From: Haloterrigena salifodinae
Lineage (GTDB): Archaea; Halobacteriota; Halobacteria; Halobacteriales; Natrialbaceae
Assembly (NCBI RefSeq): GCF_003977755.1
Contig: NZ_RQWN01000001.1
Location: 186,001 to 250,000 of the forward strand
Length of the DNA: 64,000 nt
Direction: 5' to 3'
Part shown: piece by piece, positions 1-64,000 of the stretch
Position numbering within the stretch: position 1 is the stretch's first letter
Layout: each line of letters begins with the position of its first letter
Program-made: the position numbers and the translations under genes
Notes under the pieces: model-generated
What the model was told of the DNA's origin: nothing
Databases searched by the model: none
Seen by the model: only the letters and a program-made list of their open reading frames with translations

Positions 1-449
1 CCGTTCTCCGCGGGCGGCTGCAGATCGGCCGGCGGAGCCGGCGGCTCGAGGGTCTGCGTCCCGCAGCCGCCGGTGAGGACGACGAAGACGAGCACGACCA
101 GCGGGAGCAAGGCGACCGAGAGCATGAGCGTTATTCTGGTATCGTACGATCGGGTCGCCAGCGCGGCGATTCCGACCGCGCCCAACACGAGCGCGAGGAA
201 CCCGAGCTCCGAGTCGAGGAACGCGACGCACAGTCCCGTGAATTCGAACGCCTCGTCTCCCTCGGGGCCGGAATCGGCCGCCGGGGGTTCACCCTGTTCC
301 TCGACGTCGCTGGCGCCGCCGTCGGCGCCGCCGAACCCGCCGCCGCTCCCGCCGTTCTCGACCATCGACGGCAACGTCGCCGCCGCGAGCACGACGGCGA
401 GACAGCACAGGACGGCGATCACCACGACGCGACCCGTATCTCTATCCAC
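1..449 (-). CDS. Membrane protein, N-terminal part (cut by window edge; possibly DUF4129 family)
   Basis: The reverse strand is open from a GTG at 449 to the left edge, so only about the first 150 residues are visible. It starts with a short charged stretch (VDRDTGR), then a hydrophobic helix (VVVIAVLCCLAVVLAAATL). A glycine/acid-rich linker follows, then two more hydrophobic stretches (roughly residues 80-95 and 105-125) and a proline-rich segment at the cut. No other start lies upstream in frame. A haloarchaeal family with an N-terminal anchor, Gly-rich linker and C-terminal DUF4129 domain looks like this, but that domain would lie outside the window, so the family name is a guess. The gene diverges from the aldo/keto reductase at 645. 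Confidence 0.6.
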   Translation of the reverse strand, partial: MDRDTGRVVVIAVLCCLAVVLAAATLPSMVENGGSGGGFGGADGGASDVEEQGEPPAADSGPEGDEAFEFTGLCVAFLDSELGFLALVLGAVGIAALATRSYDTRITLMLSVALLPLVVLVFVVLTGGCGTQTLEPPAPPADLQPPAEN

Positions 450-644
450 GCCCTTTCTTTCTTGTAATACGTGAAATGTTTTACTCCCGACCAGATCGAC
501 GCGAACTCGCGTCGAATTCGCGGTGCCGGGGCTCGGTGCGGACGGCTCGTCGCAGCTACTCCCCAGTGTCAAATTGCACGACGGCTTCCGGTAGACACTA
601 CTGCAAACACAACTCCTTTTCGCGCCCTGTTCCTCCCTGCGCAC

Positions 645-1487
645 ATGGAAACGGAAGACGCCGAAACTGTTGCGCCCGGAACGTGTCCGACCGCAAACGG
701 CATTCCGATGCTCGGGTTCGGTACCTGGCAACACGACGATCCGGATCGGTGCGTCGAGAGCGTCCGAACGGCCCTCGAAGCGGGCTACCGCCACATCGAC
801 ACCGCCCAGGCCTACGAGAACGAGGCGGCCGTCGGCGAGGGTATCGCGGCGGCCGATGTCGATCGCGACGAGGTCTTCCTCGCGACCAAGGTCTGGCGCT
901 CGAACCTCGCACACGACGACGTCCTCGAGACGGCTCGCGAGAGCATCGACCGGCTCGGCGTCGACTCCCTCGACATGCTGTACATCCACTGGCCGACCGG
1001 CGAGTACGACCCCGAGGGAACGCTGTCGGCGCTCTCGGAGCTGTATGACGAGGGACTGATCGAGAACGTCGGCATCAGCAACTTCCTCCCCGAGCAGGTC
1101 CAGGAGGCCGTCGACGTCTGCGACGCGCCGATCCTGGCCAACCAGGTCGAACTCCATCCGCTGCTCCCCCAGCCTGACCTCCGGGAAGCCTGCGAGAACG
1201 CCGGTGTCGAGGTCGTCGCCTACTCGCCGATCGCCCGCGGCGAGATCTTTGACCAGCCCGAGGTTCAGGACGTCGCGGAGAAACACGGCGTCAGTGAGGC
1301 GCAGGCCAGCCTCGCCTGGCTGCGCGAGAAGGGCGTCACCGCGATTCCGAAGGCGACCGGCGAGGAGCACATCCGCGATAACTGGGCATCCCTGACCCTC
1401 GAGCTGGATCGAGAGGACATCAACAAAATCGATAGTATCGACGAGACGCAGCGGCAGGTCGACCCCAGCTTCGCGCCCTGGAACTGA
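645..1487 (+). CDS. Aldo/keto reductase
   Basis: 280-residue cytoplasmic NAD(P)H-dependent oxidoreductase of the aldo/keto reductase superfamily, which reduces aldehydes and ketones to alcohols. The catalytic tetrad is visible: Asp52 and Tyr57 in GYRHIDTAQAYENE, Lys82 in LATKVW and His115 in YIHWP. The C-terminal cofactor region (IPKATGEEHIRDN) is typical. The frame is open upstream to 471, but that stretch is Arg/Cys-rich and unlike the family, so the ATG at 645 is chosen. It resembles the 2,5-diketo-gluconate-reductase-like group. The substrate cannot be read from sequence, and the neighbours do not suggest a pathway. Confidence 0.93.
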   Translation: METEDAETVAPGTCPTANGIPMLGFGTWQHDDPDRCVESVRTALEAGYRHIDTAQAYENEAAVGEGIAAADVDRDEVFLATKVWRSNLAHDDVLETARESIDRLGVDSLDMLYIHWPTGEYDPEGTLSALSELYDEGLIENVGISNFLPEQVQEAVDVCDAPILANQVELHPLLPQPDLREACENAGVEVVAYSPIARGEIFDQPEVQDVAEKHGVSEAQASLAWLREKGVTAIPKATGEEHIRDNWASLTLELDREDINKIDSIDETQRQVDPSFAPWN

Positions 1488-1611
1488 GACCTCTCGAGCA
1501 GCCGACACCGGCGAGAGACGCCGCCGACGCCGGTACGGTGGTCGATCGAGACATGTTTCTTTTGCGTGAAATTCAGGAAAGCTTACGGTACACCGGCTTT
1601 ATGGCTCGCGT

Positions 1612-2382
1612 ATGTCTACCCGCTCACGACAACGTGGCGGTGGTGGGTTTGTCGGCGCGATCAAGGCCGACGTACAGCGGTTACACGGTGCGTGGATGGA
1701 GCTCGTCTTTCCACGTCAGCGTGGCCGCGGCCACTCCGTCATGGGGAAGTGGAAGCCGGAGACGCTCCCACAGAAGATCGGTTACAACGGCTGGAGTATC
1801 CTCGGGCTATTCGGCTTACTGCTCCTCTACCCGCTGACCGTCATCGGACTCGCAACCCGCTACTACGCGGCGAAACTCGACTCGACGCGCACCCGCCTCG
1901 GCATCGTCGGCGTCACGGGTGTCGCGCTGCTCGGCTGGGGGCTCCTGACCGTCGCCTGGGGCGCGATGTCGTACATGGAACAGGTCGACATCCCGATGAA
2001 TTCGGTCCTCGCCGTCGCGGCGGCGAGCGCGGTCGCGACGGTATCGACCGCGCTCGCAGCGGCGTGTACCAAGGCCGGCGGTCGCGCGGTGACGGTGATC
2101 TTCGCCTACCCGTTCGCGATGACGGCGCTGTTCCTCCCGCCGGTCGTCGCGGCACTCGTGACGCCGTCGCTGCACCCGTACATCTTAGACCCCAGCTACG
2201 AGTTCGCCGCCTGGGCGCTCGACAACGTGCTCGCCGTCGGCGGCGTCAACGAGTACCTGCGCTCGAACTACCAACTCGAAGGCGCAGCCTACGCGGCGAT
2301 GTGGCTCGGCATCTCGATCCCGCTGGGCTGGTTCCTCGGGGTCGTCGTCGCGCTGGCGAACCTGGTTCGGCCGTCGCAGTAA
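1612..2382 (+). CDS. Conserved haloarchaeal membrane protein, function unknown
   Basis: 256 residues. The N-terminus (about 60 residues) is basic and hydrophilic. Five or so hydrophobic helices follow: near 62-82 (LGLFGLLLLYPLTVIGL), 96-118, 128-150, 160-180 and 230-250. A conserved-looking soluble loop (HPYILDPSYEFAAWALDN) sits between the last two. No enzymatic motif is recognised. The protein looks like a haloarchaeal family without a named function. It stands alone between an aldo/keto reductase and a 64-residue membrane protein on the same strand. Confidence 0.75.
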   Translation: MSTRSRQRGGGGFVGAIKADVQRLHGAWMELVFPRQRGRGHSVMGKWKPETLPQKIGYNGWSILGLFGLLLLYPLTVIGLATRYYAAKLDSTRTRLGIVGVTGVALLGWGLLTVAWGAMSYMEQVDIPMNSVLAVAAASAVATVSTALAAACTKAGGRAVTVIFAYPFAMTALFLPPVVAALVTPSLHPYILDPSYEFAAWALDNVLAVGGVNEYLRSNYQLEGAAYAAMWLGISIPLGWFLGVVVALANLVRPSQ

Positions 2383-2463
2383 CCGGTTTCGTTTTCGATA
2401 CCTCTTCGCGAACGGACTGCCGATTCCCGATACCATTAGGCGTCCGGTTCCCAAGAGCCGCAC

Positions 2464-2658
2464 ATGGAATTCGACCTTCCCACGACCGCGGCTGCGTTTA
2501 TCGCCGTCATCGCGATCGGCGTCGTCGGCCTGATTGCCGCACCGATGATGACCATGGACACCGTGTTGATGAGGGTCGCGCCGTCGATGATCGTGTTCGG
2601 GCTGATCATGCTCGGTATCGGGATTAAATACGGCGAGCATCGTGTTACAGGCCGATAA
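2464..2658 (+). CDS. Small two-helix membrane protein (DUF7333-like)
   Basis: 64 residues with two hydrophobic helices (TAAAFIAVIAIGVVGLIAA and MIVFGLIMLGIGI) separated by a short polar turn and ending in a basic tail. The start ATG follows a short spacer from the upstream membrane-protein gene (stop at 2382). Small two-helix proteins of this length and pattern are common in haloarchaea; the DUF7333 name is from memory and tentative. Function unknown. Confidence 0.7.
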   Translation: MEFDLPTTAAAFIAVIAIGVVGLIAAPMMTMDTVLMRVAPSMIVFGLIMLGIGIKYGEHRVTGR

Positions 2659-2747
2659 CGACGGTTGGGATCGGCGCTATCGCTACTGGTTCATCGCAAC
2701 CGTTACGATTTCGACCGCGCCAGCGCCGCCGCTCGAGCGAACGAAAC

Positions 2748-2757
2748 CGAAAAAATC
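2748..2757 (-). terminator. T-rich 3' end signal for the PAPS-reductase-family gene
   Basis: Read on the minus strand, a run of six T (A run at 2750-2755) lies about 40 bases past the stop of the gene ending at 2796. Archaeal transcription commonly ends at such T tracts. No strong hairpin precedes it. Confidence 0.35.
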
Positions 2758-2795
2758 GGCGGTGAGCAGTCAGTCAACGATCGACCGCGAGCGGC

Positions 2796-3767
2796 CTACA
2801 TGTAGCCGAGGTCGCGCAGACGCTCCATCAGGTCCTCCTTGTCCTGGGCGCGGCCCGCGCGCTCGGTCGTTCCCTCGAGGTCCTGCAGCCACGCGGGGTC
2901 CTCGTCGCTCTTCTCGGTGCTGACCTCGCTACCCAGCGAGCGGAAGCCGGCGAAGTACTTCGGCGAGATCGGGATGTCCGCCTGTTCGACGCCCTCGGGG
3001 AGGTCGTCGTCGGCCTCGGGGACGTAGCCCTCCTCGGGGAAGTTCTCGACCGTGTCCGGCACCACGAAGTTCCAGAAGGCGTCCCAGACGGCGGCCTCGT
3101 CGAACTGCAGGATGGGCTGGATGCGGTCGTGGGGCGGGTAGATGTCGGGGTCGTGACGCGGCGAGAAGAACGTCTCGTCGGCGCGGGCCTCCTGCTCGTC
3201 CCAGCGGACGCCGGAGATAACGCCGTCGATGTCGTGTTCTTCGAGCGCGTCGTTAAGCGCGACCGTCTTCAGCAGGTGGTTGCCGACGTAGGTGTCGAGC
3301 AGGAACGGGAACTCGTCTTCCTCGTACTCGAGGATGTTCTCGACGTGGTGCTGGTTGTGCTCGGAGAGTTCGTCGATCTCGATGTCGTCGCCCGGCTCGA
3401 GGCCGTGCTCGTCGACGTACTCGCCGACGTCCTCGTTGCGCGCGTAGATGACTTCGAGGTCCCACTCGTCGGCCCAGTGGTCGACGAAGTCGTGGATCTC
3501 GTCGAAGTGCTGGTAGTGGTCGATGAAGACCGCCGGCGGTACCTCGAGGTCGAAGCGGTCGGCGACCTCTTTGATGAAGTACAGCGTGAGCGTGGAGTCC
3601 TTGCCGCCGGTCCACATCACGGCCGGGTTCTCGTACGCCTCGAGACCCTCGCGAGTGACCTCGATGGCCTTCTCGATCTTGTCCTGAATCTGGGGATAGT
3701 CCTCGGGATCCTCACCGTCGCCGTCCTCGTAGTCGACGTCGACGTAGTCGGGGAAGTTCTCGCTCAT
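2796..3767 (-). CDS. Phosphoadenosine phosphosulfate reductase family protein (PP-loop ATPase fold)
   Basis: 323-residue soluble acidic protein. The PP-loop TGGKDST at residues 53-59 is the nucleotide-binding signature of the PAPS reductase/ATP sulfurylase/N-type ATPase fold. A second family segment, the His/Asp-rich strand VFIDHYQHFDEIHDFV, follows near residue 84. A region around residues 187-205 (GVRWDEQEARADETFFSPR) matches the substrate-handling part of PAPS-reductase relatives. Haloarchaea carry several such proteins and not all assimilate sulfate, so the real substrate is uncertain. The acidic C-terminus (EKSDEDPAWLQDLEG) is unremarkable. The upstream region is AT-rich, with two TAATTA blocks at 3774-3779 and 3784-3789. 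Confidence 0.85.
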   Translation of the reverse strand: MSENFPDYVDVDYEDGDGEDPEDYPQIQDKIEKAIEVTREGLEAYENPAVMWTGGKDSTLTLYFIKEVADRFDLEVPPAVFIDHYQHFDEIHDFVDHWADEWDLEVIYARNEDVGEYVDEHGLEPGDDIEIDELSEHNQHHVENILEYEEDEFPFLLDTYVGNHLLKTVALNDALEEHDIDGVISGVRWDEQEARADETFFSPRHDPDIYPPHDRIQPILQFDEAAVWDAFWNFVVPDTVENFPEEGYVPEADDDLPEGVEQADIPISPKYFAGFRSLGSEVSTEKSDEDPAWLQDLEGTTERAGRAQDKEDLMERLRDLGYM

Positions 3768-4247
3768 GTGGTGTAATTAGATATAATTAGGAGGGATAAA
3801 CGCTTTGGGGGAGCGGAAACGTCTGTCGGAATCTGCGACGATCGGTCGGCGATGACGGTATCGCGCGTCGACGCGGATCTCGTTCGACGGAGTGAGTCAG
3901 GAACTGGACTTTCAGGCGCTTTCCTGTGCGAACGACGGCTTCCCGCCGTGATCGATGAGCGGCGGGTCAACCCTACCGATCCGTGTGGTGTGTTCACTCG
4001 AGGGCCGGGATGGCGGCGTGATCGCGTCGCCGTTCGTCCGACGGGGTGGCGCAATACTTGCCGCAACCGGTGGCCGTCGGGACCGCCGTCGACACCGACG
4101 AAAGCCGACGCTGTTCGGTACGCGGACCTCCGAACGTAGGTCGTAGAATCGTTCGTCGACGATACGGATTCGGCCCCCGGGTCGGCCGGGCTGTACAGTA
4201 GCGGCGCGCGGCCGGACCGGACGGCGAACTGGACGGCGTCGTCGCGG
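3768..4247. other. 480-base intergenic stretch without a convincing gene
   Basis: The part next to 3767 holds the promoter of the PAPS-reductase-family gene: on the minus strand a GTTTAT box near 3800 and two TAATTA blocks. The remainder is GC-rich. Short open frames on both strands are Arg/Pro-rich, basic and unlike haloarchaeal proteins. I see no tRNA, repeat array or clear hairpin here. Confidence 0.5.
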
Positions 4248-4829
4248 TTACTCCTCGTCTTCCTCGACGACTTCGGGATCGCTCATCGCGCTCTGGAGGC
4301 TGTCGAGCCCGTTGATCCACTCCGTGACGAGACCGTACTCGAGGTCCTCGGCGACGGACATGTCAAGTTCCTCGCCGTCGATGATGAGCGTACCCGCTTG
4401 TGCGGCGTAGCCGAGCGCGGCGTCGAGATCCTCCTCGGCCTCGGCGTCGGCCGCGGCGCCGAGGTAGTCGCCGACGCTGCCCTCTTCGGCGGGGCCGCCC
4501 GCGATGTACTCCTCGGCGGCGAAGAAGACGCAGACGAGGCTCGTCTGGACGCCGTCGACGAGGATCAGTTTCTCCTCGTCCTCGATGTCGACCTCGCCGA
4601 GAACGATCTCGCGTACGTCGTTGATCTCCTCGAGCGCTTCCTCCTCGCCGAGTTCCCCGTCGTCGTAGGCGGCGACGATCTTGGCGATCGCGATCGCCGT
4701 GTCGTCCTGCAGGTTCAACAGGAGCCGGGCCGAGTCTTCGTCCTCCGGATCGATGTCTTCGTCCTTGATGCGGCCGATCCAGTTCTGCCAGCGTTCCTCC
4801 GAGTAGAACTCGGTCGGGGGATTGCTCAT
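4248..4829 (-). CDS. DUF2150 family protein
   Basis: 193-residue very acidic soluble protein. It begins MSNPPTEFYSEERWQNWIGR and continues with an acidic helical region (EDEDSARLLLNLQDDTAIAIAKIVAAYDDGELGEEEA). This matches my recollection of the archaeal DUF2150 family in length and opening sequence. No signal peptide or membrane helix. It sits 75 bases upstream of the TatD-type hydrolase (same strand, ending at 4904) and could share its transcript. Function unknown. Confidence 0.78.
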   Translation of the reverse strand: MSNPPTEFYSEERWQNWIGRIKDEDIDPEDEDSARLLLNLQDDTAIAIAKIVAAYDDGELGEEEALEEINDVREIVLGEVDIEDEEKLILVDGVQTSLVCVFFAAEEYIAGGPAEEGSVGDYLGAAADAEAEEDLDAALGYAAQAGTLIIDGEELDMSVAEDLEYGLVTEWINGLDSLQSAMSDPEVVEEDEE

Positions 4830-4903
4830 ACAGACACCTACACCGGCCGCTTGAAATGCCTTTCTCTACTCTACGCCGAGCTTACTGAACCGAAACGTCG
4901 GCT

Positions 4904-5755
4904 TTAGGCCCGCTCGAGTGTCCCTTCCGTGTCAATTCCGTACACGCGTTCCGGCGTCTCGACGTGGGCGATACGGACCGCATCCTCGTGGCCGTCCTCG
5001 AGCAGCCAGCGGACTCGCCGGGGCACCGTCTTCGGGCCGAGGACGGCGCCGGGGCGGTCCGGATCATCGATGTAGTCGGTCTCCATCAGGAACGGCTCGC
5101 CGCGCTCGGCGGCGGTCTCGAGGCGATCCTTCTCGCTCATCACGCTCGGGATCGGGCCCTCGAGGCGACCGCTCGCGTAGTGTTTGACTACCTTGTGCGC
5201 CGGGAGGCCGGCTTCCTCGGCCCAGTCGGCCACCTCGGTCATGTCCTCGCTGGCTTCGGCGTGTAACTGGACGGCGCAGTCCAGTTCGGCGCCGCGCTCG
5301 AAGGCCCGGCGCATGACCGCGTTCGAGGCCGCCCACACGTCGTCGTCGACCTCGTAGTGGGGGCGACCAGACTTCAGCGCCAGCGCCTCGCCGGACTCGA
5401 CGTACTCCGCGGCGACGTCGATCCCCGCCTGCATCAGGTCCCGCGCGTCGTCAGGACTGAAGCCGCGGTCGTCGACGAGCCGCGTGATCAGTCCGGGGTG
5501 GACCCCCAGGACGGGCCAGGCCCGCCCGTCGAGTTCGCTCGAGGCCTCGTCGACGATCTCGATCGTCCGCTCGAAGACCGCACGGAAGTCCTCGCCGGTC
5601 TCGGCCTCGACGCCGAGGTGCCAGGAGGGTTTGTTTACGACCAGCAGGTGGGTGCCACCGAGGCGAGCGAAGTCGCGGACAGCGTCGATGCCGCGGTGGT
5701 TGTCCGGATCGAGGTGGAGGTGGTTGTCGAGGACCGGCGTCTCGTCGTCGAGCAT
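4904..5755 (-). CDS. TatD-type metal-dependent hydrolase
   Basis: 283 residues, TIM-barrel amidohydrolase fold. The metal-binding HxH is at the start of the barrel (DNHLHLDPDNH, near residue 10). Further family features are PVLGVHPG (near 95), VQLHAEAS (near 185), VVKHYASG (near 205) and the late metal Asp in METDYIDDPDRPG (near 240). The frame is open further upstream to 5905, but that part reads as low-complexity leader, so the ATG at 5755 is used. Relatives include DNases and uncharacterised hydrolases; the archaeal group to which this seems to belong has no confirmed substrate. The zinc-ribbon gene upstream is on the same strand, 68 bases away. Confidence 0.88.
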   Translation of the reverse strand: MLDDETPVLDNHLHLDPDNHRGIDAVRDFARLGGTHLLVVNKPSWHLGVEAETGEDFRAVFERTIEIVDEASSELDGRAWPVLGVHPGLITRLVDDRGFSPDDARDLMQAGIDVAAEYVESGEALALKSGRPHYEVDDDVWAASNAVMRRAFERGAELDCAVQLHAEASEDMTEVADWAEEAGLPAHKVVKHYASGRLEGPIPSVMSEKDRLETAAERGEPFLMETDYIDDPDRPGAVLGPKTVPRRVRWLLEDGHEDAVRIAHVETPERVYGIDTEGTLERA

Positions 5756-5823
5756 GTGCGCTAGTGGGCCGACCGGGCGTGAAAAATCTCCGACTTCGCT
5801 CGAGTCGCCGGGCTCCCTCGAGG

Positions 5824-6045
5824 CTAAATCGCCCGGCGATACTTGCAGTGCGGGCAGTAAACCGTCCGCTGGCGAACGATCAGGAGCGACTTCCCGCATT
5901 TGCACAGGCCGCCGACGGAGATATCGTTGGTTTCCCGGACGATCCCTCGCAACGTGTTCTCCAGCCGGTCGATGTCCCGTTCGGCATCGTCGAGTCGCTC
6001 CTCGAGTTCGCGGAGCCGTCGAGAGTGCAGGTGGCGTCCTCTCAT
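5824..6045 (-). CDS. Small coiled-coil zinc-ribbon protein
   Basis: 73 residues from the ATG at 6045. The first half is a heptad-like helix (LRELEERLDDAERDIDRLENTLRGI). The second half is one zinc ribbon with paired cysteines (CKCGKSL and YCPHCKYRR). A helix plus single ribbon suggests a nucleic-acid- or protein-binding adaptor; no more specific role can be read. It lies directly upstream of the TatD-type hydrolase on the same strand and may be co-transcribed with it. An upstream alternative start at 6078 would add 11 residues of unlikely sequence. Confidence 0.72.
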   Translation of the reverse strand: MRGRHLHSRRLRELEERLDDAERDIDRLENTLRGIVRETNDISVGGLCKCGKSLLIVRQRTVYCPHCKYRRAI

Positions 6046-6142
6046 GGGGGTAGGGCTGGACCGGCTTCTGTGATCCATGGACTGAGTAACGACTCGCGAG
6101 CGATTAAGCGTATGGGGGTAACTGGCAAGCGAAGTACAGTGG

Positions 6143-7627
6143 CTACGCGTCGGACGCTGTCGCCGGGAGCGTCACGGTGAACGTCGTCCCCTCGCCCGGC
6201 TCGGAGTCGACGCCGATCTCCCCGCCGTGGTTGGTGACGATCCGCCGGCAGAGCGCGAGGCCGATTCCGGTGCCGGGAAACTCCCCGATCGCGTGGAGGC
6301 GGTTGAAGACGTCGAAGATCTGGTCGTGGTAGTCGGGATCGATCCCGATCCCGTCGTCCGCCACGGCGAGTCGCCACTTAGGGCCGCACTTCGTCGCGTC
6401 GACCTCGATGCGCGGCAATTCGTCGCCGCGGTACTTGATCGCGTTTCCGATCAGGTTTGAAAAGAGCTGCTCGAGTTGGGTCCGATCGCCCCTGACCGTC
6501 GGGAGCGCGCCGATCTCGACCGTCGCCCCGCTCTCCTCGATCTGTACCTGGTGGTCCGTGACGACGGTCTCGACGACGGCCTCGCAGTCGACCGGCTCGA
6601 GGGTCGTCTCGCCCGTCTCGATCCGGGAGAACTCGAGCAGCCCGTCGATCATCTCGCGCATGCGGTCGGCGCCGCCGACGGCGAAGTCGATATACTCGCA
6701 CGCGTCCGCGTCGAGGTCGTCGCGATAGGTTCGCTCGAGCAACTGGAGGTAACTCGAGACCATCCGCAGCGGTTCCTGGAGATCGTGGGAGGCGATGTAG
6801 GCGAACCGCTGGAGCTGTTCGTTCGACTCTTCCAAGGCCTCGATTGTCTCGTCGCGCTCGACTTTCGCCGTCGTTCGCTCGTAGAGCGTGCCTAGCATGC
6901 GATCGACCTCGCGGTCCGGACGGTTAGGGCCGAAGAACTCCGCGGGCGGGATGTAGTAGAAGTTGTGACAGACGGCGCCGTCGTAGACGAGGTGGGGGTG
7001 GGTGCGGACGATGTCGCAGAGGACCTCCGCCGGGATCACGTTTCGGTCGTACTGGCAGAGCGCGATGCAGTCCTCGCCGTCGAAGAGGTCGTTGACCCGA
7101 CTCTCATACTCCATGAACTGCTCGAGGCTCGTTCCCTTGTCTACGATCCAGGTCGTCTCGGCGCTGATGCGCAGTCCCGCGTAGTCGTCGCGAGCCGCCT
7201 CGATGGCGTCCCGGTAGCACTCGAGCATGTTGTCGGGATCGAACCGGCCGGTTCGGAGGTAGGTATCCCCGATCGTATGGAAGGTGAGCGCGCCGGATTC
7301 CGTCGCCGCGTCGACGTCGATGCCGCCGTCTTCCATCGCCGCCGTCATCTCGGCTCTCGTGTTCTCGTTGACCACGTACATGCAGCGTTCGCCCCGCTCG
7401 AGGCCCTGGCGCACGAACGGGACGACGGCCGCGAGCTGCTCGTCCCGGTCCTCGTAGATCACCGCGAGGTGTTCGTTCGGCTCGTGCTCGCCGAGGGACT
7501 CGACGGGACCGCGAAACTCCGGACTCGAGCGCAGGGCGTCGAGTCCGCTCTCCAGTCCGAGCGGGCCGCTGGACTCGCCGCTCCGGACGTCACCCGCGGT
7601 CTGCTCGTCGTGGCCGAAGGAACACAT
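6143..7627 (-). CDS. MEDS-domain sensor histidine kinase
   Basis: 494 residues, no membrane helix. Residues about 50-232 form a MEDS domain (LAVIYEDRDEQLAAVVPFV, ERCMYVVNENT, CIALCQYDRNVIPAEVL), a sensory module shared by methanogen and methylotroph regulators. A short coiled coil (about 255-275) leads into the kinase. The H-box is ASHDLQEPL with His281, the N-box NLIGNAIKYRG, the G1 box DDGIGID, the F-box IFDVFNRLH and the G2 box GTGIGLAL. It should be a cytoplasmic kinase of a two-component pathway. No response-regulator gene lies beside it, as is common in haloarchaea, so the partner and stimulus are unknown. Confidence 0.92.
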   Translation of the reverse strand: MCSFGHDEQTAGDVRSGESSGPLGLESGLDALRSSPEFRGPVESLGEHEPNEHLAVIYEDRDEQLAAVVPFVRQGLERGERCMYVVNENTRAEMTAAMEDGGIDVDAATESGALTFHTIGDTYLRTGRFDPDNMLECYRDAIEAARDDYAGLRISAETTWIVDKGTSLEQFMEYESRVNDLFDGEDCIALCQYDRNVIPAEVLCDIVRTHPHLVYDGAVCHNFYYIPPAEFFGPNRPDREVDRMLGTLYERTTAKVERDETIEALEESNEQLQRFAYIASHDLQEPLRMVSSYLQLLERTYRDDLDADACEYIDFAVGGADRMREMIDGLLEFSRIETGETTLEPVDCEAVVETVVTDHQVQIEESGATVEIGALPTVRGDRTQLEQLFSNLIGNAIKYRGDELPRIEVDATKCGPKWRLAVADDGIGIDPDYHDQIFDVFNRLHAIGEFPGTGIGLALCRRIVTNHGGEIGVDSEPGEGTTFTVTLPATASDA

Positions 7628-7701
7628 GCTGATCTCTTAAAAGAGGGGCGAGCATGAACGCTTCGGCACGGCGTATCAACCGTCGAGACGGTCGTTTCGC
7701 G

Positions 7702-8172
7702 TCAGTCACCGAGCGTGATCGCTTCGTCGGCTGCGTTCCGCAGGGCGTCCGAGCGGCCGTACGTGCCCGGCGCGATGGCGACCGTCTCGACGCCGACGGT
7801 GCCCGCGTACTCGAGGACGGGCTTGAAGTCGGTGTCACGGGAGCCGATCGCCAGCCGATCGATCGTGCCGTCGCCACAGAGGGCGGTTGCGTCGACGGCG
7901 AGTTTGACGTCGACGTCGCCGCTGGTGACGATCACCTCGAACCCGCGGGCCTCGGCGGCCTGGATGAGCCCCGGCGTCGCGTGTTCGTCGAGATAGAGCC
8001 GGATGACGCCGACGCGACCGAGTTCACGCGCGGCGTCCCGGAGGTCGTTCAGGTCGACGTCGAACTCGTCGCGGAAGACGTTCGGCCCGTCAACCAGCAG
8101 CCCCACCGTCGGCTCGGTTTCGGGTAGCGTGCCTGCGCGGCGAGCGAGACGGGCGCGAACGCGGTCGAACAT
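7702..8172 (-). CDS. NYN (LabA/PIN-like) domain protein
   Basis: 156 residues. The NYN fold is a PIN-like nuclease relative. Visible acidic active-site candidates are Asp in VGLLVDGPNVF (near residue 28), Asp in VTSGDVDVKLAVDA (near 88) and the paired acids in IGSRDTDFKPVLE (near 114). These positions match the usual metal-binding arrangement, so RNA cleavage is plausible but not shown. Resembles the archaeal TIGR00288 group. It is on the same strand as the histidine kinase ending upstream of it, separated by about 75 bases. Confidence 0.85.
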   Translation of the reverse strand: MFDRVRARLARRAGTLPETEPTVGLLVDGPNVFRDEFDVDLNDLRDAARELGRVGVIRLYLDEHATPGLIQAAEARGFEVIVTSGDVDVKLAVDATALCGDGTIDRLAIGSRDTDFKPVLEYAGTVGVETVAIAPGTYGRSDALRNAADEAITLGD

Positions 8173-8364
8173 ACACTGGCCGTTTCAGCGGCCCCGAGAT
8201 AGGTGTGACGGATCGACTCGAGGGGAAAACGCGTCGGTCGGTTGATCCAACGTCGACCGAGTTGTCCCAGGAGTTCGACCGGGCTCTAAACGGCTACCTT
8301 CACAGGTTCAGCACTTACTTGGATACCGTATTTCTGTCTGATACACTCACCCGGATACGATGTT

Positions 8365-8399
8365 GAATAAATCTCCGTTCGTTCGAGAAGCGTTTACTA
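8365..8399 (+). promoter_or_regulatory. Promoter block shared with the second subtilisin gene
   Basis: GAATAAA at 8365-8371 and TTTACTA at 8393-8399, 21 bases apart, with TTTACTA starting 34 bases before the ATG at 8427. The second subtilisin gene has the same two words with exactly the same spacings (9918-9924 and 9946-9952, ATG at 9980). TTTACTA is placed where a TATA box for a nearly leaderless transcript would be; GAATAAA may be an upstream activator site. Confidence 0.6.
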
Positions 8400-8426
8400 C
8401 GGGCCGTTAGTTGTGCTTTCCGTCAG

Positions 8427-9698
8427 ATGAAACGGATTGGTCCCCGTGACGACGACGAGAGCGGTATCGCCTGCGATCGACGAACGTTCCTGGTCGGCGG
8501 CGGAGCGCTCGCGCTGGGCGGACTGCTGGGCTCGAACGCCCTCGGCACGCCGTCGGATCGCGGTCCGTGGCCGGAGACCGAGGAATTCGTCGTTGGCTTC
8601 TCGTCGACGGTTTCGGACGTCGCGGCGGCGGCGCACGCCGCGGTTCCCGACGCCGTCGACGTCCGTCACTCGAACGAGACGATCGGGTACGCGACCGTGT
8701 CGCTTCCGTCGGTGTCGGAGCGAGTCCGAGACGGAGCCCTCGAGGCGATCGCGGCGGCGGACGTCGTCGAGTACGTCGAACCGAACGCGTCCCTCCACGC
8801 GTCGGTCGTTCCGAACGACAGCGAGTACGACCGACAGAGCGCGCCCCAGCAGGTCGGTTGCGAGACGGCCTGGGAGACGACCGTCGGGAGCGAGGACGTG
8901 TCCGTCGCCGTCGTCGATCAGGGCGTCCAGTACGACCATCCCGACCTCGAGGGCGCGACGGGCGAGGCGGGCGCGAACTTCGTCGGGAGCGGCGACGATC
9001 CCTCCCCAGCTGATGCCGACGAGCGCCATGGCACCCACGTCGCCGGCATCGCCGCCGGCGCGACGGACAACGGCGTCGGGACGGCCGGGATCAGCGACTG
9101 TTCGCTGCTGACCGCCCGCGCGCTCGGCGGGAACGGACAGGGCTCGCTCTCGAACATCGTCGACGGGATCCAGTGGGCCGCCGACGCCGGCGCCGACGTC
9201 ATCAACGTCTCGTTCGGCGCGCCCCAACACTACGAGACGCTGTCCTCGGCCTGCGAGTACGCCCTCGAGCAGGGAGCCCTGCTCGTCGGCGCCGCCGGCA
9301 ACAAGGGGAGCGAGACCGTCGACTTTCCCGCGGCCTACGAGGACGTCGTCGCCGTCGCGGCCCTCGACGGCGACGGGATCGCGTCGTACTCCAACGTCGG
9401 CCAGGCGATCGACGTCGCCGCGCCGGGGACCGACCTCCTCTCGACGGTCCCCTGGGACGACTACGCGCGGATCTCGGGCACGTCGATGGCGGCACCGGTC
9501 GTCGCCGGCGTCGCGGGCCTCGCGCTGTCGGCCCATCCCGACCTCTCGCCGCTGGAACTCCGCGAGCACCTCCTGGCGACGGCGACCGATCTCGGCCTCG
9601 ACGAAACCCGTCAGGGCGCGGGCCGGGTCGACGCGGCCGCGGCCGTCGAGACGGCGCCGTCTCCTGACGGTGCCAACGGGGACGCGACAGGCGAGTAA
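8427..9698 (+). CDS. Subtilisin-like serine protease, Tat-exported (halolysin type)
   Basis: 423 residues. A twin-arginine signal (DRRTFLVGGGALALGG, from residue 18) directs export of the folded enzyme. An inhibitor-like propeptide follows (about 50-125, with VVGF and VVEYVEPNAS). The S8 catalytic domain shows Asp164 (AVVDQGVQYDHPDLEG), His201 (HGTHVAGIAAG), the oxyanion Asn292 (GAAGNKGS) and Ser353 (GTSMAAPVVAG). The protein stops about 20 residues after the catalytic domain, so unlike its neighbour it lacks a C-terminal domain. It is a paralogue of the gene at 9980 and shares its promoter layout. Expected to be an extracellular peptidase. Confidence 0.95.
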   Translation: MKRIGPRDDDESGIACDRRTFLVGGGALALGGLLGSNALGTPSDRGPWPETEEFVVGFSSTVSDVAAAAHAAVPDAVDVRHSNETIGYATVSLPSVSERVRDGALEAIAAADVVEYVEPNASLHASVVPNDSEYDRQSAPQQVGCETAWETTVGSEDVSVAVVDQGVQYDHPDLEGATGEAGANFVGSGDDPSPADADERHGTHVAGIAAGATDNGVGTAGISDCSLLTARALGGNGQGSLSNIVDGIQWAADAGADVINVSFGAPQHYETLSSACEYALEQGALLVGAAGNKGSETVDFPAAYEDVVAVAALDGDGIASYSNVGQAIDVAAPGTDLLSTVPWDDYARISGTSMAAPVVAGVAGLALSAHPDLSPLELREHLLATATDLGLDETRQGAGRVDAAAAVETAPSPDGANGDATGE

Positions 9699-9917
9699 AG
9701 CGACGAACCTGTTCGTGTTAGCGCCGAGTGCCGCCTCGAGTCGGGGCACCGTTCCGACCCGCTGACAATCGCGGTATTGCGATCGGTGCCGATCGAGCAT
9801 CAACTGCCGGGGCGTTGTTTTCGGCCGGCGACGGCCGCCTGAATGGCCGCCTCTACCAGTTCACGTTTTAATAACCGACTCGGTTCCGTTCTCGCTCACC
9901 CGAGCCGGAACAATCTC

Positions 9918-9952
9918 GAATAAACAATCTTCAGTTCGATAAGAGTTTACTA
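9918..9952 (+). promoter_or_regulatory. Promoter block of the second subtilisin gene
   Basis: GAATAAA at 9918-9924, 21 bases, then TTTACTA at 9946-9952, 34 bases from the first T to the ATG at 9980. Spacing and words match the block before the first subtilisin gene although most surrounding bases differ. This implies a retained control element rather than simple recent copying. Confidence 0.6.
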
Positions 9953-9979
9953 ATTTCAGGTTTTGTTGACTGTCACCCC

Positions 9980-11599
9980 ATGACACAAAACGGTCCCCGA
10001 GACAGAGACACGGACGGCGGCTACGAGAGACGACGGATTCTGACCGGTGCCGGCGCGCTCGCCGCGGGCGGGTTACTCGGTGCGAGCGGGGTGGCCAGCG
10101 CGACCCCGGAGCGCGAACCGGGGCCGAAGAAAGAGGAACTCGTCGTCGGTATCTCGGCGTCGGCGCCGGACGTCGCCCGCGAGGCGCGCGCGGTCGTTCC
10201 CGGCGACGCGGATGTCGTCCACGCCAACGAGACGATCGGGTACGCGACCGTCAGCTTCCCCTCCGAAGCGCCGGCCCACGCCCGCGAGCAGTTCATCGAG
10301 GCGATCGAGCGGGCCGAGCACGTCGAGTACGTCGAACGGAACGCGACAGTCCAGTCGTTCGGCGAACCCGACGACACGTACTACGGCTACCAGAGCGCCC
10401 CCCAGCAGATCAACTGCGAGGCGGCCTGGGAGACCACGACCGGGAGTGCGGACGTTCTCATCGCCACCGTCGACCAGGGCGTCCAGTACGACCACCCCGA
10501 CCTCGAGGGCGCCGTCGACGACCGACCGGGCGAGAATATCGCCGGGCGCGGGAGCGATCCGTACCCGTCGGCCGGCGACGAACAGCACGGGACCCACGTC
10601 GCCGGCATCGCCGTCGCCGAGACGGACAACGGCCGGGGAACGGCGGGGATCAGCGACTGTTCGCTGCTGGCCGTGCGCGCTCTCGACGCGAGCGGGCAAG
10701 GGTCGCTCTCGGACATCGCCGACGGGATCCAGTGGGCCGCCGACGCCGGCGCCGACGTGATCAACCTCTCGCTGGGCGTCGCCGACGACTACCGGACGCT
10801 GGCCGCGGCCTGCGAGTACGCCCTCGAGCAGGGCGCCTTGATCGTCGGGGCCGCAGGCAACGCGGGCGCCGACGGCGTCGCCTACCCCGCCGCCTACGAG
10901 GACGTCATCGGCGTCTCGGCCCTCGAGGGCGAGTCGGTGGCCGACTTCTCCAACACGGGGCCGGAGATCGACCTCGCCGCGCCGGGGACCGGCCTCGTCT
11001 CGACGGTCCCGTGGGGCGACTACGGTCGCATGACCGGAACGTCGATGGCGACCCCCGTCGTCGCCGGCGTCGCGGGGCTCGCGCTATCGGCTCATCCCGA
11101 CCTCTCGCCACTGGAACTCCGCGAGCACCTCACGACGACGGCGACCGACCTCGGCCTCGAGGCGACCGCACAGGGCGCCGGCCGGGTGGACGCGGCTGCA
11201 GCCGTCGAGGCGGATTCAAACGCGAACGAGAACGTCGACGGAACCGACGAGGACGACGCCGGTCAGTGCGGCGACGAGACCGTTCGTGCGAGGGCCGACG
11301 GCTCCCTCTCCGGCGGCTGGTGGGGCGAGAGCGATCGGTACGTGTACGCGCCCCGCACGAGCGATCCGTGTTCGGCGACGATCTCGCTCGAGGGGCCCGC
11401 CGGCGCCGATTTCGACCTCTATCTCAACGTCGACGGCGAGTCGCCGACGCGGTGGAACCACGACGAGTCGTCCGCAGGCGACGGCGCCAGCGAGGCGATC
11501 GACCTCGAACTCTCGGGCGACGAGGATCTGCGGATCCAGATCCACGCGAACGCCGGCAGCGGGTCGTACACGATGCGGATCGAAGAACTGGGTCGGTAG
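9980..11599 (+). CDS. Subtilisin-like serine protease with C-terminal pre-peptidase-like domain, Tat-exported
   Basis: 539 residues. Twin-arginine signal ERRRILTGAGALAAGG (from residue 16), then an inhibitor-like propeptide. The S8 domain has Asp165 (ATVDQGVQYDHPDLEG), His203 (HGTHVAGIAV), Asn294 (GAAGNAGA) and Ser355 (GTSMATPVVAG). After an acidic linker (about 413-430) comes an extra domain of about 110 residues. It begins at CGDETVRARADGSLSGG and has a beta-rich pattern (DFDLYLNVDG, GSYTMRIEELG) typical of bacterial/archaeal pre-peptidase C-terminal (PPC) domains, often found on secreted proteases. Catalytic domains of the two neighbours are closely similar, so this looks like a duplication followed by gain or loss of the tail. 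Confidence 0.95.
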   Translation: MTQNGPRDRDTDGGYERRRILTGAGALAAGGLLGASGVASATPEREPGPKKEELVVGISASAPDVAREARAVVPGDADVVHANETIGYATVSFPSEAPAHAREQFIEAIERAEHVEYVERNATVQSFGEPDDTYYGYQSAPQQINCEAAWETTTGSADVLIATVDQGVQYDHPDLEGAVDDRPGENIAGRGSDPYPSAGDEQHGTHVAGIAVAETDNGRGTAGISDCSLLAVRALDASGQGSLSDIADGIQWAADAGADVINLSLGVADDYRTLAAACEYALEQGALIVGAAGNAGADGVAYPAAYEDVIGVSALEGESVADFSNTGPEIDLAAPGTGLVSTVPWGDYGRMTGTSMATPVVAGVAGLALSAHPDLSPLELREHLTTTATDLGLEATAQGAGRVDAAAAVEADSNANENVDGTDEDDAGQCGDETVRARADGSLSGGWWGESDRYVYAPRTSDPCSATISLEGPAGADFDLYLNVDGESPTRWNHDESSAGDGASEAIDLELSGDEDLRIQIHANAGSGSYTMRIEELGR

Positions 11600-11609
11600 C
11601 AGTAGCTAG

Positions 11610-11622
11610 TAGCGCGGCTTTT
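11610..11622 (+). terminator. T-rich 3' end signal after the second subtilisin gene
   Basis: GCGGCTTTTTATT lies just past the stop at 11599 and before the converging transporter gene ending at 11726. A GC stretch followed by five T fits an archaeal terminator. Confidence 0.4.
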
Positions 11623-11725
11623 TATTCAGTCCGGGCAGTGTAAATCGCGTTCAGTACAGCCCGCTTGCCTATCGATATCGTTGTACCAATCCGAAACTAT
11701 CGGTGTACGGAACAGCTGCGACGAC

Positions 11726-12670
11726 TTATGTTACCCGTGCACGATTCGTGAGGGAGATTCCCACCAGCACGACGGCGCCACCGAGAATCGTCACGGCTTC
11801 CGGAACCTCACCGAGCAAGACGAGCGCGAGGATCGTACTCCCGACGGGCTCGCCCAGTAACGAGACGCTCACAACGCTCGACTCGACGTACTTCAGCGCC
11901 CAGTTGATGACCGTGTGGCCGAACATGCCCGGGAACAAGGCCATCGCGAGGAAGAGCATCCACTCCGTCTGCGGGTAGCCGAGAAGCGGCGCATCGCTCC
12001 CGACGGCAAGGAAGCCGAGGGCGACGGCACACACGGCGTAGACGACGAACGTGTAGGTGAACAGTGGGAGCCGCTGGCGGAGCGAGCGGCCCGAGAGCGT
12101 GTAGACGGCGCCGACGACCGCGCCGGCGAGCGCGAGGGCGTTGCCGTACAGTTGGGTAGTACTCCCCGCGAACGCGGTCTCGAGCGCCGAGACGATGTCA
12201 CCGCCGCCGAGCAGCGGGTCGACGACGAGCGGTCCTACCGACATCGCGAACGCACCCGCGAGCGCGACGGTCATCCCGCCGATCATCCGCGGCGTGAGCC
12301 GCTCGTTGAGGAGCGCCGCCGCAGCGACGCCGACGAATATCGGCTGGGTGGTGATCAGCGTCACCGACGCGGCCACCGTGGTCAGCTCCAGGCTCTCGAA
12401 AAAGCTCGCGAAGTGGGCGGCCAGCGCCAGCCCCGAGACGATCGCAAAGACGAGGTCACGCCTCGAGATCGCTCGGAGGGCGTTGACGTCGCGGAGCGCA
12501 AACGGCGCGACGGCGACCGCCATGAACAGCACCCGGTAGAACGCCTTCACGACGCTCGGCGCTCCGCTCCACCGAACGAGGATCGCACTCGTACTGATGG
12601 CGATGACTGCGACCACGACGCCGACCATCGGGTCAACCCGCTGTTCTAGAGCTGTTATCCACTGATTCAT
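11726..12670 (-). CDS. EamA/DMT family transporter
   Basis: 314 residues with about ten hydrophobic helices in two EamA-type halves, the layout of drug/metabolite transporters. The first half runs about residues 15-145 and the second about 175-310 (GNALALAGAVVGAVYTL, LLGEPVGSTILALVLLGE, with the characteristic EP motif). EP-type loops near the ends of the halves are family signatures. Substrates in this superfamily range from amino acids to sugar nucleotides, and nothing here selects one. Convergent with the protease gene ending at 11599; a long intergenic region lies upstream. Confidence 0.88.
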   Translation of the reverse strand: MNQWITALEQRVDPMVGVVVAVIAISTSAILVRWSGAPSVVKAFYRVLFMAVAVAPFALRDVNALRAISRRDLVFAIVSGLALAAHFASFFESLELTTVAASVTLITTQPIFVGVAAAALLNERLTPRMIGGMTVALAGAFAMSVGPLVVDPLLGGGDIVSALETAFAGSTTQLYGNALALAGAVVGAVYTLSGRSLRQRLPLFTYTFVVYAVCAVALGFLAVGSDAPLLGYPQTEWMLFLAMALFPGMFGHTVINWALKYVESSVVSVSLLGEPVGSTILALVLLGEVPEAVTILGGAVVLVGISLTNRARVT

Positions 12671-13136
12671 ACCGGGTGTTCAACGAACTGGGACAGTTCT
12701 CTCATACCGGATTCGTCTTCGGGCAGAAATATCCTATCAAATCCGCGAGAGGGGTCCCCTCATCAGTCCTGTATAACTTCCATTCAATCTGTTGCACGGT
12801 AGCGATTTCGATCCCGCTCGAAGTTATCTCATTTCTGGACGCTATTCACGTCGGTGAAATTGTTTCACGAAAGACGAACGGGCGCGATCCTGTGAGTCAG
12901 GGAGCGAGCGGCTTTTTAGCGTAGGTTTTTGCACCGAGAGGTGAGTGAGCACAGCGAGCGACCGAGGCGAAAAAAGGTGCGTGTACACACGTACCGAACC
13001 AAGGTGAATCGGACGTTCCGGTTCCGGACTCGAGTCGAGCCGATTCAGGAGTACTCGTCGCCGGATCGCTATCGCAGGTTGCTCCCGCTCCGAGCGACGA
13101 AAAGACATTACTACTCCGCCGGCGAATCACTCGAGC
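12671..13136. other. 466-base intergenic region between the EamA transporter and gcvT
   Basis: The left part (12671-12870) is relatively AT-rich for this genome. At 12944-12985 there is a patch of short overlapping words (GTGAGTGAGCACAGCGAGCG, then CCGAGGCGAAAAAAGG), flanked by a T run at 12926-12930. This GAGCGA/CGAAGCGAG style of repeat occurs between many haloarchaeal genes and may serve as a terminator or be a decayed repeat. Open frames here are short and lack coding character. The gcvT promoter should lie within the last 60 bases. Confidence 0.45.
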
Positions 13137-14261
13137 ATGCCGCTTCAGACGCCGCCGTTGCGTGGGCTCCACGACGAGCGTGGCGCGAAGTTCACGGAGT
13201 TTGGCGGCTGGGATATGCCGGTCGAGTTCGATTCAATCCGGACGGAACACGCGGCCGTCCGCGAGGCCGTCGGGATCTTCGACGTCTCCCACATGGGACA
13301 GATCCACGTTACCGGACCGGACGCGACCGAACTGATGCAACGACTTACGACCAACGACGTCAGCCGACTCGCCGTCGGCGACTCCCAGTACGCCGCGATC
13401 ACCGACGAGGACGGCCTCATCATCGACGACACGGTCGTCTACCGGCTCCCCAACGAGACCGACGAGGGGGCCCGCACGGACGAGGACGGCGAGCCGACCT
13501 ACCTCTTCGTCCCCAACGCCGGCACCGACGAGTCGACCCACGAGCGCTGGATCACCTACCGCAACGAGTGGGACCTCGAGGCGACCGTCGACAACCGGAC
13601 CGACGAGTACGCCATGTTCGCCGTGCAGGGGCCCGACGCCGCCGAACTGGTCGACGACGCCACCGCGGAGTCGATCACCGCGCTGGATCGGTTCGAGGCC
13701 CAGTACGCGACGGTCGACGGCGTCGACTGCTGGATCGCCCGCACCGGGTACACCGGCGAGGACGGCTTCGAACTGATCGTTCCGTGGTCGGAGGCCGAGC
13801 ACGTCTGGTCGCTGTTCGACTGCCAGCCCTGCGGACTGGGCGCTCGGGACACCCTCCGGATCGAAGCCGGTCTCCTGTTGGCCGGACAGGACTTTGATCG
13901 CGAGTCCGATCCGCGAACGCCCTACGAGGCCGGCATCGGCTTCACGGTCGCCCTCGAGACCGAGTTCGTCGGTCGGGACGCCCTCGCCGAACTCGAGCGG
14001 GAGGGCGTCGAGGAGAAACTGGTTGGCTTCCAGTTGATTGATCGGGGCGTCCCGCGACACGGCTACGACATCACGAACACCGACAGCCGCGTGATCGGCA
14101 CCGTCACCAGCGGCACGATGAGTCCCTCGCTCGAGCACCCAATCGGACTGGGCTACGTGCCCGTCGAGTACGCTGAACCGGGGACGACCCTGCAAGTCGT
14201 CGTCCGCGGCCAGTCCAAAAAGGCAAGAGTTGAAACGACACCGTTCATCGACACCGTATAA
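13137..14261 (+). CDS. gcvT: Aminomethyltransferase, glycine cleavage system T protein
   Basis: 374 residues. T protein takes the aminomethyl group from lipoylated H protein and transfers the methylene to tetrahydrofolate, releasing ammonia. Family segments are the opening [39 protein letters not shown] (about 49-63), the folate-site region [13 protein letters not shown] (about 205-217), [11 protein letters not shown] and the late YGHD-like block. The last part ([21 protein letters not shown]) is highly typical. It is followed after two bases by gcvH, so the two form an operon. Genes for P protein and lipoamide dehydrogenase are not in this window. Confidence 0.96.
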
Positions 14262-14263
14262 CC

Positions 14264-14647
14264 ATGAGCTTCGAAATTCCCGACGACAGACGCTATCTGG
14301 AATCGCACGAGTGGGCACTCGAGACCGACGGCACCGTTCGGGTCGGCATCTCCGACTTCGCACAGGACGAACTCGGCGACGTGGTCTTCGTCGAACTCCC
14401 CGACGAGGGCGACACCGTCACGCAGGAAACGGAGTTTGGCGTAGTCGAGTCCATCAAGGCCGTCTCCGACCTCTACGCGCCGGTCAGCGGCGAGGTCACG
14501 GCCGTCAACGACGACCTGTTCGACGCGCCGGAACTGGTCAACGACGATCCCTTCGGCGACGGCTGGATGCTCGAGATCGAGGCCGACGACGCGAGCGAAC
14601 TCGACGACCTGCTCACCGCAGACGAGTACGAAGACCAGATCGCCTGA
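14264..14647 (+). CDS. gcvH: Glycine cleavage system H protein
   Basis: 127 residues, the usual size. The lipoyl-lysine is Lys65 in the motif [19 protein letters not shown]. Its lipoyl arm shuttles the aminomethyl group between P, T and L proteins. The N-terminus [10 protein letters not shown] and the [16 protein letters not shown] segment are also classical. The start lies two bases after the gcvT stop, consistent with translational coupling. Confidence 0.97.
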
Positions 14648-14730
14648 GAAGCGCGCCGAAGGCTGTAGCGTTCCGTCTCCGGTCGCCACCGCAGTCTCTC
14701 TTCTCTCCGTAGCGCGTCAAACTGACGCGA

Positions 14731-15441
14731 TCACTCGAGACCGACGAGATACTCGAGCATCCCGTCGAGATCGGTGTTCGTCACGGCCAGCGAGTAGCCG
14801 TCGATGCGAGCCAGATCAGCGGCGTGATCCCAGAGTTCCTCCTCCTCGATCCCGTGGAGGACGACCGCGTTGGGCGTCGGATTGACGACCCGCAGGGCGA
14901 CCAGCGGCGACTCGCCGCGGGAGACACCCGTAAACACCAGCACGCGGTTCGTGCTCTGCCCGTAGAGCCGGAAGAACTCCTCGCTCGAGAGGCGCGTGAT
15001 CGCTTGGATGCTGTCGATGACCGTGTGGCCGCTGATGCGGTCGGTGCTCCCGGTGGTGATCCGGGTCGCGTCGATGTCGTCGTACAGTTTCTCGAGCGGG
15101 ATGGAGGTCGCATACTCCCGCAGATCGTGGACGACGTCGCTGTCGAAGCCGGCCGAGAGGACCCGTCCGTACTGCCGGATGCGGTCGCCGCCACGCCGTT
15201 CGTCGATCGAGAGCAGTCCGTCGACGAGCCGGCGGACGACGCCGATGCCGGGGCTCTCCCGGCGCCCGCTCTCGTAGTCGGAGATTACCGACGACGAGAC
15301 GTCCAACTCGGTGGCGAGATCCGTCTGCGAGATGTCGAAATCGGTGCGCCACTTCCGCAAGGTCGCGCCGGGGTCGTCGCTCAGCGTGATTTCCCCGGCG
15401 ATCTTCTCCGCGAGTTCCCGTTTTGGCCCACGTCCGCCCAT
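14731..15441 (-). CDS. Helix-turn-helix (XRE-like) transcriptional regulator
   Basis: 236 residues from the ATG at 15441 (a TTG nine codons upstream is less likely). An XRE/Cro-type DNA-binding domain is at about residues 25-70: LRKWRTDFDISQTDLATELDVSSSVISDYESGRRESPG. The remaining 165 residues form an alpha/beta domain that I cannot name (SGHTVIDSIQAITRLSSEEFFRLYGQ, VLVFTGVSRGESPLVALRVVNPTPNAVVLHG). The same two-part layout is seen in an archaeal family of predicted regulators (COG1709-like, from memory). It converges on gcvTH, ending 83 bases beyond gcvH, so there is no clear regulatory link. Confidence 0.82.
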   Translation of the reverse strand: MGGRGPKRELAEKIAGEITLSDDPGATLRKWRTDFDISQTDLATELDVSSSVISDYESGRRESPGIGVVRRLVDGLLSIDERRGGDRIRQYGRVLSAGFDSDVVHDLREYATSIPLEKLYDDIDATRITTGSTDRISGHTVIDSIQAITRLSSEEFFRLYGQSTNRVLVFTGVSRGESPLVALRVVNPTPNAVVLHGIEEEELWDHAADLARIDGYSLAVTNTDLDGMLEYLVGLE

Positions 15442-15558
15442 ACGCGAGGGGTCGCGCGGTCGACTCAAGTAGCTACTGGAGACGCCGCGGCCCGTAACCC
15501 TATCTCACGCCGTTGGTTCCCACGGTACCGCGTCCCGAAAAGTGAGTCCAGCGCGCGA

Positions 15559-15990
15559 TTACGCGGTCCCGCTCCGGCCCGTGACGGTCGCGTATCCGAC
15601 GCGCCAGCCGACCAGCAGGAGGAACCCGAACCCCGTGATCACGAGCGGGAACGGCCAGGTCGCCGAGTCGCCGAACAGCCCTTGCCGGAGGAGCAACCCG
15701 ACGTTCGCCGCGCCGAGCCACACTACCGCCGTCAGCCGGGCCGCTCGAAACGGCGCCGCGGCGGCCGACCGCGTGTAGAGTCCGGCCAGCGCCGCGACGA
15801 CGAGCCAACCGATCACGAACGGGACGATCGTCTCGAGCGTCGCGAGGGGCTGTGCGAGCGGATTCGCCTCGTGGCTGAGTTGGCCGTAGACCAGCAATCC
15901 GGTGACCAGGCCGACGTCGCCGACGCCGAGGGCGAGCGTCGTTCGGTCGACCGACTCAGTCCGACCGTCCGTTCGAACTGCGGTGTCCAT
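15559..15990 (-). CDS. DUF3054 family membrane protein
   Basis: 143 residues from the ATG at 15990. Four hydrophobic helices: about 20-37 (LGVGDVGLVTGLLVYG), 54-75 (VPFVIGWLVVAALAGLY), 85-105 and 115-135 (PLVITGFGFLLLVGWRVGYA). The pattern GDVGLVTGLLVYGQLSHEANPL matches the start of DUF3054 proteins, a small bacterial and haloarchaeal membrane family without known function. It diverges from the zinc-ribbon/J-domain gene at 16177. Confidence 0.8.
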   Translation of the reverse strand: MDTAVRTDGRTESVDRTTLALGVGDVGLVTGLLVYGQLSHEANPLAQPLATLETIVPFVIGWLVVAALAGLYTRSAAAAPFRAARLTAVVWLGAANVGLLLRQGLFGDSATWPFPLVITGFGFLLLVGWRVGYATVTGRSGTA

Positions 15991-16144
15991 ACGTCCCTCT
16001 CGCGGCCGAACCACTATTGATTTCCCGGTTGCGGTGCGCCGTCGCGAAACGGGTCTCGCACTCTGCCCAGCTACACGGGAGCGACGGATTCGGCGGCGTC
16101 ACTGACGCCGATCGGCCCGTTCGCCGGCGGTCTGTCAAAAGAAA

Positions 16145-16154
16145 ACTAATTAAG
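16145..16154 (+). promoter_or_regulatory. TATA-like box deciding the J-domain gene start
   Basis: ACTAATTAAG is centred 27 bases before the ATG at 16177. That is the distance expected for a leaderless haloarchaeal transcript and argues against the ATG at 16156, which would sit almost inside the box. Confidence 0.55.
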
Positions 16155-16176
16155 GATGAATACAAAGGTTGCGCCA

Positions 16177-16866
16177 ATGGCTGTGGCCGACGACCGTCAG
16201 GCTGGCTGCGAGGGGTGTGGCCGAACGGTGCCACTTGAGGACCTGACGACGGTGACGATGCCCGACGGGGAGCGGGTCGCGTGCTGTCCCCGCTGTGAGC
16301 CACACGCACGCGAGGCCGCGCGGAAGTGCTCGTCACTGGATCAGCGGCGGGCCGCCTGCGACGGCTGTACCGGAACCTACCTCGAGACCGAACTCGAGGA
16401 CGTCGTCCTCGAGGACGGAACCGTGCTCGTGTGCTGTCCGTCCTGTGCGAGGGAGGCACCGGAGCCGGAGGGGGACGCCGGCGCGGCAAGCGCGGAAGAC
16501 GGGGAGCGCGCGGCCGCCGACCGCGGTGACGAGGCCGAGGGGAGCGGCGAGGAAACCCTCTGTCTGCAGTGCAACGAGTGGGTTACCGCCGAACTGTTCC
16601 GCGTGACGACCATCGACGACCGAACCGAGAAGTTCTGTCTGACCTGTAAGGAACGCGCCGAAGCGGACGGCATCGTCAAGGACGTCGATATGCGGAAGAC
16701 GAAAGCCCGGGAGGTCCTCGGCGTCGAGGCCGACGCGACCGACGACGAGATCAAGACGGCCTTCCACCGACAAGTCAAACGCGCCCATCCCGACCGGGAA
16801 AGCGGCAGCAAGTCGGCGTTCAAACTGGTCCGAGAGGCCTACGAGCGATTGACGGAAGACGACTGA
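16177..16866 (+). CDS. Triple zinc-ribbon protein with C-terminal J domain
   Basis: 229 residues. Three zinc ribbons are built from paired CxxC motifs: CEGC with CPRC, CDGC with CPSC, and CLQC with CLTC (residues about 11 to 157). An acidic linker separates the second and third. The last 55 residues form a compact J domain: KAREVLGVEADATDDEIKTAF, the HPD triad at 204-206 and FKLVREAYERLTEDD. J domains stimulate DnaK-type ATPases, so the ribbons may be a client- or nucleic-acid-binding part. No DnaK/GrpE gene is nearby. The start at 16177 is chosen because of the TATA-like box 27 bases upstream. Confidence 0.82.
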   Translation: MAVADDRQAGCEGCGRTVPLEDLTTVTMPDGERVACCPRCEPHAREAARKCSSLDQRRAACDGCTGTYLETELEDVVLEDGTVLVCCPSCAREAPEPEGDAGAASAEDGERAAADRGDEAEGSGEETLCLQCNEWVTAELFRVTTIDDRTEKFCLTCKERAEADGIVKDVDMRKTKAREVLGVEADATDDEIKTAFHRQVKRAHPDRESGSKSAFKLVREAYERLTEDD

Positions 16867-17231
16867 CGACCGTCGACCCGAGCGGCGCGGTCGGTCGCGT
16901 TATCCGGCGTCTCAGCGTCCCACTTTTCGCGTCTCGACTCGCATCACTGGACCTCAGTATCTGGCTCGAGCAAGCCGTTCTCGGTTTGATCGTGATAACA
17001 CACTGCACGAAGCGTTTCCGACAGCGTTCGTGCCGGCCCTGTGATCTGTCTTACGTCGTGATTTTTTCATCTGTCTCCCCTACCGTGTTATAACTGTATA
17101 TTCACCAAACTCCTATCGTGAATTGACCGACAGCGGCCGTTACGCTAATACGCTTTCGACCCGCCTCGGTAGGAGCGAAAAAATTCCGAAAGTTAAAGTC
17201 GTGCTATTATCTACGTGTAGGGAAGAACTTC
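16867..17231. other. 365-base intergenic region before the acidic protein
   Basis: Contains a T6 run near 17063 that could end the upstream transcript. The AT-rich stretch at 17180-17210 (AAAAAATTCCGAAAGTTAAAG and CTATTATC) is the probable promoter of the gene at 17232. I see no open frame with coding character and no RNA gene. Confidence 0.45.
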
Positions 17232-18089
17232 ATGACTGATAGTACGATGAACGCAAATTCGGGTGAGGGCGCGCTCGACGTCGGGGAAGCCGACGAGTTA
17301 TTCGGCGACCTCGAGGAGGAATCGCTCGAGGAGGGAGCCAACGACGGGGAGGCGACCGACGAGACGGCCGAGGAGTCGTCGAACGGGGCGGACGAATCCG
17401 AGACCGTCGAAGATCGGACGGCTGCCGCGGTTTTCGGAGAACTACAGAACTCCGCGACCGACGCCGACGATATCGATGACGTGCTCGAGGACGAGAGTCC
17501 CGACGACATCATCGCGAGCGCGGACGAGCCGGAGCCCGAGGCTGAATCGGTCGACGACGACCTGCTCGTCGACGAGAGCGAACTCGCGGATCTCCTGTTG
17601 ACCGATCGGACGAAAGACGAGGAGTTCCTCTGGGTCGAGACCGACGACGAAACCGACGAGTCGTCGTCCGAGACCGAAGCCGACGGCGGCGATGCTTCGG
17701 ACGCCAAAGCGTCGGCCGCGGCGACCGACGCCGACCGGTCCTTCGAGGCGGACGACAGTTCCTCGGTTTCGGCCGACAACGGCGACGGCAACGGGAGCGA
17801 CGCTGACGACGCTCGAGCTACCGTTTCGGGCTCGACGTCGTTGGCCGTCGACGCCGACGAGACGACGGCCGACGAGGCCGCAGCATCGGCGGATACCGAG
17901 ACCGAGACCGAGACGGCGGCCGAACCCGCCGAGTCGACGGCCGCGGATGAAGCGGACGACGAGGCGGACGTCGAGGAGACCTCGCTCGACTCCGACGAGA
18001 ACACGGACGTTCCCGCGACGACGGACGAGGACGGCGGCTCCGGCGGCCTGCTCGGCTGGCTGCGATCGAAGCTCGGTGGCCTGTTCTAA
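17232..18089 (+). CDS. Very acidic, disordered protein with amphipathic C-terminal tail
   Basis: 285 residues, dominated by Asp, Glu, Ser, Thr and Ala. The N-terminal 120 residues contain short hydrophobic islets that look like binding motifs (ADELFGDLEEES, AAAVFGELQNSA, DELLVDESELADLLLTD, EEFLWVET). Residues about 130-265 are low complexity (TETETETAAEPAE). The last 15 residues, SGGLLGWLRSKLGGLF, form a short amphipathic or hydrophobic helix suited to touch a membrane or a partner. No family is recognised with confidence. The islets plus tail suggest an adaptor or scaffold rather than an enzyme. It stands alone with its own promoter region. Confidence 0.7.
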   Translation: MTDSTMNANSGEGALDVGEADELFGDLEEESLEEGANDGEATDETAEESSNGADESETVEDRTAAAVFGELQNSATDADDIDDVLEDESPDDIIASADEPEPEAESVDDDLLVDESELADLLLTDRTKDEEFLWVETDDETDESSSETEADGGDASDAKASAAATDADRSFEADDSSSVSADNGDGNGSDADDARATVSGSTSLAVDADETTADEAAASADTETETETAAEPAESTAADEADDEADVEETSLDSDENTDVPATTDEDGGSGGLLGWLRSKLGGLF

Positions 18090-18239
18090 GTCCGATTTGC
18101 TCGGCCGGCTTCCCCCCACGACGCTGGCAGTACGGGGCGTGCTCTTCGATCCGGTCGGTGCTTCGTTCTCGACGTGATTCGCTCTCGAGTCGATCGCTCC
18201 GGACGCTTCGTTCGAGTTTCAACGACCGCGGACGCGCCG

Positions 18240-18392
18240 TTAACACTCCGGATGCCACACGACATCCTCCCGGCGGACCGTGAACGGGCGACTCCCGCAC
18301 TCGGGACAGCCGGTCCCGCCGCGGTCCATATCCGGTCGTTCGGGGATCGTATGCGCGGTTCCACACTCGTCACACACGATGCTGACGGGCAT
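18240..18392 (-). CDS. Small zinc-ribbon protein
   Basis: 50 residues from the ATG at 18392: MPVSIVCDECGTAHTIPERP followed by CPECGSRPF and ending VVWHPEC. Two CxxC pairs form one zinc ribbon. The open frame continues upstream to 18491 but that part lacks the family look. Short single-ribbon proteins of this kind are abundant in haloarchaea and mostly unstudied. Confidence 0.65.
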   Translation of the reverse strand: MPVSIVCDECGTAHTIPERPDMDRGGTGCPECGSRPFTVRREDVVWHPEC

Positions 18393-18504
18393 GCCAGAAC
18401 GGACGGTCGGCTCCCGCAAGGGAGTGCTGCCGGGATCTGCGCGTTCCGACGGGGAGACTGCGCTGCAACTGCGCGACTGCTCGGTCGACACGCGGCGGAA
18501 CGCT

Positions 18505-18558
18505 CGAAAAAACGACGGCCGAAACCGACGACGGTCGGTCCTCGAGTCGCGACTCGAG
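18505..18558 (-). terminator. Palindrome plus T run downstream of sucCD
   Basis: A perfect 18-base palindrome (CTCGAGTCG and its complement, 18541-18558) lies 23 bases past the sucD stop. Further along the minus strand there is a run of six T (A run at 18507-18512). Together they make a plausible end signal for the sucCD transcript. Confidence 0.4.
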
Positions 18559-18580
18559 AGGCGTCCGACCGGTCGCGGCG

Positions 18581-19452
18581 TTACGCGAGGAACTCTTCGA
18601 TGTGGTCGGCGACTTCCTCGGGCGTGTCGCCGACGGGGACGCCCGCGTCGTTGAGGGCGCTAATTTTGCTCTCGGCGGTGCCGGTCCCGGAGCCGGAGAC
18701 GATGGCGCCGGCGTGACCCATCCGCTTGCCTGGCGGCGCCGTGCGGCCGGCGATGAAGCCGGCGACCGGCGTGTCGACGTAGTCGTCGATGAACGCGGCG
18801 GCCTCCTCCTCGTCCTCGCCGCCGATCTCGCCGCACATGACGATGGCGTCGGTGTCGGGGTCGTCCTCGAACAGTTCGAGGGCGTCGACGAAGTCGGTGC
18901 CGATAATCGGGTCGCCACCGATACCGATGGCGGTGGTCTGGCCGATGCCGCGGTTCGTGAGGCTGTCGACGACCTGGTAGGTCAGCGTCCCCGAGCGGGA
19001 GACGAGCCCGACGTTCCCTTCGGCGAAGATGTTGCCGGGGAGAATGCCCAGTTTGGCCTCGCCGGGGGTGATGAGACCCGGACAGTTCGGACCGATGAGT
19101 CGGGTGTCGGTCTCGGTGAGGCGCTTGTTGACGCGGGCCATGTCCTGGGTCGGAATGCCCTCCGTGATCGCGACCGCGAGGTCGAGATCGGCGTCGAGCG
19201 ACTCGAAGACGGCGTCGCCGGCGAACGCTGGCGGGACGAAGATCACCGAGGTGTCGGCGTTCTCCTCCTCGACGGCCTCGTGGACCGTATCGTAGACGGG
19301 GACGCCCTCGACTTCCTGGCCGCCCTTGCCGGGGACCGCGCCGGCAACGACGTTGGTGCCGTACTCCATCATCTGCTGGGCGTGGAACTTGCCTTCCCCG
19401 CCAGTGATGCCCTGTACCACGACGCGCGTGTCGTCGTCGACTAGAACGCTCA

Positions 19453-19453
<1 letters not shown>
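18581..19453 (-). CDS. sucD: Succinate-CoA ligase, alpha subunit
   Basis: 290 residues. Catalyses, with SucC, the reversible conversion of succinyl-CoA to succinate with nucleotide triphosphate formation in the TCA cycle. The CoA-binding Rossmann start is [18 protein letters not shown], and [18 protein letters not shown] and [20 protein letters not shown] follow. The phospho-histidine is in [18 protein letters not shown] (near residue 246). The start overlaps the last base of the sucC stop (TAATG), a tightly coupled pair. Confidence 0.97.
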
Positions 19454-20601
<1,148 letters not shown>

Positions 20602-20822
20602 AGCCATTCGAACGGCCGTTCCGACCTTGCTTAAATCCTGTTAGTTTCCACTCGCGACGGAAAATCGATCGATGACCGGAAACTCCATCGCGTTCGTCCG
20701 GGCCGAACGTGTTTCCAGCCGACTCCTTTGTGGAGATTTTCAACTAGGGTCGGTAAACTGCTTTCCACTCGTCCGAACTTACCGGCACTTTCCTCCCTCG
20801 AGTACCCGATTTTGTAATCCGA

Positions 20823-21407
20823 TCAATCGTCGGCGGACGTGGACTCGTCGACCGGGGACGCGCTGTGATTCCGGCCGTCTCCGTTCGCGTCCGCCTCCGG
20901 CGTCTCCAGCCGCGCGACGTCGACGATCAACACGTTGTCGGTCGGCTGGATGGCGTCGATCACGCCCGCCAGCAGCAGCTCCGTTCCGGGGGAGATCCCG
21001 ACCGCGATCGTATCGCCCTCGTCGAACTCCTGGAGGGACTGCTGGAATTGGAGGTGCGCCCGACACAGGTCTGGGTGATGGACGTTCGTAAAGCGGACCT
21101 CGTCGACGACCGCGTCGGCGCGGTCGAAGTCGCGGGCCAGCACACTCGGTTCGGGATCCTCGTCCGGTTGTCGACCGAGCACCGAGTACGCGATATCGGT
21201 CGGCCGGTAGCCACCCTTCGGCCCCCTGACCCCCTCGACCAGATCCAGCTCTCGAAGGTGACCCATCTGTCGGCGGACGCTCTCGGTTTCGAGTCCGAGC
21301 TCCGCCGCGATAGTTTTCGCCCGAACGGGAGACTCGTCCGACTGATACTCGTTGACCAGCGCAGTCACCGCCCGCCGCTGCGCCGTCGTCAACGTAATCT
21401 CTGCCAT
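20823..21407 (-). CDS. Winged-helix transcriptional regulator with unnamed C-terminal domain
   Basis: 194 residues from the ATG at 21407. An N-terminal winged helix (about 1-75) includes TTAQRRAVTALVNEY, SPVRAKTIAAELGLETESVRRQMGHLRELDLVEGVRGPKGGYRPTD, the last part being a typical recognition helix and wing. The C-terminal half (about 85-175) is an alpha/beta domain (AVVDEVRFTNVHHPDLCRAHLQF, DTIAVGISPGTELLLAGVIDAIQPTDNVLIVDVARLETP). I recognise it as recurring in haloarchaeal regulators but cannot name it. The tail is disordered and acidic. It diverges from the prenyltransferase gene. Confidence 0.8.
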   Translation of the reverse strand: MAEITLTTAQRRAVTALVNEYQSDESPVRAKTIAAELGLETESVRRQMGHLRELDLVEGVRGPKGGYRPTDIAYSVLGRQPDEDPEPSVLARDFDRADAVVDEVRFTNVHHPDLCRAHLQFQQSLQEFDEGDTIAVGISPGTELLLAGVIDAIQPTDNVLIVDVARLETPEADANGDGRNHSASPVDESTSADD

Positions 21408-21566
21408 ACCGGGAGTAGTCAACGCCGCTACTTATCCCTGCGGGTGTACCGGGATATCGAGTGGAACGACCCCCTCGAGTCGCGCCGATCAATCCCATCT
21501 CGAGGGTCGTTCAGCCCGTACCAACGCAGCATTCAAGCGTCTTCCACCCCACGTTTTCCCACGGTC

Positions 21567-22451
21567 GTGGCCGAACTCGTGAGCAACTCGATCGCATCGC
21601 ACCGGACCCGACGCTGGATGTCGTCGCTCGAGTCGGCCCTCCGCCTGTTCGTCCACAGCAACCTCTTCATCTCGCTGGCGACGACGAGCGTCGTCGTCAC
21701 GACGATCCTGCTCGCGAATCTGCCCCTCGAGCCGCTTCCACTCTTTATCGTCTTCGCGGCCACGCTGTTCGTCTATACCGTCAACCGGTTCACCGACCTC
21801 GAGGAGGACGAGGAAAACGTTCCGGAGCGCGCCTCGTTTACGAAACGGTACGGCCGACTGCTGCTCGCCGCGGGCGTCGGCCTGTACGTCACCGCCATCG
21901 GCGTCGCTGTTATCCTCGGGCTCCCCGGCGCAGTCTACCTCCTCCTCCCGCCGGTCGCCATCCTTCTCTACTCGGTCGGCGGGATCAAGCAGGTGTTCCT
22001 CGTGAAGAACCTGTTCGTCGGGTTTGCCTGGGGCATCGTCCCGCTCGGCGTCGGCTACTACTACGGCCGACTCTGGACGCTTGAGATCCTCGCGTTCGCG
22101 GTGTATCTGACCGCGATGATCACCGTCGCGGCCGCCATCTTCGACATCAAGGACATCGAGGGCGACCGGCAGGAGGGGATCGCGACCGTTCCGAACCGGT
22201 TCGGGACGGCCGCGACCCGTCGGTACTCCCAGGCCGCGAACCTCGCGATCGCCGCGGCCGTCGTCGCCGTCGTCGCCGGGAGCGACCTCTCCCTCGAGTT
22301 CCTTTCCCTGCTCGCGATGAACGGCTACGTCGCCTGTTACATCCCCTTCGCGACGCCCGAACGCGGACCGCTGTACTACGGGTTCGTCGTCGACGGCGAG
22401 CACGTCTTTCTGGCGGCCGTCGTAGTGGGACTCGACTGGCTGGTCTGGTAA
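21567..22451 (+). CDS. UbiA-family prenyltransferase
   Basis: About 294 residues, with roughly eight membrane helices. The two Asp-rich prenyl-diphosphate/Mg sites of the family are present in variant form: NRFTDLEEDEENVPERA (about 71-87) and DIKDIEGDRQEGIATVPNRFG (about 192-212). Such enzymes attach isoprenoid chains to aromatic or glycerol acceptors in membrane quinone or lipid synthesis; the acceptor is not evident. Start: a GTG at 21567 lies 38 bases after a TTCAAG-type element (21532) and includes a basic leader (SHRTRRW) before helix 1. The ATG at 21618 is the alternative. Confidence 0.85.
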   Translation: MAELVSNSIASHRTRRWMSSLESALRLFVHSNLFISLATTSVVVTTILLANLPLEPLPLFIVFAATLFVYTVNRFTDLEEDEENVPERASFTKRYGRLLLAAGVGLYVTAIGVAVILGLPGAVYLLLPPVAILLYSVGGIKQVFLVKNLFVGFAWGIVPLGVGYYYGRLWTLEILAFAVYLTAMITVAAAIFDIKDIEGDRQEGIATVPNRFGTAATRRYSQAANLAIAAAVVAVVAGSDLSLEFLSLLAMNGYVACYIPFATPERGPLYYGFVVDGEHVFLAAVVVGLDWLVW

Positions 22452-22530
22452 GCGGTGGCCTGGCCGCTGGCGCGGACCGACTCCTCCGGGTTTATGATCT
22501 ATCGTGGTGTATGCTAACTCTTGTATCACC

Positions 22531-22842
22531 ATGTCCGAACACGATCGCGAGCAAGAGCTGGAGGACTTCCTCATCCTCCGCGAGCTGGACGAACCGATCA
22601 CCGGGGCGGAACTGGAGGCGGCCGGCGAGCAATCCGGGAAGACGCTGTCAAACCTCCGGGACGAGGGCGTCGACATCCGGTGGGTCGAATCCGAAGTCCT
22701 GACGAACGAGGAGGGCGACGTCACCGGGACGTTCTGTCACTACCGAGCCGAGAGCGAGGATGCCATCCGCGAACACGCGGATCGAGCCGGGCTGCCAGCG
22801 ACGCACATCGATCGGCGCGGGGAGCCGCTCGAGGGTGAATAA
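22531..22842 (+). CDS. DUF4242 family protein
   Basis: 103 residues from the ATG at 22531. A small alpha/beta ferredoxin-like domain: EDFLILRELDEPITGAELEAAG, RWVESEVLTNEEGDVTGTFCHYRAESEDAIREHADRAGLP. This matches the DUF4242 family, annotated in some databases as nickel-binding; the metal is not supported by anything visible here apart from one Cys and three His. Function unknown. Confidence 0.75.
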   Translation: MSEHDREQELEDFLILRELDEPITGAELEAAGEQSGKTLSNLRDEGVDIRWVESEVLTNEEGDVTGTFCHYRAESEDAIREHADRAGLPATHIDRRGEPLEGE

Positions 22843-22972
22843 CCCGCACCGATCGCGGGAGAACCGCCGGTGACGCGCCCACGCCAATCGTCGTCTTCTT
22901 TGTCTGGCGCAGGGTGCGATACGCGCGTTTAGCACGGGAAGACACTTACCAGCGGTCGGGGAAGGATATCGT

Positions 22973-23434
22973 ATGGCGAACAACCCATCACCGGCGTCTC
23001 TCGTCGCGACGATCGTCGCGGCGGTCTTGGGGGTTCTCGGAGTGTGGCTCCCGTGGGTTCGGAAGCGTCCGGCCGGCTACAGGGACGGCGGGGCGATCTA
23101 CACCACAGAATACGTGTCGGGCATGGAGACCGGCCTTCGCGGTATCGACCCGTTCGTCATTTTGCTCGTCGTGATCGTTGTCGGCGTCGCCGTACTAGCC
23201 CGATACCGATCCTGGCGACCGGATATCGCACTCGTCGGTGTCGGCGGACTGTTGCTCTGGGTGTTCGGCACCATCTTTCGAAACTACTGGACGGTCGAGC
23301 AGTATACAGTCGAAATCGGATTGTACTTGCTGCTCGCCAGCGGGTTCCTCTTCGTTCTCGTCGGCGCCGGTGGCGTTCTCAAGCGACGCCTCGAATCCGG
23401 TACGGATCACGGCCGTGACCCACGAATCGGGTAA
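22973..23434 (+). CDS. Haloarchaeal membrane protein, function unknown
   Basis: 153 residues, four hydrophobic helices: about 8-28 (LVATIVAAVLGVLGVWLPWV), 60-77, 83-100 and 112-135. A short extracellular-looking loop (RDGGAIYTTEYVSGMETGLRGID) follows helix 1. The layout (helix, WLPW, loop with short repeats, three helices) resembles small haloarchaeal membrane proteins of unknown role. No neighbours suggest a function. Confidence 0.6.
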   Translation: MANNPSPASLVATIVAAVLGVLGVWLPWVRKRPAGYRDGGAIYTTEYVSGMETGLRGIDPFVILLVVIVVGVAVLARYRSWRPDIALVGVGGLLLWVFGTIFRNYWTVEQYTVEIGLYLLLASGFLFVLVGAGGVLKRRLESGTDHGRDPRIG

Positions 23435-23567
23435 TTCGAGCACGCGATGGTCGAACCGCCACACGTTCTCAGGGACGTTCCGCGGAAGTAAACGGTGCTA
23501 CTAGCTACCGCTCATCGATCGAAAACGCGGTCGCTGCTCGAGCCGCCTGCGACCGACGACGGACCGC

Positions 23568-23795
23568 TCAGTCTCGGTCGGCTTCGCTCCAGTCGCAGTC
23601 CTGGCACTTCCAGCCGGTGACGAGCTCGGTGACCGACGGCATGTAGGTCACCTCGAGGACGTTGCCGCCGCAGTCCGGACACTCTCGGTCGGCTTCTTGG
23701 ATGGAGTCGACCTCCATGACGGAGTCGCCCTCGACCAGCTCTGCGAGTTTCTCGGCCGTAACCATTCGCCCCTGAACGACGCGGTTCTCGCTCAC
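23568..23795 (-). CDS. DUF5795-type zinc-ribbon protein
   Basis: 75 residues from a GTG at 23795, which gives the start MSENRVVQGRMVTAEKLAEL that I remember for this haloarchaeal family; the family name is from memory. A zinc ribbon with two CxxC pairs is present (CPDCGG and CQDCDW), and TELVTGWKCQDCDWSEADRD ends the protein. A later ATG at 23765 is possible but would lose the conserved opening. Function unknown. Confidence 0.75.
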   Translation of the reverse strand: MSENRVVQGRMVTAEKLAELVEGDSVMEVDSIQEADRECPDCGGNVLEVTYMPSVTELVTGWKCQDCDWSEADRD

Positions 23796-23900
23796 GGTCG
23801 GCGCTACCGGGTGCGGGACCCTAAGCGTTTTCAACGCCGGTCGCGCTCCGCGTGCGAATCGGACGATTTAACCCGGAGAGGGGACAATCCGCCACTGCGT

Positions 23901-23983
23901 GCGAGGGTAGCCAAGCGGCCAACGGCGGCGGACTCAAGATCCGCTCGTGTAGACGTTCAAGGGTTCGATTCCCTTCCCTCGCA
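23901..23983 (+). tRNA. tRNA-Leu (anticodon CAA)
   Basis: Type II tRNA. Acceptor GCGAGGG (23901-23907) pairs with CCCTCGC (23976-23982), with discriminator A at 23983 and no encoded CCA. The D arm is GCC/GGC, the anticodon stem GCGGA/TCCGC and the loop CTCAAGA, giving CAA at 23935-23937 (reads UUG). A long variable arm has CGT/ACG pairing. The T arm is AAGGG, TTCGATT, CCCTT. No intron is visible in the loop. Confidence 0.96.
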
Positions 23984-23990
23984 TCGTATG

Positions 23991-24048
23991 CGGTGCGAAA
24001 GCACCGATAAAGATGCGGAAGATCAACACGGAGCGATCTTCCCTCGCA
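23991..24048 (+). other. Structured trailer behind tRNA-Leu: two hairpins and a copy of the tRNA 3' end
   Basis: Seven bases after the tRNA lies CGGTGC-GAAA-GCACCG (23991-24006), a perfect 6-bp stem closed by a GNRA tetraloop. A second hairpin, GGAAGATC/GATCTTCC with a 10-base loop, occupies 24017-24042. The 11 bases CTTCCCTCGCA at 24038-24048 repeat exactly the last 11 bases of the tRNA (23973-23983), as an attachment-site remnant would. Either a structured trailer RNA or a tiny integration scar is possible. Confidence 0.45.
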
Positions 24049-24153
24049 AACTTCTCCGCGTCGCTCGAAACGACCAGCCGCGACTCTGACTGTAGGGACT
24101 CGTCCGACGTGCCTCTTCGGAATAGATATGTCTATTGGTAACGTAGCTCACTC

Positions 24154-24564
24154 ATGAGCGACCACGTTCTCGTCCCGTTCGACGGATCGGCGCCCGCCCG
24201 TCACGCGCTGGAACACGCGCTCGAGAACTTTCCGGGCGCGGAGATCACGGTGCTGACGGTCATCGACGAGGTCGGGCACGAGTCGGAGTACGCGGAGGCC
24301 GAAGAGACGGGGCAACTGTTCGCGAGCGCGAAGCGGCGGCTGGAAACCGCCGACGCGATCGCCGAGGAGTGTGGCGGTTCGATCCGCCGCGTCGCCGATA
24401 TCGGCCCGACCTGCGAAACGATCACCGAGTACGCGGAGACCGCGGACGTCGATCACGTCGTTATCGGGACCCACGGCCGAACGGGGATCGCCAGAATCGT
24501 CGTCGGGAGCGTTGCCGAAACCGTCGTCCGGCAGAGTTCGTCGCCCGTCACGGCCGTCAAGTAG
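24154..24564 (+). CDS. Universal stress protein (UspA family)
   Basis: 136 residues, single Usp domain. It opens HVLVPFDGSAPARHALEHAL, has the family middle block CGGSIRRVADIGPTCETITEYAE and the ATP-site motif GTHGRTGIARIVVGSVAETVVRQSSSPV (Gly-x2-Gly-x9-Gly-Ser, about 107-130). Presence of this motif suggests the ATP-binding subclass. Haloarchaea encode many copies; a specific role cannot be read. Stands alone after tRNA-Leu. Confidence 0.93.
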   Translation: MSDHVLVPFDGSAPARHALEHALENFPGAEITVLTVIDEVGHESEYAEAEETGQLFASAKRRLETADAIAEECGGSIRRVADIGPTCETITEYAETADVDHVVIGTHGRTGIARIVVGSVAETVVRQSSSPVTAVK

Positions 24565-24764
24565 CGGTTCGACGCTCGGCCTCGAGCGAACCGCGGGTAT
24601 ATACGTCCAAGGGTCGACTGTACGGACGACCGAAAGACGCGCTGTCTTTCACACACTGCGTCGGGAGCGGGAACGAACGCGTCGTTCGCGCTCGCCGACG
24701 GAGTCGCACGGCAGTCGAGTTCGACTACCGCATCTGTGACAGGCCGCTATGATCGGCGTTTCCT

Positions 24765-26114
24765 ATGGAAATCGAAATCGCAACAATCGGCGGCTACGAG
24801 GAAGTCGGACGGCAGATGACTGCCGTCCGCGCGGGAACCGACATCGTCATCTTCGACATGGGGCTGAACCTGTCGAAGGTACTGATCCACGACAACCTCC
24901 GCACGGAGGGGATGCACAGCCTGGACCTGATCGACATGGGGGCGATCCCCGACGATCGGATCATGAGCGACCTCGAGGGCGACGTGAAAGCGATCGTCCC
25001 GACCCACGGCCACTTGGACCACATCGGCGCCATCTCGAAGCTGGCCCACCGGTACGACGCGCCGGTCGTCGCGTCGCCGTTCACGATCGAACTCGTCAAG
25101 GGCGAACTCGCGGACGAACAGAAGTTCGACAGCGGGAATGACCTCGTGAAGATGGAGGCCGGCGAGACGATGTCGATCGGCGACTCCGGTAAGGTCGAAC
25201 TCGAGTTCGTCAACGTCACCCACTCGATCATCGACGCGATCAATCCGGTCCTCCACACGCCCGAGGGCGCAATCGTCTACGGGCTGGACAAGCGGATGGA
25301 CCACACGCCCGTCATCGGCGATCCGATCGACATGAAGCGGTTCCGCGAGATCGGTCGCGAAGGCGAGGGCGTCCTCTGTTACATCGAGGACTGCACCAAC
25401 GCCAACAAGAAGGGCCGCACCCAGTCCGAGCGGGTCGCCCGGGAGCACCTCCGGGACGTCCTCTACAGCGTCGAGGACTACGACGGCGGCATCGTCGCCA
25501 CCACGTTCTCGAGTCACATCGCCCGCGTGAAGAGCCTCGTCGAGTTCGCCAAGGATATCGGCCGCCAGCCCGTCCTGCTGGGCCGCTCGATGGAACAGTA
25601 CTCGGGCACCGCCGAACGCATGGGCTTCGCCGAGTTCCCGGACGACCTCGGCATGTTCGGCCACCGAAACTCCGTCGACCGCACGTTCGAGCGTATCATG
25701 AACGAGGGGAAGGAGGACTACCTGCCGGTCGTCACCGGCCACCAGGGCGAACCCCGCGCGATGCTCACTCGGATGGGCCGCGGCGAGACGCCCTACGAAC
25801 TGGACGACGGCGACAAGGTCGTCTTCTCGGCCGGAATCATTCCGGAGCCGACCAACGAGGGCCAGCGCTACCAGGCCGAGAAGCTGCTCGGCATGCAGGG
25901 CGCGCGGATCTACTCCGATATCCACGTGTCGGGCCACCTCCGCCAGGAGGGCCACTACGAGATGCTCGATGCCCTCCAGCCCCAGCACGTCATCCCGGCT
26001 CACCAGAACATGAAGGGGTTCTCGGGGTACGTCGACCTCGCCTCGAACCAGGGGTACAAACTCGGACGGGACCTCCACGTCACGTGTAACGGCAACCTCA
26101 TCCAGCTCGTCTGA
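24765..26114 (+). CDS. rnj: Archaeal RNase J, beta-CASP metallo-beta-lactamase ribonuclease
   Basis: 449 residues. The metallo-beta-lactamase motif is THGHLDHIG (His81, His83, Asp85, His86). A beta-CASP region follows ([56 protein letters not shown]), with C-terminal [18 protein letters not shown] and [18 protein letters not shown]. Archaeal RNase J is a 5' to 3' exoribonuclease in mRNA turnover and rRNA processing. Length fits the short archaeal form lacking the bacterial C-terminal domain. The ATG is just downstream of an AT-rich segment. Confidence 0.95.
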
Positions 26115-26371
26115 TCAGGGCCGCCGCGCTCTCGATCGCGAGACGTTCTCGAATCGCGCTTCGGAACCTCCCGCTCGAGCGACGCGAACTCGTCCGCTCG
26201 GACGAGCCGCCGTAGCGACCCCCTCCATCGCGGATGTAAACACCGGGTTCTACCGGCAGTCGGTCGGTACAACGCCGGTTTGTCTTCGAAATTACACGAC
26301 TCAAGAGCGTCTTCTCTGTCGGTCGGACGGGCCGTATCATTTACCAGTTGGTGGCGTCAATCGGGAGGGCA

Positions 26372-26587
26372 ATGGGTGAGAGAGCCGAAATCGTCGAGCT
26401 GGTCGGGAGCTCGACCGAATCGTGGGAGGACGCCGTACAGAACGCGATGGACGCCGCCGACGGAACGATCGGCCACATCAGCGGGGTCGAGATCGACTCG
26501 GAGCCGACCGAGACCGGTCGCGAGGGCGGGGAGACCGAACGGTACGTGGTCACGCTCGAGGCCTCGTTCGACCCGGAGGGGAGCTGA
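26372..26587 (+). CDS. Dodecin-like protein lacking the known flavin-contact residues
   Basis: 71 residues with the dodecin layout: strand EIVELVGSSTESWEDAVQNAMDAADGT, HISGVEIDSEP, then ERYVVTLEASFDPEGS. Dodecins assemble into 12-subunit flavin-storing shells. In the Halobacterium protein Trp36 stacks on the flavin and Gln55 contacts it; aligned here by the surrounding residues these places hold Gly and Val. It should form the dodecin fold, but flavin binding is doubtful. Dodecin-like paralogues without these residues may bind another ligand or none. No operon partner. Confidence 0.82.
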   Translation: MGERAEIVELVGSSTESWEDAVQNAMDAADGTIGHISGVEIDSEPTETGREGGETERYVVTLEASFDPEGS

Positions 26588-26704
26588 AGGCGTCGTCGTC
26601 GGTCGCTCGGCGTCGCCGCGTTCCGTGCGCCGTCGGCTCGTTTTCGATCGCTTCGGAGCGCGGAAACCGGTTCGGACCGACCGTGGGCGGCTCCGCGACC
26701 GCGT

Positions 26705-27682
26705 TTAATCGTCCCGCGGCGGCGGCGAGTAATCGCCGCGGGCGAACCTGCCGAAGCATAGTTCGCGGAACGTGAGCTGATAGTGTTGCTCCTGGTACTC
26801 GCGTTCGACCGCCTGAAAGTAGTTGACGACCGTCACGAGCAACACGCCGCCGACGGCGTTTCCGAGGAGCACGGGGAGGGCGAAGTCGATCGCGCCGGTC
26901 GCGAGCGCCAGTTCATCGCGGAAGACGAGAAACAGCACTTCGGTCGCCGAGACCACGCCGTGGTAGAGGTTCCCCAGCGGGATCGCGAGGAAGGCGACGT
27001 ACACCAGCACCAGCCGCGCGGTCGTGTCCTGGGACGCGTAGTCGAGCCAGACGACGCCCGCGACGATCAGGCCGGCGAACACCCCCTTGAAAAACAGGCT
27101 CGACCACGGCATTGCGACCCCCTGTTCGGCGATACCGACCGCGGTGGACATGACGGACGGGGAGAAGACTCCCGTGTTCGCCAGCACGTACGCGCCCAGC
27201 GCGCCGCCGAGCAGGTTGCCGAACAGCACGATCGTCCAGACGGTCAGCAACGCCGGCACACTCGCCAGTCGCTCGAGGACGAGCGCGACCGGCGGCAGCG
27301 TGTTCTCGGTGAACAGCTGGTAGTCGCCGATGATGATGTAGACGAAGCCCAGCGGATAGAGGAGCGCGCCGACAATCGGCGCGCCGCCGGTCCCGTCGGT
27401 CAGCGACGCGTAGAGCATGAACGTCAGCGTGATCGCAAAGCCCGCCGCCAGCGCACTGAAGAACAGCTCCCGGATCCCGGTCGTGATCTCGTCGTCGGCC
27501 GCGGCGACGATCCGGTGGAAGATCTCGTCCGCCGAGAATCGGTCGCGGACGACGGCTCCGGCGGCTGGAACCCCGCGCGAGGACTGCTCGACGGCCTCTC
27601 GGATCGTCTCGTCGTCGAGTGCCTCCTGCGCTTCCGACTCGTCTCGCCCCCGCTTCTCGCGGGACCGCTCATCGGCGCTCAT
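26705..27682 (-). CDS. Formate/nitrite transporter (FNT) family channel
   Basis: 325 residues. A soluble N-terminal stretch (about 1-75) is followed by six hydrophobic helices (about 80-105, 112-130, 145-170, 195-220, 225-245 and 265-290). FNT features are the inward-facing loop with LFTENTLPPVALVLERL (about 125-141), GNLLGGALGAYVLANTG (about 152-168) and the late GNAVGGVLLVTVVNYFQAVE. FNT proteins pass small monovalent anions such as formate, nitrite or hydrosulfide. No metabolic neighbour selects one. Confidence 0.88.
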   Translation of the reverse strand: MSADERSREKRGRDESEAQEALDDETIREAVEQSSRGVPAAGAVVRDRFSADEIFHRIVAAADDEITTGIRELFFSALAAGFAITLTFMLYASLTDGTGGAPIVGALLYPLGFVYIIIGDYQLFTENTLPPVALVLERLASVPALLTVWTIVLFGNLLGGALGAYVLANTGVFSPSVMSTAVGIAEQGVAMPWSSLFFKGVFAGLIVAGVVWLDYASQDTTARLVLVYVAFLAIPLGNLYHGVVSATEVLFLVFRDELALATGAIDFALPVLLGNAVGGVLLVTVVNYFQAVEREYQEQHYQLTFRELCFGRFARGDYSPPPRDD

Positions 27683-27862
27683 GGTGGCGAGTACGCGATG
27701 GACCGAATAAAGCTGTCGTCACACGGGTGAAATGAACAGTCCTGTCCATCGAGAGCGGCGAACTCGAGTCGGTCACCGAGGCGGCGCGCTCGTCGTGGCG
27801 CCGGCGGCTCGAGCCAGACCCAAAGGGCAACGCCTTTTGACGCCGTCGCCCCGACGAACACC

Positions 27863-28675
27863 ATGAGCAAACACGACGGGGCTGCCGGGCGCGCGAGCGT
27901 CGCGGTCCACGCCGCCCGCGCCGGGGCAGATGTCGCCGCGGGCTCCTTTCGCGGCGAACTCGAGGTCGACCGGAAGGACGGCAAGACCGACGTCGTCACG
28001 CAGGCCGACCGCGAGGCCCAGCAACGTGTGATCGACGTGATCGAGGCCTCCTACCCGGACGATCCGATCGTCGGCGAGGAGGACGACGCGCTGAAGGCGG
28101 TTCCCGAGACGGGGCCGGCCTGGATCGTCGACCCCATCGACGGAACGAACAACTACGTCAACGGGATCCGCGCGTTCGGGACGGCCGTCGCGGCGGTCCG
28201 CGACGGCGACCCCGTCGCCGCGGCCACCGTCTGTCCCGCGCTGGGGGACACCTACCGCGTCGGGCCGACGGGCGCCGTTCGCAACGACGAGCCCCTCTCG
28301 GTCAGCGACTGCGCCGATCCCGAGGCTGCGACCGTCTGCCCCACCTACTGGTGGAACTTCGACCAGCGCGACCAGTACGCCGCGGCGGTCAGCGGCCTCA
28401 CCGACCGCTTCGGCGACGTTCGCCGCTTCGGCTGCGCCCAGCTCGAGCTCGCGATGGTCGCGTCGGGCGCGCTCGAAGGGACGATCACGAACCTGCGGGC
28501 CAACCCGTGGGACACCGTCGCGGGCGTCGCGCTGATCCGGGCGGCCGGCGGGACCGTGACGGACCTCGAGGGGAACCATTGGTGCCACGACAGCGAGGGG
28601 CTGGTCGCCTCGAACGGAGCGCTCCACGACGAACTCCGCGCCGCCGCGCGGACGATCGACGAAGGCGGCGACTGA
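27863..28675 (+). CDS. Inositol monophosphatase family protein
   Basis: 270 residues. Mg-binding motifs of the family are GEED (71-74, after [10 protein letters not shown]), [12 protein letters not shown] (90-101) and [15 protein letters not shown] near residue 214. Substrates in this superfamily include inositol phosphate, fructose 1,6-bisphosphate and 3'-phosphoadenosine 5'-phosphate. Motif wording alone does not separate them, although archaeal members often accept both of the first two. Single gene, followed after about 75 bases by the DUF63 gene on the same strand. Confidence 0.9.
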
Positions 28676-28751
28676 CGGCGGTCGGGATCCGACCGACCGC
28701 CGATGCAAAAAAATCGGAAACGGTAAGCGGCCCCCGTACAGCTACTCTCGC

Positions 28752-29876
28752 ATGGACGAGTTCATCGAACGGTACGGGGCCGAGCGAGTCTGGGCCGCGA
28801 CCGTCGTTCTCCTCGCCGCCGGCGTGGCGCTCGCTGCCTCCCTCTTTTATCAGCCCGTCTACGTCGATCTGATCTGGCAGTACTATTGGGGGCCAGTGGT
28901 CGCAGACGCTCACGGCTGGAGCTGTGTCGCCTGGGCGGACGGGAATCCGGTCCACTGTAGCGAGGTCGGTCCGAACGCCGGACCGACCGCCGAGCCCGGC
29001 TACACGTTCGTCTCCTACGCGGGCTACATTCCGACGCTCGTTCTGATGGCGATCGGGATCCTCTTCCTGGTTCGCCGCCTCGAGATCGAGCGCTACCGCG
29101 CGGGCTTCTTCGCGCTGTTCCCGTTCATGCTCTTCGGCGGCGCCCTGCGGGTCGTTGAGGACACGAGCGTCGCCGCCTACCGACAGACGGGCGAACTCAT
29201 GATGGAGTTGCCGTGGATCGGCTTCCTGATTAGTCCGCTGATCTACTTCACCGTCGCCCTCCTCACGGTGATCGCCGTCGTCGTGTCGGTCTGGCTCGAC
29301 CGAACCGACCGCGTCTCGGGCTACGAGTACCCGCTCGCGGCGATCGGCACGACCTACCTGACGGTCACGCTCGCCTATCTGGTGTACGCGTCGACGCAAC
29401 CGTACGCGGACTTCCATCCGCTGCTCCTGCTGACGACGCTCGTCGGCGCGACCCTCGCCACGGCCGTCACCTGGCTCCTCATCGGGACGTTCGTTCCCGA
29501 GATCAACCGAGGAACGGAGTACATGGGAGTGGTCGTCATCTGGGCCCATGCGGTCGACGGCGTCGCGAACGTCATCGGCCTCGACTGGGCGACCGCCTTC
29601 GGCCTCGAACACAACCTCTCGCCGAAACACCCCATCAACGGGGCGATCGTCGACATCACCGGCTCGGTGTTGCCTCCCAACGTCGTCGACACGATCGGCG
29701 CTGCCTGGCCGTTCCTGCTCGTGAAACTCGTCGCGGCCACGTTCGTCGTCTGGGTCTTCAACGAGGAGATCTTCGACGAACAGCCGCGATTCGCCGTCCT
29801 GATGCTGATCACCGTCGTCGCCGTCGGCCTCGGTCCCGGGACGCGGGACATGCTCCGAGCGACGTTCGGAGTCTAG
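28752..29876 (+). CDS. DUF63 family membrane protein
   Basis: 374 residues, about eight hydrophobic helices. It opens [55 protein letters not shown], a pattern of the archaeal DUF63 family. A short extracellular loop ([15 protein letters not shown]) and the conserved block [16 protein letters not shown] (about 130-145) are also familiar. Function unknown; no cofactor motif is recognisable. Confidence 0.87.
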
Positions 29877-29962
29877 GCGCCGCGGCGGCGACTCGACCCC
29901 TTTCTCGACGAGCGACGAAACGGAAACAGCTACGGCACTACCTGACAACAGTTCGAGTAGTG

Positions 29963-30907
29963 ATGCAGGCCTACTTGTTCGTCCACTTCAGGGAGAAGCG
30001 GACGCCGGACGGTGAGCAGGTGTACTTCGGAATCAGCGAAGACGGGTTCCACTGGGAGACGGTAAACGGCGGCGACCCCGTCCTCTGGAGTTACAAGGGC
30101 GATAAGGGGGTCAGGGATTGTACGATCACCAGAACGGCGGACGAGCGGTTCGTGATACTGGGCACGGACCTCAGCCTGGCCTACGGGATGCCCAATCAGT
30201 ACGGCGGCTCGTGGGAGGAGATCACGCGCAACGGGAGTAACTCGCTGGTGATGTGGGAATCCAAGAACTTGACCGACTGGTCCGAACAGCGGATGGTCGA
30301 ACTTGGAGGCGAGGCGTTCGGCTGTCTCTGGGCGCCGGATATCACCTACGACAGCGAGAACGCCGAGTACGTCGTCCACTGGTCGTCGGCCCACCGCAGC
30401 GACGATTTCGAGGAGAAGGCGATCTATTACGCGCGAACCGAGTCGTTCGAGGAGTTCTCGGAGCCAGAACTGCTGTACCGGAAACCGGACAGCGGCGTCA
30501 TCGACTCCGCGATGTACGAGGAGAACGGATCGTACTACTGCTTCCTGAAAAGCGAAGCGAACCCCGCCGGGATCATCCTGCTGAAGGCCCAGCGTCCGAC
30601 CGGACCGTTCACCCGAGTGACGGCGTTCGACCGCACCATGGAGGGACTGGAGGGCGAGCGGTACGAGGCGCCAACCGCCGTAAAACTCGAGGACGGCCGG
30701 TGGTGTCTGTTCGTCGATTACTTCGGCGGCAGTCCGGAGACGCAGGGCTATGTTCCGTTCGTAGCCGAGTCGCTGGAGGACGAGTTCGTGCGCGCCGACG
30801 ACGAGTTCTCGTTTCCCTACGGATTCAAACACGGCACGGTGCTTCCGATCACGGGCGAGGAGTACGACCGCCTGAAAGCCTACGAGAAGGATCCGTCGGA
30901 GCGGTAG
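29963..30907 (+). CDS. Glycoside hydrolase family 43-like protein (five-bladed propeller)
   Basis: 314 residues, no signal peptide or membrane helix. Repeated blade-like segments with Trp/Asp-rich strands: MQAYLFVHFREKRTPDGEQVYFGISEDGFHWE, LWSYKGDKGVRDCTITR, WAPDITYDSENAEYVVHWSS, DSAMYEENGSYYCFLKSE and RWCLFVDYFGG. Acidic residues in these (WAPDITY, DSAMYEEN) match the general positions of the GH43 active-site acids. GH43 enzymes cleave arabinose, xylose or galactose linkages. No sugar transport or catabolic genes are adjacent, so the substrate is unknown. ATG at 29963 is used rather than GTG at 29960. Confidence 0.75.
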   Translation: MQAYLFVHFREKRTPDGEQVYFGISEDGFHWETVNGGDPVLWSYKGDKGVRDCTITRTADERFVILGTDLSLAYGMPNQYGGSWEEITRNGSNSLVMWESKNLTDWSEQRMVELGGEAFGCLWAPDITYDSENAEYVVHWSSAHRSDDFEEKAIYYARTESFEEFSEPELLYRKPDSGVIDSAMYEENGSYYCFLKSEANPAGIILLKAQRPTGPFTRVTAFDRTMEGLEGERYEAPTAVKLEDGRWCLFVDYFGGSPETQGYVPFVAESLEDEFVRADDEFSFPYGFKHGTVLPITGEEYDRLKAYEKDPSER

Positions 30908-30929
30908 GCGACGCCCTCGACGGTCACTG

Positions 30930-32468
30930 TCACCGCCGCCAGAACGCGCCGGTGAAGATGACGAGCGCTGGAATGATTTCGAGGCGGCCGATCCACATCA
31001 GGAAGATCATCACGAGTTTCGAGGAGTCAGGGAACTCGCGGTAGCTGCCGAAGGGACCGAGTTCGCCGAAGCCCGGTCCGATGTTCCCGATCGTCGCGAT
31101 GCTGGCGCTGATCGCGTCGATCGGTTCAAGCGAGACCGCGCCGCGGGTCGAGTCGACGGCGATGAACACTGTCGCGACCACGAAGATGAATAGGTACAGC
31201 AGGGTGAAGCCGAGGACGCCGCGGATGACGTCCTCGTCGACGACGTAGCCGCCGAGGCGGATCGGTTTGACCGCTTCGGGGTGGGCCGCGGTAAACAGCT
31301 CTCGGCGGGTGACCTTCAGGACGACTAGCCAGCGGATGATCTTGACGCCGCCGCCGGTCGAGCCGGCGCAGCCGCCGATGAACATCGCGACGAGGAGGAC
31401 GGTCTGGGCGACCGGTCCCCACTCCGCGAAGTCGCTCGTCGCGTACCCCGTCGAGTTCAACAGCGAGACGGTCTGGAAGGCCGCGTGGCGCAAGGCGCTC
31501 TCCCCGTACCCCTCCGTCGCGCCGCCGAGTTCACCCAGCGGCGGGGCGCTGCCGCTGTAGAGCAACGCGGCGACGATCGCGGTCACGACGGCGATCGCAC
31601 CCGCGTAGGCTCGAAACTCGGTGTTCTGGAAGAGCCGCCCGGGCTCGCCGTCTAACACGTACCAGAACAGCGCGAAGTTGGTGCCGGCGATCGCCATGAA
31701 GGGGATGACGACCCACTGCACGGCGGCGGAGAACGCGGCGACGCTGTTCGCCTCGGGCGAGAACCCGCCGGTCGGGAGCGTCGTGAAGCCGTGGGCGACC
31801 GCGTTGTAGAAGCCCATGTTCGGCGCCACCCCCGCCAGGTGGAGGCCGTACAGCAGGGCAATGTAGACGATCGTGAATCCGAAGTAGACGAGCCAGAGGA
31901 TGCGGGCCGTCTCGGCGATCTTCGGCGTCAGCTTCTGGAGCTCCGGTCCCGGCGCCTCCGAGCGGATCAGCTGCGCGCCGTTGACCGCCAACTCCGGCAG
32001 GATCGCGATCATCAACACGATGATCCCCATCCCACCGAGCCACTGGGTCAGCTGGCGCCACATCATGAGGGCGTGGGAGTGTTGCTCGACGGAAATCTCG
32101 GCCATCACGGTCGCCCCGGTCGTCGTGAACCCGGACATCGACTCGAACAGCGCGTTCACCGGGTGTCTGAGCGCCGAATCAGTTCCGTAGCCGGCGATGA
32201 CGTACGGGATCGCTCCGACAACCGCGACGGCCAGCCACGAGAGCGCGACCAGCAACAACGCCTCTCGCGGCTGCAGATCGGGGTCCGGATCGAGCCGCTC
32301 GAGGCCGAACCCGATCGCGACGGTGAGCACGATCGTCGCCGCGAACACGAGGAAGTGTTCCCCGTAGATGATGGCGACGACGACCGGGACGAACAGCGTG
32401 AGGGCGAGATACTTGAGAACGGTTCCAGTCAGCGCGACGCTCGCCTGCCAATCGACACGTATATTCAT
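30930..32468 (-). CDS. trkH: TrkH family potassium uptake pore (copy 1)
   Basis: 512 residues, about ten to twelve membrane helices in four pore repeats. Each repeat carries the filter glycine: MSGFTTTGATVM (first), TTLPTGGFSPEA (second), SLLNSTGYATSDF (third) and TIGNIGPGFGEL (fourth). Signature TGYAT/NIGPG wording is that of the TrkH/TrkG group, distinct from the two pores at 34670 and 37488. It should admit potassium when a TrkA-type RCK ring binds its cytoplasmic face. Convergent with the GH43-like gene, 22 bases apart; upstream is a divergent promoter region. Confidence 0.95.
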   Translation of the reverse strand: MNIRVDWQASVALTGTVLKYLALTLFVPVVVAIIYGEHFLVFAATIVLTVAIGFGLERLDPDPDLQPREALLLVALSWLAVAVVGAIPYVIAGYGTDSALRHPVNALFESMSGFTTTGATVMAEISVEQHSHALMMWRQLTQWLGGMGIIVLMIAILPELAVNGAQLIRSEAPGPELQKLTPKIAETARILWLVYFGFTIVYIALLYGLHLAGVAPNMGFYNAVAHGFTTLPTGGFSPEANSVAAFSAAVQWVVIPFMAIAGTNFALFWYVLDGEPGRLFQNTEFRAYAGAIAVVTAIVAALLYSGSAPPLGELGGATEGYGESALRHAAFQTVSLLNSTGYATSDFAEWGPVAQTVLLVAMFIGGCAGSTGGGVKIIRWLVVLKVTRRELFTAAHPEAVKPIRLGGYVVDEDVIRGVLGFTLLYLFIFVVATVFIAVDSTRGAVSLEPIDAISASIATIGNIGPGFGELGPFGSYREFPDSSKLVMIFLMWIGRLEIIPALVIFTGAFWRR

Positions 32469-32665
32469 ACTCTCAGATCTGGCTTCGCTCGAGCCGGAAT
32501 CGTGGTCGGGGAAACTCGACGTCGGTACATAATTCCACTGAAGTGGTCCGTCGCCGAGACCGACGGCGTCGCCGGACGTCGCTACTCGACGCCGCGACCG
32601 GGACGCGAGCCGCCGACTATGTCAACCGACCATCTATATGCACGGGTCGCGTAGGTTCACCCGGC

Positions 32666-32905
32666 ATGTCTCGACTTCCAAGCATCCGGCACCCGGTCTC
32701 GTTCTTCGACGTCTTTACCGTTACCGCCGTATCGATCGTCGTCGTCGCCGCGGTGCTGACGGTCTGGCACGGGACGTTCGTCCGCACGGAGATGGCCGTC
32801 TTCACCGTGCTCGTCTTCGGCTGGGTCGCCTGGGCCATCAACCGGATCCTCGAGGAATCGGTCCACAGTTCCCAGCGGGATCGGCGACGCAACTGGAGAC
32901 GGTAA
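32666..32905 (+). CDS. Small two-helix membrane protein
   Basis: 79 residues from the ATG at 32666. Two hydrophobic helices (FTVTAVSIVVVAAVLTVW and MAVFTVLVFGWVAWAINRIL), then a very basic tail (SSQRDRRRNWRR). No known family recognised. Located in the potassium island between trkH and the Lrp-type regulator, so a role near potassium channels is possible but unproven. Confidence 0.65.
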   Translation: MSRLPSIRHPVSFFDVFTVTAVSIVVVAAVLTVWHGTFVRTEMAVFTVLVFGWVAWAINRILEESVHSSQRDRRRNWRR

Positions 32906-32958
32906 CGATCCGTGACGCGCCGGTGCTGCTCGATGGCGAAGCGCTCGCTCCGTCCCCG

Positions 32959-33702
32959 TTAGCGGCGATCGGTTTCGAACGCGTCGAACGTGGAATCGGT
33001 GAACTCGCCTCGAGAGAGGACGGTCAGGATGTCGCCGGCCCGGATCTCGCTTTCGCCGGTCGGCGTCAGCACGGCGTCGTCGCGTTCGATCGAGACGACG
33101 AGCACGCCGTCCTCGAGGACGTCCTCCTCCCCAGCGCGTTCCAGGGTCATGCCGGCGACCGGCGCGTCGTCGTCGACGGTCAGTTCGACGACCTCGTTGC
33201 CGCCGGTGAGGCTGACGTAGTCCGAGAACTGCTGGTGAGTCTCGGCCGGGCCGAAGGGCTGGTAGGACTGAAACTGGTCCGTTCGGACCATCTTCTCGTC
33301 GTCGATCTCGAGGCCCAGAGCCGCGAGCTCCCGGCCGACGTCGTTGATCGCGTCGACGTCGTCGCCGACGGCGAGGACGTGGAGGTTCTCCTGGCCGGCG
33401 ACGAACTCCCGAACGTTGACGACGCCGGCGATCGTCCGCGACTGCTGGGCGAGGCGTGCGCGCTCTTCGACGGGCGCCGTCGCCACGTACAGCGTCGTGA
33501 GCATGCCGTCGGCGGCGTCGAAGTTCACGTTCGCGTGATAGCCGCTGATGATTCCGGCGTCCTCGAGCTGATTGATCCGGTTTCGAATCGTCGCCGGCGA
33601 GACGCCCACCTCCTCGGCGATCATCGGGGCGGACGTGTTCCGCGCGTCGTCCATCAGCGCGTGGATGATCCGTTTGTTCACTTCGTCGAGACGAACGCTC
33701 AT
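32959..33702 (-). CDS. Lrp/AsnC-type regulator fused to a TrkA-C (RCK C) domain
   Basis: 247 residues from the ATG at 33702. N-terminal DNA-binding domain of the Lrp/AsnC type (VNKRIIHALMDDARNTSAPMIAEEVGVSPATIRNRINQLEDAGIISGYHANVNFDAADG). A middle domain follows (VNVREFVAGQENLHVLAVGDDVDAIND), which may be Lrp-like ligand-binding. The C-terminal 80 residues match TrkA-C: VVELTVDDDAPVAGMTLERAG, VLVVSIERDDAVLTPTGESEIRAGDILTVLSRG. TrkA-C binds small ligands and dimerises in potassium gating rings. The fusion and the location between trkH and trkA genes suggest a regulator of potassium uptake that senses a ligand like c-di-AMP or a nucleotide, although which ligand is not visible. Confidence 0.9.
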   Translation of the reverse strand: MSVRLDEVNKRIIHALMDDARNTSAPMIAEEVGVSPATIRNRINQLEDAGIISGYHANVNFDAADGMLTTLYVATAPVEERARLAQQSRTIAGVVNVREFVAGQENLHVLAVGDDVDAINDVGRELAALGLEIDDEKMVRTDQFQSYQPFGPAETHQQFSDYVSLTGGNEVVELTVDDDAPVAGMTLERAGEEDVLEDGVLVVSIERDDAVLTPTGESEIRAGDILTVLSRGEFTDSTFDAFETDRR

Positions 33703-33922
33703 ACCCCCGACTACGGCCACGGGACTGAAGGCTCCTGCTTTTTGATCGCTCGCCCGGACACTACTAGTGACGTGACTGCACTCCGGCCGAGTCGGGAGGT
33801 AGCGCTATCGAGGGGGACCGTCCGATCCCTGATCGCCGGCGGCCCCGTGGTGTCCGTGAACACTGCACTGGTGAAGGACAAACCGCTCGAGTCGGCCGGG
33901 CTCTGTTCGGAACCGAGTCGGA

Positions 33923-33936
33923 CAGACTATAACCGA
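33923..33936 (+). promoter_or_regulatory. Possible promoter of trkA copy 1 (TATA-like)
   Basis: ACTATAACC at 33926-33934 lies about 70 bases before the ATG at 34002. At the equivalent place in copy 2 the box reads ACTGTTCACC, so the TATA-like core is gone. This is compatible with transcription of copy 1 from here with a leader of about 45 bases. Confidence 0.4.
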
Positions 33937-34001
33937 GAACGAACAAGCTGTTGTCATACTCTCGAATTGCGTCACGAACGATTCCCCGAGGGATACTGAA
34001 G

Positions 34002-34673
34002 ATGTATATCGTCATCATCGGCGCCGGAAGCATCGGCTCGAATCTGATCGATCTCGCGGTCCGCGACGGCAACGACGTCGTCGTTATCGAGACCGACGAA
34101 CAGCGAGCGAACGACGTGGCTTCGACGTACGACTGTCTCGTTCTCAACGCCGACGCGACCAACCACGACACGCTCCGAGACGCGGACATCGACCGAGCGG
34201 ACGCGGTCATCTCGACGACCGACATTGACGCGGTCAACATCATGGTGATGTTGCTCGCCCAGGAACACGACGTCCCGAACCTCGTCAGCGTCGTCCACGA
34301 TCCCGAAAACCTGCCCGTCTTCGAGAAGATTGGCGTCAACTTAATCGAGAACCCCCAGCGGCTGATCGCCGACTACCTCTATCACTCCGTGCGATACCCC
34401 GACGTCAGCGACTTCATCGACCTCGACGACGAGACCGAACTCGTCGAACTCACCGTCACTAAGGACGCCCCGATGCACAACCAACTGCTTTCGACGGCGA
34501 AGGAAGCCGGCACGCTTCCCGAGGGCTGTCTCGTCGTCGCCCTCCAGCGGAACGGTGAGATCCGGGCCCCGAGGGGCGAGACGACGATCCGAGCCGGCGA
34601 CAAGGTGACGGTGTTCACCGACGACGCCACGCTGGCCGACGCGGTCGCGGCGTTCACCGGCGACCATCCATGA
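34002..34673 (+). CDS. trkA: TrkA-type potassium channel RCK subunit (copy 1)
   Basis: 223 residues: one RCK_N domain and one RCK_C domain, the short TrkA/KtrA form. The Rossmann start MYIVIIGAGSIGSNLIDLAVRDGNDVVVIETDE has the GxGxxG at 7-12 and the acidic residue after strand 2 (Glu30) that contacts the NAD or ATP ribose. The RCK_C part is ELVELTVTKDAPMHNQLLSTA, CLVVALQRNGEIRAPRGETTIRAGDKVTVF. It overlaps the trkH start by four bases (ATGA), so the pair is translated together. Compared with copy 2, residues 1-130 differ at only two positions but residues 131-223 at about nineteen. Confidence 0.95.
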   Translation: MYIVIIGAGSIGSNLIDLAVRDGNDVVVIETDEQRANDVASTYDCLVLNADATNHDTLRDADIDRADAVISTTDIDAVNIMVMLLAQEHDVPNLVSVVHDPENLPVFEKIGVNLIENPQRLIADYLYHSVRYPDVSDFIDLDDETELVELTVTKDAPMHNQLLSTAKEAGTLPEGCLVVALQRNGEIRAPRGETTIRAGDKVTVFTDDATLADAVAAFTGDHP

Positions 34674-36217
34674 GAGTCCGGTATTCGGCGGTGGGGCGAG
34701 ACCTCGGCCGAATCGTGCAGGTCGTCTCCCTGATGTTGCTCGTCTCGATCCCGATCGCCGCCATTCACCGCGAGTTCTACGCGATCCCCGCCTTCGTCGG
34801 CTCCGCCCTTCTGATGGGCGGAATCGGGCTCGGTCTCACGCGGCGATACCAGGACGTGTCCGACACCGGTCGACTCGAGGCGATGGTCACGGCCGCGGCC
34901 GCGTGGGGGACTGTCGGCGTGTTCGGCAGCCTCCCCTTCCTGCTGATCGCGTGGACGATCGCGGTCGACCCGTATCCGGCATGGGCGAACACGCCCGAGA
35001 TGTCCGAAACAGTCGCCGTCTTCCGGTATCCGTTGAACGGAATCTTCGAGAGCGTGAGCGGCTTCACCAGCACCGGACTGACGATGGCCGTCGTCGAGGA
35101 GCAACTGCCCCGGTCGCTGCACTGGTGGCGCTCCTTTACCGAGTGGATCGGCGGCGTCGGCGTCATCGTGTTGACGGTCGCCATCCTGGCGCGGCCGGGC
35201 AGCGGCTCGCTCACTCTCTATAAGAGCGAGGCCCGGTCGGAGAAGATCCACCCCAGTATCGTCTCGACGGTGATGGAGATCTGGAAGATCTACGTCGGAT
35301 TCACCCTCGCCGGCATCGTCCTGTTCCTCCTCGCCGGGATGCCCCTGTGGGACGCGATCAACCACGCGATGACGGCCATCGCGACCGGTGGGTTCTCCGT
35401 CCACGCCGACTCGATCGGCCACTACGGCAGTCCCGTTATCGAGTACGCAGTCATCCCGATGATGGTCGCGGGCAGCATCGCCTTCCCCGTTCACTACCTG
35501 CTACTCAAAGGGGAACTCAAGAACTTCTACAAAGACGTCCAGACCCGCTGGGTGTTCATCTGGTTTGCCGTCGGCTCGCTCGTCCTGATGGCGCTGCTCT
35601 TGATTGGAGACCAGTACGAGGCGCTCGAGGAGACGTTCCGAGTCGCGCTGTTCCAGTTCGTCTCCGCGACGTCCAACGCCGGGTTCGGTACGGTGGCGAT
35701 CGGAAGCGGTACCGAACGCGTCTGGACGGCCGGCCCGACGCTGTTGCTCTGTGTGGGTATGCTTACCGGCGCCGCGGCCGGGTCGACCGTCGGCGGGCTC
35801 AAGATCATCCGCGTCATCACGCTCATCAAGGGGACGGTCTGGCAGATCCGGAGCGTCTTTACGCCCGCCAGCGCGATCCGACGGCTCCGGATCGGCGAGC
35901 GGAGCCTCGATCAGTCCCAGGCCCAGCGCGAGTACACCGAGGCGACCGTCGTCTTCGTTCTCTGGATCGTCGGCCTCGCGGTCGGTGTCGCGGTCTTTCT
36001 CTGGACGCTGCCGCCCGAGTACCCCCTCGAGTACGTCATTTTCGAGGTGATGAGCGCACAGAGTACCGTCGGTTTGGACGCGGGAATTACCGGCCCGGCG
36101 ATGCCGATCGCCGCCAAGACGGTACTGATCTTCAACATGTGGATCGGCCGCCTCGAGATCATCCCCGTCGCCGTGTTGCTGGGTGCGTTCTTCCAGCAAC
36201 TCGATCTCTACCGGTAG
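34670..36217 (+). CDS. trkH: TrkH/KtrB-type potassium pore (copy 2)
   Basis: 515 residues, pore with four P-loops. Filter glycines are SGFTSTGLTMAV, IATGGFSVHADS, SATSNAGFGTVAIG and AQSTVGLDAGIT. All four being Gly is as expected for potassium selectivity rather than sodium. The wording is KtrB-like and differs from trkH copy 1. Forms an operon with the trkA at 34002 and is about four-fifths identical (by eye) to the pore at 37488. Confidence 0.95.
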   Translation: MRVRYSAVGRDLGRIVQVVSLMLLVSIPIAAIHREFYAIPAFVGSALLMGGIGLGLTRRYQDVSDTGRLEAMVTAAAAWGTVGVFGSLPFLLIAWTIAVDPYPAWANTPEMSETVAVFRYPLNGIFESVSGFTSTGLTMAVVEEQLPRSLHWWRSFTEWIGGVGVIVLTVAILARPGSGSLTLYKSEARSEKIHPSIVSTVMEIWKIYVGFTLAGIVLFLLAGMPLWDAINHAMTAIATGGFSVHADSIGHYGSPVIEYAVIPMMVAGSIAFPVHYLLLKGELKNFYKDVQTRWVFIWFAVGSLVLMALLLIGDQYEALEETFRVALFQFVSATSNAGFGTVAIGSGTERVWTAGPTLLLCVGMLTGAAAGSTVGGLKIIRVITLIKGTVWQIRSVFTPASAIRRLRIGERSLDQSQAQREYTEATVVFVLWIVGLAVGVAVFLWTLPPEYPLEYVIFEVMSAQSTVGLDAGITGPAMPIAAKTVLIFNMWIGRLEIIPVAVLLGAFFQQLDLYR

Positions 36218-36819
36218 CAGCATCCGGTCGTCTTCGAATCGACCGGTCGACGATGTCGACGGACACTCGCCCTCGAGCCGAGGGGAGACCCCGCCGACGG
36301 CCGCTCATTCCTGCGTCGTGCGGTATCGTCGTCGGCCGCGTTTGGCGGAATTCGATCGATCTGGCCCATCACGAACGCGACGAGCGGCGGGTCCGTCGAC
36401 CGCGACCGGCGGAGTGTGGACGCTCGAGGCGACGGTCGACGCCGGGGACGCTCATCGAAATTCATGCTCTTAACCCAGGTCCGGAATGCGTAAATGTGCT
36501 AGGTTTATATTATCGAATCCGAAACGAGGTCAATGATGCACCGATGTCGACAGCGACGACGGGACTGCGGCGCCGCGGGCGCCCGGTCCGGTCGCGGCGG
36601 TGACCCGACGACTGACTCGAGCACGAGGCACGCGGACGTTCTCGCGCTCGAGGACGCCGTCGACGAAAGCGTCGCCGCGGCCGTCGGGATTCGACCACGG
36701 CCCGGCGGTCACCGCCGCCGACTGCTGTCGGGATCCGATTCGTACAGACTGTTCACCGAGAGCGAACGTCCGGTCGTCGTTTTCTCGCGACCGGGTTCGC
36801 AGGAGACCTAGATTCAACG
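36218..36819. other. 602-base spacer between the two trkA-trkH modules
   Basis: An AT-rich promoter-like stretch, GGTTTATATTATCG, at 36502-36515 has the strongest TATA box of this region and sits about 310 bases before the second trkA. Short open frames (for instance 36533-36811) are Arg-rich, basic and lack family features, so I do not call a gene. From 36745 on the sequence is similar to the leader of trkA copy 1. Nothing else, such as a transposon end or tRNA, is visible. Confidence 0.5.
36502..36515 (+). promoter_or_regulatory. TATA-like promoter candidate for trkA copy 2
   Basis: GGTTTATATTATCG, within a short AT-rich window in otherwise GC-rich sequence. If used, the transcript for trkA copy 2 would carry a leader near 290 bases, which is unusually long in haloarchaea and could hold regulatory structure. 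Confidence 0.35.
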
Positions 36820-37491
36820 ATGTATATTGTCATTATCGGCGCCGGAAGTATCGGTTCGAACCTGATCGATCTCGCGGTCCGCGACGGCAACGACGTCGTC
36901 GTCATCGAGACCGACGAACAGCGAGCGAACGACGTGGCTTCGACGTACGACTGTCTCGTACTCAACGACGACGCGACCAACCACGACACGCTCCGAGACG
37001 CGGACATCGACCGGGCGGACGCGGTCATCTCGACGACCGACGTCGACGCGGTCAACATCATGGTGATGTTGCTCGCCCAGGAACACGACGTCCCGAACCT
37101 CGTCAGCGTCGTCCACGACCCCGAAAACCTGCCCGTCTTCGAGAAGATCGGCGTCAACTTAATCGAGAACCCCCAGCGGCTGATCGCCGACTACCTCTAT
37201 CACTCCGTGCGGTATCCGGGCGTCACCGACTTCATCGACCTCGACGATCACACCGAACTCGTCGAACTCACCGTCACCGAGAATGCCCCGATGGCCGGCC
37301 AACCGCTCTCCTCGGCGAAGGAAGCCGGCGCGCTCCCCGAGGGCTGTCTCGTCGTCGCCCTCCAGCGCGACGGCGACATTCGCGCGCCTCGCGGCGGGAC
37401 GACCGTCCGCGCCGGCGATCACGTGACCGTCTTCACCGACGACGCCGCCTTGGATGACGCCGTCCGGGCGTTTACCGGCGAGCAGCCATGA
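36820..37491 (+). CDS. trkA: TrkA-type potassium channel RCK subunit (copy 2)
   Basis: 223 residues with RCK_N and RCK_C domains as in copy 1. Rossmann GAGSIG and Glu30 are unchanged. Among residues 1-130 only Ala50 to Asp and Ile75 to Val differ from copy 1. The RCK_C region (ELTVTENAPMAGQPLSSAKEAGALPEG, RDGDIRAPRGGTTVRAGDHVTVF) carries about nineteen changes, several at likely ligand-facing loops. The trkH partner starts with a four-base overlap. Confidence 0.95.
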   Translation: MYIVIIGAGSIGSNLIDLAVRDGNDVVVIETDEQRANDVASTYDCLVLNDDATNHDTLRDADIDRADAVISTTDVDAVNIMVMLLAQEHDVPNLVSVVHDPENLPVFEKIGVNLIENPQRLIADYLYHSVRYPGVTDFIDLDDHTELVELTVTENAPMAGQPLSSAKEAGALPEGCLVVALQRDGDIRAPRGGTTVRAGDHVTVFTDDAALDDAVRAFTGEQP

Positions 37492-39035
37492 AGGCCCGCT
37501 ACCCGGTAATCGGGCGGGACGTCGGCCGGATCCTTCAGGTGGTCTCCCTGATGCTGCTGGTCTCGATCCCGATCGCCGCCATCCACCGCGAGTTCTACGC
37601 GATCCCCGCGTTCCTCCTCTCGGCGGTCGTGATGGCCGGGCTCGGAGTTGCGCTCGCTCGCCGATACCGCGGCGCGGCCGACCCCGGAAAGCTCGAGGCG
37701 ATGATCACCGCGGCCGGTTCCTGGGCAGCGGTCGGCATCCTCGGCGGGCTCCCGTTCCTGCTGATCGCGTGGACAATCGCGATCGATCCGTACCCCGCGT
37801 GGGCGAACACGCCGCCGCTGGACAACACGACGGACATCTTCCTGAACCCGCTCGACGCGGTGTTCGAGAGCATGAGCGGCTTCACCGGGACGGGGCTGAC
37901 CGTCGCCGCGGTCGAGGAGAAGTTACCGCGGTCGTTACACTGGTGGCGCTCCTTTACCGAGTGGATCGGCGGCGTGGGCGTCATCGTACTGACGGTCGCC
38001 ATCCTCGCGCGGCCGGGCAGCGGCTCGCTGACGCTCTACCAGAGCGAGGCCCGATCGGAGAAGATCCACCCGAGCATCGTCAATACGGTCACGGAAATCT
38101 GGAAGATCTACCTCGGGCTGACGCTCGGCTCGATCGCGCTGTTCCTCCTCGTCGGCATGCCGGCCTGGGACGCGATCAACCACGCGATGACGGGGATCGC
38201 CACCGGCGGGTTCTCCGTCCACGCCGACTCGATCGGCCACTACGGCAGCCCCCTCATCGAGTATGCAGTCGTCCCGGTGATGGTCGCGGGCAGCATCGCG
38301 TTCCCGATCCACTACCTGATTTTCAAGGGCGAACTCGAGAACTTCTACACGGATGTCCAGACGCGCTGGGTCTTCCTCTGGTTCGGGATCGGTTCGCTGG
38401 CCCTGACCGCGATCCTCTGGGCCAACGGACAGTACGAGACGTTCGAGGAGACGTTCCGGATCTCGCTGTTCCAGTTCGTCTCCGCGACGTCGAACACCGG
38501 TTTCGGTACGGCGACGGTCGGCGAGGGCACGGAATCGGTCTGGTCGGCCGGAGCGACGTTCGTGACGTGTCTGGGAATGCTGACCGGCGCCGCGGCGGGG
38601 TCGACGGTCAGCGGTCTCAAACTCGTCCGCGTCATCACGCTCGTCAAGGGGACGGTCTGGCAGATCGGTTCGGTCTTCCAGCCGGACAGCGCGATTCGTC
38701 AATTCCGGATCGGCAAACGGAGTCTCAGCGAGGACCAGTTCCAGCGGGAGTACACCGAAGCGGCGGTCGTCTTCCTGCTCTGGATCACGTTCCTCGCCGT
38801 CGGCGTGACCGTCCTCCTGCGGACGCTCTCGCCGGCTCATCCCGTCGAGTACGTCATCTTCGACGTGATGAGCGCCCAGAGCAACGTCGGGCTCGACTCG
38901 GGGATTACCGGACCGGGAATGCCCGACACCGCGAAGGCGATGTTGATAATTAACATGTGGGTCGGCCGCCTCGAGATCATCCCCGTCGCCGTGTTGCTGA
39001 GCGCGGTCTTCCGACGGATCGGCCTCTACCGCTGA
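37488..39035 (+). CDS. trkH: TrkH/KtrB-type potassium pore (copy 3)
   Basis: 515 residues. Filter segments SGFTGTGLTVAA, IATGGFSVHADS, SATSNTGFGTATVG and AQSNVGLDSGIT all keep the glycine. Differences from copy 2 include Ser to Gly beside the first filter and Ala to Thr in the third. These could tune permeation slightly but do not predict a different ion. Operon with trkA copy 2. Ends two bases before the converging double-length TrkA gene. Confidence 0.95.
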   Translation: MKARYPVIGRDVGRILQVVSLMLLVSIPIAAIHREFYAIPAFLLSAVVMAGLGVALARRYRGAADPGKLEAMITAAGSWAAVGILGGLPFLLIAWTIAIDPYPAWANTPPLDNTTDIFLNPLDAVFESMSGFTGTGLTVAAVEEKLPRSLHWWRSFTEWIGGVGVIVLTVAILARPGSGSLTLYQSEARSEKIHPSIVNTVTEIWKIYLGLTLGSIALFLLVGMPAWDAINHAMTGIATGGFSVHADSIGHYGSPLIEYAVVPVMVAGSIAFPIHYLIFKGELENFYTDVQTRWVFLWFGIGSLALTAILWANGQYETFEETFRISLFQFVSATSNTGFGTATVGEGTESVWSAGATFVTCLGMLTGAAAGSTVSGLKLVRVITLVKGTVWQIGSVFQPDSAIRQFRIGKRSLSEDQFQREYTEAAVVFLLWITFLAVGVTVLLRTLSPAHPVEYVIFDVMSAQSNVGLDSGITGPGMPDTAKAMLIINMWVGRLEIIPVAVLLSAVFRRIGLYR

Positions 39036-39036
39036 C

Positions 39037-40371
39037 TCACAGCGCGGCCGACACTTCGCTGAGGGCGGTCGCGTCGACGAACAACACGACGTGGTCGCCG
39101 GCGCGGGGAACCGTCGTCCCGCGGGGCGTGACGAGGTCGCCGCCGCGAGAGATCGCGCCGATGACGACGCAGTCGGGGAGCCCCTCCATCGACTTCGCGA
39201 TCTCCCGGCCCGCCAGGGCACTGTCGTCGTCGAGTTCGACCTCGATGACCTCGGCGCGGTCGTGTTCTAACATCGCGATCTTCTCGGTCTGATCCGTCCG
39301 CGTAAAGCGGACGATCTCCTCGGCGGTCTCCTCTCGAGGGTTGATCGCGACGTCGATCCCAACGGCCTCGAAGAGGTCGGTGTACTCGGTGTTCTCGATG
39401 ATCGCGACGGTCCGGTCGACGCCGACCCGCTGGGCCAGCAGCGAGACGAGCAGGTTCTTCTCGTCGCTGTCGAGGGCGGCGACCACGATGTCGGCCTCGT
39501 CGACGTGCTCGCGGGTGAGGAAGTCGGTGTCGGTCGCGTCGCTTTGCATGACGAACGTGTCCGGCAGCGCCTCGGCCATCTCGCGGGCGCGCTCCTGGTC
39601 CCGCTCGATTAGCCGCGGCTCGAAGCCGTGGGCCTCGAACTCCCGGGCGGCCTGGAACCCGATCTCGCTGCCGCCGACGATGACCACGTCGTCGGTGCTC
39701 GAGGTCGTGTCCGGAACCATCGCCATGGCGAACTCCTTGACGGAATTGGGGCTCCCGATGACGACGATCCGGTCGCCGGCACGGAACTCGGTGTCACCGC
39801 GGGCGACGATCAGTTGCTCCTCCCGAAAGACGGCGGCGAACGTCATCGAGTCGTACCGGTCGGCTTCCTCGACGCGCTTGCCGACCAGCGGGCTCTCCGG
39901 GCCGATCTCGAACTCGGCCATCCTGACGAGGCCACCGGCGAACGTTTCGACGTCCTGGGCCCGCGGGAAACCGGAGATCCTGAAGATCGTCTGGGCGACC
40001 AGCAGATCCGTACAGACCATGAAATCCACACCGAAGGCGCCCCGGGACCCCTCCCAGGTGTTCAACAGCGTCCGGCGTCGGACGCGCGCGATGGTGAACG
40101 TCTCGCTGGCGGTCTTGGCGGTGCCACAGACGACGATGTTGGTCTCGTCGCTGTCGGTACAGGCGACGACCAGATCCGCCCGCTCGAGGCCAGCGTCCCG
40201 GAGTGTCTCGAGTTCCGTCCCGTCGCCCTGAACCGAGAGCACGTCGTACGTGTACGTGATCTCGTCGGCGAGCGCGGGATCGCGTTCGACAACCGCGACG
40301 TCGTGGGTATCCGCTAAGTTCGCGGCGATCATCTGGCCGACCTGTCCCGCGCCAACGATCAGTACATACAT
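39037..40371 (-). CDS. trkA: Double-length TrkA (two RCK units)
   Basis: 444 residues from the ATG at 40371. Two consecutive RCK units: GAGQVGQMIAANLADTHDVAVVERDP (residues 7-32) with a C domain around 140-215, then VIVGGSEIGFQAAREFEAHGFEPRLIERD (about 230-258) with a C domain in the last 80 residues. This is the classic TrkA arrangement for a TrkH partner such as copy 1 and contrasts with the short TrkA proteins beside it. The first RCK_N has GAGQVG and an acidic ribose-binding Glu; the second has the degenerate GGSEIG. Confidence 0.95.
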   Translation of the reverse strand: MYVLIVGAGQVGQMIAANLADTHDVAVVERDPALADEITYTYDVLSVQGDGTELETLRDAGLERADLVVACTDSDETNIVVCGTAKTASETFTIARVRRRTLLNTWEGSRGAFGVDFMVCTDLLVAQTIFRISGFPRAQDVETFAGGLVRMAEFEIGPESPLVGKRVEEADRYDSMTFAAVFREEQLIVARGDTEFRAGDRIVVIGSPNSVKEFAMAMVPDTTSSTDDVVIVGGSEIGFQAAREFEAHGFEPRLIERDQERAREMAEALPDTFVMQSDATDTDFLTREHVDEADIVVAALDSDEKNLLVSLLAQRVGVDRTVAIIENTEYTDLFEAVGIDVAINPREETAEEIVRFTRTDQTEKIAMLEHDRAEVIEVELDDDSALAGREIAKSMEGLPDCVVIGAISRGGDLVTPRGTTVPRAGDHVVLFVDATALSEVSAAL

Positions 40372-40593
40372 GGCTGGGACCTCCGTCGCTTGTACATCTT
40401 TCCCGGACGTTTTGGGGGCGGACCGATAGGCGTTTCGACGATCGGTCACCGCTCTAGAACGTCGCCAGCGCGGTCGAAAGCCTCCGCTCGAGGGATCGCG
40501 ACGCGCCGTCTCCGCTCGCGTATTGCTCAGGCGCGCGTGCCAGCCGGCATCGTTCGAGAACGCATATACGACCGCGGCCTCCAAGGGAGAGAC

Positions 40594-41481
40594 ATGACTG
40601 ACAGTACCGGAGCGGACGACGGCTGGTTCGGGGCTCTCGCATCCGACGGTCCCGAGGCGGCCGCGACGGCAGTTCGCGAGGGGTCCGCTGACGATCCCCA
40701 CGACTGGCCCGCGCTCGCGGTCGAGGCGGGGGTCGTCGACGACGAGGAGGAGTACTACGACGCCCTGCGGGCCGCGACGACGGCGGCGACGAGGGCAGCG
40801 GTGACCGAGCGCGAGGCGGCCGACGACCGCCAGCTCGTCCACGCGGTGCGGGCGATGGACGACTGCACGCGGACCGCGAACGAGCTCGCCGAACGGCTGG
40901 CCGAGTGGGCGGGGACCGTCGACCCCGACGCCGGCACGGGCGTCGACTACGCCCGCGAACTGGCGAGTCGAGACGAAACGCCCGACGCCGCGCCGGACGC
41001 GCTCGTCTCGCTGGCCGAGCGCGTCGCCGGTCTCGCCGACGAGGCCGACGAACTGCGCGAGTACGTCGAGCGGACGGCGCCGACGGTGGCGCCCAACCTC
41101 GCCGCGATGGCCGGCCCCGTCCTCGCGGCGCGGCTGCTCTCGCTGGCCGGCGGCCTCGAGAGTCTGGCCAAGAAACCCAGCGGCACGGTTCAGGTGCTGG
41201 GCGCCGAGGACGCGCTCTTCGCCCACCTGCGCGGGCACGCGCCCTCGCCCAAACACGGGATCATCTACACGCACGACGCGGTCCGGGGCACCCACCCCGA
41301 CGAGCGCGGCTCGGCGGCCCGCGCGGTGGCCGGGAAACTCGCCATCGCCGCCCGCGTCGACCACTACTCGGGCGAGTTGAAGCCCGAACTCGAGGCCGAA
41401 CTCGAGGAGCGTATCGAGACGATTCAGGCGCGGACGGACGACGGCGCTGGCGACGAAAACGGAGGTTCCGACGATGAGTGA
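40594..41481 (+). CDS. nop5: Nop5/Nop56-type box C/D ribonucleoprotein core protein
   Basis: 295 residues. The C-terminal Nop domain is recognisable: APTVAPNLAAMAGPVLAARLLSLAGGLESLAKKPSGTVQVLGAEDALFAHLRGHAPSPKHGIIYTH, where GAEDALFAHL and PKHGIIYTH are signatures. The N-terminal part has the acidic coiled-coil region. With fibrillarin and L7Ae it forms the archaeal box C/D complex that guides 2'-O-methylation of rRNA and tRNA. The fibrillarin gene overlaps its end by eight bases, as usual in archaea. Confidence 0.95.
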   Translation: MTDSTGADDGWFGALASDGPEAAATAVREGSADDPHDWPALAVEAGVVDDEEEYYDALRAATTAATRAAVTEREAADDRQLVHAVRAMDDCTRTANELAERLAEWAGTVDPDAGTGVDYARELASRDETPDAAPDALVSLAERVAGLADEADELREYVERTAPTVAPNLAAMAGPVLAARLLSLAGGLESLAKKPSGTVQVLGAEDALFAHLRGHAPSPKHGIIYTHDAVRGTHPDERGSAARAVAGKLAIAARVDHYSGELKPELEAELEERIETIQARTDDGAGDENGGSDDE

Positions 41482-42109
41482 ACAGCTTCCGGACGGCGTC
41501 GAGCGCCGCGCGTTCGACGGGAGCGAGCGACTCGCGACGCGGGGAGAGCCGGTCTACGGCGAACCGACCGAGGGCGAGTGGCGCGCGTGGAACCCGAACC
41601 GCTCGAAGCTCGGGGCGATGCTCGAGTTGGGGATGGACACCAGCCTCGATGGCGGCGAGACGGTCCTCTATCTGGGCGCAGCCAGCGGAACGACCGTGAG
41701 TCACGTCGCGGACTTCGCTGGCCCGACCTACGCCGTCGAGTTCGCCGCGCGACCGGCGAGGGATCTGCTCGAGGCGGCGGAGAGCCGACCGCGGCTCTTC
41801 CCGCTACTCAAGGACGCCCGAAAGCCCGAGACGTACGCCCACGTCGTCGAGTCGGACGTCGACGTGCTCGTTCAGGACGTCGCGACCCGAGGGCAGGCGC
41901 GGGTGGCCCTCGAGAACCGGCGCTTCCTGGCCGACGACGGGCGATTGTTGCTGGCCGTGAAGGCCAGAAGCGAGGACGTCACGCGCGATCCCGACGACGT
42001 CTTCGCGGACGTGCGCGAGGAGCTCGAGGAAGGATACGAGATCGTGGAGACCGAACGGCTCGAGGACTATCACACGGACCATCTCGGGGTCGTCGCGCGA
42101 CCGCGATGA
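41474..42109 (+). CDS. flpA: Fibrillarin-like rRNA/tRNA 2'-O-methyltransferase
   Basis: 211 residues. SAM-binding motif VLYLGAASGTTVSHVADFAG (about 56-75), TYAVEFAARPARDLLEAAESR, then DVLVQDVATRGQARVALENRRFL and LLLAVKARSEDVT with the catalytic Lys. It is the methyltransferase of the box C/D complex and overlaps nop5 by eight bases. Confidence 0.97.
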   Translation: MSEQLPDGVERRAFDGSERLATRGEPVYGEPTEGEWRAWNPNRSKLGAMLELGMDTSLDGGETVLYLGAASGTTVSHVADFAGPTYAVEFAARPARDLLEAAESRPRLFPLLKDARKPETYAHVVESDVDVLVQDVATRGQARVALENRRFLADDGRLLLAVKARSEDVTRDPDDVFADVREELEEGYEIVETERLEDYHTDHLGVVARPR

Positions 42110-42242
42110 GAGTCGTCCCGGCTGTGATCGGAGCAACTCGCAATGTGAAGCGACCGTCCGATCGGCTGAACCGCTATCGCGTCCGCTCACCACGCCAGTA
42201 GAGAACGAAAGCGAACGAGGAGTAGCGATCCCCTCGTCTCGT

Positions 42243-42761
42243 TCACTCGGACGTCTCGTTCATCTCGTCCTCGAGCGTGATCAGTGCGTCATCGATCACC
42301 GGCTCCTCGTCACTTGTGTAGGGATCGTCGGCCTCGGGGAACTCGTACGTCTCGTTGCCGTTAGTGTCCTGATGGGCCATCGCGATCAACACCTGGCTCT
42401 CCTCGAGGGATTCGTTGAGTTCGACGGTCACGTTCTCGTGCTCGCCAGGGTCAAGGTAGGTGGAATTACCCAGGACGTCTCCGGGTGCGTACTCCGCGGA
42501 CAGATTCGTAACGGTCTCGTTCCCGTCGTCGGGTGCGGCTGCGTGAATGACGGCGAAGCCGCCCTCGGGCAGCGTCGTGTTGTTGACCACGACTGCCGTC
42601 CCGTTCGACGTCTGGTTCTCGAACGTCACCGTGGCCGTTTCGTTCTCCGTCTCGTTCTCTTGGATCGTGCCGGCGTCGGTCGCGACGACCGCGAGGCTCG
42701 CCCCCGAGAGGAGGACGAGCGCCGCGACGACTGCGACGCCGATCGTTCTCGTACGTGGCAT
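42243..42761 (-). CDS. Secreted haloarchaeal protein with DUF7282-like domain
   Basis: About 172 residues from the ATG at 42761 (ATG at 42770 adds three). An N-terminal hydrophobic signal (TIGVAVVAALVLLSGASLAVVAT) precedes an exported part rich in Asn-x-Ser/Thr sites (NETENETATVTFENQTSNGTAVVVNNTT), suited to N-glycosylation. One compact beta domain follows: TLPEGGFAVIHAAAPDDGNETVTNLSAEYAPGD, LDPGEHENVTVELNESLEESQVLIAMAHQDTNGNETYEFPEADDPYTSD. This matches what I recall of the DUF7282 group. Cell-surface role unknown. Confidence 0.7.
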   Translation of the reverse strand: MPRTRTIGVAVVAALVLLSGASLAVVATDAGTIQENETENETATVTFENQTSNGTAVVVNNTTLPEGGFAVIHAAAPDDGNETVTNLSAEYAPGDVLGNSTYLDPGEHENVTVELNESLEESQVLIAMAHQDTNGNETYEFPEADDPYTSDEEPVIDDALITLEDEMNETSE

Positions 42762-42770
42762 CGGAACCAT

Positions 42771-43071
42771 CGATGGCACCGTCACAATTCGACAAAAACC
42801 GGACGTTTCGTTCGAGCGTTTCGGGAGTAGAAACAGCCGGATTCGACGGACGGACCGATCAGGGTAAGAGCGCTATTCCGCCCGTTAGTCTCGCAATCAA
42901 TAGCGTAACCTCGGGTTCTGCTTCGAGTCAGGGGCGCCTTGCGGATGTCGCCGACTCCATAGTAGCGTTCGCGACGGTACCACGTCCTCGACCAGCGTGC
43001 TCCGGCTAGGGCGGCGAACGGAGGTGTCCTCGATAACAAATATAAGATCCTTCGTGGTACGCAGTCGTGGT
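42771..43071. other. 301-base intergenic region between divergent genes
   Basis: Separates the secreted protein (minus) and the acyl-CoA ligase (plus). Near 43040 there is an AT-rich box (ACAAATATAAGATCC, 43037-43051), about 27 bases before the ATG at 43072, the expected place for the ligase promoter. On the other side a T5 run (minus-strand TTTTTGTCG) lies close to the secreted-protein start. No gene seen. Confidence 0.5.
43038..43048 (+). promoter_or_regulatory. TATA-like box of the acyl-CoA ligase gene
   Basis: CAAATATAAGA is centred about 29 bases before the ATG at 43072, the normal spacing for a nearly leaderless haloarchaeal transcript. It supports that start over the open frame beginning at 42997. 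Confidence 0.55.
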
Positions 43072-44664
43072 ATGTCAGAACACCCCACAATCGGCGACAC
43101 CCTCGAGCAGACGGTCGAGCGCTATCCCGAGCGGGACGCGATCGTCTATCCGCGGAAGGATCAGCGGTGGACCTACGCCGAGTTCAACGAGCGCGTCGAC
43201 CGGCTGGCGAACGCGATGCGCGACCTCGGGATCGAGAAGGGCGACAGGGTCGCAACGGTCCTGTACAACGGGTCCGAGATGGCACTTACCGTCTACGCGT
43301 GCGCGAAGCTCGGCGCCGTCTTCACCCCGCTGAACTTCCGCCTGCCGGCGGGCGAGATCGAGTACATCGTCAACGACGCCGAAGCCGAGATAGTCCTGTT
43401 CGAGTCCGAGACGCGGGAGGCGGTCGAGGGAGCGCGGCCGAGCCTCGAAACCGTCGACGACTACGTGTTCATCGACGACGACCGCGACGATCCGCCGGCG
43501 TACGCGCGGGGATTCTACGACCTCCTCGAGTCGGGGGCCGCCGACCCGCCCGCAGTGGCCGTCGAGGAGGACGACGTCTACGCCTTCATCTACACTTCAG
43601 GGACCACGGGGCGGCCGAAGGGCGTCGTCCACGAGCACCGCAGCATGGTCGAACACGATCTACTGTGTATCGCGGAACTGGACCTCACCCGCGACGACGT
43701 CGGGCTGTCGGTGATGCCGCTGTACCACTGCGCCGAGCTCCACTGTAGCCTGTTCGCGCGGGTCCACCGCGGCGCGGCGAACGTCATCCACCACGAGTTC
43801 GACCCGGAGGCGGCCCTCGAGGCGATCGAAGACCACCGCGTCACGGTCCTGTTCGCGGCGCCGACCGCGTGGAACGCGCTGTCGCTGACCGCCGCCGAGG
43901 CCGACGTCGACGTCTCGTCGCTCCGGATCGGCCTCTACGGCGCGGCGCCGATGCCCGAACGGGTACTCGAGAACTGCATGGACCACCTCTGCGAGGCGTA
44001 CGTCCAGGCCTACGGGATGACCGAGCTCGGGCCGGCGGCGGTCTTCCAGCCGCCGGAGGACCAGATTCCGAAGCAGGGGTCGGCCGGCCTGCCCGCGCTC
44101 AACCACCGCGTCCGCGTGGTCGAACCTGACGCCGATCCGGACGCCGAAGTCGACGAGGGCGAGATCGGCGAGATCCTGCTTTCGAGTCCGTGTACGATGC
44201 GCGAGTACTGGAACCGACCCGAGGCGACCGCTGAATCCCTGCGCGAGGCCGACGGGACGACGTGGTACTACACCGGCGATCTGGGCTACCGCGACGGCGA
44301 CGGCTACCCCTTCGTCGTCGACCGGAAGGACGACATGATCGTCTCGGGCGGTGAAAACGTCTACCCGGCCGAGGTCGAGGACGTGCTGTTCGATCACGAC
44401 GCCGTCGAGGAGGCGGCCGTCGTCGGCGAACCCGACGAGGAGTGGGGCGAACGGGTCGTCGCGTACGTCGTCGCCGGCGGCGTCGACGCGGCCGGCCTCA
44501 ACGAGTTCGTCCTCGAGAGCGATCGGCTCGCGGACTTCAAGCGCCCGCGGACGTACTACTTCGTCGACGAACTGCCCAAGAACCCCAGTGGCAAGATCCA
44601 GAAGTTCAAACTGCGGGAGGACGAGACCGACGTCGACCCCGAGGCCGAGCACGTCGCGTCCTGA
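43072..44664 (+). CDS. AMP-forming acyl-CoA ligase
   Basis: 530 residues. ANL-superfamily signatures: phosphate loop YTSGTTGRPKG (174-184), YGMTELGPAAVF (near 320), WYYTGDLGYRDGDGYPFVVDRKDDMIVSGGENVYPAEVED (near 400) and the catalytic Lys in PKNPSGKIQKFKL near the end. Activates a carboxylic acid to its CoA thioester with ATP. Chain length cannot be told, but the convergent short-chain fatty acid transporters just beyond suggest an acid taken up by them. The start is chosen from the family opening and the TATA box. Confidence 0.93.
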   Translation: MSEHPTIGDTLEQTVERYPERDAIVYPRKDQRWTYAEFNERVDRLANAMRDLGIEKGDRVATVLYNGSEMALTVYACAKLGAVFTPLNFRLPAGEIEYIVNDAEAEIVLFESETREAVEGARPSLETVDDYVFIDDDRDDPPAYARGFYDLLESGAADPPAVAVEEDDVYAFIYTSGTTGRPKGVVHEHRSMVEHDLLCIAELDLTRDDVGLSVMPLYHCAELHCSLFARVHRGAANVIHHEFDPEAALEAIEDHRVTVLFAAPTAWNALSLTAAEADVDVSSLRIGLYGAAPMPERVLENCMDHLCEAYVQAYGMTELGPAAVFQPPEDQIPKQGSAGLPALNHRVRVVEPDADPDAEVDEGEIGEILLSSPCTMREYWNRPEATAESLREADGTTWYYTGDLGYRDGDGYPFVVDRKDDMIVSGGENVYPAEVEDVLFDHDAVEEAAVVGEPDEEWGERVVAYVVAGGVDAAGLNEFVLESDRLADFKRPRTYYFVDELPKNPSGKIQKFKLREDETDVDPEAEHVAS

Positions 44665-44744
44665 TCGGCGTTCGACGGCGCGCTCGAGGCGATGTTCCAA
44701 ACGAAGTCGAGACGGACCGCCTGATCCGCGGTCCGTCTCGGGGA

Positions 44745-46139
44745 TCAGACGACCAGCAACAGCCCCAGGACGACGGCCGAGACGTACAGCGTGACGATCG
44801 CTGCATACGTCGCGAACTCCCGCCAGTCGAAGCCGCGGATCGAGAGGATGCCGGCGAACAGGAACGCGAGCCAGAGGTTCGAGACGCCCGCGCCGTACAT
44901 CGTCGCGATCAGTGAGACGGCGAGATCGACGTCGGCGGCCGCCAGCGCCGGGCCCTGAAGGACCCAGACGGAGGCGGGATCCGGGACGAGCAAGCCCAGG
45001 ACGAAGGCGACGACGTACGACGCCGCGCCGGGAACGCCCGTGCTCGCGATCGCGTCGCCGATCGGCCCGTACAGGTCGGCTTCGGTCAGCAACGCGACGA
45101 CCGAGGCGTACAGCAGGAACGGGATCGCTACGTGGTTGGCCCACCGCGTCGCGTCCTCCGTTTTCTCCCGGAAGGCCATCGGCGGTCCCTGGACCAACAA
45201 GCCGAGCACGACCAACGTGAACGCGAGCCACGGCAGCGTCAGCGCGCCGCCGGTTCCGAAGTGCCACCCCGCGGACGCGAGGCCGACGGCGACCGTCGCC
45301 AGGCTGATGAGCCGGCTGTTCTCGAGCCGATCGCCGAGTTGCCAGTCATCGTGGTCCCGCGCCGGCACGTAGTGCGACAGGGTCTCGGCGATCGACCCCT
45401 CGAGAACGCGGTTGCGCTCCGCGAGCGGTTCGATCTCGGACTCCTCGTCCGGTGCGAGCCAGACCAGTAAGAGCGGCAGCGTGGCGACGAAGACTGCAGT
45501 CGAGACGAGGTTCACCGGGTGGAGCACGAACGACGACATCGAAACGCTCCCGGCGTCCTCAGCCACGACGTTCGCGACGCCGCTCCCGTCGGCCATCAGC
45601 AACGCGCCGGGACTCGAGAGCCCCTGGTTCGTGACGACCAGCGCCAGTAGGGCGCCGGTCAGCACGAGCGGGTAGTGGACCGCGGTCCCCTCGGCGCGAG
45701 CGCGCCGACAGAGCTTCTGGCCGACGAGGACGCCGGCGATCAGCCCGAGCGCCCAGTTGACCCAGCCCAGCGCCAGCGAGGGGGCGCCCGTCGAGAAGAC
45801 GATCCCCCGCTGGCTCGTCGGGAGGACGTCGGCGACCCCGTCGAGAACGGCGCCGACGCGCGGCGCTTCGACGACCGCGGCGCTGAGCACCCAGAAGAGA
45901 ATCAGGAACATCTGCAGCGCGAACAGGTCGTAGAAGCCGGTCGCAAACACCTCGAGTTGAGTCAGCGGCTCGAGGAACGGAGCCGTCGCGACGAGCGCTA
46001 GTCCCGCGAGGAAGACTGCACCGACGAGCGACTCAGGGAAGTACTGACCGAATGCGGGAACAAATCCCGTTCGACCGGCGTCGTCGGCGACCGACTGGTC
46101 CGTCCGTTCGGCGTCGTGAGTGGGTGTTTCGCCGCTCAT
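44745..46139 (-). CDS. Short-chain fatty acid transporter (AtoE/TIGR00366 family)
   Basis: 464 residues from the ATG at 46139. About twelve hydrophobic helices; the family's paired core elements include FDLFALQMFLILFWVLSAAVVEAPRVG, ALSALGWVNWALGLIAGVLVGQKL, TNQGLSSPGALLMADGSGV, and late WVLQGPALAAADVDLAVSLIATMYGAGVSNLWL. The opposite AMP-forming ligase is a natural partner. A second member begins five bases upstream, so the two make a tandem operon. Substrate is likely acetate to butyrate-like acids, by analogy only. Confidence 0.85.
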   Translation of the reverse strand: MSGETPTHDAERTDQSVADDAGRTGFVPAFGQYFPESLVGAVFLAGLALVATAPFLEPLTQLEVFATGFYDLFALQMFLILFWVLSAAVVEAPRVGAVLDGVADVLPTSQRGIVFSTGAPSLALGWVNWALGLIAGVLVGQKLCRRARAEGTAVHYPLVLTGALLALVVTNQGLSSPGALLMADGSGVANVVAEDAGSVSMSSFVLHPVNLVSTAVFVATLPLLLVWLAPDEESEIEPLAERNRVLEGSIAETLSHYVPARDHDDWQLGDRLENSRLISLATVAVGLASAGWHFGTGGALTLPWLAFTLVVLGLLVQGPPMAFREKTEDATRWANHVAIPFLLYASVVALLTEADLYGPIGDAIASTGVPGAASYVVAFVLGLLVPDPASVWVLQGPALAAADVDLAVSLIATMYGAGVSNLWLAFLFAGILSIRGFDWREFATYAAIVTLYVSAVVLGLLLVV

Positions 46140-46144
46140 AGCGA

Positions 46145-47728
46145 TCACCCGACGACCCCCATCAGGACTGCCCCGGCTCCCATCACGATGCCGGAGAAGA
46201 CGAACAGCACGACGACGTAGCCCATCATGTCCCGAATGGTCAGTCCGGCGATGCCGAGCACCGGGATGGCCCAGAACGGCTGGACCATGTTGGTCCACTG
46301 GTCGCCCATCGCGAAGGCGATCATCATGTGGTTCATCTGCGTTCCCGGGATCGACTGGGTGGCCGAGGCGTAGATCTCGCCCATCACCGTCCACTGGCCG
46401 CCGCCGGAGGGGACGAAGAAGTTGACGATGCCGCCGGAGACGAACACCATCAGATACCACGTCGTCTCCGTCGCGTAGGCGGCGGCCGTCTCGGCGATCA
46501 ACTCGGCCAGCCCGGAGAAGACCATGATGCTCATGATCCCGCCGTAGAACTGGAACTGGATGATGATTTGGCTGGCCCCGCGGATCGCCTCGTGGAAGAC
46601 CTCGATGTAGCTGCGAAGCGACGCGTGCGCGAGGAAGCCGAGGCCGAACATCGCCGAAATGAGGATGTTGATGTTCAGGACGTCCATGAACGGCTCCGTC
46701 ACGAACAGGTAGCCCAGATACGTCCAGATCAGCAGTCCGACTCCGACGCAGAGCGCCGTGCTATCGAGCAGAAGTTCCTTCGGTCGCGATTCGTGCAGGC
46801 GGTGTGGCCGCGCGTCGGTGGTCGCGGTCATCCCACCGTCGGAACGGTATTCCGACGTTCGCCTCGTTTCACTCGGCTCACCTACATCAGAACGAGGTTC
46901 TGATGAGCTTCGACTCGCTTCGCTCGCCTCAACTACGTCAGACCGTCGGTCTGACGAGGATCGAGATCCTTCGGATCTCTCACCCCCATCAGTCATCACC
47001 TCGCCGCGCGCCTGCCGCAGCTTCTCCTCGGGGACCGTCTTGATATGTTCCTCGTCGGGCGCCATCAGCGGCATGAGCACCACGACGACGGCGACGGTCG
47101 CCGTGACCAGCGCGAGGTTGAATGGGTGGAAGATCGTCTCGGAGACGGGGATGACGCCCATGCTCTCCTCGGCGAAGTGGCCGTCCGTCGCGACGAGCAA
47201 CAGCGAGGCCGCGGAGAGGCCCTGGTGCCATGGGAGCAGCCCCGCGTAGGCGGCCGCGACCAGCAGCGGATAGTGGACGTCGACGTCCTTCTCGGCCATC
47301 GCGATGCCGACCTCGCGGGCGAGGATCGCGCCGGCGATCAACACGACGCCCCAGTGAAACAGCCCGAGCAACTGACTGCAAAATGCGACGACGACGATTG
47401 CTCCCGTCTGGCTGCTCGGGATCGCCGCGACCCGCCGAAGTCCGCGTTTGACCGGCGGGGAATCCGCCAGCGCCCAGCCGGTCAAAAGCGCTAGCGTCGC
47501 CTGCGTCGAGAACGTGACGACCTCCCAGAAGCCCGCTCCCCAGTGGGTCGCGACGTCGGCGGGTCCCGTATCGGTGACCAGGACCGCGATACCCATCGTC
47601 AGAAACGTCAACAGGAGCGCGAAGATGAACGCGTCGGGGAGATAGCGCCGGACGAGCCTGCTCGAGAATTCGCCGAGTCCGGTGAAAAAGCGACGGACCG
47701 CGCCCTTCTCGCTCGAGGCCACGCTCAT
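46145..47728 (-). CDS. Short-chain fatty acid transporter (AtoE/TIGR00366 family) with repeat insertion
   Basis: 527 residues from the ATG at 47728. About twelve helices; family features are FTGLGEFSSRLVRRYLPDAFIFALLLTFLTMGIAVLVT, LLPWHQGLSAASLLLVATDGH, LADHASLRSYIEVFHE-like block and the late NFFVPSGGGQWTVMGEIYASAT with DQWTNMVQPFWAIPVLGIAGLTIRDMMGY. Between helix 6 and helix 7 an extra hydrophilic segment of about 50 residues (near 250-300) is Ser/Arg/Glu-rich with a repeated SRSSSxxRSDV pattern. It is encoded by an array of DNA hairpins (46837-46979). The frame stays open. Paralogue of the gene five bases downstream. Confidence 0.85.
   Translation of the reverse strand: MSVASSEKGAVRRFFTGLGEFSSRLVRRYLPDAFIFALLLTFLTMGIAVLVTDTGPADVATHWGAGFWEVVTFSTQATLALLTGWALADSPPVKRGLRRVAAIPSSQTGAIVVVAFCSQLLGLFHWGVVLIAGAILAREVGIAMAEKDVDVHYPLLVAAAYAGLLPWHQGLSAASLLLVATDGHFAEESMGVIPVSETIFHPFNLALVTATVAVVVVLMPLMAPDEEHIKTVPEEKLRQARGEVMTDGGERSEGSRSSSDRRSDVVEASEASRSSSEPRSDVGEPSETRRTSEYRSDGGMTATTDARPHRLHESRPKELLLDSTALCVGVGLLIWTYLGYLFVTEPFMDVLNINILISAMFGLGFLAHASLRSYIEVFHEAIRGASQIIIQFQFYGGIMSIMVFSGLAELIAETAAAYATETTWYLMVFVSGGIVNFFVPSGGGQWTVMGEIYASATQSIPGTQMNHMMIAFAMGDQWTNMVQPFWAIPVLGIAGLTIRDMMGYVVVLFVFSGIVMGAGAVLMGVVG
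46837..46979 (-). repeat. Array of four DNA hairpins inside the transporter gene
   Basis: Perfect inverted repeats lie at 46837-46857 (8-bp arms, 5-base loop), 46886-46904 (8-bp, 3-base loop), 46936-46956 (9-bp, 3-base loop) and 46963-46979 (7-bp, 3-base loop). The first three are spaced 48 and 51 bases centre to centre. Spacers share a CTCGCTTCGCTCGCCTCAAC-like or CTCGTTTCACTCGGCTCACC-like sequence, so the unit (spacer plus hairpin) is about 50 bases. It keeps the coding frame and encodes a low-complexity hydrophilic loop. Confidence 0.85.
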
Positions 47729-48066
47729 GATCCCCCTCCGCTCGGGGACAGCGATTGCGGTCCCAGACGGTGCACCCGAACCGGTCGCTGCGGCGGACCG
47801 TTCGCTTTCGGTACCATAGCTGTCTACAGGGAGACCAGAACCAGACCGATAAGTGAACTGCCAAAACAACTTGAGACCATCACGAAAACCGACTGCTTTG
47901 GTCGGATACCGGCCGTCGAAAACTGTCCTAATCTGCGAGACGTCCGGTCGGATTTCGACTACCGATCGGGTGCTCGAGCCTGCGACGACGACCGTTCGAT
48001 CCGGTCGCCGTCACCGCGCTGCCGAGTCCAAACGGTATTTACCGTCGCGGTCGAAAACGGCAGACG
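47729..48066. other. 338-base intergenic region between divergent transporter and gshA
   Basis: A moderately AT-rich stretch at 47855-47900 (AACTGCCAAAACAACTTGAG) lies in the middle. Near the plus-strand gene is AAACGGTATTTACCGTCG at 48028-48045, with TATTTAC about 30 bases before the ATG at 48067. This is a probable promoter for gshA and also a near-palindrome (ACGGTATTTACCGT). The open frame continuing upstream of the transporter ATG lacks hydrophobic helices and is not counted. Confidence 0.5.
48030..48043 (+). promoter_or_regulatory. Near-palindromic TATA region before gshA
   Basis: ACGGTATTTACCGT reads as the inverted repeat ACGGTA/TACCGT around TT. The TATTTA core is about 31 bases from the ATG at 48067. 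It may be only a TATA box, or also an operator overlapping it. Confidence 0.4.
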
Positions 48067-49155
48067 ATGGAACGCGGGTCCCGGGATTCGTTTACGCGCA
48101 TGGGCACGCTGGGGATTGAAGAGGAGTGTTTCGTCGTCGACGACGACGGTCGCCCCACGAGCGGCACCGACGATCTCGTCTACGAGTACGACCCGCCCGA
48201 GATCCTCGAGGGACGGCTCGATCACGAACTGTTCAAGTTCGTCATCGAGACCCAGACGCCGCTGATCGAGGATCCCGCCGACGCCCGAGAGACGCTGCTC
48301 GAGATTCGACGGGCGCTGGTCGATCACGCAACCGACCACGGCTACCGGATCGCCGCGGCGGGGCTGCATCCGCTGGCAAAGTGGCAGGAACTCGAACACG
48401 CCGAAAAGCCGCGGTACCGGTCGCAACTCGACCGCATCCAGTACCCGCAACACCGGAACACGACGGCGGGTGTCCACGTCCACGTCGGCGTCGACGACGC
48501 CGATAAGGCGGTCTGGATCGCCAACGAACTGCGCTGGTTCGTCCCGATCATCCTCGCGCTCTCCGCGAACTCGCCGTACTGGAACGGGTACGACACCGGG
48601 CTCCAGTCGGCTCGCGCGAAGATCTTCGAGGCGCTGCCGAACACGGGGATGCCGACCTACTTCGAGGACTACGAGGCCTTCGACCGGTTCGAACGCCGGA
48701 TGCTCGAGACCGAGTCGATCCGCGACCGCGGCGAACTCTGGTACGACGTGCGGCCCCACACCGCCCACGGGACCGTCGAACTGCGGACGCCCGACGGACA
48801 GGCCGATCCCGAAATCATCCTCGCGTTCGTCGAGTACGCCCACGCCCTCGTGGAAGCGCTTGCCGAGGAGTACGAGGACGGCGCCGACGGCTACGGCCGG
48901 GACCACCGGCGCGAACTGCTCGACGAGAACAAGTGGCGGGCGATCCGCCACGGCCACGAGGCCAGCCTCATCGACCGCGAGATGGAGGGGACGATCGATC
49001 TCGGCGAACTCGTCGACCGCGAGTGCGAGCGCCTGGGGATCAACGGCATCAAGCGCGTCTACGAGCGCGACAGCGGCGCCGAACGACAGCGGCGCCTGCT
49101 CGAGGAGGAGGGTCCCGACGCCCTCTGCGAGTCGCTGCTGCTCGGAACCGAGTGA
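48067..49155 (+). CDS. gshA: Glutamate-cysteine ligase, haloarchaeal GshA type
   Basis: 362 residues. Joins glutamate and cysteine to gamma-glutamylcysteine, the main low-molecular-weight thiol of haloarchaea. Family features are [18 protein letters not shown] (ATP/metal-binding Glu residues), [12 protein letters not shown] (about 140-151), [19 protein letters not shown] and [21 protein letters not shown]. Length and motifs fit the GCS2 superfamily. An internal ATG at 48100 (MGTLGIEEE) is a possible alternative start. It stands alone. Confidence 0.93.
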
Positions 49156-49274
49156 GTGCGCCGCCGCCAGTCTTTGCCTGATTCGGCCGTTCGTATCGAC
49201 CGGAAACAGTTCGTGATACTGATTCCCGCAAAGGTTTACCCCTGTGGGAAGCCTCGTCCCGGACGAGAGGATAT

Positions 49275-49982
49275 ATGGCTTCAGATGACACCGACGAGCG
49301 TCGGGGAGGCGACGGGAGCGGCCGCCCGCAGCGCGACGAATCGGACGATCAGTTCGACGAATCGCCCCTCGAGTCCGGCGCGGACGATCCGGCTGAGCCT
49401 CGAGACGAGGGCGATCGAACGGCCGCCGTCGAGGAGGTCGACGGCCGGATCGTCGATCTGCTCTCGTGGATCCTCGATACGGAGACCCGCGCGAAGATCT
49501 ACGTCTACCTGCTGGCCAATCCGGGCAGCACCTCCGAGGAGGTCGCCACGGGGACCGGCCTCTATCCGAGCACGGTTCGAGAGGCTCTCGCAGAACTCCA
49601 CGAGGAGGAGCGCGTGAACCGGGAGAAACGCGCCAGCGAGGGCGCCGGCAACAACCCCTACGAGTACACGGCCATTCAGCCGAGCGAACTCGTCGGCGGC
49701 GTCGTCGATCAGGTCCAACAGGAACTGAACACCATCTTCACACTCGATCGACTCCTCGATCGCCACGGTGCGTCCGATCCCGGTCTCGAGGGCGGCAACG
49801 AACCGGTGACGATCACCGTCGACGACACCGAACCGCCGGAGCCCGCCGCGAACGGCGCGTCCGAGACGTCGCGCTCGGGTTCCGACGACACCACCGCCGC
49901 GGGACGCGACGCCGACTCGGCCGACCCAGCCGACGAGGATGACGCGACCGAGTCGTCGTCTGATCCCGGCCCCGAGGAGTAA
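49275..49982 (+). CDS. Winged-helix regulator with acidic flanks
   Basis: 235 residues. The central DNA-binding domain (about 55-115) is DGRIVDLLSWILDTETRAKIYVYLLANPGSTSEEVATGTGLYPSTVREALAELHEEERVNREKR, a winged helix like TrmB or ArsR types. Acidic disordered sequence flanks it (1-50 and 170-235). An additional helix region (GGVVDQVQQELNTIFTLDRLLDR) could dimerise. Target and ligand unknown; the upstream gshA is 120 bases away on the same strand. Confidence 0.8.
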   Translation: MASDDTDERRGGDGSGRPQRDESDDQFDESPLESGADDPAEPRDEGDRTAAVEEVDGRIVDLLSWILDTETRAKIYVYLLANPGSTSEEVATGTGLYPSTVREALAELHEEERVNREKRASEGAGNNPYEYTAIQPSELVGGVVDQVQQELNTIFTLDRLLDRHGASDPGLEGGNEPVTITVDDTEPPEPAANGASETSRSGSDDTTAAGRDADSADPADEDDATESSSDPGPEE

Positions 49983-50039
49983 CGTCGCCGCGAAACCGTC
50001 GCCGGCCACTCGTCGCCCCAGTTCTCTCGATTTCTCGGC

Positions 50040-51149
50040 TCAGTCCTCGAGCGTCAGCACGGCCGGCCGCTCGAGTTCCAGTTCGAACTCGACGGCGCTG
50101 GCGGTCGTCGTCGGCCAGTTGTCCGTGTCCGTCAGCGACTCGACCTCGTCGGCGGTAACGAGGTGGGTATCCTCGCTTTTCGCGCCCTCGACGGTCGGAT
50201 TCCAGGCGTAGGCCATCGGCGACGTCACCGGGGCCTCGTGGTCGGGCGTCGCGATCCACTCCCGGCCGGCGAAGCCGGCGGCGCCGCCCTGATGGTGCTT
50301 CTCCCACTCGCCCGCGTAGCCGAGCGCGTCGTAGGCGTCCCGAATCGCCGCGAAGACGTCGCCGGCCGTCCCCGCGTTTCCGTCGCCAGCCGCCGCTCGC
50401 GTCGCCGCCAGCGCCGTCGTCTCGACGCGGGCCGCGGTCGCGTGTCGCTCCTCGAGCCACGACGGCGGGTCGAAGGCGACTGTCCGAGTACAGCTCGCGT
50501 GGAGGCCGGCCCGCTGGGTCGTCACCGAGACGAGCGCGTAGTCGCCGAGTTCGGCCTCGGTCGGCGTGTAGTGGCGGTACTGCTGGGCGCGTTCGGCACC
50601 GCCGACGAGGACAACGGGCGCCTCGACATCGCGGGCCGAGAGGGCGACCCGTAGGGCCGACGCGACCTCGTGTTCCGTGTCCACGGCCCGGAGTTCCCGA
50701 CAGACCGACTCGACGGCGGCGGCCGTCTCCTGTCCCAGCCGCCGGTAGCGCTCGCGGTCCTGTTTCGTCAACGGCTGCCGGAGCGGCGTCGGATCGACGC
50801 GCTCTACGCCCGGCACGTCGACGTCCGCGGCGGCCCGTTCGTCGGAGCCGACGCGGGCCGCGATGGCCGCTTCGAGCGACGAGTCGTGCCACGGGAACTG
50901 TTCGATCGAGATTTCGTCGGCGTCGAGATCCGGCAACTCCTCGTCGGTGATCCGATCGGCTTCGATGGTGTCCGTCACGATTCGGAGGGTCGTCCCGTCG
51001 TAGCCGACGGCGGCGACGCCGGCGTCGGTCTCGCGGTCGACGACGTTGTTCCCCCCGGTCAGCCAGGCGAACGAGTTCGGCCGGGCGAACCAGACTGAAT
51101 CGAGGTCGTTCGACTCGAGGTAGGTCTCGAGGCGCTCGCGTTTCTCCAT
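50040..51149 (-). CDS. M24-fold protein (aminopeptidase P-like) with eroded metal site
   Basis: 369 residues. N-terminal creatinase-like domain (RLETYLESNDLDSVWFARPNSFAWLTGG) and C-terminal pita-bread domain with ERYRRLGQETAAAVESVCREL, ERAQQYRHYTPTEAELGDY. In active M24 enzymes the metal ligands are Asp, Asp, His, Glu, Glu. Here the strand that should carry the two Asp reads YALVSVTTQRAGLHASCTRTV, with no Asp. The His region is EKHHQGGAAGF, and the later block is YAWNPTVEGAKSEDTHLVTADEV. Thus peptidase activity is doubtful. The fold may have another use, as in other pseudo-M24 proteins. Isolated gene. Confidence 0.82.
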   Translation of the reverse strand: MEKRERLETYLESNDLDSVWFARPNSFAWLTGGNNVVDRETDAGVAAVGYDGTTLRIVTDTIEADRITDEELPDLDADEISIEQFPWHDSSLEAAIAARVGSDERAAADVDVPGVERVDPTPLRQPLTKQDRERYRRLGQETAAAVESVCRELRAVDTEHEVASALRVALSARDVEAPVVLVGGAERAQQYRHYTPTEAELGDYALVSVTTQRAGLHASCTRTVAFDPPSWLEERHATAARVETTALAATRAAAGDGNAGTAGDVFAAIRDAYDALGYAGEWEKHHQGGAAGFAGREWIATPDHEAPVTSPMAYAWNPTVEGAKSEDTHLVTADEVESLTDTDNWPTTTASAVEFELELERPAVLTLED

Positions 51150-51330
51150 GTCGAGTGCTGGCGTGGCCGACTCTTGAATGCGGCGAACGCGAAGCCGTCG
51201 GCTGCGGCGAACGTCCTTCGGCTGGCGCCGTAAATCGGATGGGGTCGGGGGTCAGCGGCCCGATTCCAGCGCGGTAAGAACGACTCGGGTAACCTAAGTA
51301 CGGGCCGTCCTAAGCCATCGTCGAACGTCC

Positions 51331-52206
51331 GTGTCGACCAACAGTCAGACCTCTCGTCCGGTAGTTCGTCCGCTGATCGAACGGTTCGGCTTTCCGCATC
51401 TGCTCGCGGTGACGCTCGTGATGGTCGCGGCGACGATCCTGCTCGGCATCGCCGCGAAGGCGACCGGGTCGGGGCTAGCCTGCCAGGCTAACTGGCCCCA
51501 GTGTGACGCCGGCCCGTACAACCTGTTCCCGGCGAACCTCCCGAGTTTCTACGAGTGGTTCCACCGCTTCGTCGCCATGTTCGCCGGCTTCGCGATCATC
51601 GGGACGGCCATCGCCGCCGTGCGCTTGCCGGACGTCGACCGCCGCGTCGCCGGGCTCGTCGTCGCTGGACTGGTGCTGACGCCGATTCAGGTCATCCTCG
51701 GTCGCGAAACCGTCACGACGTACACGATGGACATTCTCGGACTCCACTTCTGGACCGCGATCTCGATCTTCGTGGTGTTTACCGTCGCGACCGTCCTCGT
51801 CTGGGCGCCGCGGCTGACGGCGGATCACGTCACCGGCGCGCTCGTGGTGGGTGCCGTCGCGCTCCCGGCCCACGTGGTGATCAGTCCGACGGTGATCAGC
51901 GACGTCACGACGTATGGACCGTCGATGCAGATGTTCCAGTACGGCGTCACGCTCGTCATCCTCGCGTCCGTCATCGTCGCCACGATCATCGGTCGCCGCC
52001 GGTTCGACGAGAGGCGGCTGACCGCGTTCCTGAGCGCGACGGCGGTGCTCGCACTCGCCGTCGCCTACCTTGGCCGACAGGCCGTCAACCCCGCGTTCGA
52101 AACCCTCTACACCGTCGGCGCCGGACTGCTCTTCGTCGCGTTCCTCGCGGGCGTCGGTCTGACGCGCCGCGCCTCGAGGACGTCGCGGACGCCGGCGTCC
52201 CGATAA
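51331..52206 (+). CDS. ctaA: Heme A synthase (CtaA/Cox15 family)
   Basis: 291 residues from a GTG at 51331, seven to eight hydrophobic helices. Catalyses oxidation of heme O to heme A for cytochrome oxidase. Family residues: ATGSGLACQANWPQCDAG (about 44-61, with a Cys pair), WFHRFVAMFAGFAIIG (His in helix 2-like segment), TYTMDILGLHFWTAISIFVV (second His) and PAHVVISPTVISDV. A Cys pair in the first loop is typical of the bacterial/archaeal type. No cytochrome oxidase gene is next to it. Confidence 0.88.
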   Translation: MSTNSQTSRPVVRPLIERFGFPHLLAVTLVMVAATILLGIAAKATGSGLACQANWPQCDAGPYNLFPANLPSFYEWFHRFVAMFAGFAIIGTAIAAVRLPDVDRRVAGLVVAGLVLTPIQVILGRETVTTYTMDILGLHFWTAISIFVVFTVATVLVWAPRLTADHVTGALVVGAVALPAHVVISPTVISDVTTYGPSMQMFQYGVTLVILASVIVATIIGRRRFDERRLTAFLSATAVLALAVAYLGRQAVNPAFETLYTVGAGLLFVAFLAGVGLTRRASRTSRTPASR

Positions 52207-52250
52207 CGGCGTTCACAATTCGTTCTGCCGTTCGTCGCCTCACTACGCCG

Positions 52251-52742
52251 TCAGCCGAGCGTCGCGACGATTCCCGTGCCCGCGAGTACCGCCGCGACCC
52301 CGAGGCTCAACAGAACGTAGTTGGCCAGCGGGTTCGCCGTCCGGGTCACCGCGAGCGTGTAGCGGCGACTCGAGAGGGGCCAGAGGGGACGGATCCCCAT
52401 CGGCGTCAGCGCGTCCGCGAAGAGGTGCGAGCAGATCGAGAGCGCGCCGACGAGGAAGGCGAAGCCGACGAGGCCGGCGCCGAGAAGGGGGGAACCGGCG
52501 CCGGCGAACGTCGCGGCGATCCCGGCGAGCCCGGCGCCGACTAACAGGGCGAACGCCAGCGAGTGGGTCGGGCCGCGGTGCTCGACGAGCGGCACTTTCT
52601 GGTCGCAATCAGGGAGCGTCGAGAGCGCGACACAGGCGAGCGCGCCGAGTATCGCCGCCGTCTCGTGTCCGCCGAGGGCGACGGCGGTGCCAAGCGGCGC
52701 GTACGCCAGCAGCGCCGTCCCGTAATGGCCGACCTGATACAT
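52251..52742 (-). CDS. Membrane-bound metal-dependent hydrolase (DUF457/YdjM family)
   Basis: 163 residues, about four hydrophobic helices. Family motifs: GHYGTALLAYAP (His6 region), LSTLPDCDQKVPLVEHRGPTHSLAFA (about 40-65, with HRGPTHS the signature metal-binding segment), ICSHLFADALTPMGIRPLWPLSS (about 103-125). Proteins of this group are inner-membrane predicted hydrolases of unknown substrate. Converges on CtaA. Confidence 0.85.
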   Translation of the reverse strand: MYQVGHYGTALLAYAPLGTAVALGGHETAAILGALACVALSTLPDCDQKVPLVEHRGPTHSLAFALLVGAGLAGIAATFAGAGSPLLGAGLVGFAFLVGALSICSHLFADALTPMGIRPLWPLSSRRYTLAVTRTANPLANYVLLSLGVAAVLAGTGIVATLG

Positions 52743-53060
52743 ATATTCAGTGACATTCCGTGACGAACAATAAACACACCGCTGCGGGGGCTCCCGTCCG
52801 CTGTTTTCGGACAGGTTCGATCGCGACCGACGGATTCGTCCGCTAATCGCCTCGAGCCGCCATCAGATAGCTGCCGTCACTTAAACTACTTCGATAGCAA
52901 ACCCGCCAATTCTTGTAAGCACCTGTGGATGTTTCACCGACGATCCCTCCATGTACCCTGCTACCGGACGGACGGCGAGCGCATCGAGGCAGCCGAATCG
53001 AGTTCGACGACGGGACCGTACCGGCCGCGTCGGCCCGCCGGTAACGGTGCGGAGCGAACG
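52743..53060. other. 318-base region between divergent genes
   Basis: Holds promoters for both neighbours. On the plus side CACTTAAACTACTTCG at 52877-52892 is AT-rich and TATA-like, which would leave a leader near 160 bases before the ATG at 53061. The open frame extended upstream of that ATG is Arg/Pro-rich and does not continue the protein family, so I see no extra gene. No structured RNA recognised. Confidence 0.45.
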
Positions 53061-53777
53061 ATGAGTCTCGTCGCGACGGTCGTGGTCCCGGCGGCGGAGT
53101 TCCCCCTCGGGTCGCTGCTCGACATGGACGAGGACGTGACGCTGACCGTCGAGACGACGGTCCCGACCAGCGAGTCGGTCGTCCCGTACTTCTGGGCGCC
53201 GGCCGACGTCGCCGACTCGATCGTCGCCACCCTCGAGTCCGAACGGACGGTCGCCGCCGTCTCGATCGTCGACGAAATCGACGATCACGTCCTCGTCAAG
53301 ATCGCGTGGAACGATCGGGTCGACGGCGTCCTCGAGACGATCTGCGAGCGCGACGTGATCGTCACGAGCGCTGTCGGCACGGAGACCCGCTGGACGTTCC
53401 GCCTCTGGTTTCCGTCCTCCGAGGACCTATCGGCCTTCTATAGCAGTTGCCTCGAGCGGGATATCTCGATCGAACTCGTCCGCCTCCACGAGACGGACGA
53501 ACCGAGCGTCGACCGCGGGTTCGGATTGACGACGGCCCAGCGGGAACTGCTGGTCGCCGCCTACGAGGCCGGCTACTTCGACGTCCCGCGGCGAACCACG
53601 CTGGTCGAACTGGGCGACCGGCTCGACGTGTCCGACTCGGCGGTCTCACAGCGGCTGCGTCGCGGCCTCGCGGCGCTCATCGGCTCGACAATCGCCGTCG
53701 ATACCGACGACGAAACGGCGTCTCTCTCGCGTCGATTGGACGACGAACTCGAGGTCGAAACGCAGTCGGATCCGTGA
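53061..53777 (+). CDS. Bacterio-opsin activator-type HTH-10 regulator
   Basis: 238 residues. N-terminal sensory part of the bat family: SLVATVVVPAAEFPLGSLLDMDEDVTLTVETTVPTSESVVPYFWAPAD, then a middle domain with TRWTFRLWFPSSEDLSAFYSSCLERDISIELVRLHE. C-terminal HTH-10: GLTTAQRELLVAAYEAGYFDVPRRTTLVELGDRLDVSDSAVSQRLRRGLAALIG. Haloarchaea encode dozens of these with unknown targets. Start chosen at MSLVA because the upstream frame is Arg-rich leader. Confidence 0.92.
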   Translation: MSLVATVVVPAAEFPLGSLLDMDEDVTLTVETTVPTSESVVPYFWAPADVADSIVATLESERTVAAVSIVDEIDDHVLVKIAWNDRVDGVLETICERDVIVTSAVGTETRWTFRLWFPSSEDLSAFYSSCLERDISIELVRLHETDEPSVDRGFGLTTAQRELLVAAYEAGYFDVPRRTTLVELGDRLDVSDSAVSQRLRRGLAALIGSTIAVDTDDETASLSRRLDDELEVETQSDP

Positions 53778-53990
53778 CTCGCAACTCGAGCGGGCGGCGG
53801 CCGTCTCGCCGCCGCTGTCGCATCGGCGGAACGCGGGTTCTTCGGTTCGGATCGTCGTGAAGCAGGCGTTCAGGGACGTCCACATCCGCGTCTGCAGGGG
53901 TGCAGCGGTCTCCGATCTCCTCTCGAGTTCCTCGTCGCTGCGGCCGGCGGGAGGACGAACGTTTATCCACGGTATGATGGACGTGATCCC

Positions 53991-55307
53991 ATGCGGCTCG
54001 TGGAAGTACTTATTCCGAAGCAACAGCGCGAAACCGTCGAGGAGACGCTCGAGAACGAAGGTCTCGATTTCACTCTCGTCGAGGAGCAGAGCCGCGACGA
54101 ACCCTCGGTCGTCATCACGTTCCCGTTACCCGCGCCCGCGGTCGAATCCGTCCTCGATGAACTCCGGGACGCGGGACTCGACGAGGATTCCTACACCGTG
54201 ATCGTCGAGGCGGAAACCGTCGTCTCCGAACGGTACGACGAACTCGAACAGCGATACGCCCAGAACACCGCACGGATCTCTCGCGAGGAGCTGCAGTCCC
54301 AAGCGAAGGACCTCACCCCTCGGTTCAGCACGTATCTCGTCATGACGATTATGAGCGTGCTCGTCGCGACCGCCGGTCTGCTACTCGATTCGCCGGCGGT
54401 TGTCGTCGGATCGATGGTGATCGCACCGCTGATCGGTCCCGCGCTCGGCGCGAGCGTCGGCACGGTCATCAACGACCGCGCGCTGTTCCGGCGCGGGATC
54501 AAGCTTCAGGCGCTCGGGCTCGGCGTCGGCGTCGTCACCGCCGCCGCCTTCGCGTTCGTCGCTCGGACGACCGGACTTGTCTCACCGATGCTCGACATCT
54601 TCGAAATATCGGAGATTCAGGGCCGTCTCACCCCCGATATGCTCTCGCTCGTCATCGCGGCCGGTGCCGGCGTCGCGGGGGCGTGGACGCTCACCGCCGG
54701 CACGTCAGCCGCCCTCGTCGGCGTCATGATCGCTGCAGCGCTCGTTCCGCCACTGGGTGTCGTCGGCATCGGTCTCGCATGGGGGCTCCCGGAGGTCGCG
54801 CTCGCCGCGGGCGTCCTCGTCCTCGTCAACATCTTCACGATCAACATCACCAGTCTCGCCGTGCTCTGGTACAAGGGGTATCGGCCGGACAGCTGGTTCC
54901 AACAGGACGAAGCTCGCGTCGCCACGAGGAAACGCGCCGTCGCACTCGCGGTTACGATCGTCGTCCTTTCGGGATTTCTCGGCGCCGTGACCTACGACAC
55001 CTACCGGACTGGGGTCTACGAGAAGAACATCAACGAGGACGTGGCGGCCGTTCTTGATTCGCCCGAATACGCCGAACTCACGCTCATCGACGTCACGGTC
55101 GAGTACACCGATCCGGTCCCGCTCCGCCAGCCGGAACGCGTCGTCGTTCGGGTCGGCTATCCGGTCGGCACCGAGCCGCCGCGGATCGGCAACGAGATCG
55201 AATCCCGAGGGAGCATCCGCGCCGAGTCGGCGTTTCACCTGCCGACCGGGCCGCTCGTCGACGCCCACCGCGCCGAGGTGGTCGTCTACTACATTCCGCG
55301 GGGATAG
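53991..55307 (+). CDS. DUF389 family membrane protein (TIGR00341)
   Basis: 438 residues. N-terminal ferredoxin-like domain (MRLVEVLIPKQQRETVEETLENEGLDFTLVEEQ, TFPLPAPAVESVLDELRDAGL). Six to eight hydrophobic helices follow, with family block TIMSVLVATAGLLLDSPAVVVGSMVIAPLIGPALGASVGTVINDRALFRRGIKLQ and AGTSAALVGVMIAAALVPPLGVVGIGLAWG. The C-terminal region (from about 340) is soluble. The family occurs in bacteria and archaea without known function. Regular single-copy context. Confidence 0.9.
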   Translation: MRLVEVLIPKQQRETVEETLENEGLDFTLVEEQSRDEPSVVITFPLPAPAVESVLDELRDAGLDEDSYTVIVEAETVVSERYDELEQRYAQNTARISREELQSQAKDLTPRFSTYLVMTIMSVLVATAGLLLDSPAVVVGSMVIAPLIGPALGASVGTVINDRALFRRGIKLQALGLGVGVVTAAAFAFVARTTGLVSPMLDIFEISEIQGRLTPDMLSLVIAAGAGVAGAWTLTAGTSAALVGVMIAAALVPPLGVVGIGLAWGLPEVALAAGVLVLVNIFTINITSLAVLWYKGYRPDSWFQQDEARVATRKRAVALAVTIVVLSGFLGAVTYDTYRTGVYEKNINEDVAAVLDSPEYAELTLIDVTVEYTDPVPLRQPERVVVRVGYPVGTEPPRIGNEIESRGSIRAESAFHLPTGPLVDAHRAEVVVYYIPRG

Positions 55308-55414
55308 ATTCGATGCGCTCGCGCCGCGAGGAACGCTCGCTCCCGAGATCGAGCCTGCGGCATCGACTGCGAGTAATCGGGGCGGTTAAGCCTCTCGATG
55401 AGCTTTCGATAGGC

Positions 55415-56047
55415 GTGAAGAACGTCACAGAGCGGACGAGCAACCCGTTCGGACTACGACCGCCGTTCGATCGGACCGGGCCCGACGAGCGGACCGCCGT
55501 CTTCGGCTACGGCGACGCCAACGCCGACTTCCACCTAATCGGCGACCACCCCGATGTCCACGGCGGGCGGTCGACCGGCGTGCCGTTCACCGAAACCGAG
55601 TCCGGCGTCGCGATTCAGGAGGTCGCTCGCGCGGTCGACTTCGCCGGCGGCCCGTTCGATCGACCCGACCTCGAGAACCTCTACTGCAGCTACATCCACA
55701 TGTGCTGTCTGCCGCCCGGAGAGACGCCGAGCGACGAATCCTACGCCGACCTCGAGCGGTTCTTCGACGCCGAACTCCGGGCGATCAACGCCCACATTCT
55801 GCTGCCGGTCGGCGAGCGGGCGACCGATCACGTCCTCCGGGAGTACACCACGCAACGGCACCGGATCGACCTCGATATGGCCGTCCTCCACGCCACCGAG
55901 ATCCGCGGCCGCGGCTTCCTGATCGTCCCGATTCGGGAGCCGACCGAGTGGGAAGACACCGACGACGAAGCGATCGTCGCGCGGCTCGAGGCGATCCTGG
56001 GACGCGATTACCGCCAGACGAAGGGCGTCGCGACGCTGGTCGGCTGA
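55415..56047 (+). CDS. Uracil-DNA glycosylase superfamily protein
   Basis: 210 residues from a GTG at 55415, which gives the opening MKNVTERTSNPFGLRPP. Superfamily-like motifs: GYGDANADFHLIGDHPDVHGG (about 30-50, the uracil pocket region), YCSYIHMCCLPPGETPS, and late HATEIRGRGFLIVPIREP with the likely active-site loop. Haloarchaeal members are usually annotated as UDG-like; activity on uracil is not proven by sequence. Length is near that of the small UDG families. No repair gene is adjacent. Confidence 0.75.
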   Translation: MKNVTERTSNPFGLRPPFDRTGPDERTAVFGYGDANADFHLIGDHPDVHGGRSTGVPFTETESGVAIQEVARAVDFAGGPFDRPDLENLYCSYIHMCCLPPGETPSDESYADLERFFDAELRAINAHILLPVGERATDHVLREYTTQRHRIDLDMAVLHATEIRGRGFLIVPIREPTEWEDTDDEAIVARLEAILGRDYRQTKGVATLVG

Positions 56048-56064
56048 GGCAGACCTTCGGGCGC

Positions 56065-56220
56065 TTGCGAATTCGGACCAGGACATCCTCGAAAACGGTG
56101 TTCGCTGCAGTTTCGCTGTTGCTCCTTGCGTTAGCAGTAGTTGGGAATACGATTTCGTTATTCAACGTCGACCGTGAAAATCGCGGTCAGTATAGGGAAC
56201 TCATGCATCGGTCAATGTAG
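56065..56220 (+). CDS. Possible small one-helix membrane protein
   Basis: Frame beginning at a TTG (56065) or GTG (56098) and ending at 56220. It encodes a basic start, one good membrane helix (VFAAVSLLLLALAVVGNTISLFNV) and a short polar tail (DRENRGQYRELMHRSM). It lies at the edge of an AT-rich islet. Signal-like composition suggests real coding, but the non-ATG start and small size leave this uncertain. It may be a remnant of a larger gene. Confidence 0.35.
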   Translation: MRIRTRTSSKTVFAAVSLLLLALAVVGNTISLFNVDRENRGQYRELMHRSM

Positions 56221-56276
56221 GGCAAATCCAGCACAGAGATATTGATAATATTGACGTATTGATTGTTGGACATATT

Positions 56277-56498
56277 TTATGGAGTCTTATCCTTAGCTGC
56301 AATATACACCACAATCATTGGAAGTGACCAAACAAAACCAGATATTGCATAGAATTCGAGAAACGGAGGAGTAATTGGTTGGTCAACTCGTCCTATCAGA
56401 CTGAAGAATATCTCAAAAATGGAGAACCAAACTGTCATACTAACGATTACAGCGCCGATTTTCCTTTGGTCGGTCTGAGTCAGATTCAGTCTATTCAT
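56277..56498 (-). CDS. Small two-helix membrane protein in an AT-rich islet
   Basis: 73 residues: a polar start (MNRLNLTQTDQRKIG), a helix (AVIVSMTVWFSIFEIFFSLIG), a short loop, a second helix (FYAISGFVWSLPMIVVYIAAK) and a polar end. Its DNA is far more AT-rich than neighbours (roughly two-fifths GC by eye), and codon use differs from the window norm. Family not recognised. Might have been acquired from elsewhere or be a diverged remnant. Confidence 0.55.
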   Translation of the reverse strand: MNRLNLTQTDQRKIGAVIVSMTVWFSIFEIFFSLIGRVDQPITPPFLEFYAISGFVWSLPMIVVYIAAKDKTP

Positions 56499-56835
56499 AG
56501 GACTCGATACAATATTTCAATTTTATAATTACAAATAATTACTCTTTCTGATAATAGACAATAGGTAACTTGAATTCGAGAATAAGGGATACCGCAGCCC
56601 GTGCTCAGTAAGCATACGTAGTTACCGGCCGATTGAGCTTCAGTTGTATTGCTGCATAACGAAAATCGCGCTATATCCACTGTTAGTAATTCCATCTCTC
56701 CGTCCGGCGATTGACCGACGCTCTCGGACCGAATCGCTGTCCCAGCACCTCGTGCGAAAGCGACTGCAACAAAATCGACCGAGGAACGGAACGGTTCGCA
56801 CGTCGGTACTCGAGCGAACGGATCGACCGCTCGAG
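56499..56835. other. 337-base AT-rich region between small membrane protein and J-domain protein
   Basis: The part up to about 56700 is AT-rich like the preceding gene (AATTTTATAATTACAAATAATTACTC region) and gives way to GC-rich sequence near the J-domain protein. The promoter of the minus-strand gene at 56498 is likely in the TATAATT/TAATTA stretch at 56519-56540. I see no reliable open frame or repeat. Confidence 0.5.
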
Positions 56836-58119
56836 TCACCAGCCGAAGTGCTTCCGGATCGTCGCCCGCAGCGGCAGTCCCAGGCCGCCGACGATCGGCA
56901 GGACGACGAGCACCGCGAGATCGCTCCCTAGCGTCGCCGCGTCCGCGGCCGCGAGCCCGAAGCCGACCAGCGGGGCGAGCACGGGAACGACGTACAGGTA
57001 CGACGGTTTCCAGCCGGGACCACGCCGGGTGTGGCGGACGATCACGGCGAACAGCATCGGCATGAGCACCGCGCCGGCCAGCAGCGGCCCGCCGACGAGG
57101 ACGGTCGTCGCGGTGACCGCGAGCGCGACCACGATCGTCTCGTCGATCGACACCGGCCCCCACGTGTCGCCGTCCCGGTAGGCGCGCACGCCGAGCAACG
57201 TCAGGAGCGTCAGGCCGACCGCACCGGCCAGCGCGGCGTACCACAGCGGCTCCACGAGCGGCGGTGCGACGAGCTCGAACGCCATCAGATACGCGACGCT
57301 CGAGTCGATCCCGTAGCGCCCGCTCGAGAGCGTCGTCACGAGGGCGTCGGGATCGGTGCCGGCGGCGGCCAGTTTGGCTCGCAGGGTCTCGAGGGCCGAC
57401 CGGTTGGCGGACGCGAAGTGGCCGAGTCCGGAGAGGTAGACGAAGACCGACAGCCAGATCAGCGGCAGGGAAAAGTTCTGGCGGCGCCACCAGCGGACGA
57501 CAGCGTTGTCGCCGAACCCGCCGGGTTCGGACTCCGCGGTCGCGTCGGCGTTCGATTGAGACGTTCCCGCGGTCCTCGTCGTTCCCGTCGTCGTTCGGCC
57601 CGCTGTTCTCGTCCCGGTCGAACCGGTTCCGGTCGTCCCGCTCGTTCCCGCGGTGCTCGAACTCGACGTCGCGCCCGCGCTCGCGGTCGATCCAGTCGCG
57701 CTCGAGGCGGTGCCCGAACTCGAGCCGGTGCTCGAGCGCGAGTTCGTCGTCGACGTCGATCCGCTCGTTCCGGCCGTCGACGCGCCCGCACCCGCAGTCG
57801 CCGTCGCCCGCTCCGGTTCCTCGTCGGCGTCTGACGTCCCGTCGTCCGAGTCGCTCGACCGCCAGACGTCCGCCGAGGGGAGGCCGCTGGTTCGTTTCGC
57901 GACGTAGTCCTCGTGACCGAGGCGGTCGTAGGCCTGGCGCTCGACTGGATCCCCGAGGATGTCGTGGGCTTTCTTGACCGCCGTGAACTGCGCTCGAGCC
58001 CGGTCGTCATCGTTGTGGTCAGGGTGGTAGACGCGCACCTGCTCGCGGTAGGCGGTCTTGATCTCGTCCTGGGAGGCGTCGTCAGGAATATCGAGAAGGT
58101 CGTAGAAATCCTCAGTCAT
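56836..58119 (-). CDS. Membrane-anchored J-domain protein
   Basis: 427 residues. N-terminal J domain (1-70): DFYDLLDIPDDASQDEIKTAYREQVRVYHPDHNDDDRARAQFTAVKKAHDILGDPVERQAYDRLG, with the HPD triad at 33-35. A low-complexity Ser/Thr/Gly linker spans about 90-190. Then a basic/hydrophobic region (VVRWWRRQNFSLPLIWLSVFVYLSGLG) and five or so membrane helices up to the C-terminus. A J domain on a membrane anchor suggests recruitment of DnaK to the cell membrane; the face of the membrane is not clear. The linker is unusually Thr-rich (TGTGSTGTRTAGRTTTGTT). Confidence 0.85.
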   Translation of the reverse strand: MTEDFYDLLDIPDDASQDEIKTAYREQVRVYHPDHNDDDRARAQFTAVKKAHDILGDPVERQAYDRLGHEDYVAKRTSGLPSADVWRSSDSDDGTSDADEEPERATATAGAGASTAGTSGSTSTTNSRSSTGSSSGTASSATGSTASAGATSSSSTAGTSGTTGTGSTGTRTAGRTTTGTTRTAGTSQSNADATAESEPGGFGDNAVVRWWRRQNFSLPLIWLSVFVYLSGLGHFASANRSALETLRAKLAAAGTDPDALVTTLSSGRYGIDSSVAYLMAFELVAPPLVEPLWYAALAGAVGLTLLTLLGVRAYRDGDTWGPVSIDETIVVALAVTATTVLVGGPLLAGAVLMPMLFAVIVRHTRRGPGWKPSYLYVVPVLAPLVGFGLAAADAATLGSDLAVLVVLPIVGGLGLPLRATIRKHFGW

Positions 58120-58262
58120 GTGAGAGTCACGGGATCGTGTTATCTGATGTGAGTTGTCGGCTCGGCATATAATTATCGTGTCGTTCGGTGCAGGATGGTA
58201 TCTCTCGTCGCTCCACCTAATTGATTATTTCGGCTGCGGTGACCTATCTGAACTGGTGACGT

Positions 58263-59606
58263 TCACCGATTCGCGAAATCGGTCAGCGAGGACTGTCCGT
58301 CTTCGAGGTCTCGGGAGGCGTCCGGCGGCGCCGGTTCGTCGCCGTCGTTCGAATCGGGCGTCGATTCGGATTCGTCGCTCGAGTCGTCGTCGGTCGCCCC
58401 GCCGCCGTCGGTGCGCTGCTCGTCGGCGCGTCGCTCCCAGCCGTCGAGGCTGGCCTGATCGGCGGCCGCGAACTCGAGGTTGGCGACGCGGACGCCGACC
58501 TTACGGACGGGATCGGTTTCGAACTCGGCGAAGAGATCGCGAGCGATTCGTTCGACGAGGTCGGGGTCGTCGACCGGCCCGGAGAGGGACTTCGCGCGCG
58601 TGTTGACGTCGTACGGCGGCAGGACGGCCTTGATGCCGACGGTGCGGTACAGCGCCCCCTCGCGCCGTGCGCGGTCGGCGACCGCCGACGCGAGCGTCTC
58701 GATCTGCTCGTACTTCGGCTCGGGTTCCGAGACGGGATCGGCAAAGGCCGATTCCCGCGAGAAGCTCTTGGGTTCGCCCTTCGGCTTGACCCGGCGGTCG
58801 TCGTCGCCGCGGGCGCGGTCGTACAGCTCTCGACCGCGCTCGCCGAACGCCTCGACCAGCGGCTCCGGATCGGCCGCGGCGACGTCGGCCGCGGTCTCGA
58901 GGCCCATCTCCCGTAACTTGCGGGCCGTGACGGGGCCGACGCCGTGGAGCAGGTCGACCTCGAGCGGGGCCAGAAACTCCCGTACCTCCCCGGGGCGGAC
59001 GGCCGTAAGGCCGTCGGGCTTGTCGAAGTCGCTGGCGATCTTGGCCGCGCTCATCGTCGGCGCGACGCCGACGCTGACGGTGACGCCGACCTCCCGGCGG
59101 ATTCGGTCCGTAACGTGGCGGGCGAAGCCGTCGGCGACCTCCCAGGCAGTGCGCTCGGTGACGTCGAGGTAGGCCTCGTCGATGCTCACCTCCCGGACGA
59201 CGTCGGCGCAGTCGTGGAGGATCTCGCGGACCTCGCTCGCGACCGACTCGTAGTAGTCCATATCGACGGGGCGGTAGAACCCGGTTTCCTCGCGGGTGAG
59301 ATCGGGGTCGTGGTCCGCGGCGTCCGCCTCGAGCGCTGCTCGACGGGGCAGGTTCTCGAGGGCCGTCGAGATGGCCTGGGCGCTCTCGACGCCGAATTCG
59401 CGGGCCTCGTAGCTGGCGGTGGCGACGGCGCCGATGGTCTCGCCGGGTTCGTAGCCCATGCCGACGACGACGGGTTCGCCCCGTAGTTCGGGCTCGCGCA
59501 GTCGCTCGCAGGAGGCGTAGAAGCAGTCGGCGTCGACGTGACAGACGATGCGGTCCTCCTCGTCCTCGTCCGCCTCGACGCCTGGCAGCCGCGGCCCATC
59601 GGACAT
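58263..59606 (-). CDS. dinB: DNA polymerase IV (Y family) with PCNA-binding tail
   Basis: 447 residues from the ATG at 59606. Y-family palm: HVDADCFYASCERL (Asp25), ASYEAREFGVESAQAI, and SIDEAYLDVT (Asp143, Glu144). The helix-hairpin-helix region is LLHGVGPVTARKLREMGLETAADV and little-finger residues follow. The C-terminal disordered acid tail ends QSSLTDFANR, in which QSSLTDF (438-444) is a PCNA-interacting peptide. Error-prone bypass polymerase. The ATG is chosen because the upstream frame is Arg-rich. Confidence 0.95.
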   Translation of the reverse strand: MSDGPRLPGVEADEDEEDRIVCHVDADCFYASCERLREPELRGEPVVVGMGYEPGETIGAVATASYEAREFGVESAQAISTALENLPRRAALEADAADHDPDLTREETGFYRPVDMDYYESVASEVREILHDCADVVREVSIDEAYLDVTERTAWEVADGFARHVTDRIRREVGVTVSVGVAPTMSAAKIASDFDKPDGLTAVRPGEVREFLAPLEVDLLHGVGPVTARKLREMGLETAADVAAADPEPLVEAFGERGRELYDRARGDDDRRVKPKGEPKSFSRESAFADPVSEPEPKYEQIETLASAVADRARREGALYRTVGIKAVLPPYDVNTRAKSLSGPVDDPDLVERIARDLFAEFETDPVRKVGVRVANLEFAAADQASLDGWERRADEQRTDGGGATDDDSSDESESTPDSNDGDEPAPPDASRDLEDGQSSLTDFANR

Positions 59607-59697
59607 TCGTCTACTGGGGGGTTCGCGCGAATCGTTGTGAACGTTGTGTCCGCGCTCGGCCGTCGTCCGATCGGCGACCCGCAGTCGCCGGTCGCGG

Positions 59698-60123
59698 TTA
59701 CTCGTCCTGGATCTCCTCCCTCGGCGCCCAAAGCGCACACCAGTCCGCCGACCGGACCTCGCCCGCAACTTCGGTACACGCCCCGACTGCGTCGCCGTCG
59801 CGGTCGTCGATGTAGTACGTACAGGTGCCGCAGTGGTTCCCGTCCGCGGGCCCGCACTGGTAGCTCGCTTCCTCCTTCGACGTCAACTCGCCCTCCGACT
59901 TCCGCTCGACCCCGTCGATACTCACCGCGTTCGCCTCCACGTCCGGGACGGTATCGTCTAACCGGTCGAAACACCAGTCGGCCGGTCGGTCGCGCGCCGG
60001 TTCACCGGCTTCCTGACTGGTGTCTTCGCCCACGGACACGCACCCGGCGAGCGCGATCGCCGACCCGCATCCCGTGGCCCGAAGCACCCGGCGTCGCGAC
60101 TCCCCTGATTCCTCATCTGCCAT
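59698..60123 (-). CDS. High-potential iron-sulfur protein (HiPIP)-like, Tat lipoprotein
   Basis: 141 residues. Twin-arginine and lipobox: RRRVLRATGCGSAIALAGC with Cys28 as probable lipid anchor. The C-terminal half matches HiPIP: HCGTC (Cys98, Cys101), Cys116 (GACTEV) and Cys129 (WCALW), which would bind one 4Fe-4S cluster. Cys90 and Cys51 are extra. HiPIPs carry electrons at positive potential in periplasm-like space. It diverges from the ferredoxin-type subunit starting at 60394, which suggests a shared electron pathway. Confidence 0.85.
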   Translation of the reverse strand: MADEESGESRRRVLRATGCGSAIALAGCVSVGEDTSQEAGEPARDRPADWCFDRLDDTVPDVEANAVSIDGVERKSEGELTSKEEASYQCGPADGNHCGTCTYYIDDRDGDAVGACTEVAGEVRSADWCALWAPREEIQDE

Positions 60124-60393
60124 ACTATTTGCTATGTGTTACCACATCAAAAGTCCGGTGTGCGGCGATTCAGACATTCCGTCGCGCCGGACGGTTCCGA
60201 CCCTTCGGGTCCGACACCGCGCTCGAGACGGACCCGAACCCCGTGCGATACCGTCCCCTCCCTCGAACAAATCGCCGCCCCGTCTCGACGCCCCGGCGAG
60301 TACAAGGGCGTCCATTATTCCATCGCGAGTCGTTATTTGTGTTATTAGCTAGCACGGGACGTGATCGAAATTCACCAACGGTGGGTGGCTACG

Positions 60394-61728
60394 ATGGGTG
60401 ACAACGAGAACGCAACCGACGACAGGCCGAGCCGATGGCCCGAGGGTGACCGACGGACGGAGCTCGAACGGATGCTCGAGGACGCCGAGCACGATACGGA
60501 ACTCGGGCTCGAGATGGCGCGGGACGCCCAACGAGTCACGGCGGGAGAGCTCTCGGAAGCCGAGTTCTACGATCGGTACCACGAGGCCGTGGTCGCGGAG
60601 TTCGGCGAGGACGATCGACCGCTCGAGCGGCCGGACGACGGGCGCGACGCGGGGACGGATTCGCCGTTCGGCGTCGACGAAGAATCGCGTCGCAGCGTGA
60701 TGCGCAAGGTCGGCGCCGGGGCGGGAGCCGTCGGACTCAGTGCGTGGGCCGCGACGGCGGACGACGATCCGGCGCCGTCGGCGACCGAGGCGGAAGCACC
60801 CGAGGGTGACGACGCGGGGACGCAGTGGGGGATGGTGCTCGACCTCGAGCAGTGCGACGGCTGCCTCTCCTGCGTCGTCGCCTGCGCCGAGGAACACAAC
60901 TGGGAACGGGGGGCCAACTGGATGTACATCCTCGACTACGAGGACAGTGCGTCCGACGGCCACAACCGGCTCATTCGACCCTGCCAGCACTGTACGGACG
61001 CGCCGTGCGAGAAGGTCTGTCCGACGACCGCCCGTCACACCCGGGACAGCGACGGCCTCGTGCTGACCGACTACGACGTCTGCATCGGTTGTCGGTACTG
61101 TCAGGTCGCCTGTCCCTACGGCGTCAACTACTTCCAGTGGGACGATCCGGGCGTCTCGGCGGACGAACTCGAGGACGATCACGTCTACGACGCTCGCGGT
61201 CGGCCGGTCGGGAGCCGCGCGCCGCGGGGCGTCATGGAGAAGTGTACGTTCTGTGCGACCCGCCAGGACGGCACCAAGGGCGAGGAATTCGTCGGCAGGA
61301 CCGCCTGCGAGGACGCCTGTCCGCCCGAGGCGATCCAGTTCGGCGATATGAATGATCCCGAAAGCGACACGCGACAGTACCTCGAGGATCCCGAACTGGC
61401 TCGCGTGCGAGCGCAGAACCCGCCCGAGGACGAACTGCAGGAAGCGATCGCCGTCCTCACCGGCGAGACGGATCCGTCCGAAGGCGACGACGGGCTGACC
61501 GAACGGGAGGCGCGAACGCTCGTTCGGGCGGAGGCCGGCACCGCCGAGTCGACGTTCCGGCTCCTCGAGGACGTCGGGACCGACCCGAACGTCGTTTATA
61601 TCGGAGACGAACCGGGCGCCGATGCCCACCAGGTCGACGGACCGATCGACTACGAAGCGGTCGGCCACGTGGACACCCGAAAGGACGTCCTCGAGCAGGG
61701 GACCGTCGGGTTCGAGCTGCCCGACTGA
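60394..61728 (+). CDS. Four-cluster 4Fe-4S ferredoxin subunit (DmsB/NrfC-like)
   Basis: 444 residues from the ATG at 60394; a GTG at 60361 would add eleven. Residues 150-300 contain four Cys sets: CDGCLSCVVAC (154-164), CQHCTDAPCEKVC (197-209), CIGCRYCQVAC (230-240) and CTFCATRQDG with ACEDAC. This is the electron-transfer subunit of DMSO-reductase-type complexes. A twin-arginine-like SRRSVMRKVGAGAGAVGLSAW lies at 98-118, unusually far from the N-terminus. The first 97 residues are acidic and soluble. No catalytic molybdoenzyme or membrane anchor is next to it, so its complex is not evident. Confidence 0.85.
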   Translation: MGDNENATDDRPSRWPEGDRRTELERMLEDAEHDTELGLEMARDAQRVTAGELSEAEFYDRYHEAVVAEFGEDDRPLERPDDGRDAGTDSPFGVDEESRRSVMRKVGAGAGAVGLSAWAATADDDPAPSATEAEAPEGDDAGTQWGMVLDLEQCDGCLSCVVACAEEHNWERGANWMYILDYEDSASDGHNRLIRPCQHCTDAPCEKVCPTTARHTRDSDGLVLTDYDVCIGCRYCQVACPYGVNYFQWDDPGVSADELEDDHVYDARGRPVGSRAPRGVMEKCTFCATRQDGTKGEEFVGRTACEDACPPEAIQFGDMNDPESDTRQYLEDPELARVRAQNPPEDELQEAIAVLTGETDPSEGDDGLTEREARTLVRAEAGTAESTFRLLEDVGTDPNVVYIGDEPGADAHQVDGPIDYEAVGHVDTRKDVLEQGTVGFELPD

Positions 61729-61820
61729 GCGGCGCTCGAAGCGCACTCGAGCGGTGAAATAGACGGGACGAGCCGCGGCGGGACGGCGCGATACCGGCCC
61801 GGTATCGCGTCTCGAGTCGA

Positions 61821-62576
61821 CTACTCTCCGTCTTCGGGGAACTCGAGCAGCACCTCTTTGCTCTCCGGAGCGAGCTCGTCCCAGCTCACGCTCCCCCGCT
61901 CTGCGATCGTCGACGGCTCCAACAGCGGATCCTCATACACCAGCCCCGCGGTGAGTGCCGGCGGTCGAAGCTCGATTTCCTCGCCACCCATTTCGACCGG
62001 CCCCGACGGACCAAACGCCGGTTCGGCCGGCGGGTCGCCGACGACGATCCGCGCGACCATCCCGAAGATCTCGTGGGGCGCACACAGGACGTCGTAGACG
62101 CCCGGCTGATCGAAGCGGTAGAGCCAGAACGTTCCCGTGCCCAGCACCGGCGACGAGAACGCCGGGACCCCTTCGGGAACGCGGCGTTGCCGGCCGAGCT
62201 GCGGATGATACGCGGTGACGGTGTGGTCGGGCGTTTCCAGATTGAAGCGCACCACGTCGCCGGGCTCGACGGCCAGCCCGGTCGGCTGGAAGAAGAACTC
62301 CGGCAGCGGCCGCTCCGATTCCGCATTCGGTGGTCTCGTGATCAGATCGACCTCGTACTGGGGTTGTAGCGGCGCCGGCACCTGCTCTTCGCCCTCGAGG
62401 CCCGAGTAGCCGAGCACCGGGTGGATACACTGCGGTTGAGCGCACTCCCGTCGCGCCTGTCCGCGGTCGGAACCGTCGGCCTTCTCGTGCTCACCACTGC
62501 GCGCGGCGCCGAGTCCGGACGCGAGGGGAATCGTCGACGTTACACCAGCCGCCTTGAGGATCTGTCTGCGATCCAT
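61821..62576 (-). CDS. Tat-exported cupredoxin-like protein
   Basis: 251 residues from the ATG at 62576. A twin-arginine signal (DRRQILKAAGVTSTIPLASG) opens it. The central domain has the blue-copper look: VEPGDVVRFNLETPDHTVTAYHPQ (His118 and His124 candidates) and YDVLCAPHEIFGMVARIVV, where Cys165, His168 and Met173 match the other type I copper ligands. An N-terminal cysteine pair (about 45, 50) and a C-terminal acidic segment flank it. Likely a periplasm-side electron carrier in the same redox group as the HiPIP and ferredoxin subunit. Confidence 0.82.
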   Translation of the reverse strand: MDRRQILKAAGVTSTIPLASGLGAARSGEHEKADGSDRGQARRECAQPQCIHPVLGYSGLEGEEQVPAPLQPQYEVDLITRPPNAESERPLPEFFFQPTGLAVEPGDVVRFNLETPDHTVTAYHPQLGRQRRVPEGVPAFSSPVLGTGTFWLYRFDQPGVYDVLCAPHEIFGMVARIVVGDPPAEPAFGPSGPVEMGGEEIELRPPALTAGLVYEDPLLEPSTIAERGSVSWDELAPESKEVLLEFPEDGE

Positions 62577-62817
62577 AGCGGCCACCTGCCCCCATTCCGG
62601 ATTAGTTATGAGGTGATATTGCGCTGACAAACGGTTCTTGTGGAGAAACCGTCATCGCCAGTTGGAGATTACTCCCGCGTCGGTTCGCGGGTCGAAATCC
62701 GCACCCGGCGGGCGGTCCGACGGGGTCGTCGAGCGGCGCGACCGCGGGTCCGCGCTCGAACCCCCGCGATCGTATCGTCGGCGAACACTTTTTGTCTCAG
62801 CAACAGTATCGCGCGGT

Positions 62818-63228
62818 ATGGACTCCGACACGCCGCCACCGATCGACACCTACGGGACGGACTCGGACGCGAGCTCGGATTCGAACCGGATCGTCAACGC
62901 CCTGCTCGGCGGCGGCGTCGGGATCGTGCTGTCGTTCCTCCCGGGATCGACCGTTCTCGGCGGGGCCGTCGCCGGCTACCTCGAGGGCGGCGGGACCGAC
63001 GAGGGACTTCGGGTCGGCGCGCTCGCGGGGCTCGTCATGCTCGTCCCGAAACTGCTGTTCGGGCTGGTCGCGCTCTGGTTTCTCGGGATTCTGGGACCGG
63101 GCGGCTTCGGGGCCGTGATCGTCCTCTTCCTGCTGGGCATCGCGGCGTACACCCTCGCCCTGAGTATCGTCGGCGCGGTGATCGGGACCGTCCTCGAGAG
63201 CGAATTCGGATCGCGGACTCAGTTGTAG
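62818..63228 (+). CDS. DUF5518 family membrane protein
   Basis: 136 residues from the ATG at 62818. A polar start (SDTPPPIDTYGTDSDASSDSN) precedes helices near 25-43, 45-60 (with Gly-rich LGGAVAGYLEGGG), 68-95 and 100-128. The Gly-rich pattern VLGGAVAGYLEGGGTDEGLRVGALAGL is what I remember for DUF5518 of haloarchaea. Its 3' end overlaps the convergent transcription factor S gene by ten bases. Confidence 0.8.
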   Translation: MDSDTPPPIDTYGTDSDASSDSNRIVNALLGGGVGIVLSFLPGSTVLGGAVAGYLEGGGTDEGLRVGALAGLVMLVPKLLFGLVALWFLGILGPGGFGAVIVLFLLGIAAYTLALSIVGAVIGTVLESEFGSRTQL

Positions 63229-63548
63229 CCGCGCCAGCGGTGCCCGCACTCGGTACACTTGAAAAAGCGCGTCGGCGGTTCGTCGGCCGAGGCGGTCTGT
63301 TTGAGGGTGTACCACGCCTCCTGGTTCTCGCACTCGTCGCAGACCACGTCCGTCGCCTTCGGCTTCCCCTCGAAGTTGGCGTTCTCGTCGGACTCGATCA
63401 CGTCGTCGTCGGTCTGGGACTCGGTGGTGATGAACGCGTCCTCCTGCTCGTGGTCGCGTTCGCTCGCGGCGCCGCAGTCGTCGTTCGTACAGACCATGCG
63501 ATCGCCCTGAGCTTTCATCATCGAGCCGCAATCGTCGCAGAACTGCAT
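63219..63548 (-). CDS. Transcription factor S (archaeal TFIIS-like)
   Basis: 109 residues from the ATG at 63548. N-terminal zinc ribbon (CDDCGSMMKAQGDRMVCTNDDCG), a linker, then a C-terminal ribbon CDECENQEAWYTLKQTASADEPPTRFFKCTECGHRW. The SADEP loop with the Asp-Glu pair is the catalytic finger that makes RNA polymerase cleave backtracked RNA. Length fits archaeal TFS. It is upstream of no operon partner visible here. Confidence 0.95.
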   Translation of the reverse strand: MQFCDDCGSMMKAQGDRMVCTNDDCGAASERDHEQEDAFITTESQTDDDVIESDENANFEGKPKATDVVCDECENQEAWYTLKQTASADEPPTRFFKCTECGHRWRGYN

Positions 63549-63604
63549 AACCGGGTGTAGCGGATCGAGCAGGAAAAGTGCACCTCTCGCGGGCCCGCGG
63601 GCGA

Positions 63605-64000
63605 TTACTCGCGACCCTCGAGCGCTTCGTCCTCCAAGACGACCGGGCAGTCGGCAACCCGGAACCGATCCAGCGCAGGCATATCGAGGATGTCGGTTCC
63701 CTCGCGGGTACACGCGACGGTCGGCGGCGACGCGAAGTGTTCGCACTGATGGCAGTAGCCGTCCGTCTCGATTTCGCGGATCTCTCGCTCCTCGTCGCGA
63801 GGGGACGCTGCTGGAGCATCGTCGTTCTCGAGGCGCTCCCAGAGTCGGTCGCGGTCGAGCGCCGCGACGTTCTCGCGGTCGAACAGTTCGTCGAAGTCGA
63901 TCCCGTCGGGGTCGGCGTCGTCTCCGGCCGCGCCCTGCCGCTCGTCGACCGCGGTGGCCAAGTCGCCGAGGGGACCGGTTCGGTTGGTGTCGTCGGATTC
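63605..64000 (-). CDS. Haloarchaeal protein with Cys pairs (cut by right edge)
   Basis: Minus-strand frame stays open to the window end; the visible C-terminal portion is about 131 residues. It contains an acidic N-terminal part (DEERQGAAGDDADPDGIDFDELFDRENVAALDRDRLWERL) and a Cys/His segment (YCHQCEHFASPPTVACTREGTDILDMPALDRFRVADCPVV), which could bind a metal. It is close to the transcription factor S gene (56 bases). Start lies beyond 64000. No family identified. Confidence 0.6.
   Translation of the reverse strand, partial: ESDDTNRTGPLGDLATAVDERQGAAGDDADPDGIDFDELFDRENVAALDRDRLWERLENDDAPAASPRDEEREIREIETDGYCHQCEHFASPPTVACTREGTDILDMPALDRFRVADCPVVLEDEALEGRE

Follow-up and report, generated by a model that had tools for sequence, protein, structure and literature searches.

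The window analyzed here, a 64,000-nucleotide stretch of the Haloterrigena salifodinae genome, contains a 9.5-kb potassium-uptake island with three intact TrkH pores (H1, H2, and H3), two single-RCK TrkAs (A2 and A3), a double-RCK TrkA (AA), a regulator of the Lrp type that carries an RCK_C domain (LrpRCK), and a small membrane protein (Table 1). The analysis of reading frames and Pfam matches confirmed the gene inventory of the first-pass annotation: all eight genes were intact and located where it had placed them. It had also suggested looking for the group in related genomes, and the same gene order was found again in three other Haloterrigena species. The whole genome encodes only four TrkH pores; thus, the presence of three of them within 9.5 kb is not due to chance. 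The fourth is 56% identical to H1, and a search of the 10 kb around it found none of the RCK gene types looked for. Neither KdpA nor KUP was detected in a search of the genome. Haloarchaea hold molar K+; together with the lack of KdpA and KUP, this suggests that K+ uptake in H. salifodinae is probably carried by Trk systems.

Table 1. Genes and other features of the island, with positions in the window.
Feature	Position	Strand	Evidence and remarks
H1, core-system TrkH pore, 512 aa	30930-32468	-	Pfam TrkH 3e-73; docking motif TPKI
Small membrane protein, 79 aa	32666-32905	+	Frame and hydrophobic stretches; divergent from H1
LrpRCK, 247 aa: Lrp/AsnC winged helix, RAM-like middle domain, RCK_C	32959-33702	-	Pfam, model, fold search
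Candidate usp scar ITENEQAVVILS, resembling the Usp C-terminal end	33929-33970	+	Alignments by eye; short, tentative
A2, single-RCK TrkA, 223 aa	34002-34673	+	TrkA_N 1e-27, TrkA_C 6e-14
H2, cassette 1 TrkH pore, 515 aa	34670-36217	+	Pfam TrkH 2e-78; docking motif HPSI
Candidate TATA element TTTATATTA, upstream of the former usp / A3-H3 unit	36504-36512	+	Cross-genome conservation
usp remnant, start codon and internal part lost	36653-36808	+	Match to L014 usp; four-genome alignment
A3, single-RCK TrkA, 223 aa	36820-37491	+	TrkA_N 2e-27, TrkA_C 1e-15
H3, cassette 2 TrkH pore, 515 aa	37488-39035	+	Pfam TrkH 2e-71; docking motif HPSI
AA, double-RCK TrkA, 444 aa, putative H1 partner	39037-40371	-	NCBIfam TrkA PRK09496, 724 bits

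According to Pfam, AA carries TrkA_N and TrkA_C twice in one chain, and A2 and A3 carry them once each. A2 and A3 overlap the starts of H2 and H3, respectively, by 4 nt, and the ends of AA and H3 are convergent and 7 nt apart. Orthologues of H1 in four congeners were 91–97% identical to it. The small membrane protein gene stays beside H1 in congeners and in other genera; a Pfam search of its product revealed no family above the cut-off. The candidate TATA element was kept in four Haloterrigena genomes, and H. salina differed by one base. The island is adjoined at 40588-42109 of the window by NOP5-like and fibrillarin genes, the archaeal box C/D RNA-methylation pair.

Pore architecture and pairing with TrkA

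All three pores matched the Pfam TrkH family with 241–265 bits (cut-off 27). The two pore subtypes recognized in the first-pass annotation were retained, with 34% identity between H1 and H2 and 74% between H2 and H3; however, its KtrB-like label for copy 3 had to be abandoned. KtrB lacks the N-terminal part found in TrkH, whereas this part, which precedes the four pore repeats, was present in H1, H2, and H3. The three proteins aligned with the whole Vibrio TrkH, from residues 6–10 of their own and 4–8 of the Vibrio sequence. Among solved structures, only TrkH entries, and no KtrB structure, matched H2 and H3 at E<=0.001. The matches to TrkH structures had E values of 3.8e-77 for H1 (4j9u, residues 8-511), 8e-45 for H2 (residues 6-508), and 3e-40 for H3 (residues 10-510). 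In the alignments with Vibrio TrkH, all four pore loops of every pore carried the filter glycine, loop 4 of H2 and H3 (VGLD) being only loosely aligned. Judged by these alignments, each of the two subtypes has the architecture of a TrkH pore.

In Vibrio TrkH, T175 and R177 make the HN1 contact with TrkA, and R100 of Vibrio TrkA is needed for ATP-driven opening (PMC6987127). The TPRI contact site corresponds to TPKI in H1 and to HPSI in H2 and H3, while the R100 position was occupied by R98 in AA and by histidine in A2. Because of these differences at the contact site and at R100, the core and accessory systems may answer nucleotides differently.

The first-pass annotation had regarded the pairing of pores and RCK proteins as not obvious, but gene order in the family resolved it. 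We searched 125 genomes with H2, AA, and H1 and combined the positions; the counts below are among the matches listed. AA and an H1-type pore were located no more than 12 kb apart in 82 cases, and in 80 of them AA was upstream on the same strand (within 100 nt in 32 and within 1 kb in 15), in agreement with the earlier suggestion that the double TrkA fits copy 1. Where an H2-type pore lay within 12 kb of AA, it was on the opposite strand in 36/40 cases. A short TrkA gene lay directly upstream of an H2/H3-type pore in 39 of the 42 usable named loci. Thus, by gene order, double TrkA goes with H1-type pores and single TrkA with H2/H3-type pores.

In one genus (g15), 17 genomes among the matches listed had a cassette between AA and H1, with a gap of about 3.2 kb, and 11 had no cassette and a gap of 124–642 nt. 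In locus L112, the order was H1, the small gene, a short trkA, an H2-type pore, and AA; in Haloterrigena G001, which has no cassette, it was H1, the small gene, the gene for an APC-Usp permease, and AA. The simplest reading is that a cassette was inserted into a core locus of AA and H1, the direction of change being presumed; the alternative is cassette loss in some lineages. In two congeners, the island contained a gene for an APC permease fused to Usp domains (L016 9427-11739, minus strand; L097 1251-3563, plus strand), which is missing there in the window.

The accessory cassettes and their putative regulator

LrpRCK was found within 3.5 kb of the cassette in 24/42 named loci, being divergent and upstream in 16, and was absent from this distance in the other 18. 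A usp gene was upstream of the cassette in 13 of the 42. Both usp genes of the window were decayed, one ahead of each cassette, and the first is a tentative scar. The remnant ahead of A3 was 73% identical to the intact usp of L014 over 59 aa (E 2e-21). Intact usp genes before A3 were present in G002 and G004 (Pfam Usp 4e-9 in G002), with positions 5297-5734 of L014 and 5288-5725 of L016, both on the minus strand. What looked like a palindrome ahead of A2 was not kept as a regulatory candidate since the stretch coincides with the probable usp scar.

The earlier description of LrpRCK as an Lrp-type regulator fused to TrkA-C agreed with Pfam matches to the AsnC-type HTH and TrkA_C; however, the protein has RCK_C only and no RCK_N. 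Its relatives were present in 244/293 genomes of the order. The structural model (mean pLDDT 72, pTM 0.45) contained a winged helix-turn-helix, a RAM-like middle domain, and RCK_C, with residues 140-167 forming a linker that is disordered or uncertain. The middle domain had no Pfam RAM match; in the model its strands and helices followed the RAM order, and the model aligned with Lrp structures over ~150 columns with a low TM-score. Foldseek retrieved Lrp structures (E 5e-8), a Thermotoga RCK_C (1.5e-5), and BusR (2.7e-5). When its RCK_C was compared with solved structures, the result was armadillo-repeat noise plus weak RCK_C matches, from which no ligand could be read. The search for a shared palindromic operator yielded nothing convincing, the pairs that exceeded shuffled controls being weak. 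The genome encodes a diadenylate cyclase domain; in Haloferax volcanii, c-di-AMP occurs and is essential under standard growth (PMC6741144). Most likely, LrpRCK would regulate the cassettes, its presumed targets, in response to a putative RCK_C ligand.

Histories of the pores and of the trkA halves

On a phylogenetic tree of 51 H2/H3-type pores, H2 belonged to a nine-member clade with pores of several genera of Natrialbaceae (support 99/98), while H3 belonged to a clade of 24 that included pores of Halobacterium, Halorubrum, and Haloarcula, among others (support 100/99). H2 and H3 are thus members of two old pore clades. Since the clades are separate and supported, the two pores did not arise by recent duplication in place, and a recent tandem duplication of the whole cassette was rejected. 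The possibility of a plain duplication remnant, raised in the first-pass annotation, also disagreed with the intactness and conservation of all pores.

The trkA genes of the two cassettes gave a different picture. The DNA identity of A2 and A3 was 96% in the first 133 codons (about 34002-34400 and 36820-37218), where 131/133 residues were identical, versus 82% in the rest of the gene and 79% between the pores. Of the four-fold sites, 58/64 were identical in the first ~133 codons versus 176/264 in the remainder of trkA together with trkH (Fisher p 8.8e-5; segment permutation p 0.0024). The contrast had the same direction and was weaker in G002 (p 0.022, permutation p 0.16) and in G004 (p 0.010), where the best segment was long and ran into trkH. 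On the tree of the N-half, trkA copies grouped by species, not by pore; on the tree of the C-half, the copies of the window and G002 grouped by cassette. AU tests of the halves (14 rows) rejected by-cassette grouping of the N-half across three species (p 0.0002, 0.003), whereas by-cassette orthology across the two nearest species survived (p 0.28). For the C-half, the tests rejected by-genome grouping of the copies in the window and in G002 (p 1e-5, 3e-11) but not of those in G004 (0.27), and by-cassette grouping across three species was mildly disfavored (0.03–0.04).

The trkA copies of H. salina did not enter the conversion tests, as this part of the draft is corrupt: in L015 (7529-8380 and about 4604-5290) the copies contained an internal duplicated stretch, and one had an unknown base. 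A Halovivax trkA (L025, 12355-13197) was over-long in a similar way. These over-long copies are most likely assembly faults at near-identical repeats.

The identity of the 5' halves could in principle reflect silent-site or RNA-level constraint with no gene conversion, and the N-half was indeed the slower-evolving part of trkA in all genomes. However, orthologues of the window and G004 were identical at only 45/62 and 44/62 four-fold sites of this half, compared with 55–58 of 63–64 between copies within a genome; since the orthologues differ, silent-site constraint does not explain the pattern. The trees, moreover, put the copies together by species, and we consider this explanation extremely improbable. 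As judged from these sites and trees, at least one trkA conversion occurred after the split from G004. More than one conversion is likely, short of proof in view of the surviving by-cassette orthology and the G002 permutation value. In Halopiger djelfimassiliensis, trkA genes on different contigs (L109 3215-3880 and L110 3093-3758) were 96.5% identical in the N-half and 90.9% in the C-half at the nucleotide level, and the trkH pair was 73% identical in DNA. No clear trkA homogenization was seen in other two-cassette genomes.

Proposed working of the island and known systems

Taken as a whole, the island probably combines a single core Trk system with two accessory cassettes, paired as AA-H1, A2-H2, and A3-H3. 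AA would gate H1, its presumed physical partner, as in bacterial TrkA-TrkH. Each short TrkA would form a single-RCK ring and gate the TrkH-type pore encoded just downstream, again as a presumed physical partner. The accessory module, LrpRCK next to (usp)-trkA-trkH, occupies the interval between AA and H1 and is on the opposite strand. A division of labor among the systems may be supposed. Within TrkHA, ring formation, nucleotide binding, and pore contact are all functions of the N domains, and the C domains are flexible (PMC6987127). The homogenized half of trkA is the N domain; gene conversion would thereby have acted on the ring, nucleotide, and pore-docking part of A2 and A3. Two readings of its cause remain, namely passive conversion of the most similar stretch and selection for two ring subunits that remain compatible, be it mutually or with both pores.

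The second of these leads to a rather unlikely alternative in which A2 and A3 form mixed octamers serving both H2 and H3, RCK_C sets the ligand response, and conversion is selected. It is consistent with the ring-forming and pore-contacting role of RCK_N (PMC6987127) in a half with 131/133 identical residues, with the HPSI motif common to H2 and H3, with the mixed two-subunit ring known from Thermotoga (PMC4380455), and with the homogenized trkA genes of Halopiger, which are unlinked and lie beside differing pores. However, conversion may be passive wherever copies are alike, and other two-cassette genomes retain different trkAs. That two pores of old clades share a common mixed ring, whose subunits are kept interchangeable by recurrent N-half conversion while the RCK_C halves diverge, seems unlikely to us. 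The cassettes could also be a redundant duplication heading for loss, with AA-H1 as the sole working system, as the decay of both usp genes and the absence of cassettes from some congeners might suggest. Against this, the three pores and all TrkAs are intact, and H3 and H2 are conserved at 91–97% and 87–90%, respectively, in three other species, and the amino acid identity is no lower than that of the DNA; we therefore regard such redundancy as very unlikely.

The reading of one core system with two accessory cassettes leaves an island that is real, conserved, and ordinary in kind, with gene order as the answer to its pairing puzzle. All of its parts belong to known families, and the most unusual one is the half-gene concerted evolution of trkA, a natural case in which the contact half alone of a channel regulator evolves in concert. 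The comparison also provides a testable RCK-to-pore rule and the description of an accessory module of regulator and cassette.

The core system resembles the TrkA-TrkH of Vibrio parahaemolyticus (PDB 4j9u, 6v4j-6v4l; PMC6987127), which AA (3e-59, residues 1-440) and H1 match over their full length. As in bacteria, the AA and H1 genes are adjacent in many genomes of the family; in the island, however, 6.6 kb and two cassettes separate them. A2 and A3 have one RCK per chain, as do KtrAB and Thermotoga TrkA TM1088 (PMC4380455), and A2 matched TM1088B (2e-23) and KtrA (1e-14). Therefore, an octameric ring is expected for A2 and A3, on a pore that, unlike in KtrAB, is TrkH and not KtrB. Lrp proteins with TrkA-C are known from Halobacterium (Trh2; PMC4236453) and Haloferax mediterranei (PMC8229911), and they combine an HTH with TrkA_C as LrpRCK does; a RAM-like domain may be a further common feature. 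BusR (PMC8517857) likewise joins a DNA-binding domain to RCK_C, but the DNA-binding domains are of different families. Trk cassettes beside a core trkH have already been described in Halorubrum ezzemoulense as the TrkAH homeocassettes of islands 42 and 43 (PMC11078007), where accessory trkAH with a short TrkA likewise lie beside core trkH/trkA. The Haloterrigena island differs from them in its two tandem cassettes, LrpRCK, decayed usp genes, and conservation across species.
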